Assembly (NCBI GenBank): GCA_944368815.1
Contig: CALVXD010000008.1
Location: 1-36,498 of the forward strand
Origin: an uncultured Bacilli bacterium
GTDB lineage: Bacteria > Bacillota_I > Bacilli_A > RF39 > UBA660
DNA length: 36,498 nucleotides
Direction of reading: 5' to 3'
Each line of letters opens with the position of its first letter. Position 1 is the stretch's first letter. The notes under the pieces are model-generated. The model was given only the letters and a program-made list of their open reading frames with translations, made no database searches and was not told the origin of the DNA. The translations under genes and the position numbers were made by a program. Positions 1 to 36,498 of this stretch are shown here, piece after piece.

Positions 1-66
<66 letters not shown>

Positions 67-126
67 TTTATTTTTTTTATTAAGTTTTCTTATTTTATCC
101 TAGCTATCAAAAATTGACATTTTGCT

Positions 127-171
127 CAGTTTTCAAAGAACATTTTTTTCCTTTGCGCTTTTCTCAAGCGC
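127..171 (-). promoter_or_regulatory. rRNA leader: 5' hairpin and boxA-like element
   Basis: The predicted transcript begins almost exactly at a hairpin, GCGCTT/AAGCGC with a 5-base loop (155-171). About 12 bases further on is TGTTCTTTGAAAACTG (142-127), which matches the leader sequence carried before 16S genes in many Bacilli and overlaps the boxA antitermination site. The processing role of the hairpin is inferred. Confidence 0.65.
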
Positions 172-177
172 ATTAAT

Positions 178-206
178 AATATATCATTTATTATTTCTTG
201 TGTCAA
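178..206 (-). promoter_or_regulatory. rRNA operon promoter
   Basis: On the minus strand a perfect -35 box TTGACA (206-201) is followed by a 17-base spacer and the -10 box TATATT (183-178). It lies about 110 bases upstream of the 16S start, as expected for a sigma-A rRNA promoter in Bacilli. Transcription should begin near base 171. Confidence 0.9.
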
Positions 207-276
207 CACTTTTTTTAACTTTTTTTCGTTTTTTTCAAATTTTGTCGTTTTTTTACCATCATATATTATATTTTAT

Positions 277-313
277 CAAAAAATAAAGAACTAAGCATCT
301 TTTTTGCCTAGTT
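277..313 (-). terminator. Terminator after rlmH
   Basis: An 8-bp stem, AACTAGGC/GCTTAGTT with one G-U pair, encloses a 9-base A-rich loop and is followed by CTTTATTTTTT on the minus strand. It lies 18 bases past the rlmH stop and upstream of the rRNA promoter, so it separates the rplI-rlmH operon from the rRNA operon. Confidence 0.75.
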
Positions 314-330
314 TCAAAAAGTTTATAAAT

Positions 331-765
331 TTATTTATGATAAGTTTCGTTATTCAATATTTTAAAACTTCTATAAATTTGTTCCAATAAAACAAGTCTG
401 AAAAGTTGATGAGGAAAAGTTAATTTTGAAAAAGATAATTTGTAGTTACTAATATTTTTAATAGAACTAGATAGACCTTCTGATCCTCCAATTATGAAAT
501 CAATATTAGAGTTTGTTATAAAAGTCTTATCAATTATATTAGATAGTTCCTTTGAGCTAATCATATTTCCCTCTATTTCTAAAGTTATTACGTAATCCCT
601 AGGATTAATATATCTAATTATCCCTTTTGCTTCTTCTTCCATATTAGAATCATTTATTTCTATTATTTCTATTTTATGATATTTGGTAAGCCTTTTTAAA
701 TAATCATCAATACCATCTCTTAAATATTTTTCTTTCACTTTTCCTACACATATTATTTTTATCAT
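331..765 (-). CDS. rlmH: 23S rRNA pseudouridine-1915 N3-methyltransferase RlmH
   Basis: 144 residues, slightly below the usual 155-160. RlmH is a SPOUT-class methyltransferase that uses S-adenosylmethionine to methylate pseudouridine 1915 of 23S rRNA in the assembled ribosome. The family hallmarks are present: N-terminal MIKIICVGKVKEKY, the SAM-binding IIGGSEG turn near residue 91, and the C-terminal knot LTFPHQLFRLVLLEQIYR followed by NNETYHK. The start overlaps the end of walJ by four bases (ATGA), so the two are translationally coupled. It is the last gene of the rplI operon; rlmH next to walJ is common in Bacilli. Nothing is odd apart from a somewhat short middle section. Confidence 0.96.
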   Translation of the reverse strand: MIKIICVGKVKEKYLRDGIDDYLKRLTKYHKIEIIEINDSNMEEEAKGIIRYINPRDYVITLEIEGNMISSKELSNIIDKTFITNSNIDFIIGGSEGLSSSIKNISNYKLSFSKLTFPHQLFRLVLLEQIYRSFKILNNETYHK

Positions 766-1520
766 ACTTCTACAAACTCCGTTACTTCATTTTGTTTAGC
801 TATTATAATATTGTCTACATGCTTGTTTGAAGAGTCCAACTTATCAATTAAAGTTTGATATGCTATATCAGGATTATTATTTTCTTCACTTAAATGGGCA
901 AGCATAACACATTTAGTTCTATCTCCTATAAAACTCGTTAAATATTTGGAACAATCTACATTAGAAAGATGTCCCTTATCCCCATATATTCTTTTTCTAA
1001 GTTCATATGGATACGGACCATTATTTAACATTTCTATATCATGGTTACTTTCTAATATATATACATTATGATTAGTTAGACATTCAAAATATTTTTGATT
1101 TATATATCCTGTATCAGTAATATACACTAAAGAATGACCACTAGAAGATAATATATAACCATTTGAATCTTCTGTATCATGTGATGTTTTTATAACTTTA
1201 ATTGTAATATTTCCCACTTCAAATTCATCATTTATAATAAATTCATAATCTTTAATATAATCAATATACTTAAACATTTTTTCTGTACAATACACTTTTG
1301 TTCCGTATTGTTTAGTAAAAACTTCTAATCCTTTAATATGATCTTTATGAGTATGGGTAATTAAAATTCCATCAATACTTTTAGGGTCAACATTTAACTC
1401 CTTTAACCTTTCTTTTACATACTTACAACTATTGCCAATATCAATTAAGATCCTAGTTGTTTCAGTTTCAACATAAGTGGTATTACCTTTACTACCACTT
1501 GATAATACTATTACTTTCAT
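762..1520 (-). CDS. walJ: WalJ/YycJ-type metallo-beta-lactamase-fold hydrolase
   Basis: 252 residues with an intact metallo-beta-lactamase fold: MKVIVLSSGSKGNTT at the start, metal motif THTHKDH near residue 56, a later HDTED segment, YITDTGY carrying the metal-bridging Asp, and a C-terminal MLAHLSEENN histidine motif. The family is linked to the WalRK cell-wall regulon in Bacillus and Staphylococcus and is thought to be a cytoplasmic nuclease-type enzyme coordinating division with replication; its exact substrate is not settled. Here it sits between a wall hydrolase and rlmH, but walR and walK are not in the window. The ATG overlaps the upstream gene's UGA stop (TGATG). Confidence 0.92.
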   Translation of the reverse strand: MKVIVLSSGSKGNTTYVETETTRILIDIGNSCKYVKERLKELNVDPKSIDGILITHTHKDHIKGLEVFTKQYGTKVYCTEKMFKYIDYIKDYEFIINDEFEVGNITIKVIKTSHDTEDSNGYILSSSGHSLVYITDTGYINQKYFECLTNHNVYILESNHDIEMLNNGPYPYELRKRIYGDKGHLSNVDCSKYLTSFIGDRTKCVMLAHLSEENNNPDIAYQTLIDKLDSSNKHVDNIIIAKQNEVTEFVEV

Positions 1521-3031
1521 CAGTATAAATTAAATGGATTTATTGTTCGACCATAAGGTGAACCTACTCTAACCCCAAAATGTAAGTGAGTTCCTGCATA
1601 AGGACTATAAGAACTTGGAACAGGTGAAACATTACCAGTATTACCCATAGTTCCTATTTGTTGACCTCTAGCGACAGTATCTCCTTCATGTACCCATATC
1701 TCATTCATATGCATATAAATTGTGTAATATCCTCCTGCATTATGATTTATTAAAACATAGTTTCCTTGTCTTCCATTACATGACAAATATCCAGGAGTAC
1801 ATCCTAAACCAATTTTATATACAGTACCATTGTTAGCAGCATATATCGGACTATTGTATCCTACATAAATGTCTAGTGCATCATGGAAAGCTCCCCATCT
1901 CCATTCATAATATGTAGTAATTGTATAAGGTCTTGCTGTAGGCCATGCCCAATAAGATAAATCAGCTACTTCCGGAACATATTTATCTCCTTTTACTACA
2001 ACTTTATTTACAGATGGTTTTAATTCAGTTGAATTAACAACAACTGCATCTTGTAATTGTCCATTTAAATATTGATATTTTCTGACAACTTGATATAATC
2101 CATTTTCTCCTTCTCTTAAAACTTCTTCATATCCCTTATACTGCGTATCATCATATTGTATTTCAGTTTCAAATGCTTTTTCTTCTTCTTCAACTGCATG
2201 GTATTCTACCACCACATTAATAATTGGATCAATTAATCCAACTACTACTTCTTGGGATTCATATAATAAATTATTTGCACTAGTAAAAGCCGGATTAGCA
2301 ATTAAAAATTCTTGAACATTTAACTTATTAGCACTAGCAACTTCTTCTATAGTATCTCCTGCTTGTACAACATAAGTAGATTGTTCTTCAAGAGTCCCAT
2401 ATAATAAATATTTAGCAAGTTCATCTACATCAGTAAAAATATATTCGTCAACAGATATTAAATCATCTTTATATGTAACTTCATCTTGTAAATCAACATT
2501 TTCTATTATTCTACCAGTTGTTTCTATTTCTGCTTGTGTCCCATTTAAATATTCATTATATTGTTCAATATTTACAAAAGCTTTAATCGTATTATTAAGC
2601 GCTTCATCAAAGATTTCTTTATTAATAACATTAATAGTTTGTGTTGTTGTTTCCTCACCTTCACTACTAGTAATTGTAACTACAACACCTTTAATTGTAA
2701 ATTTTTTAGTCTCTATTATCTTATTATATATATAATCATTTGTTTTAATTTCATCTTTATATGTTGTTGTCTTTTTTATTTCTACTCCTTTAGGAGAATA
2801 AATTGTATCTACTTCATATTTTTCTTTTAACTGTTTCTCTTTAGTATTAATATAATTTTCAAAATCTTCTTTTGAAGAAATTACACCAATTTTTTCTCCT
2901 TCAAGATAAACAGTATATGCTTCCATAGGTACTCTATTATCAGACTTATTAAACCCTAACAAAAACACTGATAATGAAATAAAAATAACTAAACAAATAG
3001 AAGATATACTCCATTTAGTATTATTTTCCAC
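1520..3031 (-). CDS. Membrane-anchored LysM / M23 peptidoglycan endopeptidase
   Basis: About 503 residues. One N-terminal membrane segment (residues 9-28) is followed by an extracellular stalk, a LysM-type wall-binding domain near 220-266 (YVVQAGDTIEEVASANKL), a G5-like beta segment near 270-350 and a C-terminal M23 domain. The M23 ligands are complete: HDALD (H383, D387), MHM (H441) and HLHF (H482, H484). It should cut peptidoglycan cross-bridges outside the membrane. Start choice: GTG at 3031, which has AAGGTGG five bases upstream; an in-frame GTG at 3040 lies inside that site. It overlaps the end of dnaB and is coupled to walJ. Oddity: a CX6C loop followed by GRxGNYV, also found in the M23 domain at 19110. 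Confidence 0.92.
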   Translation of the reverse strand: MENNTKWSISSICLVIFISLSVFLLGFNKSDNRVPMEAYTVYLEGEKIGVISSKEDFENYINTKEKQLKEKYEVDTIYSPKGVEIKKTTTYKDEIKTNDYIYNKIIETKKFTIKGVVVTITSSEGEETTTQTINVINKEIFDEALNNTIKAFVNIEQYNEYLNGTQAEIETTGRIIENVDLQDEVTYKDDLISVDEYIFTDVDELAKYLLYGTLEEQSTYVVQAGDTIEEVASANKLNVQEFLIANPAFTSANNLLYESQEVVVGLIDPIINVVVEYHAVEEEEKAFETEIQYDDTQYKGYEEVLREGENGLYQVVRKYQYLNGQLQDAVVVNSTELKPSVNKVVVKGDKYVPEVADLSYWAWPTARPYTITTYYEWRWGAFHDALDIYVGYNSPIYAANNGTVYKIGLGCTPGYLSCNGRQGNYVLINHNAGGYYTIYMHMNEIWVHEGDTVARGQQIGTMGNTGNVSPVPSSYSPYAGTHLHFGVRVGSPYGRTINPFNLY

Positions 3032-4364
3032 TAGTACCACCTTCTTTTCTTATCGATAAAAATGTCGATGTCTTCTTTTTGAATAACATGTCAATAGTAG
3101 CTATTGGTCCATTACGATGTTTTAGTATAATTAATTGAATTGGAACTGGAACATCATCACCTTCAGGTATTTGTACATCAGGCGCATGAAGAGCCGCTAC
3201 TATATCGGCATCCTGTTCTATTGAACCAGATTCTCTTAAGTCACTAAGTACTGGTTTTTTATCTTCTCTTTTTTCAACACTACGAGATAACTGCGATAAA
3301 GCTATAACAGGAACTTCTAATTCCAAAGCCATTGTTTTGAGTGCCCTAGATATTTCTGATACTTCTTGTTGTCTTGATCCAGAATATTTATTAGATGAGT
3401 CAATTAACTGCAAATAGTCAATTATAACCAAACCTAATCCTTCTCCTTGAGTAGATAATCTGCGACATTTTGCTTTAATTTCGCTAGCAGTTATTCCCCC
3501 TGCATCATGAAAATAGATATTAGTATCTGCAAGTTGACTTATTGCTTCATTAACTCTACGCCAATCTTCATTTTCCATTTTTCCTGTTTGTAACTTTTTA
3601 TTATCTATTTGTCCTAAAGAACTAATCATTCTCATTATTAATTGTTCCGCAGGCATTTCTAATGAAAATACAGCAATATTCTTCTTTGTTGCTTTAGCCG
3701 CTGCACAAGTAATGTTTAAAGCAAAAGCAGTTTTACCAACAGCAGGACGTGCTGCAATTATAACTAATTGAGTAGGCTTTAATCCTTCAGTTAAATTATC
3801 TAAGTCTATAAGTCCTGTTGTAAGTCCCGTAATTCTTCCTTTATTTTTAGCAAGCATTTCTAAATCTTCTTGTGCCTTAGCAAGAACATCTTGTACCTTA
3901 CGAAATTCTGTTGTTCTACGGAATTTCCCTACATTCAAAATATTTTTTTCAGCTTGTTCTACTGCTAAAGAAACATCAGTTTCCGGATCATTTGCCACCT
4001 TTACTATATTAGTAGCAACTTCAATCATTCTTCTTAGTGTAAACTTTTCTACTACTGTATTTATATAATATTCTATATTTGCTCCAGTCGCAACGCTATC
4101 GGTAATTTCGTTTAAATATTCAACTCCGCCAACAGTATTTATAAGTTTTTTATTAACGAGTTCTGTTGTTAAAGTATTTATATCTACTGGTTTTTTATCT
4201 TTATATAATTCTAATATTACTTCAAATATTTTACTGTTACTATCTAGATAAAACATCTCTTTATCTACTTCTTCACAAGCTTTTTGAAGGGCACCATAAG
4301 ACCAAAAAACAGAACCTAACAAGGCTTTCTCTGCTTCTATATTATTAGGTAATCCTTGATTCAT
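3021..4364 (-). CDS. dnaB: Replicative DNA helicase DnaB
   Basis: 447 residues, normal length. DnaB is the hexameric 5'-3' helicase that unwinds DNA ahead of the replisome and binds primase (called DnaC in Bacillus). An N-terminal domain (residues 5-105, beginning PNNIEAEKALLGSVF) precedes the RecA-like motor with Walker A ARPAVGKT (205-212), Walker B LVIIDYLQL and the DLRESGSIEQDAD arginine-finger region. No intein is present. It lies directly behind rplI, the classic rplI-dnaB order of Bacilli. An AGGTGAG ribosome site lies just before the ATG. Its end overlaps the next gene. Confidence 0.98.
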   Translation of the reverse strand: MNQGLPNNIEAEKALLGSVFWSYGALQKACEEVDKEMFYLDSNSKIFEVILELYKDKKPVDINTLTTELVNKKLINTVGGVEYLNEITDSVATGANIEYYINTVVEKFTLRRMIEVATNIVKVANDPETDVSLAVEQAEKNILNVGKFRRTTEFRKVQDVLAKAQEDLEMLAKNKGRITGLTTGLIDLDNLTEGLKPTQLVIIAARPAVGKTAFALNITCAAAKATKKNIAVFSLEMPAEQLIMRMISSLGQIDNKKLQTGKMENEDWRRVNEAISQLADTNIYFHDAGGITASEIKAKCRRLSTQGEGLGLVIIDYLQLIDSSNKYSGSRQQEVSEISRALKTMALELEVPVIALSQLSRSVEKREDKKPVLSDLRESGSIEQDADIVAALHAPDVQIPEGDDVPVPIQLIILKHRNGPIATIDMLFKKKTSTFLSIRKEGGTSGK

Positions 4365-4371
4365 AACTCAC

Positions 4372-4815
4372 CTACTTTTCTATAAGTACTACTTTTAAAT
4401 TAGCCTCTACTTTCTTATGTAAATTAATTTTTACAATATGAGTACCAAGGGAAGTTAAAGGTATATCAATCTTAATATTCTTTTTATCTATATTATATCC
4501 AATCTTTTTTAATTCTTCTGCTATTTGTTTAGTAGAAATAGAACCAAATACTTTAGAATCTTTTCCTACTTTAACATTAAATTTAATTGTTTCTTTTTCT
4601 ATTTTTTCTTTTATTTCACTAGCAATTTTTATATCTTCTTTTTCCTTTAATTCTCTTTCTTTTATTTGTTCATCTAATATATTACTACTAGTTTTTGTAT
4701 ATTTAACGGCATAACCATTCTTTATTAAAAAGTTTGTTGCATACCCATCAGATACTTCTTTTATATCATTTTTTTTACCTTGTCCTCTTAAATCCTTTAA
4801 AAAAATAACTTTCAT
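4372..4815 (-). CDS. rplI: Ribosomal protein bL9
   Basis: 147 residues, the normal length for bL9, a large-subunit protein that binds 23S rRNA near the L1 stalk. The N-terminal domain has the signature MKVIFLKDLRGQGKKNDIKEVSDGYATNFL in its usual place, followed by the long connecting helix (about 50-80) and a C-terminal domain with KIDIPLTSLGTHIVKINLH. First gene of the operon rplI-dnaB-M23-walJ-rlmH. The ATG is preceded by GGGTGGTG and by a clear promoter at 4839-4867. Confidence 0.97.
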   Translation of the reverse strand: MKVIFLKDLRGQGKKNDIKEVSDGYATNFLIKNGYAVKYTKTSSNILDEQIKERELKEKEDIKIASEIKEKIEKETIKFNVKVGKDSKVFGSISTKQIAEELKKIGYNIDKKNIKIDIPLTSLGTHIVKINLHKKVEANLKVVLIEK

Positions 4816-4838
4816 AATAACACCACCCTTGCATAAAT

Positions 4839-4867
4839 ATTATACAATATATTTTAATTTCTGTCAT
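4839..4867 (-). promoter_or_regulatory. Promoter of the rplI-dnaB operon
   Basis: On the minus strand, ATGACA (4867-4862), a 17-base spacer and a perfect TATAAT (4844-4839) preceded by TTG. The expected start is about 20 bases before the rplI ATG. It lies downstream of the hairpin at 4879-4905, so the operon does not need the small RNA transcript upstream. Confidence 0.8.
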
Positions 4868-4869
4868 TA

Positions 4870-4905
4870 ACAAAATGAAAATACTTAAGTAACCCTTAAG
4901 TATTT
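4870..4905 (-). terminator. AU-rich terminator of the small RNA unit
   Basis: AAATACTTAAG pairs perfectly with CTTAAGTATTT (4889-4879 with 4905-4895) around a 5-base loop. The following tract TTTCATTTTGTT is only moderately U-rich, so termination may be partial. Confidence 0.55.
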
Positions 4906-4982
4906 CAAACGGAAAGAAGCCGGTGAGAAAAATTATACAGTTAGTATAGTGATACTGTAATTAGTCATAGACATCTTCCGTC
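4870..4982 (-). ncRNA. Candidate small structured RNA with own promoter and terminator
   Basis: About 113 bases upstream of rplI with no sensible reading frame. The minus-strand transcript starts with ACGGAA (4981-4976), which pairs with TTCCGT (4914-4909) to close the molecule. Inside is a TACAGT/ACTGTA stem-loop and a TCTCACCGG segment. A perfect 11-bp AU-rich hairpin (4879-4905) followed by TCATTTTGTT ends the unit. Promoter elements lie immediately upstream (4989-5017), and rplI has its own promoter downstream, so this looks free-standing and not like an rplI leader. It does not match the SRP, 6S, tmRNA or common riboswitch patterns I know. Its function is unknown. Confidence 0.55.
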
Positions 4983-4988
4983 AAAAAC

Positions 4989-5017
4989 ATTGTACCATAA
5001 ATTGGAAAAATTTTCCA
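4989..5017 (-). promoter_or_regulatory. Promoter of the small RNA unit, overlapped by a palindrome
   Basis: TACAAT (4994-4989) carries an extended-type ATGG in front of it. A TGGAAA -35 box (5017-5012) lies 17 bases upstream. A palindrome, TGGAAAA-A-TTTTCCA (5003-5017), covers the -35 region and is shaped like a repressor operator; that role is a guess. Confidence 0.55.
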
Positions 5018-5038
5018 TTTTTTTAGTTATTTGTTTAT

Positions 5039-5070
5039 AAAAAAAATGATTTATATTTTTTATAAATCAT
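5039..5070 (-). terminator. Terminator of the gatCAB operon
   Basis: ATGATTTATA/TATAAATCAT, a perfect 10-bp stem with a 5-base loop, is followed by a run of eight T on the minus strand. The gatB UGA stop codon lies inside the first arm. Confidence 0.85.
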
Positions 5071-6503
5071 CTGTTCACATATTTTAATAATTCCTCTTTA
5101 AGTACTTTTGTAGCCACTCCAGGATTTGCTTTACCTCTTGACTTTTTCATTGTTTGACCAATAAAGAAATCTAACATTCTACCTTTTTCAGGATTATAAT
5201 CTTTTGCTACGTCACTATTTTCCTCTAATACTTCTAATACTATTTTTCTAATTTCTTCTTCATCAGTTATTTGTTCCATACCACTTTCTTTAACTACTTT
5301 TTTAGGGGTTTTATTTTCTTCTTTACATTTATAAAATATATCTTTAGCTTGCTTAGTAGATATTTTTCCACTTTCTATAAAATCTAATAATTCTACCATT
5401 TTATCTTCTGTAAAATTAAATTCAGAAATTGTTATTTCATCCTTAGAAAGGCATCCTAAAACTCTAGTAGTAACCCAATTTGATACCATTTTAGGGTCTT
5501 TTCCTCTATTAACAATATTTTCATAATAAGTTGCTATATCTTTATCTTTTGCTATTGTCTTTGCATCTACTAAAGAAAGTCCGTATTCATTTATATATCT
5601 AGTAATTTTAGAGAAAGCAAGTTCTGGTAAAGAATCTTTTACTTCTTTTTTTAGTTCATCTGTTAATTTAATCGGAGGTATATTAGGTTCTATGAAATAC
5701 TTATAATCAATAGCTTCTTCTTTACTTCTCATTCTATAAGTTTGCATTGTAGCTTCATCGTATCTCCTAGTTTCCATTTCAATTGCTTTTCCGTTATTAA
5801 GAAGTTCAGTTTGTCTTTTAATTTCACTTTCTAAAGCCATTTTTACATTATAAAATGAATTTATATTTTTCATTTCTACTTTAACTCCAAGTTCCTTTGA
5901 TCCTGTTGGAGAAAGAGATACATTAACATCACATCTAATTTGTCCAAGTTCTGTTTTAGCATCACTAACATCAGTGTATAAAAATAATCTCTTTAATGAC
6001 TCAAGAAAAGCCATTGCTTCATCAATACTATGCATACACGGTTCTGTTACTGTTTCAAGAAGAGGAACACCACATCTATTATAATCAATTAGTGAATATT
6101 TATCATAATGATCCAAACTTGCTGTATCTTCTTCTAAGTGTGTATCATGAATATATATTCTTTTAACTTTATCTTCTACATATACATCTAAATAACCATT
6201 TATACCTACTGGATAATGCATTTGAGTTATTTGATATCCTTTTGGTAAATCAGGATAATAATAATTTTTTCTGTCAAATATCATATATTCAGGCGTTTCA
6301 CAATTTAAAGCAGTTGCCACTGTTAGTGCTTTTCTAATTGCTTCTTTATTAACTATAGGTAGAATGCCAGGAAATGCTAAATCTATTACTGATATATTTG
6401 TATTAGGATTTTCTGAATAAGCATTAGGACTTGGAGAAAATACTTTAGATGTAGATTTTAATTCACAATGTACTTCTAAACCAATTGTTATATCATATTC
6501 CAT
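5067..6503 (-). CDS. gatB: Aspartyl/glutamyl-tRNA amidotransferase subunit B
   Basis: 478 residues, full length. GatB holds the kinase/amidation site of GatCAB, which converts Glu-tRNA-Gln (and Asp-tRNA-Asn) to the amide using ATP and ammonia channelled from GatA. The start EYDITIGLEVHCELKS, the FSPSPNAY segment, VIDLAFPGILPIVN, the CGVPLLETVTEP motif and the C-terminal YqeY-like tail ending near NPGVATKVLKEEL are all family-typical. It is the last gene of gatC-gatA-gatB; its start overlaps gatA by 11 bases. It ends in UGA within the terminator stem. No glutaminyl-tRNA synthetase is in the window, consistent with the indirect route. Confidence 0.98.
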   Translation of the reverse strand: MEYDITIGLEVHCELKSTSKVFSPSPNAYSENPNTNISVIDLAFPGILPIVNKEAIRKALTVATALNCETPEYMIFDRKNYYYPDLPKGYQITQMHYPVGINGYLDVYVEDKVKRIYIHDTHLEEDTASLDHYDKYSLIDYNRCGVPLLETVTEPCMHSIDEAMAFLESLKRLFLYTDVSDAKTELGQIRCDVNVSLSPTGSKELGVKVEMKNINSFYNVKMALESEIKRQTELLNNGKAIEMETRRYDEATMQTYRMRSKEEAIDYKYFIEPNIPPIKLTDELKKEVKDSLPELAFSKITRYINEYGLSLVDAKTIAKDKDIATYYENIVNRGKDPKMVSNWVTTRVLGCLSKDEITISEFNFTEDKMVELLDFIESGKISTKQAKDIFYKCKEENKTPKKVVKESGMEQITDEEEIRKIVLEVLEENSDVAKDYNPEKGRMLDFFIGQTMKKSRGKANPGVATKVLKEELLKYVNR

Positions 6504-7983
6504 TATTTATTCTCCTTCCTGCTATTTTTCCTTTTTGCCCTAACACATTTTCTAAGGCATAAGCAATATTTAATACATTTAAATCATCTTTTGCCTTACC
6601 TGTTATACATATACCAATAGGCATATTATCTATTTTTCCTGACGGAATTGTAATACTAGGCATACCTCCAAAGTTTCCAATTGCCATATGATTTTCTAAT
6701 AGTAAATAACGATTAGATAATTTATCTATGTTTTCACTTTGAAATTTAGGAGCTATACTAGATGAACCAGGCAAAATAAATGCATCATATTTTTCAAATA
6801 ATTCATTAAACTTATCTACAATTAACCTTCTAATTCTTCCAGCATTTAAAAATAGTTTTTCTTGATTTTCTTTTTGTAAAACATAACTACCTAAAACAAA
6901 ACGACGTTTAATTAATTCTGAAAATCCTTTAGTTCTAGCATCAAACATTATTTCTTCAATATTTTTTCCTTCTCCTCTTGGCCCAAATTGAATTCCTGTT
7001 AAATTAGAGTTATTAGAAGTTGCTTCAGCACAAGAAATAGTTATATAAGTAGAAAATATAGCTTTCAATAATCTTATATCAATAGATTCTTCACATACTT
7101 CCATACCTAATTCCCCACATTTTTCTTTTACACTTTCAAAGTTTTTAAATACTTCTTCTAGTTCTTTATCAACTTCACCTTCATAATTATTAATATCTAT
7201 TATTTCTTTTATATAAAATACTTTCTTCCCTTTTACATCTCCGTTTAATAAATCACTATATTTAACATTATCATTTTCTAAAGATGTCATATCTTTTTCA
7301 TCATGGCCTTTAATAGCATCCACAACATAAGCTATATCTTTTACATTTCTAGCAAAACAACCAACGTGATCTAAAGAACATGCAAAAGGAAATAATCCAA
7401 ATCTCGATATTCTTCCATATGTAGGTTTAAACCCTACTATTCCACCATATATAGCAGGTTTTCTAATTGAGTCTCCTGTATCACTACCAATTGCAAAAGG
7501 TACTATTCCTGATGCTACTGCAGCACAAGAGCCAGCAGATGAACCTCCTATTAATCTTTCTTTATTCCATGGATTTCTTACTATACCAGTATGTCCTGTT
7601 GTACCTGTTCCACCCATAGCAAGTTCATCTAATACTGTTTTTCCAATAGAAATACTACCGCTTTCTTTTAGTTTACTAACAACTGTAGCATCAAAACAAG
7701 GAATATAGTCCTTTAATATATTAGATGATGCTGTTGTTAAAATACCTTTAGTAGACAAATTGTCTTTAATTGCACAAGGTATCCCATATAAATAACTATC
7801 ATTATTATCTATTTTAGTAACTTCATCTAATGCTTCTTTTTCAGTAATTGTTACAAAAGAATTATATTCTTCTTGATACTCTTTTGCTCTTTGCAAAGAT
7901 TCTTTTACTAGTTCTTCTGGAGTAACTTTACTATTTATTATCGCTTCATGCATTTCTTCAATACTTAAATCTAAATAACTCAT
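6493..7983 (-). CDS. gatA: Aspartyl/glutamyl-tRNA amidotransferase subunit A
   Basis: 496 residues. GatA is the amidase-signature glutaminase that frees ammonia from glutamine for GatB. The catalytic Ser-cis-Ser-Lys set is visible: Lys73 in IPCAIKDNLS, Ser148/149 in LIGGSSAGSCAAVASG and nucleophile Ser172. Around that nucleophile the sequence reads GSDTGDSIRKPA, where most bacterial GatAs read GSDTGGSIRQPA, so a Gly is Asp and a Gln is Lys. The same variant occurs, to my memory, in some other Firmicutes, so the enzyme is probably active. The start ATG overlaps the gatC stop (TAATG). Confidence 0.97.
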   Translation of the reverse strand: MSYLDLSIEEMHEAIINSKVTPEELVKESLQRAKEYQEEYNSFVTITEKEALDEVTKIDNNDSYLYGIPCAIKDNLSTKGILTTASSNILKDYIPCFDATVVSKLKESGSISIGKTVLDELAMGGTGTTGHTGIVRNPWNKERLIGGSSAGSCAAVASGIVPFAIGSDTGDSIRKPAIYGGIVGFKPTYGRISRFGLFPFACSLDHVGCFARNVKDIAYVVDAIKGHDEKDMTSLENDNVKYSDLLNGDVKGKKVFYIKEIIDINNYEGEVDKELEEVFKNFESVKEKCGELGMEVCEESIDIRLLKAIFSTYITISCAEATSNNSNLTGIQFGPRGEGKNIEEIMFDARTKGFSELIKRRFVLGSYVLQKENQEKLFLNAGRIRRLIVDKFNELFEKYDAFILPGSSSIAPKFQSENIDKLSNRYLLLENHMAIGNFGGMPSITIPSGKIDNMPIGICITGKAKDDLNVLNIAYALENVLGQKGKIAGRRINNGI

Positions 7984-8273
7984 TATTCCACCACCTTAGG
8001 TACTTTAACTTCTGTTCCTATTTTTTCTTTTGCATTAGATAATGCCATTTCCGTATCAATTGTTTCTACATTATCATCTTCTCTTGGTTTTACATTATCT
8101 AGTTCAAAAGGAAATGTCATGGGTTCTATTCCATCTATTTCTTTTATATCTTCAATTAATTTCATTTGTTCTAATATAATATCAAATTCTTTTAATAAAG
8201 TATCATATTGTTCTTCTTCTAGTCTAAACATCAATTTTTCAGCATATTCTTTTAACTTATCTTTAGTAATCAT
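7983..8273 (-). CDS. gatC: Aspartyl/glutamyl-tRNA amidotransferase subunit C
   Basis: 96 residues, normal for GatC, the small subunit that wraps around and stabilises GatA. Two N-terminal helices (YAEKLMFRLEEEQYDTLLKE) lead into the conserved IDGIEPMTFPFELDNVKPREDD segment. First gene of gatCAB, with GAAAGGATG as ribosome site and a promoter at 8307-8335. Confidence 0.95.
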   Translation of the reverse strand: MITKDKLKEYAEKLMFRLEEEQYDTLLKEFDIILEQMKLIEDIKEIDGIEPMTFPFELDNVKPREDDNVETIDTEMALSNAKEKIGTEVKVPKVVE

Positions 8274-8306
8274 GATAACATCCTTTCTTTAAATAATTAC
8301 ATATGT

Positions 8307-8335
8307 ATTATAAATTAATTCCTAGATAAAATCAA
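8307..8335 (-). promoter_or_regulatory. Promoter of gatCAB
   Basis: TTGATT (8335-8330), a 17-base spacer and a perfect TATAAT (8312-8307) on the minus strand, about 34 bases before the gatC ATG. It follows the terminator of the preceding dehydrogenase gene. Confidence 0.8.
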
Positions 8336-8338
8336 CAT

Positions 8339-8360
8339 TAAAAAAACGCCAAAGCGTTTT
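8339..8360 (-). terminator. Terminator after the alcohol dehydrogenase gene
   Basis: AAAACGC-TTTG-GCGTTTT followed by TTT on the minus strand. The stop codon of the dehydrogenase gene overlaps the first arm. Confidence 0.85.
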
Positions 8361-9384
8361 ATTTATTTGGATCTACTAATATTTTAACTGCAGAATCTTT
8401 TCCACTAGTTAATCTTTCATATGATTTTTGAACTTCTTCAAATGATACAATATCATCAACAAACTTCATTACATCTATTTGTTTATTAGAAATTAAATCA
8501 ATACAAGTTTTAAATTCCTCTTTAGTATAAGCAATTGCTCCTTTTATAGTAAGTTCATTCATAACTCCTACTACTGTTGGAATTGTAATTGGCCCAAGAG
8601 ATACTCCTACTAATACTATTTGTCCACCAGGTCTTGTCATCATAAGGGCACTACTTACAGCAGCAGAATTACCACAACATTCAATTACGGTATCAAATCC
8701 ATTTACTGTATCTGACATAACTTCATTAATAATCTCTGGATTAGTAGCATCATAATATTTATCAGCTACTCCTAAATCAAGTGCTTTTTTAGCACGTTCT
8801 AAATTAGTTTCACTAATTGCTACAAAACTAGCCCCTTCTTTTTTAGCAAACATTGCAGACACTAAACCAATAATTCCTGCTCCTATTACTAAAACTTTTT
8901 CTCCTACTTTTACATCTGCTAAATGAACTGCATGTAGACCTACTGCTACAGGTTCTACCATAGCTCCTTCTTCAAAAGATACATTATCAGGTAACTTTAA
9001 TACCATATCAGGTCTTATTTTCATCTTAGGAGCCAAAGCACCTGGATTAGTTAAAGAAAGTCCCGTTGCATAAGTCCAAGTTTCTCTACAATATTGTGGA
9101 TTACCTGTAAGACATGACGGACATTTTCCACAAGGAGAAATAGGAAGGGCAGTTACCTTATCTCCTACTTTTAAGTCTTCTCTACTTCCTGGATCAATTA
9201 CTACACCAGAATATTCATGACCTAAAACTAAACCTTTGGGTTCTCCAACATCCCAATAGTGAATATCAGAACCACATATTCCAGATTTTTTTACTTCAAT
9301 TACCACGTTAGTATTATCTACTTCAGGTTCTTCCATTTCTGTTATTTCAAATTTTCTTTTATCTACTAAAGATACACATTTCAT
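8359..9384 (-). CDS. Zinc-dependent medium-chain alcohol/polyol dehydrogenase
   Basis: 341 residues of the MDR family closest to sorbitol/xylitol/butanediol dehydrogenases. It should oxidise a secondary alcohol or polyol with NAD(P) in the cytoplasm; the substrate cannot be read from sequence. Catalytic zinc ligands are Cys37 (GICGSD) and His56-Glu57 (LGHEYSG). Structural zinc cysteines are 85, 88, 91 and 99 (CGKCPSCLTGNPQYC). The Rossmann motif is VIGAGIIGL. An upstream in-frame GTG at 9399 lies in the ribosome site, so the ATG at 9384, seven bases after GGAGGT, is the start. It is a single-gene unit with its own terminator. A butanediol or iditol dehydrogenase assignment is possible but not proven. 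Confidence 0.9.
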   Translation of the reverse strand: MKCVSLVDKRKFEITEMEEPEVDNTNVVIEVKKSGICGSDIHYWDVGEPKGLVLGHEYSGVVIDPGSREDLKVGDKVTALPISPCGKCPSCLTGNPQYCRETWTYATGLSLTNPGALAPKMKIRPDMVLKLPDNVSFEEGAMVEPVAVGLHAVHLADVKVGEKVLVIGAGIIGLVSAMFAKKEGASFVAISETNLERAKKALDLGVADKYYDATNPEIINEVMSDTVNGFDTVIECCGNSAAVSSALMMTRPGGQIVLVGVSLGPITIPTVVGVMNELTIKGAIAYTKEEFKTCIDLISNKQIDVMKFVDDIVSFEEVQKSYERLTSGKDSAVKILVDPNK

Positions 9385-9474
9385 TTTATCTACCTCCACT
9401 AGTTTAATTTTAGCATAAAAAAAATAATAAAACTTTTAAAATTTATTCGTTTTACTATTTTTTTACAAAATTTA

Positions 9475-9633
9475 CTATCTTTGTTTTCTTTTATTTTCTT
9501 CACTTTTATTACGTAATCCAACAATCATATTAGCTACAAAATTAATTTTATTTTCATAAGATAAATTTTCAAAATTAGGATTATTTTTTACAACTTCTTT
9601 TACTAATCCAATTTCATCTTTATATTCTTCCAT
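9475..9633 (-). CDS. Small protein of unknown function, 52 residues
   Basis: ATG at 9633, overlapping the stop of the preceding small gene by one base (TAATG), which supports real translation by coupling. The product is charged and probably helical. It begins MEEYKDEIGLVKEVV, has a central INFVANMIVGLRNKS segment and ends in a basic ENKRKQR tail. No signal peptide or membrane segment is seen. I do not recognise a family. It is the last of three small genes running from 10128. Confidence 0.6.
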   Translation of the reverse strand: MEEYKDEIGLVKEVVKNNPNFENLSYENKINFVANMIVGLRNKSEENKRKQR

Positions 9634-9758
9634 TAATTTAAGTCTTTCTCTAATTCATCATTAGTAATAGCTGAACCAAAATGTTCATCTGAAAAAACTT
9701 GTGCAGCTAACCAAGCCATATCATTATCACATTTAGAATAATTAACTTTTTTATTCAT
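9633..9758 (-). CDS. Small protein of unknown function, 41 residues
   Basis: ATG at 9756-9758 preceded by a strong GGAGGTG site seven bases upstream. The stop overlaps the next start (TAATG). The product begins MNKKVNYSKCDNDMAWLAAQ, continues VFSDEHFG and ends ELEKDLN. It is acidic, with one cysteine and no membrane segment. No family recognised. Good ribosome site and tight coupling on one side argue that it is a gene and not chance. Confidence 0.6.
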   Translation of the reverse strand: MNKKVNYSKCDNDMAWLAAQVFSDEHFGSAITNDELEKDLN

Positions 9759-9783
9759 TATTTACACCTCCAAACTATCATAA

Positions 9784-10128
9784 TTATCTATTTAATTTTG
9801 ATTTCAATTCATTAAATCTTGCTTCCTCTTCTTTTTTAATTTTTTCTATATAAGAAGAAACATTCTTTTTATCCAACGGATCAACTTCTGTTAAATTTAC
9901 TAAATATCTATACATTTTATCAGAAATAGTATATAACTTTAATACCCCTTTTAAATCCATTACTATACCTGGATATTTCAATACAAGTTCTTTAGTTCTA
10001 TTAAGAACATATAATTCAAAACTACGACTTGTTTCATCTGAAAAATTTTCATCTTCTTTTTTTAACTTATCAATTTCTTTAATAAAAATCATAACTTGAT
10101 AATAAGTTAATTTTATGTTTTTTTCCAT
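9784..10128 (-). CDS. Hypothetical cytoplasmic protein, 114 residues
   Basis: A helical, charged protein without signal or membrane segment; an aliphatic middle (ELVLKYPGIVMDLKGVLKLY) and a basic coiled tail ending ARFNELKSKLNR. ATG at 10128 follows AGGGGT by five bases. The gene begins right behind the hairpin that follows tRNA-Trp and has no clear promoter of its own, so it is probably expressed by read-through. Two further small genes follow after 25 bases. I do not recognise the family. Confidence 0.75.
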   Translation of the reverse strand: MEKNIKLTYYQVMIFIKEIDKLKKEDENFSDETSRSFELYVLNRTKELVLKYPGIVMDLKGVLKLYTISDKMYRYLVNLTEVDPLDKKNVSSYIEKIKKEEEARFNELKSKLNR

Positions 10129-10136
10129 TTAATACC

Positions 10137-10175
10137 CCTAAAAAATAAAACTTTAACCTATTATTAGATTAAAGT
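10137..10175 (-). terminator. Hairpin after tRNA-Trp
   Basis: ACTTTAATCT pairs with AGGTTAAAGT (10 bp, one G-U) around a 6-base loop, followed by TTTATTTTTT. It should end the tRNA transcript. The ribosome site of the 114-residue gene starts directly after it, so leakage could feed that gene. Confidence 0.75.
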
Positions 10176-10187
10176 CAAATATCTATT

Positions 10188-10261
10188 TGGCAGGGGTGGA
10201 GAGAATCGAACTCCCAGCTAGGGTTTTGGAGACCCGAATGTTACCATTACACCACACCCCT
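10188..10261 (-). tRNA. trpT: tRNA-Trp (anticodon CCA)
   Basis: A 74-base tRNA on the minus strand. The acceptor stem AGGGGTG pairs with CACCCCT and is followed by G and an encoded CCA. The D-arm contains AATGGTAA, the T-arm GGGAGTTCGATTCTC. The anticodon loop is CTCCAAA: U33 followed by CCA, which reads UGG. It closely resembles the Bacillus tRNA-Trp. No UCA-anticodon partner is visible, consistent with UGA acting as stop here. Confidence 0.97.
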
Positions 10262-10277
10262 AAATAGCTATATGTAT

Positions 10278-10306
10278 AATTTACCATATTTTTTTATTTT
10301 TTTCAA
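10278..10306 (-). promoter_or_regulatory. Promoter of tRNA-Trp
   Basis: TTGAAA (10306-10301), a 17-base spacer ending TATGG and TAAATT (10283-10278) on the minus strand, about 17 bases before the mature tRNA 5' end. Confidence 0.65.
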
Positions 10307-10349
10307 CTATTTTTGCTATTTTTTTCATATAATATAATGGTGATAACAT

Positions 10350-10775
10350 ATGGTTGTTAAATATACACAAAAAGAAAAAGAATTATTAGCAAGACTTATG
10401 CGTGCTGAAGCAGTTGGAGAAGGAGACCTTGGAATGCTTATGGTAGGTAATGTTGGAGTAAATAGAGTACTAGCAGATTGTTTAACTTTTAAAGATATAA
10501 CTACAGTAAGTCAAATGATATACCAATCTCCTGGCGGTTTTTCAGGAACATCTAGCTCATTATTTTATGGTAATCCAACAGACAAAGAATTACAATTAGC
10601 GGATAGAGTATTAAGAGGAGAATATTATTATCCTGCTACTAATGCACTATGGTTTTATGCTCCTAAAAAAGGAACTTCATGCACTGATACATGGTGGGAT
10701 CAAGATTTTGCAGGTAAATATAAAAATCACTGTTTCTATAAACCAGATCCTGGTATTTGTAAAGAACTTCACTAA
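10350..10775 (+). CDS. SleB/CwlJ-type cell-wall hydrolase
   Basis: 141 residues; the only plus-strand gene in the window. It matches the compact Hydrolase_2 domain of SleB and CwlJ, spore-cortex lytic enzymes that also occur in non-sporulating Firmicutes. Visible hallmarks: LLARLMRAEAVGEGDLGMLMVGNVGVNRV with the conserved Glu, the INRV-like turn, and the C-terminal LWFYAP and CFYKP segments. There is no signal peptide or membrane segment, as in CwlJ, so how it reaches the wall is unclear. A GGTGAT site precedes the ATG, and TATAAT boxes lie 12-22 bases upstream with no good -35. No sporulation gene is near, so a germination role should not be assumed. Confidence 0.85.
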   Translation: MVVKYTQKEKELLARLMRAEAVGEGDLGMLMVGNVGVNRVLADCLTFKDITTVSQMIYQSPGGFSGTSSSLFYGNPTDKELQLADRVLRGEYYYPATNALWFYAPKKGTSCTDTWWDQDFAGKYKNHCFYKPDPGICKELH

Positions 10776-10804
10776 AAAATGTATTTTAATAAAATACATT
10801 TTTT
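10774..10804. terminator. Bidirectional terminator between the SleB-like gene and truA
   Basis: A perfect palindrome: AAAAAATGTATTTT (10774-10787), 3-base loop, AAAATACATTTTTT (10791-10804). A-runs on one side and T-runs on the other let it serve both converging genes; the truA stop codon lies in it. Confidence 0.85.
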
Positions 10805-11526
10805 AAATATAAACCTTCTGGACTTGCTGTTTTACCAGCCTTAGTTCTATTTTGTTCTTTTAATATTGTAATAATTTCTTCACTTTTACGTTTACCTTCA
10901 CCAACTTCAATAAGAGTACCAACCATATTTCTTACCATGTATCTAAGAAAACCAGTTCCTACAAATACTAATGTTATTTTATTAACATCTTTTGTATCTC
11001 TAATTAAATTAGTCTGTGATAATGTTCTTACATAATCATCCTTTTCTTCATCTGTTTTTGTAAATGATTTAAAATTATGAGTTCCCTCTAAATATTTCAT
11101 GGCTCTTTCCATTTCTACTACATCTAATTTCTTATTATATTGATAAACATATTTTCTTTCTATCGGATCATATTCACCCATATTAATTAAATATACATAT
11201 TCTTTACCAATTGCATTAAATCTAGCATGGAAATCATCACTTACACGCTCTACTTTTTTTACATAAATATCTTCTGGCAATAGTGAATTCATACCTTTAA
11301 ATAAATTATCAACTGTTATATCTATATCCAAATCAAAATGTGCTCTTTGATTTAAAGCATGCACGCCTGCATCAGTTCTTCCAGAAGAATGAACATCTAC
11401 TTTTTTATTATCATTTATTTCTTTTAAAACTTTTTCTAATTCACCTTGAATAGTTCTCATTTTAGGTTGTTTTTGATATCCAGAAAACAAACTACCATCA
11501 TAAGAAAATGTTATCAAATAACGCAT
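10786..11526 (-). CDS. truA: tRNA pseudouridine(38-40) synthase TruA
   Basis: 246 residues, normal length. TruA isomerises uridines 38-40 in the anticodon arm of many tRNAs. The catalytic Asp52 is in HSSGRTDAGVHALNQ. Other family marks are the start YLITFSYDGSLFSGYQKQ, FHARFNAIGKEYVY, and FLRYMVRNMVGTLIEVG. It has its own promoter (11561-11589). Upstream lie two ATPase-like genes in the place ecfA1-ecfA2 occupy in other Bacilli, but ecfT, which usually sits between ecfA2 and truA, is missing. Confidence 0.97.
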   Translation of the reverse strand: MRYLITFSYDGSLFSGYQKQPKMRTIQGELEKVLKEINDNKKVDVHSSGRTDAGVHALNQRAHFDLDIDITVDNLFKGMNSLLPEDIYVKKVERVSDDFHARFNAIGKEYVYLINMGEYDPIERKYVYQYNKKLDVVEMERAMKYLEGTHNFKSFTKTDEEKDDYVRTLSQTNLIRDTKDVNKITLVFVGTGFLRYMVRNMVGTLIEVGEGKRKSEEIITILKEQNRTKAGKTASPEGLYLKNVFY

Positions 11527-11560
11527 TGTACTACCTCATTTCTGCATTAAATACAAGTTT

Positions 11561-11589
11561 ATTGTATCAATTTTAATATTATTTATCAA
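11561..11589 (-). promoter_or_regulatory. Promoter of truA
   Basis: TTGATA (11589-11584), a 17-base spacer and TACAAT (11566-11561) on the minus strand, about 35 bases before the truA ATG. Confidence 0.75.
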
Positions 11590-11612
11590 TACATTATACT
11601 ATATTTCCATAA

Positions 11613-12269
11613 TTATACATTTCTATAAATATCTTTCATTAATTCTTTAATATCAAATGTTGGTTCTAATTTAATGTTTTGTTTTTTTTCTACCAAAGAT
11701 ATAAATTCTAATATTTTTGGTAAAGGATAATTATTATTTAATAATGTTTCTTTAAAATTATATAAATAATTGCGCTTGTCATTATATATTATTTTGTTTT
11801 TATTATAAATTATTAAGTTATCACATTCTCTATACAATAAGTCAATATTATTAGTAATGATACAAATATTTTTTCTATATTCTCTAGATATTTTTTTTAA
11901 AATTTTTAATATTAAATTTACATTATAATCATCTAGATAAAGATTAGGATATACTAATATATAATTACTTCTATTATTAATTAATGACATAGCAATTAAT
12001 AACTTGTATTTATCACTATCACTAAACATAAAAGGATCATCATTTATCTTTTTTTCATTTAATCCTACCATTGCTAATGATTGATTAATTTTTTTATCAG
12101 ATATATTTTTAACACAATTTGTTTGAAAAAAAATTTTTAAAGATGGTGTTACAAATTTATTGTTATCAAATTTAATAATCTCCATATCATTTATATTCAT
12201 ATCTACTAAGACTTTTCTAAAATTAGTAAATTTATCTACAAATATACCATTTAATATTATTTTTTCCAT
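11613..12269 (-). CDS. Degenerate EcfA2-like ABC ATPase domain protein
   Basis: 218 residues. The layout is that of an energy-coupling-factor ATPase, but the nucleotide site is gone. The N-terminal part has no Walker A. The signature LSGGQ position reads FSDSD (82-86). Walker B is LVYPN (105-109) where LDEP is expected, and the switch histidine is Asn (ITNN, about 140). The C-terminal tail, LPKILEFISLVEKK then FDIKELMKDI, still resembles the EcfA tail. EcfA2 is normally about 285 residues, so the loss is mainly N-terminal. It overlaps the first ATPase-like gene by 13 bases and precedes truA, the standard ecfA1-ecfA2-ecfT-truA order with ecfT gone. The frame is open and intact, so it may be a retained scaffold and not a dead gene. 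Confidence 0.65.
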   Translation of the reverse strand: MEKIILNGIFVDKFTNFRKVLVDMNINDMEIIKFDNNKFVTPSLKIFFQTNCVKNISDKKINQSLAMVGLNEKKINDDPFMFSDSDKYKLLIAMSLINNRSNYILVYPNLYLDDYNVNLILKILKKISREYRKNICIITNNIDLLYRECDNLIIYNKNKIIYNDKRNYLYNFKETLLNNNYPLPKILEFISLVEKKQNIKLEPTFDIKELMKDIYRNV

Positions 12270-13036
12270 ATATCTTTTATCATCCTTTTTTCATCAACAT
12301 AAATTTCTTTTATTAAATCATACAATTTTAACTTTATAGATAAATCTACAATAAATGGTAATCTAATTGACAAATCGTTAAACAAATTATCTTTTTTGTC
12401 TACATCATTTATTGAACCATCAAAACATATCCTACCTTGACTTAATATTAAAATTCTTTTTGCATATATAATTCCATCTGCATTCTTACTAATAATTAAT
12501 ATCGTTTTCTTAAATACTCTTTGATACTTCTTTATTAATTTGTAAACAATATATTTATCACTACTATCCAACATATCTATTATTTCATCTATTATTAAAA
12601 ATTGATAATTTTCTAATAAACTTATAAATAAAAAAACTTTTATTTTATCCAATAAATGTAATTGATTATAATTATTATTACAAACTTCTAAAAGTTTATA
12701 ATCCTTTAAATAATAATCATATTTATCTCCAGACAACTCTTTTATTTTGTCTATTATATTTGTTAATTTACATTTATTAACTTTATCTTTGTCTATTATA
12801 TTTGTAAAGTTAAATATTTTATCTTTATTTTTGTTGTTAAGTTCTAATCCATTAATGTAAACATCACCATCACATGGATAACCATTTATTATATTAATCA
12901 AAGTAGTTTTTCCTGAATTATTTAAACCAATTAAATACAAAAAATCATTTTTCTTAACTTTCAAATTGAATTTATTAAATATATAACTTGTATTATACTT
13001 AAAAGACATATTCTTTATCTCTAATGCAGTAGTCAT
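12257..13036 (-). CDS. Divergent EcfA1-like ABC ATPase
   Basis: 259 residues. The start ALEIKNMSFKYNTSY is the usual ABC beta-strand, and Walker A GLNNSGKTT (37-45) is intact. Walker B LIIDE (147-151) is present, but the signature motif is LHLLD (126-130) in place of LSGGQ, the DEP Pro is Ile, and the switch histidine is Lys184 (IISKN). It can probably bind ATP but seems unfit for normal hydrolysis. The tail LPFIVDLSIKLK and DEKRMIKDIWKK matches EcfA1. In working ECF transporters EcfA1, EcfA2 and EcfT energise vitamin and metal uptake; here no EcfT or S-component is adjacent. ATG with GAAGGTG in front and a promoter at 13058-13086. Confidence 0.7.
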   Translation of the reverse strand: MTTALEIKNMSFKYNTSYIFNKFNLKVKKNDFLYLIGLNNSGKTTLINIINGYPCDGDVYINGLELNNKNKDKIFNFTNIIDKDKVNKCKLTNIIDKIKELSGDKYDYYLKDYKLLEVCNNNYNQLHLLDKIKVFLFISLLENYQFLIIDEIIDMLDSSDKYIVYKLIKKYQRVFKKTILIISKNADGIIYAKRILILSQGRICFDGSINDVDKKDNLFNDLSIRLPFIVDLSIKLKLYDLIKEIYVDEKRMIKDIWKK

Positions 13037-13057
13037 ATTTCACCTTCTTAATGTCAT

Positions 13058-13086
13058 ATTTTAACACAATAATTACATATCCACAA
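13058..13086 (-). promoter_or_regulatory. Promoter of the EcfA-like gene pair
   Basis: TTGTGG (13086-13081), a 17-base spacer ending TGTGT and TAAAAT (13063-13058) on the minus strand, about 22 bases before the ATG. Confidence 0.6.
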
Positions 13087-13088
13087 TA

Positions 13089-14144
13089 TTAGATTATACT
13101 TTTTGTATTATACATTTCTAAATCAGGTATTTCTTCTTCTAAATATATACCTATTTTTTTAGAATTTAAATTGTTTACCAATTCTTGTTTTGACACTTCT
13201 ACAAAACTTTTCTTTCTATAATTATAACTATAATGTCTATTATTACCAGTTATTAAAAGAAAATGTTCCTTATTACCATATATATCATTTATATATAAAT
13301 TATTAATAGTAATATCTTCACTAGAAAAATATTTTTTTAAGATACCATCTAATACAATCCCTAATTCTATTGGTCGTATATTATCTATATTCAATACCTG
13401 TTGAATTAATAACAATAGATGCTCTAAATCACAATTTCCTGATTTCATTATTTTTTTTATTTCATTATCAATTAAATCATTATTGTATATACCATGTATA
13501 TAACCAATCCTTTTATCTAATTCTAAATCATCATTATAATTAGAAAAATACATAGTTGAAAAACCACACTGTATATATGGAATATCTTTCATTAAATCTA
13601 ATATTAATACTTTATCATCAATTAATACTTTATTACATAAATATCCATAATCATTAGATAATATAATTTCACAATCAATATCTAATAAATTACATAAATA
13701 TTTTAATATTTTTACAATTGATATATTAGTTATTTTTCCAGTTGCTAAAGATCCCCATAAATTATTAATATTTCCTAAATTATTAAAAATAAAAGTTTCA
13801 TTTTTTTCTAATATAACATTAATATCATAACTCATTATTTTTCCTAATTTAATATACACATATCGCAATTTTTCTAAAGAATTTAACCCTGATGGCATAT
13901 CTTCTATAATCGATTTTACCCTTGTTTCCCCCATTATAAAAGTTTCGTAATCAACATAAATATAACCATTTAATTCATTAAATGATTCTGCATAAGAATA
14001 ATTTTTTCCCTTTTCAATAAAGTATGAGACAACTTCTCCATTAACTTTATCTAATAACAAATTTATATATTTAGTACTTTTATTTATTTTCTTAATATCC
14101 TCTAATTTTGATACACTACAAACTAATGAGTTATTCTTTTTCAT
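13089..14144 (-). CDS. Transglutaminase-like protein lacking catalytic residues
   Basis: 351 residues, no signal peptide. The middle part has the order of a bacterial transglutaminase-like domain: a YIKLGKIMSYDIN helix, NNLWGSLATGKITNISIVKILKYL where family members read GALVNGKAVCxGYA, then DIDCEIIL, then YLCNKVLIDDKVLILDLMKD where members read HAWNxVxxDGxWYxVDxTWD. The catalytic Cys is Asn (about residue 140) and the His is Tyr (about 168); only the Asp remains. It is therefore a likely pseudoenzyme, perhaps a binding protein. Start: ATG at 14144 with GGTGAG upstream; the longer TTG start at 14168 lies in the promoter. The gene lies upstream of the EcfA-like pair. The family call rests on pattern recognition only. 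Confidence 0.55.
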   Translation of the reverse strand: MKKNNSLVCSVSKLEDIKKINKSTKYINLLLDKVNGEVVSYFIEKGKNYSYAESFNELNGYIYVDYETFIMGETRVKSIIEDMPSGLNSLEKLRYVYIKLGKIMSYDINVILEKNETFIFNNLGNINNLWGSLATGKITNISIVKILKYLCNLLDIDCEIILSNDYGYLCNKVLIDDKVLILDLMKDIPYIQCGFSTMYFSNYNDDLELDKRIGYIHGIYNNDLIDNEIKKIMKSGNCDLEHLLLLIQQVLNIDNIRPIELGIVLDGILKKYFSSEDITINNLYINDIYGNKEHFLLITGNNRHYSYNYRKKSFVEVSKQELVNNLNSKKIGIYLEEEIPDLEMYNTKSII

Positions 14145-14159
14145 ACTCTCACCATTATA

Positions 14160-14189
14160 ATTATACAATAACGGAATAAAAAAAGTAAA
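14160..14189 (-). promoter_or_regulatory. Possible promoter of the transglutaminase-like gene
   Basis: TATAAT (14165-14160) with TTTACT (14189-14184) 18 bases upstream on the minus strand. The -35 lies inside the terminator arm of the preceding gene, and the mRNA leader would be only about ten bases. Moderate support. Confidence 0.4.
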
Positions 14190-14212
14190 CAGATTTACAC
14201 AATGTTTACTTT
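14175..14212 (-). terminator. Terminator after the SipW/TasA-type gene pair
   Basis: AAAGTAAAC pairs perfectly with GTTTACTTT (14212-14204 with 14190-14182) around a 13-base loop, followed by TTTTATT on the minus strand. Confidence 0.75.
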
Positions 14213-14764
14213 CTAATCTAAATTAACATTATTACTTCTAGCTGAAGCTGTGATATAAGCACTAAAGGATTTATTCATAACAGAATTATCAACTTCATCT
14301 CCATTCAACCATATATATAAAGTAAAAGTTGTGTCAGTTGTAGTTAATAAATAATCTTCTATAAGATTTATATCGCTATTAGAATTAATGCCATTAAAAG
14401 TTCCACTTGCAACCGATGTAGAATCAGTATTTTTAAATAATTCCCATTTTAACCCCGAAACTGCTAAAGCTTGATCAATCGTCGTTACATGTAACTTTAT
14501 TGTAGCGAGTCCATCAACACTACTATCACTTTTTCTAATTTTTACTGAAGCACTTAATCCATTTTCTTTAGAAGATGAAGGCCTCAACGTTCCGTTTACA
14601 TCTTGACCTTTATCATAAATTATTTCCAATTTTCCTGAAGTTGCTGAATTAATATTATTTGTAGATTGTGATGTTACAAACCAAGCATAAGTAATACTGA
14701 AAGTTATTAAACATATTGTTAATACTATTAATATTATTATGGAATAATTAATAAATTTATTCAT
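14213..14764 (-). CDS. SipW-type secreted surface protein (TasA/CalY-like), second copy
   Basis: 183 residues. An N-terminal hydrophobic segment (8-27) ends in the TYAWF motif typical of SipW-dependent signal peptides, as in TasA and camelysin fibre proteins. The exported part is a beta-rich Ser/Thr/Asn-rich domain without cysteines, ending with YIWLNGDEVDNS then MNKSFSAYITASA. The same C-terminal pattern is in the neighbour at 14781 (RIWINETG then MGKSFSGKIKIS), so they are paralogues. No sortase motif or second membrane segment is seen. Fibre formation is inferred from the signal type; no SipW peptidase is in the window. It lies 16 bases after its partner. Confidence 0.75.
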   Translation of the reverse strand: MNKFINYSIIILIVLTICLITFSITYAWFVTSQSTNNINSATSGKLEIIYDKGQDVNGTLRPSSSKENGLSASVKIRKSDSSVDGLATIKLHVTTIDQALAVSGLKWELFKNTDSTSVASGTFNGINSNSDINLIEDYLLTTTDTTFTLYIWLNGDEVDNSVMNKSFSAYITASARSNNVNLD

Positions 14765-14780
14765 ATAACATCACCACCTA

Positions 14781-15338
14781 TTATTTTTTTATTGTACTTG
14801 ATATTTTTATTTTTCCAGAAAAACTTTTTCCCATTAATTCATTTTGTGAAACACCAGTTTCATTAATCCAAATTCTAAGTTCATAATTATAAGTTGAACC
14901 AACATTTATATTAGATAACTGTTTAATAGTTAAATCACTTCCTGTAATATCTGCACCTGTACCATTGTAAATTGGAGTTCCATTTTCCAATAATTGAATT
15001 TTAAAATCTGCAGTTTTTAAAGCTGAATCTATTGCTATTTGTGTCAAATCTATTGATATTGAAACATTGTAACCACTTAAATTATTTCCTGGATTAACAG
15101 TAAATCTACTTATCCCTGCTTTAGTAGGAACATCTGCTCCACTAATTGGAATCCCTGTTGTTATAGATACATATTCGCTTTGAGCATATAAAATAGTTAT
15201 ATCAGTATTAGCAGTCGTAGTATTAAAACTAGTTGAACTATTTGATAAACTATACCAAGCATAGGAGACTCCCATAAAACTTATTACGATAACGGAAATA
15301 GCAATAGTTAAAATTAAAATTAATTTTTTAAATTCCAT
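14781..15338 (-). CDS. SipW-type secreted surface protein (TasA/CalY-like), first copy
   Basis: 185 residues; hydrophobic N-terminus (5-25) ending in SYAWYSLS, the SipW-type export signal. The mature part is beta-rich and free of cysteine, with a C-terminal block (YELRIWINETG, LMGKSFSGKIKISS) shared with the following gene. First gene of a two-gene operon with a promoter at 15379-15407; AGGAG lies eight bases before the ATG. Probably a surface fibre or matrix subunit by comparison with TasA; overall similarity to TasA cannot be judged here. Confidence 0.75.
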   Translation of the reverse strand: MEFKKLILILTIAISVIVISFMGVSYAWYSLSNSSTSFNTTTANTDITILYAQSEYVSITTGIPISGADVPTKAGISRFTVNPGNNLSGYNVSISIDLTQIAIDSALKTADFKIQLLENGTPIYNGTGADITGSDLTIKQLSNINVGSTYNYELRIWINETGVSQNELMGKSFSGKIKISSTIKK

Positions 15339-15378
15339 TTCATCATCTCCTAATCTCCTACGTTACTTTACTATTATT

Positions 15379-15407
15379 AGCATACCACATTTTTTAAATA
15401 ATAGCAA
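15379..15407 (-). promoter_or_regulatory. Promoter of the SipW/TasA-type operon
   Basis: TTGCTA (15407-15402), a 17-base spacer ending TGTGG (extended -10) and TATGCT (15384-15379) on the minus strand, about 40 bases before the ATG. Confidence 0.65.
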
Positions 15408-15412
15408 TTTAT

Positions 15413-15446
15413 TGGTAAAAAAAAGATAGAAAATGCTCTATCTTTT
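15413..15446 (-). terminator. Terminator of gapA
   Basis: AAAAGATAGA/TCTATCTTTT, a perfect 10-bp stem with a 6-base loop, followed by TTTT on the minus strand. The gapA stop codon overlaps the first arm. Confidence 0.85.
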
Positions 15447-16449
15447 ACATATTCATTAATTTTTTAGCAGTTCTTACCATTTGATTTGAATATCCCATTT
15501 CATTATCATACCATGCCACTACTTTAATTAACTGTTTTCCATTAACATTTAATACTTCAGTTAAATTTCCATCAACAGTAGCACCACATTTAGAAGAAAT
15601 AATATCAGATGATACAATTGGATCTTCTGTATAAACAATGGTTTCATTTTGATTATTCTTAAATGCATTGTTAAGATCTTCTACTGTTACATTTTTATTC
15701 AATTCTAGTACTAAATCAATTAAAGAACCATCAGATACAGGTACTCTCATAGCATTTCCACTTAATTTTCCATCTAGTTTAGGAATAACTTTACCAATTG
15801 CAGTAGCTGCCCCAGTTGAGGTAGGAACAATATTAAGGGCGCATGCTCTTCCTCTTCTTTCTTTAATACCTTTTTTATGAGCAACATCCAATGTTACTTG
15901 ATCATTAGTATAAGCATGTATCGTTGTCATAAATCCTTTTTCAATTCCAAAATTATCATCTATAATCTTTAGTACTGGTGCTAAGCAATTTGTAGTACAA
16001 GAAGCCGCTGAAATTATTTTTTCATTTCCCTCTAATATGTCATCATTTACATTATAAACAATAGTTTTAACATCTCCTTTAGCAGGCGCTGATATAATAA
16101 CTTTTTTTGCTCCAGCATTAATATGAGCCATCGCTTTATCAACACTAGTAAATTTACCAGTGCATTCAAATACAACATCTATTCCTAAAGTTGACCAAGG
16201 TAAATTAGACGGATCAAGTTCCGAATAAACCTTTACTTTACGACCATTAATAATTATCCCTTCTTCATCATAATCAACAATTTTATTATATAATCTATGA
16301 TTAGAATCATACTTTAATAAATACGATAGTTGTTCAGAATCTGTTAAATCATTAATAGCAACTACCTCAAAATTTTTGTCTTCCTCCATAATCCTAAATA
16401 CAAGTCTTCCTATTCTACCGAATCCATTAATAGCAACTTTAATTGGCAT
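15445..16449 (-). CDS. gapA: Glyceraldehyde-3-phosphate dehydrogenase, type I
   Basis: 334 residues, the normal length. GAPDH oxidises and phosphorylates glyceraldehyde 3-phosphate with NAD in glycolysis. NAD-binding start IKVAINGFGRIGRLVFR, catalytic Cys151 in SAASCTTNCLAP, the HAYTNDQ loop and RRGRACALNIVPTSTGAA are all present, as is the C-terminal WYDNEMGYSNQMVR. An Asp follows the second beta strand region (INDLTD), consistent with NAD preference. Start: ATG at 16449, six bases after AAGGTG; an in-frame GTG at 16458 is inside the ribosome site. Single-gene unit with its own promoter and terminator. Confidence 0.98.
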   Translation of the reverse strand: MPIKVAINGFGRIGRLVFRIMEEDKNFEVVAINDLTDSEQLSYLLKYDSNHRLYNKIVDYDEEGIIINGRKVKVYSELDPSNLPWSTLGIDVVFECTGKFTSVDKAMAHINAGAKKVIISAPAKGDVKTIVYNVNDDILEGNEKIISAASCTTNCLAPVLKIIDDNFGIEKGFMTTIHAYTNDQVTLDVAHKKGIKERRGRACALNIVPTSTGAATAIGKVIPKLDGKLSGNAMRVPVSDGSLIDLVLELNKNVTVEDLNNAFKNNQNETIVYTEDPIVSSDIISSKCGATVDGNLTEVLNVNGKQLIKVVAWYDNEMGYSNQMVRTAKKLMNM

Positions 16450-16473
16450 TTTAATCACCTTCCCTATAATGTA

Positions 16474-16502
16474 ATTTTAACAAAAAATAAATTTTAATAC
16501 AA
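16474..16502 (-). promoter_or_regulatory. Promoter of gapA
   Basis: TTGTAT (16502-16497), a 17-base spacer and TAAAAT (16479-16474) on the minus strand, about 25 bases before the ATG. Confidence 0.55.
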
Positions 16503-16521
16503 TAAATTAATAATTACTTTA

Positions 16522-16549
16522 CAAAAAAAAGTAAACAATTGCTTACTTT
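16522..16549 (-). terminator. Terminator of the nucleoside kinase gene and the long operon
   Basis: AAAGTAAGC/GTTTACTTT (one G-U pair) with loop AATT, followed by eight T on the minus strand. It marks the end of the leftward transcription unit that reaches back through the T4SS genes. Confidence 0.8.
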
Positions 16550-18195
16550 TCAAAATAACTATTACCAATAAATTCCCTTAGTATAGAAACATCAGGTACT
16601 GTATCACTAGGAATTGGCAAAACAAACTTTAATAATTCAATTAATCTAATAGCAGTTAAATATTCAGGACTATCAGAATTAACAGAAAACAATAAAGGTT
16701 CTGCATAAGTTTTTAATACACACAACTCGTATGCTAATATAGAATTAAATATTGTGTCTGCTTCATCTTGAAAAGGAAAAACATATTTTTCTTCACCTTT
16801 TCTAACAGATTCCCATGTTGTAAGAGTGTGTTCTGGAGAATATCCCCTAGTTCTATTATCTCTTACTATTCTTCTTAATAATCGTATATCAGTCATACTA
16901 ATTCTATTATCATTATCAATTCCCATAAATGCAAGTGGACTAATATAAATTTTATATTTATTCTTTTTATCAATATTTTTTAATAAATTATTATTTAAAG
17001 CATGTAGTCCTTCTATAATTAGAACATCATTATCTTTCATTTGAATAGTTTTATTAAAATTCTTTTTACCCAACACAAAATCATAAGTAGGAGTAATAAC
17101 TTTAGTTCCTTTTAATAATTTTTCCATTTGACTATTAAAAAGTTTTACATCTATTGCTCTTAAACTTTCAAAATCAGGTTTTCCATCTTCATCAAGAGGT
17201 GTATCTTCCCTATTTAGAAAATAATCATCCAATGATAATTGATGAGGAGATAATCCTAAAGTTTTTAGATATAGAGCCAATTTCTTTGAAGTCGTAGTCT
17301 TTCCAGAAGATGAAGGACCAGATATTAATATTATTTTTATATCTTTCTTATTTAATGTTATTTTTTCAGCTATACTTAGTAACTTATAATCCTGTATCAT
17401 CTCAGATAATTTTATAATTTCTCCAGCATTATTATTTATAATTGATTCATTTAATTCACCAATATTACTTATATTTAACAAATTAGCCCAATTAGAATAT
17501 TCTTTTAATGAATTATAATAATTTTGATGATGAGTATATTTTAATATTTTACCATTATCATATATTGATGGAAATCTAACTACTATTCCATCATCTAATA
17601 AAGTTAAATCAAAATACTTTAATACACTAGTATCATATGGAACTTTTCCTAAAATATAGTTATAACTTCCATCAAATTTACATAAAGTAACAAAATTTGA
17701 AGTATCATATAATAAACTTTTAACTTTATCATTTCTTTTAATATTTTTAAAATATTCAATAGCTTCCGTTCTAGACGTCTCTATTGTAATAAAAGGAATA
17801 GCTTTCTCAACTTTATCTTTCATTAGTTTTTTTATTGACTTAACATCATCTTCAGTTATTTTCTTATCTATTTGACAAAAAACACCCTTATCTATGGAAT
17901 AACTTACTTTAATTTTTACATCTTTCCCTAAAAGCTCTCTAACACTTTTTTCAAATAATAAAATTAATCCTCTTTCATATATCTTATTTCCTTCTTTAGT
18001 ATTCATATCATATAAATTTAACGTTCCACTTTTAATTAAACTGTCATTGTAATTTACTATTTGATTTCTAAATTTTCCACACAATATATCATACTTATAA
18101 TCACTTTTTATATCATTTACAACATCAATAAATTTTATTCCTTTAGTATATTCTTTTTTTTCACCATTATCAAAAGTTATTGTAATTGTATCCAT
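16543..18195 (-). CDS. TGS-domain uridine kinase family protein
   Basis: 550 residues, typical for the Firmicutes fusion of a threonyl-tRNA-synthetase-like N-terminus to a uridine kinase. Residues 1-65 are a TGS-like beta domain, about 70-230 resemble the ThrRS second domain, and about 285-490 are the P-loop kinase: Walker A GPSSSGKTT (293-301), LSLDDYFLNREDTP, DVLIIEGLHALN, and IRLLRRIVRDNRTRG. The kinase presumably phosphorylates uridine/cytidine or a related nucleoside; the substrate of this fused form is poorly known. It starts 11 bases after the last gene of the T4SS cluster, so it is probably co-transcribed with it. Confidence 0.88.
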   Translation of the reverse strand: MDTITITFDNGEKKEYTKGIKFIDVVNDIKSDYKYDILCGKFRNQIVNYNDSLIKSGTLNLYDMNTKEGNKIYERGLILLFEKSVRELLGKDVKIKVSYSIDKGVFCQIDKKITEDDVKSIKKLMKDKVEKAIPFITIETSRTEAIEYFKNIKRNDKVKSLLYDTSNFVTLCKFDGSYNYILGKVPYDTSVLKYFDLTLLDDGIVVRFPSIYDNGKILKYTHHQNYYNSLKEYSNWANLLNISNIGELNESIINNNAGEIIKLSEMIQDYKLLSIAEKITLNKKDIKIILISGPSSSGKTTTSKKLALYLKTLGLSPHQLSLDDYFLNREDTPLDEDGKPDFESLRAIDVKLFNSQMEKLLKGTKVITPTYDFVLGKKNFNKTIQMKDNDVLIIEGLHALNNNLLKNIDKKNKYKIYISPLAFMGIDNDNRISMTDIRLLRRIVRDNRTRGYSPEHTLTTWESVRKGEEKYVFPFQDEADTIFNSILAYELCVLKTYAEPLLFSVNSDSPEYLTAIRLIELLKFVLPIPSDTVPDVSILREFIGNSYFEK

Positions 18196-18206
18196 TTAAT
18201 CAGCCC

Positions 18207-19100
18207 CTATTCATTAGAATCATTTAAGTTAATGTCTACATTATAATTCATTATTGTATTTTCCGTAAATATATATTCATTATTATTAACATCTTTTACA
18301 TAATATTTTCTTAAACTAGTTTCCTCTATACTACATTCATCAATATTATAACTTAATTTTGATAAATTATCATTTATAAAAGATTTATAATTATCAATAC
18401 TCAAAAACTCTAATTTCATATCATTTGACAATAAATTATATGAATTATCAATATTATTATATAATGTATCTAAAAAATCAGACAAATATAAAGAACATAT
18501 CATCATATTAGAGACAGTACCTCCAGAAGATATAGTGTTAAATTCATTTTTTTCAATAGAAATATTTTTAATATCCAACATATATTTTTTAAATTCAGAA
18601 TCAGATGAAATAGGAATAAAAGACATTGTAAAATTACTATAATCGACTAAAAATAATATTTGAAAATTACTATTTATAACATTGATTGAATCTAATTCTT
18701 CAACTAAAATTTCTCCTAATACATAATAAATATAATTATTGTTAATTTCTTTATAATATATATTTTTGGAAGAAAAAATTAAATTATTACCATAATTTTT
18801 AAAATTATTTACAACAGCGTCAATATCATTATCACTAAGGAATCTTCTATCAAGTAATCCAACAATATTATCATTTTCTTGATTTCCCATTATAGAAATA
18901 AAATTATTTACATTTGTATTAACAAAGAAAAATGTATTATAATCATCTACAATTTTTATGTAATCACTTATACTATATTCATTATTTTTAGAATCAGAAT
19001 CTTCTCTCCCAAATACCACTATTAAAATTGCAATACATAAAAACAATATTAGCAAAAACAAATAAAATTTAACATCACTTTTTAAAAATTTAGATTTCAT
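18207..19100 (-). CDS. Membrane-anchored protein at end of T4SS cluster (possible VirB8/TcpC-like)
   Basis: 297 residues. A short basic cytoplasmic start is followed by one membrane segment (about 12-31) and a large external part. No strong motif is seen. The C-terminal third (NSYNLLSNDMKLEFLS, then a helix, then beta strands ending NYNVDINL) has the helix-then-sheet pattern of NTF2-like folds. In Gram-positive T4SS clusters a single-pass protein of this design is TcpC/VirB8, which scaffolds the channel. That call is inference from topology and position, because the protein follows VirB4 and the wall hydrolase. Very rich in Asn, Asp and Ser. GGAGG precedes the ATG. Confidence 0.5.
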   Translation of the reverse strand: MKSKFLKSDVKFYLFLLILFLCIAILIVVFGREDSDSKNNEYSISDYIKIVDDYNTFFFVNTNVNNFISIMGNQENDNIVGLLDRRFLSDNDIDAVVNNFKNYGNNLIFSSKNIYYKEINNNYIYYVLGEILVEELDSINVINSNFQILFLVDYSNFTMSFIPISSDSEFKKYMLDIKNISIEKNEFNTISSGGTVSNMMICSLYLSDFLDTLYNNIDNSYNLLSNDMKLEFLSIDNYKSFINDNLSKLSYNIDECSIEETSLRKYYVKDVNNNEYIFTENTIMNYNVDINLNDSNE

Positions 19101-19109
19101 AAAATCCTC

Positions 19110-20255
19110 CTAATTGCAACCGTTTTGTACATAACTTAATAAGTCATTTGCATAATTTTGCCTTGTTCCAGAAGCACATATAGATTCTCCAGGAACTTCA
19201 TAATTCATACAAAAATGATATGCAATTTCCGATGCTGAATGAGATTCACTCAAATATTTATTTACAAACAAATAAGAATTTTCTAATTCATACACAACAT
19301 AAGAAATTTGATTATTTAAATTACTCCACTCATTACCATAAGTGTTTTTTAAATTGGTTAACCTACCAAAACACCACTGAACAATTCCATCACAGCCAAG
19401 ATAATTAGTATTTACTGGTAAAAAGCCACTTTCTGCCTTCATATTGCCTAAAATACCTGCTACTGCATTATCAGAGTAACCATATTGTTTTAAAGTTAAA
19501 CATATCGTTTGCAAATTATCATTTCCTTGAATATTATTTGGTCTAGAAGATGGCCTAGGATCTTCTGAAGAGACATAGTTTAGTGGATTAACAGGAACAC
19601 CATTTATTTGAATTTGGAAATCAAGATGCACACCAGTTGAATTACCTGTACTTCCCATCTTACCTATTACTTGACCCTGTTTAACCTTATCATTAGTATT
19701 AACCAGTACAGTATTTAAATGTATATACCTGGTGATAGATCCATCACTATGCGTAATATAAACATAATTTCCCATTCTACCACCACATGAATTATTTCCT
19801 CTAACGCAACCAGTATTTATTTTAGTTACAACTCCATCTTTTGCCGCAATTATATTAGTTACACCGTCAACCCCACCAGCAATATCTATCGCTTTATGAT
19901 TAGTAGTTGCTCCAGCTAACGGTTGATCTCGATAACCAAAATAACTGCTTATGCTAGTAGGAGTAGGATTCCCACTAGCATAAGTAATTCCATCTACAAT
20001 TGTTGTCTCATTGCTTCCTATTGGCCACCAATATTTACTATTGTTTTCTATTGTAATTGATCCTCCTATAGATCCCAATGTAAAATTAATAATATCCATA
20101 ACTATTAAAACTGCAGCAGCAATAACACATATAAATATAACAACAAATAAAATTATCGGGATAATTATTAATAACATTCTAATTATAACTTTCTTAAATC
20201 CTTTTTTATTTGCTTTATTTTTAGCATCATCATTCTCTTTAAAATTATCGGCCAT
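19110..20255 (-). CDS. T4SS wall hydrolase: M23 endopeptidase plus phage-tail lysozyme domain
   Basis: 381 residues. After a basic start there is one membrane segment (about 25-55), an M23 domain (about 75-228) and a C-terminal phage-tail-lysozyme-type domain (about 245-378) with Glu275 in GNMKAESGFLP and DGIVQWCFGR. Such two-domain enzymes open the wall for Gram-positive conjugation machines (VirB1-like role). M23 ligands: H120 and D124 (HKAID), H179 (YIHL), H210; the final His of the usual HLHF is Asp212 (HLDFQ), so metal binding may be altered. It shares the CX6C-GRxGNYV loop with the M23 at 1520. Start: ATG at 20255 after AGGTGGTG; an in-frame TTG at 20261 is less likely. Confidence 0.88.
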   Translation of the reverse strand: MADNFKENDDAKNKANKKGFKKVIIRMLLIIIPIILFVVIFICVIAAAVLIVMDIINFTLGSIGGSITIENNSKYWWPIGSNETTIVDGITYASGNPTPTSISSYFGYRDQPLAGATTNHKAIDIAGGVDGVTNIIAAKDGVVTKINTGCVRGNNSCGGRMGNYVYITHSDGSITRYIHLNTVLVNTNDKVKQGQVIGKMGSTGNSTGVHLDFQIQINGVPVNPLNYVSSEDPRPSSRPNNIQGNDNLQTICLTLKQYGYSDNAVAGILGNMKAESGFLPVNTNYLGCDGIVQWCFGRLTNLKNTYGNEWSNLNNQISYVVYELENSYLFVNKYLSESHSASEIAYHFCMNYEVPGESICASGTRQNYANDLLSYVQNGCN

Positions 20256-20274
20256 AATCAATCACCACCTAGTA

Positions 20275-22059
20275 TTATAGACCTCCACCAGCTCCAAAAG
20301 ATTCTAATTCTTCTTCACTGACTACAACATTAATTTGCAATCTTTTGTTACCACAAACAAATAAAGCATCACCTTGACTATATCTTTTTATTGCCTCTTT
20401 TTCATTATCATTTAAATCAATTAACTGTCCTAAATCATCAACAGCTTGTTTTTTTAATCCCATTACTAAATAGTATGATGCATTATCAAAAATTGCTTTA
20501 CCATGCATAATAATTTCTTGACCAACAAAATCTGATGGTTGTTGAGTAATAATTATTGTTCCAGTATTATATTTTCTAGCACGTCTTTGAACTTGAGCTA
20601 AAAATTCAGCACCCAAAATATTTTTTTCACCTAATAATACATGTGCTTCGTCAACAGATAAAACTGTATTTACATTAGGGTTTAAACATAAACTCCAAGC
20701 AAATTTTAATACATTAAATAGTAAAGCATTTCTTATGTTTGTATCAGAGTGCATTAACTCTTTGATATTAAATACAATAAAATCTGTATCAGTAGGAATT
20801 GTAGTATGACCATTAAAATAATATTTCAATTCATTAACAAATGGACGAACTTTTAATTCTAATCTTTCCATTATATCTCTTTCATGAGTTTTTTCAGTCA
20901 TTGAAGTTAATCTTCCACTAATAGTAGCATAAACATCACTAAAAGTGGGAAAATCTTCTGATTTAAACTTATAAAAATCTGTATTAAAATTAATATTAAA
21001 TCTTGCATAAGTATCCTGTACAACTTCACTAAATAAGGTTAGTACATCTTCTTCAATATCAGGTGCATAATATTTCATAAATGCTTTTAAAGATTGTAAA
21101 GTTTTAGTAAGAACGGTATATCCCAACCCAGACTTAATTTCTTCTTCATCGGCATCCATAATTACTTCTAATGGATTTACCATACCAAATTCTCCACCCT
21201 TACCTAAATCAACAACTTGTCCACCATACATTTTTGTCATCTCTGAAATTTCGCCTTCAGGATCTACTGCAACAATTTGGTAACCATTTCTTATATGACT
21301 TCTTAACATCAATTTGGCAGCAGTAGATTTACCACTTCCAGAAGTACCAAGAATAATCATATTTGCATTATTCCTGTTATTTTCTTTTTTTATTTGATAT
21401 AAAAATTGATTAAATAAAATTACACCACCAGAAAAATCAACACCTAATAAAGTAGATAATCCTTCATCCTTAACACTATCAAATATAAAAGGGTACATTG
21501 CAGCAATTGTTGGAGAAGGCATAGGGGTACCTATACGCATCTCAATAGGTTGCTTATCAAAAATAGGCAATATAGATTTTAAAACTCTTTCTTGTTCAAA
21601 ACGTAAAGGAACAGCTCTCATTTCTAAGGCATCCAAATAATTTTTTACACTTACTTTCTTGTTTTCTAGCTCTTCTTTTGTATCAGCGGTTATCATAATA
21701 TGCATTTGAAAATCAAAAGTACGAGATTGAGAAGCAGTAAATTGTTGAATAAAATATTCAAGTGAATCAATATCTTGCCTAATTCTTTCTTGTATAGTTT
21801 TATCTCTTTCTTCTTGATATCTAGCCTTTAAATCAGCTATTTCCTTATTTAACATTTTTGCAAGAACAGAAAATGGTAAAGGAATATGCTTAATAACCAT
21901 TTTAATACCTGATATATTAGTAATGTTTGCTAAGTAACCCGGTCCAATATAACGAGGATATGAAATTACAGTTAATATTGTTGCATATTTATCACTTATA
22001 ACAAAATCTGCCGGATTAAATTGTAAACTTTTGGGAGCAATTTGCGACTTAAAGTTCAT
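20275..22059 (-). CDS. VirB4-like T4SS ATPase, motor part
   Basis: 594 residues. VirB4 is the conserved cytoplasmic ATPase at the base of type IV secretion machines. The HerA/FtsK-type motor shows Walker A GTSGSGKST (238-246), VAVDPEGE, Walker B VLSVDEAH (466-473), QRRARKYNTG, and IIITQQPSDF. The usual N-terminal domain is missing here but is encoded by the gene just upstream (22059-22628); together they equal one normal VirB4 of about 800 residues. The ATG overlaps the upstream stop as TAATG. The motor motifs are complete, so it should be active if the two chains associate. Confidence 0.92.
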   Translation of the reverse strand: MNFKSQIAPKSLQFNPADFVISDKYATILTVISYPRYIGPGYLANITNISGIKMVIKHIPLPFSVLAKMLNKEIADLKARYQEERDKTIQERIRQDIDSLEYFIQQFTASQSRTFDFQMHIMITADTKEELENKKVSVKNYLDALEMRAVPLRFEQERVLKSILPIFDKQPIEMRIGTPMPSPTIAAMYPFIFDSVKDEGLSTLLGVDFSGGVILFNQFLYQIKKENNRNNANMIILGTSGSGKSTAAKLMLRSHIRNGYQIVAVDPEGEISEMTKMYGGQVVDLGKGGEFGMVNPLEVIMDADEEEIKSGLGYTVLTKTLQSLKAFMKYYAPDIEEDVLTLFSEVVQDTYARFNINFNTDFYKFKSEDFPTFSDVYATISGRLTSMTEKTHERDIMERLELKVRPFVNELKYYFNGHTTIPTDTDFIVFNIKELMHSDTNIRNALLFNVLKFAWSLCLNPNVNTVLSVDEAHVLLGEKNILGAEFLAQVQRRARKYNTGTIIITQQPSDFVGQEIIMHGKAIFDNASYYLVMGLKKQAVDDLGQLIDLNDNEKEAIKRYSQGDALFVCGNKRLQINVVVSEEELESFGAGGGL

Positions 22060-22628
22060 TAGCTAATCACCGTCCTAAAATCAGTTTGTACACGTCCATT
22101 TAAAAAAACGTCAAGTAATATTCTTAAGTCATTATTAGATGTTATTTCAGATTCTAATCCACAATTAGCAAGACCTGTAATTAAAGTTTTTAATTTCTTT
22201 TGAATTAAATTAATATCACTGTCTTTAAATAAAATGTAATATTCAGTGTCTGTAACATTATTATCCATAAATTCATTAGCTTTTTTCATATCCTGAGATA
22301 TCATCTTTCTCATTACTGGATTTTGAACCTCATTATATAAAAGTTGTAATTTAGCTAAATATCCTGAAATATCAACAGGCCTATCTGCTGCAATTAGCCA
22401 AAATTCAAAATCGATCATATTGTAAAAATTTTTAAGTCCAATTATGCAGGCATCTTGAGAAGCTTGATCAAGAATAAAAATGTTTTTGGGTTTAATTTTT
22501 ATTCCTGCCACCTTCATTTTATTATCTAAAATAATCATCCCATTGCTAATATCACTTACAGGAATCCAATCTTCAGTATATTTGGAACCCATATTATTTT
22601 TTGGAGTTTTCATTAATGAATCTTTCAT
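22059..22628 (-). CDS. VirB4 N-terminal domain, separate gene
   Basis: About 189 residues. EDWIPVSDISNGMIILDNKMKVAGIKI is the characteristic opening of Gram-positive TraE/ConE-type VirB4 proteins. The chain stops before any P-loop; the next gene carries the rest. I see no sign of a recent frameshift: the break has a clean stop overlapping a start (TAATG), consistent with a settled split. Start chosen at ATG 22628 (MKDSLMKTPKNN), with GGTG upstream, overlapping prgI by 35 bases. A longer form from 22679 would overlap prgI by 86 bases and lacks a better ribosome site. Confidence 0.75.
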   Translation of the reverse strand: MKDSLMKTPKNNMGSKYTEDWIPVSDISNGMIILDNKMKVAGIKIKPKNIFILDQASQDACIIGLKNFYNMIDFEFWLIAADRPVDISGYLAKLQLLYNEVQNPVMRKMISQDMKKANEFMDNNVTDTEYYILFKDSDINLIQKKLKTLITGLANCGLESEITSNNDLRILLDVFLNGRVQTDFRTVIS

Positions 22629-22929
22629 AAATACACCAACCTTTCCATATATATTTGCGTCTACCTGTATAATATCCATAAATACTTTTCAAAGCTTCTA
22701 AAGTATTATGATAATTAGGGATAGGTATAACCAATAAACTACAAATTGCACCCGGAAGACAAGCTAATATAGTAAAAAATATATTACTTGTAGATACAAT
22801 CATTAGAAATATAAAAGATGTGGCAATACCAGTTCCAAAAATTATTAAATCAAAAGGTCTAAATATATTAAATATCAGCATTCCTTTTTTAGCATTAGCA
22901 GGTACTAAATAACTTCTTTCATAATCCAT
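22594..22929 (-). CDS. PrgI/VirB3-like T4SS membrane protein
   Basis: 111 residues. The PrgI family is the Gram-positive VirB3 counterpart, a small inner-membrane part of the T4SS base that works with VirB4. It opens YLVPANAKKGMLIFNIFRPFDLIIF, has two membrane segments (about 29-50 and 53-72), and then the conserved IPIPNYHNTLEALKSIYGYYTGRRKYIWKG, where PrgI proteins have a P-x-h then YxxxRRxYxW pattern. Position directly before VirB4 supports the call. AAGGAG lies eight bases before the ATG. Confidence 0.88.
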   Translation of the reverse strand: MDYERSYLVPANAKKGMLIFNIFRPFDLIIFGTGIATSFIFLMIVSTSNIFFTILACLPGAICSLLVIPIPNYHNTLEALKSIYGYYTGRRKYIWKGWCIYERFINENSKK

Positions 22930-22945
22930 TTACAACACTCCTTTT

Positions 22946-23632
22946 CTATCTTCTTTTTTTACTATTACTTTCTAAAAATTCTAATTTTTTATATTCAGAA
23001 GAATTTCTTATACTACTAATATCATTATAAGACCCCATATCAATGCTATTAGCAATAGCATACACCTTATTTAAATAATCCATAATAACTATAATATCAT
23101 CATAATTTACAGAATTATAATTATTTATACAATAACTAACTTTTTCTACAAAATCTTTATTATATTCAATGACTCTTTTATCATTTTTTAATAAAATATC
23201 CAATAAACTTATAATCTTTTCATAATCAAAATGAATACTAGAATCTATTATATTTCTATTTATAACACCAGTTATATAATTAGAAACTGCTTTTGTTTTT
23301 AAACTACATAATTCCTGTTGCAAGATATTAATTTCTGCGTCAATTTTTTTATAACTATCATCATCTAAATCGAGTTTATATTTATTATGTAATCTTTTAA
23401 TATGAGCCTCTAATTTATTAAGTCCATAAATATCCTCAGGTAAAGAAGAAATGCTTTTTATAGCTTTTTCTTCCAAACCAGAAAATGTATCAAGTATTTC
23501 CCTACATATATTTTTCAAATATTTAGCATTATCATTTGATTTTTCTAAATTATTTAACATAACATTTGCTTTATCATAATCTGTACTACGACCTAATGAT
23601 TTGCATAATTTAAATTTAAATCTTTCAAACAT
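22946..23632 (-). CDS. Coiled-coil protein of unknown function in T4SS cluster
   Basis: 228 residues, cytoplasmic by composition, with no signal or membrane segment. It is mostly helical with heptad-like stretches (about 40-130: NICREILDTFSGLEEKAIKS, then KLEAHIKRLHNKYKL, INILQQELCSLKTKAV) and ends in a basic SNSKKRR tail. I do not recognise a family. It lies between the VirB6-like and PrgI genes, with gaps of 9 and 16 bases, so it is probably a system-specific cytoplasmic component. Confidence 0.8.
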   Translation of the reverse strand: MFERFKFKLCKSLGRSTDYDKANVMLNNLEKSNDNAKYLKNICREILDTFSGLEEKAIKSISSLPEDIYGLNKLEAHIKRLHNKYKLDLDDDSYKKIDAEINILQQELCSLKTKAVSNYITGVINRNIIDSSIHFDYEKIISLLDILLKNDKRVIEYNKDFVEKVSYCINNYNSVNYDDIIVIMDYLNKVYAIANSIDMGSYNDISSIRNSSEYKKLEFLESNSKKRR

Positions 23633-23641
23633 GTTATCACT

Positions 23642-26044
23642 CTACTTTTTACCACCGCTATATTGATCATTAGCTTTTGCCCTAATGAATTTTTTTGACG
23701 CCTCTATGTTACGTATTTTTTCATCGTTTTCTCTTACTATATTGTCAGCTTCATTAGCAATACTTTGTGCATTATTAACCATGGCATCATACAAATCATA
23801 TGCGTTGTCATAGGAAATGCCGTTAACCACAATAGCACCTTGTGTTTCAAAATCATATCTATTTTTTCTTATATTTTGCACTGCATTAACATATTGTTGT
23901 AATATATTTGCTTCCTCGTCTTTTAGACCATTTCCTGTGTTTCTAAGGTTATCAATAACAGTTTTTGCAGTAGACATAGCAATTTCAAGTTCTCCACTTG
24001 CTTTACCATCATTAATATTTCCAACCAAGAATTCAGCCATACGAGCTTCACCAATATTTTTCTCAATTTCTCCTAAATTAATATTTTCTGATTGTTTGAT
24101 AGCTTCATCTTTTTGTTTTTGTAATTCTGCAATTTGATTATCAATATCACTGGAATCTGGAGTAAGAGTTATTTTTCTACCATATCTATCAGTAGTAATA
24201 ATAGGCTTAAGATTATTTTTTTGATTAGTCAATTCAACTATTTTTGAATCAATGCTTGTTGCTCTTGCTTCTAAGCGTTCTTTAGTTGACTTACTTTTTT
24301 CCAAAATTGAAGCAAAACTTTCATTAGGACCAATAGTAATACCTGCTGCAGCCAATTTGGCAGCTAATCCCTTATCTGCCAAATAATTTGCACCATTTAC
24401 ACCAATACTATTAAAATCTTTGGCTGCTCTTTTTGCATCTTTACCGGTATTTGCAACAGCATCAAATGCCGAATATGAACTTCTTGCAGAAGACGCTCTA
24501 CTTTTTGTTTTTTCATTGTTGCCCTTAATTTTTTCAATATTTTCCTGCATTCTATCATATACAGTATTCGCACCAAACTTCTTATGGACACCTGCACTAA
24601 ATCTAGAAAAACTATTAGATCCACCTGCAGCTTTCCATTGTGCATATGATCTATTAGCTGCTGCTTGACTACTAAAAGCATTACCCAAATTTTTTAAAGG
24701 TCCGCCTTTTTTAGAACCAGCTGCCAAACCTCTACCTAATCCGCTAAAAGCACCTCCAAATCTAGAAAAAATTCCTTTTCGTCCTAAGAATCCAACAACT
24801 CCACCTACTGCTGCTCCAGCAGCTCCAACAGTTGCAGCTCTTGCACCAAACGAAGTTACGCCATGTGTTACACCATATATAGCTTTTCCACCTAACATTC
24901 CTTCAGTCATTTTCTTCCAGCTTAATCCAAACCCTAATTTTCCTTTTCCTACACCTAAACTAGGGAATATTTCGCCAATAACATCAGGTAATTTTTTTGC
25001 AATCATAAGGGCACCTAAAATAATGGCAACTTGGACAAATACTAATAATGTTCCACTAGCACCACTGGTATTTGCGATCATATTTAATCCTTCGTCACCA
25101 GATTCAAACATCAAGTATACAATTAATGCAAAGAAATAAATAATTGCTGTTCTTATAAACATGTCTAAAAAAGTCGATAAACATAATTTAGCCCATTTCA
25201 TTAAGCTATCATTTTTACTTGGAGATAAATACGAAATGATTGGAATAGGTGCTATTATCTGTAACACCGCTAATTGAACCACTCTTGCTCCTAAATAAAT
25301 TGAATACATAATAATCATCCATAAAACAGCCGCTCCTATCGCTACAGCCAAAAATCCACCCAAATGAAAGTCTATAACATAAATATTTTTCATACCTGAT
25401 TGAATTCCGTTACCAAATTCATAATTGTATGGAAGAGTGTCAGTTAAGCATTCATCAATTAAATTTAAAGTATGATAATCTTGTAGCTCCATAAAGGTCA
25501 AGGCATAAGACGAACATGCTAATGATATATCAGAAACTTCTGGAGTTACTTTATAAAAAAGTTTAAATAAATTCGCAGACAAAGCACCACCAAAATTTTC
25601 CATTGAACCAACATTTTTTCCAAAAATAATATTTCCTATAGTATTATCTTCAATAATTGTTGTTTGAACACGAAATGCCATTGAAAATATAGTTGGAACA
25701 AACCCCAAAAGAAGAATTACAATAAAGGCTTTTTTTACAATATTAAACAAGCCTTTTTCTTTATCAGAAAAAATCTCAGGATTAATTAACATTTGTATTA
25801 AAGAAAAAATAACTCTAAACAACATTAATATACCTAATAGGAGACCAACTCTTGTATATAAAACAGAAACTATTCCACCACTTTCTAATGAACTATCAAA
25901 TATCTGAGTTTTAGCTAAAGCTACAAATAAGTCCCAAGCACTAATAATCATTGGATATATTATTTTACATAAGAATCCCATAAAGGCTCTAACCATATTG
26001 TTAAGAATCCCAGATTCTTCTGCTACATCAAGAAAATAAATCAT
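23642..26044 (-). CDS. VirB6/TrbL-like polytopic T4SS channel protein with long cytoplasmic tail
   Basis: 800 residues. About seven membrane segments lie in the first 350 residues (near 17-44, 61-86, 101-126, 226-251, 256-273, 288-312 and 331-350), with the APIPIISYLSPSKND loop typical of Gram-positive VirB6 proteins. After that a Gly/Ala-rich linker (380-450) and a highly charged helical tail of about 350 residues follow. VirB6 forms the membrane channel at the centre of the T4SS. An external loop between the third and fourth segments carries two cysteines. AGGAG lies ten bases before the ATG. Long soluble tails are known in extended VirB6 proteins, but this one is largely coiled-coil in pattern. 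Confidence 0.88.
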   Translation of the reverse strand: MIYFLDVAEESGILNNMVRAFMGFLCKIIYPMIISAWDLFVALAKTQIFDSSLESGGIVSVLYTRVGLLLGILMLFRVIFSLIQMLINPEIFSDKEKGLFNIVKKAFIVILLLGFVPTIFSMAFRVQTTIIEDNTIGNIIFGKNVGSMENFGGALSANLFKLFYKVTPEVSDISLACSSYALTFMELQDYHTLNLIDECLTDTLPYNYEFGNGIQSGMKNIYVIDFHLGGFLAVAIGAAVLWMIIMYSIYLGARVVQLAVLQIIAPIPIISYLSPSKNDSLMKWAKLCLSTFLDMFIRTAIIYFFALIVYLMFESGDEGLNMIANTSGASGTLLVFVQVAIILGALMIAKKLPDVIGEIFPSLGVGKGKLGFGLSWKKMTEGMLGGKAIYGVTHGVTSFGARAATVGAAGAAVGGVVGFLGRKGIFSRFGGAFSGLGRGLAAGSKKGGPLKNLGNAFSSQAAANRSYAQWKAAGGSNSFSRFSAGVHKKFGANTVYDRMQENIEKIKGNNEKTKSRASSARSSYSAFDAVANTGKDAKRAAKDFNSIGVNGANYLADKGLAAKLAAAGITIGPNESFASILEKSKSTKERLEARATSIDSKIVELTNQKNNLKPIITTDRYGRKITLTPDSSDIDNQIAELQKQKDEAIKQSENINLGEIEKNIGEARMAEFLVGNINDGKASGELEIAMSTAKTVIDNLRNTGNGLKDEEANILQQYVNAVQNIRKNRYDFETQGAIVVNGISYDNAYDLYDAMVNNAQSIANEADNIVRENDEKIRNIEASKKFIRAKANDQYSGGKK

Positions 26045-26064
26045 AAAAATGCATCTCCTTCACA

Positions 26065-26868
26065 CTAATAAATATTACAAGTACCACCATTAACAAAACC
26101 AGCAGCATCATTAGTAATTTGAATTATTAAATTAACAAAATATGGTGACATAAAAATAATTACCGCAATTATTAAACGTCTAATAAATGTTTTTTGAATT
26201 TTTTTCATATCGTCCTCAGATGAAGACAACACAGCTCTAACAAAATCAAATGTGCCCAAAGCAATTACCAAAATTGGAACAATTATTTTTATGTAGTCCA
26301 TTCCCGTATTTATCATAACCATAACATTAGGTCCAATTAATGAAGCACAATCGCCAATTTCATCAGTAAAAATTGGATCAATATCTTCAATTATACAATC
26401 TTTACAAGTCGCTATCTCCTGTAATTTTCTCGCTGTAGCTTTTAGTGGATTAAAATTAAAACCTATTATTGGAAATTTTTTGTCTTGAATAAAAATCTTG
26501 GTATTATCTGTTAAAAAATAATTCTCAATTCCAAGAATAACATAATAAGGACATTCGTTATTTTTTTTAACCACATCCATCCAAGCACTATGTGTTAATT
26601 CGTCATCAAAATTTACTAATCCATTAATATAATTTTTAGTATAATTGCCATTTTCGTCAAGCATAACAACTTTATAATTATTTTCATCATATTCTATTTG
26701 AAATTCATAAGTATGATTTTCTTGTACAGATTTTTTACTAGACTCATCAAAAGAAACATGTGTAATTCTATATGTATAACTACATACCCCTTCTTCCGCA
26801 TCTACTACCTCATTAAAAGAAAACATAAATAATAAAAAACTTAATACTATAAATGCTGCTTTTTTCAT
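26065..26868 (-). CDS. VirB2-like membrane protein with secreted N-terminal domain
   Basis: 267 residues. A cleavable-looking signal (MKKAAFIVLSFLLFMFSF, cut near VDA-EEG) is followed by an external domain of about 160 residues with six cysteines, then two membrane segments (about 193-212 and 226-250) separated by SSSEDDMKKIQKTFIRR. That hairpin matches the 113-residue protein at 26977 (LGTxDxxxAVxxSxEDxxKxxQK) and Gram-positive TrbC/VirB2-type proteins, here fused to an extra domain. It is thought to form part of the channel or a pilus-like conduit. It has its own promoter (26893-26922). Confidence 0.75.
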   Translation of the reverse strand: MKKAAFIVLSFLLFMFSFNEVVDAEEGVCSYTYRITHVSFDESSKKSVQENHTYEFQIEYDENNYKVVMLDENGNYTKNYINGLVNFDDELTHSAWMDVVKKNNECPYYVILGIENYFLTDNTKIFIQDKKFPIIGFNFNPLKATARKLQEIATCKDCIIEDIDPIFTDEIGDCASLIGPNVMVMINTGMDYIKIIVPILVIALGTFDFVRAVLSSSEDDMKKIQKTFIRRLIIAVIIFMSPYFVNLIIQITNDAAGFVNGGTCNIY

Positions 26869-26892
26869 AAAAACACCTCTTCAATATAAATT

Positions 26893-26922
26893 ATTATACC
26901 ACACAAATTAAATCTCTTTCAA
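26893..26922 (-). promoter_or_regulatory. Promoter before the T4SS core genes
   Basis: TTGAAA (26922-26917), an 18-base spacer ending TGTGG (extended -10) and perfect TATAAT (26898-26893) on the minus strand, about 25 bases before the ATG at 26868. It follows a terminator, so the VirB6-VirB4 set can be expressed apart from the Tad genes. Confidence 0.8.
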
Positions 26923-26942
26923 TAATATAATCAATTTTTTCA

Positions 26943-26972
26943 TAAAAAAAAGCAACTTAAAAAGTTTGCTTT
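26943..26972 (-). terminator. Terminator after the small VirB2-like gene
   Basis: AAAGCAAACTT/AAGTTGCTTT with one bulged A, a 3-base loop and a run of eight T on the minus strand. It splits the 26977 gene from the rest of the T4SS genes, as for a highly expressed pilin. Confidence 0.8.
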
Positions 26973-26976
26973 AATA

Positions 26977-27318
26977 TTACTCTACTTCAAACCAACAAGT
27001 CTGCCAATTCAAAGTTCCTTTAATATCTTCGTCACCATTAGGTTTATTAGCAGTACCTATTAAATTAAACACTAGACTAACTAACGTTACTACAAAGAAT
27101 ACCGCTGCTGCATAAATACATCTTTTAATTAGCATCTTTTGAGCATTTTTTATTTCATCTTCTTTACTTGCAATTACCGCTTTTCCTAAATCAATGGTAC
27201 CTAAAACAATTAATATAATTGGAATACCTATTTGAATTAATGGTAAAACACCATCTCTTACAATTCTAATTATTGGCATTATACTTTCACAAGCTGCTTT
27301 AACTTCTTCTGGTGTCAT
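26977..27318 (-). CDS. Small VirB2-like pilin/channel protein
   Basis: 113 residues with two membrane segments (about 22-43 and 67-90) joined by AVIASKEDEIKNAQKMLIKR. This is the compact TrbC/VirB2-type hairpin of Gram-positive T4SS, paralogous to the C-terminal half of the next gene. No clear cleavable signal is visible. It is flanked by its own near-consensus promoter (27345-27373) and a strong terminator (26943-26972), so it is probably made in larger amounts than the other components, as expected for a polymer subunit. GGAGGT lies six bases before the ATG. Confidence 0.8.
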   Translation of the reverse strand: MTPEEVKAACESIMPIIRIVRDGVLPLIQIGIPIILIVLGTIDLGKAVIASKEDEIKNAQKMLIKRCIYAAAVFFVVTLVSLVFNLIGTANKPNGDEDIKGTLNWQTCWFEVE

Positions 27319-27344
27319 ATTTATACCTCCTCACACTTACATAT

Positions 27345-27373
27345 ATGATATAATATTTAACGTATTTTGTCAA
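27345..27373 (-). promoter_or_regulatory. Strong promoter of the small VirB2-like gene
   Basis: Perfect TTGACA (27373-27368), a 17-base spacer and TATCAT (27350-27345) on the minus strand, about 27 bases before the ATG. One of the closest matches to consensus in the window. Confidence 0.85.
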
Positions 27374-27391
27374 CTTTATATTTTATCTATA

Positions 27392-28354
27392 TTAAACTTT
27401 TTGTACTAATCCCAATTTATTAATTAATGGAATTAATATATCAGTATAATTTTCTCTATCATTAATTGGAGGCAATGAATAAAAAATATTTATTCCTGCT
27501 TCTTTTTCAAATTCTTCTATTTCTTTTTCATTTAACATTACTTTATTTAAAATTATTTTTTTACCGCTGTATTTTCTAAACACATCTCTATCAATCATTA
27601 TTAATTTATTTAATTTAATTATACTAGGTTCCAATAAATATAATACATCTGTACATGCATTAACATCTCCATCATTTAAATCCACGAGTAAAATGTATGA
27701 CTCACTATTTTTAGCAATAGTATCACGTAGTTCACTCGAAGATATAGATAACATATCGTTTTCTTTTAAAAACATGAAATCTCTTTTGTTTATTTCTATA
27801 GCTTTAACACCATAGTAATTTGATAATACCTTTTTTAGCATATATACTAAAGTGGTAGAACCAGCATGTGAAGTCAAATTTTTTATTCCAATAACAAAAT
27901 TTTTATTGTTAACTGTATTATTACTATAATTATTGTTAACGTTAGGTTGAGAAACAGTATTTATGGTTTGAGCACCAATATTATGCAAATGTGCAACATC
28001 TCTATATGTATTTGGATGATTATATAAATATATAATTCCTTCTTTATTTCTAGTAAAATTGTATATTCCCATACTTATTAATTGAGATAAAAACTGAGGT
28101 GAAGAACTATATTCATCATTATCCAATATAAGAATAACTTTACTCATATCTAAATTAATAGATAATTTTTGAATATTTTGTAAATTAGTATAATCTTTAA
28201 TAGCTGTTATATCTAAAAACATTTTATTAAAAAAATAATTAGAAAAAGCATTAATTATTTCATCTACAGTAAATTCCCCCGTAATATTTTTACTAATTTC
28301 AAAGTCTAAACTATTTAATAAATCTTTATACTTATTAGAAACAATTACATTCAT
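27392..28354 (-). CDS. TadZ/CpaE-like protein with degenerate ATP-binding site
   Basis: 320 residues. Residues 1-115 look like the atypical receiver-like domain of CpaE/TadZ (ILILDND, then QFLSQLISMGIYNFTRN). After a linker rich in Asn (135-150) comes a MinD/ParA-like domain beginning FVIGIKNLTSHAGSTTLVYML (153-173), where the P-loop KGGxGKT has become SHAGSTT without its lysines. YILLVDLNDG stands for the Walker B strand. TadZ places Tad pili at their cell site. Known TadZ proteins also include forms with weak ATP sites, so function as a localisation factor is plausible. It lies behind the TadE-like pair, 10 bases away. Confidence 0.75.
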   Translation of the reverse strand: MNVIVSNKYKDLLNSLDFEISKNITGEFTVDEIINAFSNYFFNKMFLDITAIKDYTNLQNIQKLSINLDMSKVILILDNDEYSSSPQFLSQLISMGIYNFTRNKEGIIYLYNHPNTYRDVAHLHNIGAQTINTVSQPNVNNNYSNNTVNNKNFVIGIKNLTSHAGSTTLVYMLKKVLSNYYGVKAIEINKRDFMFLKENDMLSISSSELRDTIAKNSESYILLVDLNDGDVNACTDVLYLLEPSIIKLNKLIMIDRDVFRKYSGKKIILNKVMLNEKEIEEFEKEAGINIFYSLPPINDRENYTDILIPLINKLGLVQKV

Positions 28355-28364
28355 ATATTCCCTC

Positions 28365-28772
28365 CTATTTTATTACTACACGTGTTTCCCCAGTTATTGG
28401 TACTAAAACATTAATTCCAAAGAAAGGGAAATTAACTTCAATAAATGTTGTCACTTTATAATAAGTTCCTCTTAATTCATCAGAATAAACTTCATCTATA
28501 CAATATCCTCTACTATTACATGTTGCATATTCTACTTTACTACCATTTGGTCCTACATTTGAAACATAATAATTCATCCCAACGACATAATCATCTATTA
28601 GCATCATTACATCATTGTTATATCCTTCATTTTCTTCAATATAATTTATAATAGTATTCTTTACTCTAAATGCTTTTGCATAACTAAGAGCAATTGCTAT
28701 AAAAGATATATATATTGCAAAAAATATTAACATTAATTTTATAAAAAATGCTCCACCAAATGCATCTCTCAT
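28365..28772 (-). CDS. TadE-like pseudopilin, second copy
   Basis: 135 residues. Very short leader MRDAFG, then a hydrophobic helix (about 7-30) and an external domain with two cysteines (ATCNSRGYCID) and a beta-rich end (ITGETRVVIK). The design is that of TadE/TadF minor pilins. It duplicates the gene at 28787: both begin MRDAFGGAF-IKLMLIF and end in VPI-GE-R. The Glu at mature position 5, usual in type IV pilins, is absent. Part of the Tad set between the pilin and TadZ. Confidence 0.75.
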   Translation of the reverse strand: MRDAFGGAFFIKLMLIFFAIYISFIAIALSYAKAFRVKNTIINYIEENEGYNNDVMMLIDDYVVGMNYYVSNVGPNGSKVEYATCNSRGYCIDEVYSDELRGTYYKVTTFIEVNFPFFGINVLVPITGETRVVIK

Positions 28773-28786
28773 TTAAATCACCTACT

Positions 28787-29215
28787 TTATAAATTACGTA
28801 TTGGTATTCTTACTTCTCCCCTAATAGGAACAGTAAAAGATAAGCCCGCTAAAGAGTCAAATCCAAAAAAGTTTACTTCTAAAAAAGTTGTTACTATGTA
28901 ATTAGATCCACTCGCATCATCAAATGATTCAATACAATACCCTAAATCATAACATGTTATATTACCATTATTTTTAGAATATTCTGCATTATCACCACTT
29001 TGACTTTTTACATAATATCTTATATTACTTAAATATGAATTTACTAAATCTTGACAATTTTCATAACCCTCATATCTTTCAATAAGATCTATAATACCAT
29101 TTTTGGCTTTAAATGCTTTAGCATAATTTAGTGCTACAGCAATAAAACAAACGTATATTACTAAAAATATCAACATCAGTTTTATCATAAAAGCTCCACC
29201 AAACGCATCTCTCAT
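28787..29215 (-). CDS. TadE-like pseudopilin, first copy
   Basis: 142 residues, built like its paralogue downstream: leader MRDAFG, hydrophobic helix (about 7-30), external domain with YAKAFKAKNGIIDLIERYEGY, cysteines at ENCQDL, NITCYD and GYCIES, and the end FTVPIRGEVRIPIRNL. The SCY/GYCI block is shared with the second copy. Probably a minor pilin in the Flp-type pilus, possibly at the tip or in initiation. GGTGAG precedes the ATG; it lies 20 bases after the pilin gene. Confidence 0.75.
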   Translation of the reverse strand: MRDAFGGAFMIKLMLIFLVIYVCFIAVALNYAKAFKAKNGIIDLIERYEGYENCQDLVNSYLSNIRYYVKSQSGDNAEYSKNNGNITCYDLGYCIESFDDASGSNYIVTTFLEVNFFGFDSLAGLSFTVPIRGEVRIPIRNL

Positions 29216-29234
29216 CTTTTACTCACCTACCATT

Positions 29235-29420
29235 TTATTGACATCCTTTTCCTTCAACCCAAGTTTGTCCTGTTGGACATGTTGTATCAGCTCCTACACC
29301 AAAAGAATTTTGAATCCAAGTCGTAATTGGATCCCACATAAGTGCAAGAATACCACCAATAACTGCTATGGCAACAATTGTAATAACTGTCATATTTAAT
29401 TCTCCAGTCGCTTCTTTCAT
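29235..29420 (-). CDS. Flp-like major pilin
   Basis: 61 residues. A six-residue leader MKEATG is followed by ELNMTVITIVAIAVIGGILAL, a single hydrophobic helix, and a short tail with two cysteines (TCPTGQTWVEGKGC) that could form a loop. Size and design match Flp pilins of Tad systems, which are cut after a Gly by a prepilin peptidase. The usual Glu five residues after the cut is missing; a Glu occupies position 1 in its place. The strong AAGGAGGT site and a separate promoter (29448-29476) fit high expression. TadB and TadC genes lie just upstream, TadE-like genes just downstream. Confidence 0.8.
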   Translation of the reverse strand: MKEATGELNMTVITIVAIAVIGGILALMWDPITTWIQNSFGVGADTTCPTGQTWVEGKGCQ

Positions 29421-29447
29421 TTATAACTACCTCCTTTCTCATTCCCC

Positions 29448-29476
29448 ATATAATTTATTCTTTAATTTATATTCAA
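29448..29476 (-). promoter_or_regulatory. Promoter of the Flp-like pilin
   Basis: TTGAAT (29476-29471), a 17-base spacer and TTATAT (29453-29448) on the minus strand, 28 bases before the pilin ATG. It lies in the 66-base gap after the TadC-like gene. Confidence 0.55.
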
Positions 29477-29486
29477 ATTTTATGCA

Positions 29487-30284
29487 TTATTGACCAGTTG
29501 ACGATCCCATAAGCATAAAAATTGAAATCAATAATAATATCATTGTACCTCCACCAGTACATACAAGCATAGCCATCGTTTTACTTTCCATTTTTTCTAA
29601 ACGTGCCTTATATTTTTGCTCTCTTGATTTATTTTGTAATGATGAAACAGTTCTAGCAAAAGCATTTAATTGCTCATGTTTCTTTTCCTGTTCACCAAGA
29701 CCTAGTCTATATAATAATCTCATCATACGCATCGAATCTCTTACTGGATATTCTTGCGCGAAATCCATATAAGGTTGAATACTAGAATCACCTGCTTCAA
29801 TTTTACCAACTAATGTTCTTAATCCAGGTTTGAAAACTTCTGGAGCATCATCAATTGATCTAGCTAATGCTACAGGAACAGTATAATGCTGAATTAGCAC
29901 CTCTAAGCTTTTTAAATAATATGGTAATAAAGAATCAATTTCATTTAAATGTTTTTTATAAAAACTTTTTAAATTACTATAATCAGATTTAAAAACAATA
30001 AATCCTATTACCAAAGCTATTATAACATTAATAAAACTTAAATTCGTTATAAATATAAAAATTAAAACAATCGATACAAGAAGTCCATTTCTTACCCTCT
30101 TCATAAATACAGCTTCAGGATCAATAACTCTATCACCATATTTTGCTCTAAGTAAAAATTCATAATCTTTTTCTTTTAGTAAATCAAAGTATTTTTGATT
30201 ATCTCCTAAAAAAACTTTTGTACTTATAACATTGTTATAAATAAGAATAAATATAATTATTATACCTACTAATAATATTTCCAT
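29487..30284 (-). CDS. TadC-like pilus inner-membrane protein
   Basis: 265 residues. One N-terminal membrane segment (1-17), a pair near 69-102, a cytoplasmic helical domain (LLPYYLKSLEVLIQHY, GDSSIQPYMDFAQEYPVRD) of T2SF (GspF/PilC/TadC) type, and a C-terminal membrane segment (about 238-260). TadB and TadC together form the platform that TadA drives during pilus assembly. It resembles its neighbour TadB in design (both start MEIL-VGII). ATG overlaps the TadB stop (TAATG). Confidence 0.82.
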   Translation of the reverse strand: MEILLVGIIIIFILIYNNVISTKVFLGDNQKYFDLLKEKDYEFLLRAKYGDRVIDPEAVFMKRVRNGLLVSIVLIFIFITNLSFINVIIALVIGFIVFKSDYSNLKSFYKKHLNEIDSLLPYYLKSLEVLIQHYTVPVALARSIDDAPEVFKPGLRTLVGKIEAGDSSIQPYMDFAQEYPVRDSMRMMRLLYRLGLGEQEKKHEQLNAFARTVSSLQNKSREQKYKARLEKMESKTMAMLVCTGGGTMILLLISIFMLMGSSTGQ

Positions 30285-31177
30285 TATTCTGCACCCACAT
30301 TCTCATTATAATACTTTTCTCCACTAAGTAAAAATAAACTATTTATAATTACTATAGCATGTATTATTATTTTAACAAAGAATTGATCTAACATACTAAT
30401 ATATGTAGAAACACCTATTAACAACTGAATTAACATAATTAGTCCATATAATGCAACGCCATACGTAAGAAATTGTTTATGGAAATTACTTCTATCCATT
30501 CTATCTCTATATACACCTTCGACCAACATATCAATATCATTTAACATGTTATCAAATGTTTCACCGGTATTTTTTGCTCCTTCTTTAGTAACTTGTAAAA
30601 ATAATTGATGCATATTTTTAACCATGTAATATGGATATTTTGAATCAAAATATTTAATTGAATCATAAACGTCACCTTTTTCATATGATAATGCGATCAT
30701 AGTTTTTACATCAGACAAAACAGGTTCTTCTAATACACCAGAACTAACTACTCCTTCTAATGACTTTACAAAAGCGTTAGTAGTAGCAAACTCTAATATA
30801 GTATTAGTACAATAAACTTGAATTTGTTCAAAAATATATTCACTATATTGCCTTTTACATCTTAAGTAAGTAATATATGGAATAACTGAAACAGCCAAAA
30901 TTATATAAATAATCACTACTATTAAATCATAAAAATACATATAACTAACAATTCCAGCAACCCCTGCAAACAATATAATTTGTGTAAGATACTGTCTAGG
31001 AGTATACTCTAATCCTAATTCTTTTATTTTTTCACGCATACTTTTAAAAGAATATGGTGCGTATTTATTATATAAATTATCAGCTTCTTTAGTAACGAAA
31101 TTATATATTCCGCCGCCGTTACTGGAACGATACAAAACAATAAACACCAAAATTATTCCAACTATTAAAATTTCCAA
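30284..31177 (-). CDS. TadB-like pilus inner-membrane protein
   Basis: 297 residues. N-terminal membrane segment (1-16), a pair near 64-105, a T2SF-type cytoplasmic domain (ILEFATTNAFVKSLEGVVSS, SYEKGDVYDSIKYFDSKYPYY, then GAKNTGETFDNMLNDIDML) and two C-terminal membrane segments (about 235-285). Partner of TadC at the pilus base. The start codon is TTG at 31177: it has GGTGGTG at good spacing and gives the MEILIVGI start also seen in TadC. Confidence 0.82.
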   Translation of the reverse strand: MEILIVGIILVFIVLYRSSNGGGIYNFVTKEADNLYNKYAPYSFKSMREKIKELGLEYTPRQYLTQIILFAGVAGIVSYMYFYDLIVVIIYIILAVSVIPYITYLRCKRQYSEYIFEQIQVYCTNTILEFATTNAFVKSLEGVVSSGVLEEPVLSDVKTMIALSYEKGDVYDSIKYFDSKYPYYMVKNMHQLFLQVTKEGAKNTGETFDNMLNDIDMLVEGVYRDRMDRSNFHKQFLTYGVALYGLIMLIQLLIGVSTYISMLDQFFVKIIIHAIVIINSLFLLSGEKYYNENVGAE

Positions 31178-31192
31178 AATATCACCACCAAC

Positions 31193-32374
31193 CTATGTAT
31201 TTGAAGTTATAACATTATTATTTATAGCACCATTCATATTGTAAGGAACAGAATTTGTAGTATTACCATTAAAGTTAACTATACTATTAGTGTCTACATT
31301 TTTTGGTTCATGAAATTCCTCTTTTACCAAAATATCCTTAGGCATAATTACACCTTGACTTTCTAAATAACCAATTAAATAACTAGTAGGATTATGCATA
31401 ATAATTTTCCCATCAGGAGTCTTTTTATAGATTATTTGGGTCTTAGCTTCATTAGTATCCGATGTAACATAAAACTCAGTTACTTCAGAAACTTCACGAT
31501 GAAATCTTTGATATTTTGTACTATAATAACCTTTAATATGTACACCTAATTGAACATATCTATGTATACTCCTTAAAAACTGTTCTAAATCTAGATTAGA
31601 TTCTAATAAACTATATAAACGGCTAGGTATAGATTCAGCTTTATCTGCATGAATTGTAGATAAAATGTTATGTCCTGAAGAAATAGAGTTTCTAACTGCC
31701 ATAACCGCTTCTGCACTTCTTACTTCGGATAATAATATCCATCTTGGATTTTGTCTCATACATGTCACTAATACATCTGAATATGATGCTATATTATTTG
31801 TTTTCATAGCAACAATATCTCTATGTGGAAATATCTTATCTAAATGTAATTCTAAAGTATCTTCAATAGTTATAATTTTTTCATTTTCTTTCGTGTGTGC
31901 TGCCAAATATTTAATAAATTCAGTTTTACCTGATCCAGTTTCACCACTTACTAAAATATTGCAATGTCCTTCTACACACTTTAACAAAAAATCATGTATA
32001 TCTAATCTAATATAATCTTCTTGAATAATTTTTTCTTTAACTAATCTAATCTTTGCAGGGGTTTTACGTATTAATACAGCTATACCATTTTTAGCTATGG
32101 AATCATGAACAAAATTCATACGTAATTCTGCACTTTCTGCATCAAGGAATGGATTAGCCATATTAAAAGATTTTCCCATGGAATTGGCACATTGAAAAGC
32201 AATTTTTTCCATTAAAGCATTATCAATACCAGTATTCTCTACCCTAAAAACTCCTTTTGATAAAGTCTTTAACCATACTTGGCCACCATTACTATATGAA
32301 ATATCTGTTACATCATCAGCATCTAAAAATTGTCTCAATGGTCCAAAATCAACTTGACTAAATTCTTGTTCCAT
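31193..32374 (-). CDS. TadA/CpaF-type secretion ATPase
   Basis: 393 residues of the VirB11/PilT superfamily. TadA is the hexameric ATPase that drives assembly (and in some systems retraction) of Flp pili. Walker A GETGSGKT (144-151), Asp box EDTLEL (171-176), Walker B RWILLSEVRSAEA (211-223) and His box STIHADKAE (239-247) are all intact. Ends with a Asn-rich tail. Start: ATG at 32374, six bases after GGGGTG; an in-frame GTG at 32383 lies in that site. As no separate VirB11 exists in the T4SS half, this is the only VirB11-class ATPase in the cluster. Confidence 0.93.
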   Translation of the reverse strand: MEQEFSQVDFGPLRQFLDADDVTDISYSNGGQVWLKTLSKGVFRVENTGIDNALMEKIAFQCANSMGKSFNMANPFLDAESAELRMNFVHDSIAKNGIAVLIRKTPAKIRLVKEKIIQEDYIRLDIHDFLLKCVEGHCNILVSGETGSGKTEFIKYLAAHTKENEKIITIEDTLELHLDKIFPHRDIVAMKTNNIASYSDVLVTCMRQNPRWILLSEVRSAEAVMAVRNSISSGHNILSTIHADKAESIPSRLYSLLESNLDLEQFLRSIHRYVQLGVHIKGYYSTKYQRFHREVSEVTEFYVTSDTNEAKTQIIYKKTPDGKIIMHNPTSYLIGYLESQGVIMPKDILVKEEFHEPKNVDTNSIVNFNGNTTNSVPYNMNGAINNNVITSNT

Positions 32375-32385
32375 TACAATCACCC

Positions 32386-33234
32386 CTATTCAGTTTGAGT
32401 ATTTTCACTATTTTCTTGATTTAAAGAGTTATTAACTGATTCTTCAACTGTAGGTATTTCTGTTACATCAACCATTTCTGTTTTTTCTTCTATGAATGCT
32501 TTAATTTCTTCACTATTTACAGAAACAGCATCTTCTTCAGTTAAAGTTTGAGTATTTGGCACTAATAATAGTTCAACATCATATTCCGTTAGGTATAAAG
32601 CTTTTCTTAATAACAAGTGTGTTGATTCTGGAACAGCAAATAACATATACGCAGGAACTCTTGATTCTTCACTAGATTCAAACACATGTTGACCTGAACT
32701 ATCTTTTACTGCAAGTATTTCAATATTACTAATAAATTTACCAAACATAATTTTCCCATCATCATTGACACTTTTATAATATATATTTATATATTCTCCA
32801 GGCATCATTGAATTAGCATAAGTTGTAGAAATATTTACAGGATAGTTTACAACAGTATAACCTTCCGGTACATTTTGAAGTGAATTATCTGGCAAATATT
32901 TTTCATCAACTAATAATGCTTGATAAAATAAACTTCCTTGAGCAATAATAGTATTATAGTTAGAATATTTTCCTACTATGCTATTAGCATCACTATAGTA
33001 ACTTCCAACTAAAAATGCTTGTGGAACTTCCATATAAGAAACCATTTCTGTAGTTATTAGAGTTTTAGGTTGAATATTTTGATTTGCATAAGGAACCCTA
33101 ACCAAAGTAACCACTTTATTAATTCTGTAATTATAACCAACATATAGTATAAATATACATACTATAACCCCTAGAATTGTAACTGTATTTTTGTTGCCTA
33201 AAAATTTTTTTAATGATGAATTTAAATTATTCAT
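32386..33234 (-). CDS. CpaB/RcpC-like SAF-domain pilus protein
   Basis: 282 residues. One membrane segment (about 16-33), then a SAF-like domain: VPYANQNIQPKTLITTEMV, the VPQAFLVGSYYSD segment, the GSLFYQALLVDEKYLP region, and VVNYPVNISTTYANSMMPGEYINIYYK. An acidic, Glu/Asn/Thr-rich C-terminal tail follows. CpaB/RcpC proteins sit outside the membrane and in Gram-negatives act with the secretin; in Gram-positive Tad clusters they probably guide the pilus through the wall. Directly upstream of tadA, as is usual for cpaB-like genes. AAGGAGG lies before the ATG. Confidence 0.8.
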   Translation of the reverse strand: MNNLNSSLKKFLGNKNTVTILGVIVCIFILYVGYNYRINKVVTLVRVPYANQNIQPKTLITTEMVSYMEVPQAFLVGSYYSDANSIVGKYSNYNTIIAQGSLFYQALLVDEKYLPDNSLQNVPEGYTVVNYPVNISTTYANSMMPGEYINIYYKSVNDDGKIMFGKFISNIEILAVKDSSGQHVFESSEESRVPAYMLFAVPESTHLLLRKALYLTEYDVELLLVPNTQTLTEEDAVSVNSEEIKAFIEEKTEMVDVTEIPTVEESVNNSLNQENSENTQTE

Positions 33235-33250
33235 AATTTCCTCCTTCTTA

Positions 33251-33658
33251 TTATTCCTTACTTTCTAAAATTGCATCTAATTGATTTGCAATGTCATAAT
33301 TTTCAGCATCACCATATATTGTATAAGTACCAATCCCCGTCTCTATTATTATACTAACTTTTGGTGGATATTCCATAATATCATAAAATCTTATTGAATA
33401 TCCTGTTGAAGTATAATTAACTGATTCCGCAAATCGTCTTGTAAAATTTTCAACAAATTTTTCTTGAATCATTTTAACTTTACCAGTATCCCTATAATAT
33501 GCTAAATCAATTGAATCCAGCATTGCAGCTTCAGTTACTTCTCTTAACAAATAATAATCTTGTTCATTGTTAACAGTAATTTGTTGAAACAGTAATATTA
33601 TTATTATTCCTACCAAACCAGCAGTAACTAATCCTACTTGTGCAAACGACCATTTCAT
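33251..33658 (-). CDS. Single-pass membrane protein of unknown function in Tad cluster
   Basis: 135 residues. A membrane segment (about 5-25) is followed by a small external domain of mixed helix and strand (LREVTEAAMLDSIDLAYYRD, then FYDIMEYPPKVSIIIETGIG). The design, with an N-terminal helix and small globular domain, resembles minor pilins, but no prepilin leader is obvious. I do not recognise the family with confidence. Its ATG overlaps the stop of the 671-residue gene (ATGA). Confidence 0.75.
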   Translation of the reverse strand: MKWSFAQVGLVTAGLVGIIIILLFQQITVNNEQDYYLLREVTEAAMLDSIDLAYYRDTGKVKMIQEKFVENFTRRFAESVNYTSTGYSIRFYDIMEYPPKVSIIIETGIGTYTIYGDAENYDIANQLDAILESKE

Positions 33659-35670
33659 TGCATATCATCCTCCGAGTTAAATACACCTAATGCTGAATGA
33701 TTTGGATTACCTAAAGTAAAATAATTATATTTTTTTATAAATTCACTCGTTCCATTGACGTCTATGCTATAATTCAAATAACCTTTTCCTTCATAATTCA
33801 TATCACTATTATATTTTTTTATATTAGCAATATCAGTGTTTGTAAGCGTCACATAATATTCAATATTATTGTTACTTGTATATGTATCAACAAGTCTTTC
33901 TAAATTTCCTCCACTTTCGATCCAATCAAACCAATTTTTTCCTGGACTTCGATTAGGAAATGGCTGACTCAAAGATATTGGTCTAAAATAATATAAATAT
34001 CCTCCTTCTTCTAAATCATATAATTTTTGTTGACAATTTACATCACACTCGTATGTAGCAGACCATTTCATGTTGGTAATAGAACTTAATTTACTTAAAC
34101 TAACATTTACAGGAAAAAGACCTGTCGGATATTTCAATGGTATGAAATACATTGCTCCTTGTTCTAAATATTTATTACCACCAGAAATATTATAAAATAC
34201 CTTAGAACTATTTTTTTCTATATAAGCATCATATAAAGTAAATTTACAAGTAGAATTCAATTTAGTATTAGGAGCCCATCTTGATCCTAAGTCAGGGCCT
34301 TCGCATTCCCAAACCCCTGTTTTGTTGTTATTTCCACCTCCAACACTATTACTATCTGGCATTGTTACAGTCGCATTACTTTCATCTAATCCTTGATATT
34401 TATTAGCTACAGCCTTTTCAATAAATTCTTCATAATCAGCATCATTTTGACAATCAGGAGATTTGACAGTTTTACTTTTGCAACAACTATAATGTTCAGT
34501 TACAAATGTAAAAGTACCATCTGGATTATCCTTTTTTACTCTTCTACTACAAGTTCCTTTATAACCAACTGTAATTGAAGGGCACCCTTGATAGCCTCCA
34601 GATGAATAATTCCAACTTGCAGAATTATTATAAACTATATCAAAGGTAAAGCCACCTCCAGAATAAATAGGCCCCCTATCTAAATTAAACTTTAACTCTC
34701 CAGTTTGACTTATGTTTATTGTTGCTTCAACAGTAGCACTACCTCCAGAGCAACCACCTGATCCAGAAGCATATACAGTTCCAGCATCAACATTAATATC
34801 ACAACTACTACTAAAATTTCCATCATTACAAAATAGTGACTTACTATCATTTAAGAAACACTCTTTTTTCTCGTCTTCCTCTAATTTTAGACTAAACACA
34901 TTAGAAGCTGTAACCCAAGAAGCATAAGCACATTGTCCTTCATAATTACAATATGAACCTAGTGTAACGGATGAACTACCAGAAGAATAAGTCATATTTT
35001 TATAAATATTTATATCAATTATATTATTTAAGTTCCAATTACCAGAAGGTGAATATCTTCCGCCATATATATTTTGATAAAAAGGATTACTTTTAACAGA
35101 AATATATACACTGTTAGATGCTTTAACCGTTGTTTTCCAAATATTTGAATTATTTTTCACATTTTTTTCATATGCCCCAATTCGAACTGTTCTAGTTTTA
35201 TTTGAAGTTTCAACCTTTAAATCAAAAAATATTTCATCTGTACCAAATTTTTCGTACAATTCTTTGAGTCCATAAGATATAACAAATCTACCATTATCAT
35301 ATAAACATCCATCATAATCTGCTGCTTCTGTACAACGACTTTCATGTTCGGTTTTAGGATGACACTTGTTTCCAGCAACAGTTCTAACACACATTATGGG
35401 ATATAAATCTTGATAAATATAGTTGTCAACTTTTTTTGTAATTCCTGCGCTACCAATCGAGCCATTCGTTGCAGTTAACGACAAAAATAAACTTTCTCCT
35501 CCAACGTTATTTACACGTCTCATATATCCCCAACCACTTATAGTTATTGTATCATTAGAAACTACAATACTTTCAATATCATAAGCAACTTCTGATTCAT
35601 CAGCATTAACCTTAACGACATTACTACAAAGAAAGAACAAAGAAGTGAAAAAAATTAAAAATTTTTTCAT
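33655..35670 (-). CDS. Large cysteine-rich secreted protein, possible pilus-associated adhesin
   Basis: 671 residues. Signal peptide (MKKFLIFFTSLFFLCSNVV, cut near VNA-DES), then a long extracellular chain with about 19 cysteines and many Tyr, Ser, Gly and Asn. There is no LPXTG motif and no C-terminal membrane segment. Cysteine clusters include KCHP to GCLYD near 100, FCNDGNFSSSCD near 290, and SCCKS near 395. Order of domains is not recognisable. Its place at the head of the Tad operon suggests a tip or surface protein displayed by the pilus; this is inference. A GGAGG site sits 13 bases before the ATG, longer than usual, inside the end of the preceding gene. Confidence 0.7.
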   Translation of the reverse strand: MKKFLIFFTSLFFLCSNVVKVNADESEVAYDIESIVVSNDTITISGWGYMRRVNNVGGESLFLSLTATNGSIGSAGITKKVDNYIYQDLYPIMCVRTVAGNKCHPKTEHESRCTEAADYDGCLYDNGRFVISYGLKELYEKFGTDEIFFDLKVETSNKTRTVRIGAYEKNVKNNSNIWKTTVKASNSVYISVKSNPFYQNIYGGRYSPSGNWNLNNIIDINIYKNMTYSSGSSSVTLGSYCNYEGQCAYASWVTASNVFSLKLEEDEKKECFLNDSKSLFCNDGNFSSSCDINVDAGTVYASGSGGCSGGSATVEATINISQTGELKFNLDRGPIYSGGGFTFDIVYNNSASWNYSSGGYQGCPSITVGYKGTCSRRVKKDNPDGTFTFVTEHYSCCKSKTVKSPDCQNDADYEEFIEKAVANKYQGLDESNATVTMPDSNSVGGGNNNKTGVWECEGPDLGSRWAPNTKLNSTCKFTLYDAYIEKNSSKVFYNISGGNKYLEQGAMYFIPLKYPTGLFPVNVSLSKLSSITNMKWSATYECDVNCQQKLYDLEEGGYLYYFRPISLSQPFPNRSPGKNWFDWIESGGNLERLVDTYTSNNNIEYYVTLTNTDIANIKKYNSDMNYEGKGYLNYSIDVNGTSEFIKKYNYFTLGNPNHSALGVFNSEDDMQ

Positions 35671-35671
35671 A

Positions 35672-36349
35672 TTAACTTAATTCCCTCCTTTTTTTATGCA
35701 CAATTATTGCAACAATAGTTCCCGCAATAATTATCAAACTTATTATTATGTATAAAAAATTTTCAATAATAAAATTTATAATATTGGAAAATAAGTTATT
35801 ATTTTGATTGTTTTTTTCGTTATTATCATTTAATTTATTTATATAATCACTAATACCTTTGTTAAATTTTTCATATGTCATTTCATACTCATAAAACTCA
35901 TTACAAACATTCGCATCTGGATATTTGGTACATTGTTCGCTATCATAATAAGAATTATAATACGGAATAGCAATATTAAATGTTTTTAATTTTTCATTAC
36001 ATTCAGTTGAATAAACAATAATTTTTAAAGATTGGCCACCATCTACTTTTTCAATCTTCAATACACCTTCAACTACATTTGAATATTCATATGTATCTAC
36101 AATACTATCATGCTCAACCAAAATATACATTTCGTTAGTTAATCCCATTACATGAACGTCAAACAAATTAACTATCTTCAAATCAAAATCTTCACTATAC
36201 AAATCATCTACATGTTCATAATTAATTTCAATATTGGAAGCCTGTAACTTTAAATTTGAAATTGTTTTATCGTCACATTCTGCTTTTATCATGTTAGTAA
36301 AAGAAAACGTTAATAACATTATTAAAACAAAGTTTTTTAAAATCTTCAT
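35672..36349 (-). CDS. Secreted protein with C-terminal membrane anchor, first gene of cluster
   Basis: 225 residues. Signal peptide (MKILKNFVLIMLLTFSFTNM, cut near IKA-ECD), an external beta-rich domain with four cysteines (ECDDK, TECNEK, QCTKYPDANVCNEF), a polar linker rich in Asn, and one C-terminal membrane segment (about 195-218) with a basic KKRRELS tail. This is a cell-surface protein anchored at its end. It starts the run of genes leading to the Tad pilus; GGAGGTG precedes the ATG. Family not recognised. Confidence 0.75.
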   Translation of the reverse strand: MKILKNFVLIMLLTFSFTNMIKAECDDKTISNLKLQASNIEINYEHVDDLYSEDFDLKIVNLFDVHVMGLTNEMYILVEHDSIVDTYEYSNVVEGVLKIEKVDGGQSLKIIVYSTECNEKLKTFNIAIPYYNSYYDSEQCTKYPDANVCNEFYEYEMTYEKFNKGISDYINKLNDNNEKNNQNNNLFSNIINFIIENFLYIIISLIIIAGTIVAIIVHKKRRELS

Positions 36350-36373
36350 TTACACACCTCCAACTATTCTATC

Positions 36374-36398
36374 ATTATAATAATAACATTTTTTTCAA
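36374..36398 (-). promoter_or_regulatory. Weak candidate promoter of the Tad-T4SS cluster
   Basis: TATAAT (36379-36374) lies 25 bases before the ATG at 36349. The nearest -35-like TTGAAA (36398-36393) is only 13 bases upstream, too close for ordinary sigma-A. Either the promoter needs an activator or the -35 is degenerate. Confidence 0.35.
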
Positions 36399-36430
36399 TA
36401 AAAGAAAAGTTTTTTTTACAAATTTGTGAT

Positions 36431-36486
36431 TTCTCAGTAAAAATGTTACATGATTATGTAGTCAATTCTCAGTAAAAATGTTACAT
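36431..36486 (-). repeat. Two identical 21-base direct repeats, 35-base period
   Basis: Two exact copies at 36431-36451 and 36466-36486, beginning TTCTCAGTAAAAATG on the plus strand, with a 14-base spacer. They lie about 80-140 bases before the first cluster gene, at the window edge. They may be tandem binding sites for a regulator. They may also be the multiple end repeats of an IS21-type insertion sequence continuing past the window. The sequence here cannot decide. Confidence 0.7.
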
Positions 36487-36498
36487 ACACAAATTATT

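Follow-up and report, generated by a model that had tools for sequence, protein, structure and literature searches.

An eroded EcfA1-EcfA2 pair kept beside truA after loss of EcfT in RF39-type Bacilli, a candidate ATP-binding heterodimer

ABC ATPases are textbook engines, in whose dimers each ATP site combines the Walker A of one subunit with the signature of its partner, and the Q-loops of ABC transporters face the membrane subunit. The system closest to the locus described here is the group II ECF motor EcfA1-EcfA2 (EcfAA'; PDB 4huq, 5jsz, 8bms). Changing either catalytic Glu of an ECF module to Gln abolished ATPase activity and transport, and changing both left a closed dimer with Mg-ATP trapped in it (PMC10368641). 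Heterodimeric ABC exporters (TM287/288) offer a second point of comparison, since one of their two composite ATP sites is degenerate while the other hydrolyses ATP and drives transport. RF39 bacteria have reduced genomes in which vitamin biosynthesis is missing (PMC6784871). Our search of the open-licence literature found no report of EcfA pairs that lack EcfT, or of such a state in RF39.

Here we analyse a stretch of 36,498 nucleotides (the window) from the metagenome-assembled genome (MAG) of an uncultured gut Bacilli bacterium of the RF39/UBA660 type, which carries two overlapping genes, A1 and A2, upstream of truA. The pair resembles the group II ECF motor in its fold, in its order before truA, in the overlap of its genes and in the C-terminal helical domain, as well as in its best HMM and Foldseek matches. 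It departs from that motor in that EcfT and an S-component were not found in the window's genome, A2 is without Walker A, the signature, switch His and Q-loops are lost, and the scores lie far under the family cut-offs.

Identity of the pair and layout of the locus

The order on the minus strand is A1, A2 and then truA, with no open reading frame inside the gap that separates A2 from truA (Table 1). A preliminary description of this DNA had read the two genes as a decayed EcfA1-EcfA2 pair from which ecfT had been lost; its coordinates, open frames and 13-base overlap proved exact. It had also counted a promoter in favour of the pair, an argument that adds nothing, since promoter-like sites in the region (37) are no more numerous than in shuffled sequences (36.2 +/- 6.1).

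Table 1 Features of the truA locus, in positions of the window
Feature	Position	Strand	Evidence or remark
A1, eroded EcfA1, 259 aa	12257..13036	-	TIGR04520 E 2e-27; AF2 pLDDT 93.5; best PDB match EcfA1 8bms_A
A1 Walker A GLNNSGKT, intact	12905..12928	-	Lys kept in 62/68 EcfT-less genomes
A1 signature position, LHLLD in place of LSGGQ	12647..12661	-	
A1 Walker B Asp150-Glu151	12584..12589	-	Glu kept in the window's clade, lost in most EcfT-less genomes
A1 switch-His position	12485..12487	-	Lys in the window, Asn in nearest congeners
A1 C-terminal helical domain	12260..12373	-	best conserved part of A1 across the family
A1/A2 overlap, 13 bp	12257..12269	-	10 bp in most relatives
A2, eroded EcfA2, 218 aa, N-terminal Walker A part replaced	11613..12269	-	TIGR04521 E 1.5e-16; profile search CbiO 3gfo, EcfA2 4mki; AF2 pLDDT 94.2; Foldseek
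A2 signature position FSDSD	12012..12026	-	family consensus LSxSE; would face the ATP of A1
A2 C-terminal tail DIKELMKDIYRNV	11616..11654	-	identical in nearest congeners
Gap of 86 bp	11527..11612	-	position of ecfT in relatives that still have it
truA, anchor of the locus	10786..11526	-	TIGR00071, 214 bits

Among NCBIfam models, A1 fits TIGR04520 ECF_ATPase_1 best (96 bits, under the curated cut-off of 315 bits) and A2 fits TIGR04521 ECF_ATPase_2 best (60 bits, under the curated cut-off of 330 bits), the latter match spanning the second half of the profile only (positions 119-277). AlphaFold models of both proteins, built from alignments of relatives, reached high confidence, and when these were compared with the PDB by Foldseek, the top matches were nearly all ECF ATPases for A2 and mostly so for A1. 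A profile search with A2 likewise returned the ECF ATPases CbiO and EcfA2 as its first matches. Taken together, the HMM, Foldseek and profile matches establish that A1 and A2 are EcfA1 and EcfA2 by descent and no chance likeness; the identity first proposed is thus borne out, and structure prediction, which had been named as a check, places both models with the ECF ATPases and not with unrelated folds.

Measured against what defines an EcfA1, A1 has the best-matching family, the Walker A and the Walker B Asp (within LIIDE), and it lacks the signature and the switch His, as had been reported from the sequence, in addition to falling below the cut-off. For A2, the best-matching family and the ECF ATPase fold agree with EcfA2; the score is below the cut-off, the signature is a weak match, and the reported absence of Walker A was confirmed in the window.

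The loss of ecfT held up both at the locus and across the genome: neither PF02361 nor a sensitive profile built from 22 EcfT proteins of the same family found a match in the window's own genome, which leaves no case for an ecfT relocated elsewhere. Searches for S-components with PF12822, PF07155, PF09515 and PF02632 (RibU, ThiT and BioY included) found none in this genome either, although other or diverged S families could escape these profiles, and the families tested are rare across the whole bacterial family.

The truA locus across the family

We compared the truA neighbourhoods of 131 genomes of the family, mostly one per genus, together with the window's genome and five congeners (137 in all); these MAGs are incomplete, yet the locus is contiguous and repeated in many of them. 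The A1-A2 pair is present in 125 of the 137 genomes, 57 of which have EcfT and 68 no recognisable EcfT at the locus. A few genomes lack the pair at truA, two of them through a contig end, and in nine both the pair and EcfT are absent while truA is still there, so the function of the pair is dispensable.

In 63 of the 68 EcfT-less genomes A2 lies within 248 bp of truA, and in many the two genes overlap or nearly touch. The remaining five (G014, G077, G112, G123 and G138) carry a short hydrophobic open reading frame of 187-228 aa between A2 and truA; it is recognised by no EcfT profile and is probably an eroded EcfT. More than 100 relatives share the overlap of A1 and A2, which is 10 bp long in 58/68 EcfT-less genomes and in most EcfT-bearing ones.

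Mapped on the truA tree, in which many branches are weakly supported, the presence of EcfT changes about 20 times, and at least 8 of these changes are forced by well-supported branches. Loss of EcfT seems likelier than gain, the truA tree itself being silent on direction. Within one supported EcfT-less clade, 18 of 21 genomes retain the pair. When the losses of EcfT and of motifs were compared by a sign test on well-supported branches, the 6 pairs available were too few for significance. That EcfT was dropped repeatedly and the motor pair kept suggests reuse of the motor for a new job. Across the family as a whole, natural stages can be lined up: an ECF motor that is nearly canonical, a motor poor in hydrolysis whose EcfT is shrinking and, last, a pair without a membrane part. 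Labelling these pairs vitamin transporters in RF39 genomes would lead to wrong metabolic models.

Some genomes show variations on this layout. One genome counted as EcfT-less at truA (G146) does encode an EcfT, which belongs to a separate cluster away from truA. Both in this genome (L290 3076-4944) and in G112 (L291 3070-4895), the second ECF cluster consists of a short EcfT, one EcfA and a RibU/PF12822-like S-component, and despite it the truA-linked pair is degenerate and EcfT-less. In G149 (L105) a 293-aa open reading frame lies between A1 and A2, an interruption of a kind otherwise seen only in G139.

Selective erosion of the two ATP sites

For each pair, we scored two composite sites, site 1 being formed by the Walker A and Walker B Asp of A1 with the signature Ser/Thr of A2, and site 2 by the reverse combination. 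Among the 68 EcfT-less pairs, A1 still has its Walker A in 58 and the Walker B Asp in 63, whereas the catalytic Glu survives in only 6, a canonical signature in 4-6 and the switch His in a single one. A2, in turn, keeps Walker A in 13, and nearly all have Ser/Thr at the second position of the signature, with the derived consensus given in Table 1. The ATP-binding residues are retained at site 1 in 54/68 pairs and at site 2 in 9/68, and a hydrolysis-competent combination is found at site 1 in none and at site 2 in two. The difference between the Walker A motifs of A1 and A2 gives a Fisher value of 4e-15, a test that ignores relatedness and treats as independent rows that are not. A fairer view comes from counting clades: the EcfT-less genomes with the pair fall into 26 separate clades on the best tree (at most that many independent cases, as branch support is often weak); 22 of these clades mostly keep site 1 and 7 keep site 2. 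The state is thus family-wide and recurrent, and one ATP site is selectively kept, neither of which was part of the preliminary description.

There are exceptions and intermediates. The window's clade is unusual in having retained the catalytic Glu of A1, which makes slow hydrolysis possible there, and the congeners G003 and G006 fail the residue test for site 1. Among EcfT-bearing pairs, 16/57 are already without a hydrolysis-competent site, and in some relatives EcfT itself has diverged; the loss of hydrolysis may therefore precede the loss of EcfT. In two separate, functional-looking ECF clusters, the EcfA likewise has Asn or some other residue instead of the switch His, so that loss of this His alone is no proof of inactivity.

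Outside the ATP sites, conservation in EcfT-less pairs is strongest in columns of the C-terminal domains (Pro, Phe, Leu, Tyr and Trp in A1; Lys, Tyr, Pro and Phe in A2). The Q-loops are conserved where EcfT is present and lost where it is absent, and are the least conserved part of the EcfT-less pairs.

The reading we favour, and hold to be probable, is that an ECF motor, having lost transport and hydrolysis, was retained as a heterodimer that binds ATP without hydrolysing it and works with a new partner, the dimer, its ATP and its partner being inferred. EcfA1-EcfA2 would be the remnant of a group II ECF motor after the loss of EcfT and vitamin import. A1 and A2 would most likely form a cytosolic heterodimer joined by both C-terminal domains. 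In it, a single ATP would be bound where the signature serine of A2 meets the Walker A and Walker B Asp of A1; the other ATP site would be gone, hydrolysis would be absent or very slow, and the Q-loop surface toward EcfT would be lost. Given these losses, the dimer probably depends on ATP to serve, in a structural or regulatory capacity, a partner other than EcfT. By analogy with the catalytic Glu mutants (PMC10368641), the pairs of the RF39 family should at most bind ATP. The hydrolysis-dead 2EQ mutant of that study (PDB 8bms) would resemble A1-A2 in a dimer expected to hold ATP unhydrolysed; it is, however, a laboratory mutant with two ATP sites and EcfT, whereas A1-A2 represents a natural change with one site and no EcfT. 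The degenerate site recalls exporters of the TM287/288 type, from which A1-A2 differs in that neither site looks competent in most genomes and there is no membrane subunit. A wider proposal, which we put forward tentatively as somewhat less than an even prospect, is that an importer motor was converted many times independently within one family into a soluble, single-site, non-hydrolysing ATP-binding heterodimer whose action, as a regulator or a scaffold, depends on nucleotide; this would make it a transporter-derived pseudo-ABC pair. From the residues that are kept it can be predicted which half of the engine is still important, and the family would provide a natural test of ATP binding alone in an ECF ATPase dimer.

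Selection, rival explanations and neighbouring genes

The preliminary description left open whether the pair was reused or decaying, and named neutral decay as the outcome that would count against its interpretation. No such decay was seen. All six congeners keep the A1-A2-truA order and open frames, with neither stops and frameshifts in close relatives nor an omega near 1. Omega = 1 was rejected for A1 and A2 in every congener pair tested (codon models, LRT 55-138), in comparisons where dS is saturated and the pairwise omega values are hence unreliable as estimates. A neutral simulation run at half of the NG86 synonymous divergence produced means of 15.5 stops in A1 and 12.8 in A2, with open frames in 0/300 runs. 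Intact reading frames, codon models and simulation together exclude neutral decay of A1 and A2 and place both genes under purifying selection. Nor is there a genome-wide decay of ABC ATPases, which is contradicted by seven others in the same genome that have normal signatures.

The main rival, which we judge unlikely, is a slower decay, in which the ECF motor became useless after vitamin import was reduced and persists as a relic, still open under partly relaxed selection. It would account for bit scores that step down from near-canonical to eroded, for the shortened membrane reading frame at the position of EcfT in five genomes, as if EcfT were eroding too, and for the nine genomes that have lost the pair. 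A1 and A2 also evolve much faster than truA, with an NG86 dN/dS of about 0.3 against 0.05, values that are unreliable because dS is saturated. Against it stand the number of stops expected in the simulation and the rejection of omega = 1, along with the persistence of the pair throughout most of the supported EcfT-less clade and the uneven loss of Walker A between A1 and A2. Because erosion is selective by residue, the pattern favours reuse over slow decay, as far as a pattern can without proving function.

Less probable still is that the pair continues to drive a transporter whose membrane partner is encoded at another place and has gone unrecognised, being strongly diverged or unrelated. The combination of diverged EcfT and hydrolysis-poor motors in some relatives, the short membrane reading frames of the five genomes and the retained Walker A of A1 would fit such a partner, but the family EcfT profile has no match in the window's genome, EcfT-less pairs have lost the Q-loops, which make contact with the membrane subunit, and only 2/68 of these pairs have a hydrolysis-competent site. 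That A1 and A2 serve as an operon leader only, their translation being coupled to truA expression and their protein products irrelevant, is suggested by the close contact of A2 with truA in many EcfT-less genomes and is very improbable in view of residue-specific conservation at the ATP site of A1 and at both C-termini, the 86-bp gap in the window and the nine genomes that have truA without the pair.

Two neighbouring genes were considered for a link to the pair. Upstream of A1 lies a gene of 359 aa (13089-14168, minus strand) that is conserved both within the genus and in G043, G101 and G146; it has no Pfam, NCBIfam or PDB match and by eye recalls an inactive transglutaminase-like protein. 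Strict functional coupling to the pair is unlikely, since in G101 this gene adjoins truA and the pair is absent. A short-chain dehydrogenase is found upstream in 42 relatives, where the neighbours vary and make no case for a link. Further upstream in the window (14213-15338, minus strand) are two secreted proteins in tandem, 183 and 185 aa long and with YAWF/YAWY signal regions; they look similar by eye to the SipW/TasA type and have no NCBIfam match. On the other side of the locus, a cell wall hydrolase (Hydrolase_2, SleB-like; 10350-10775, plus strand) is convergent with truA.
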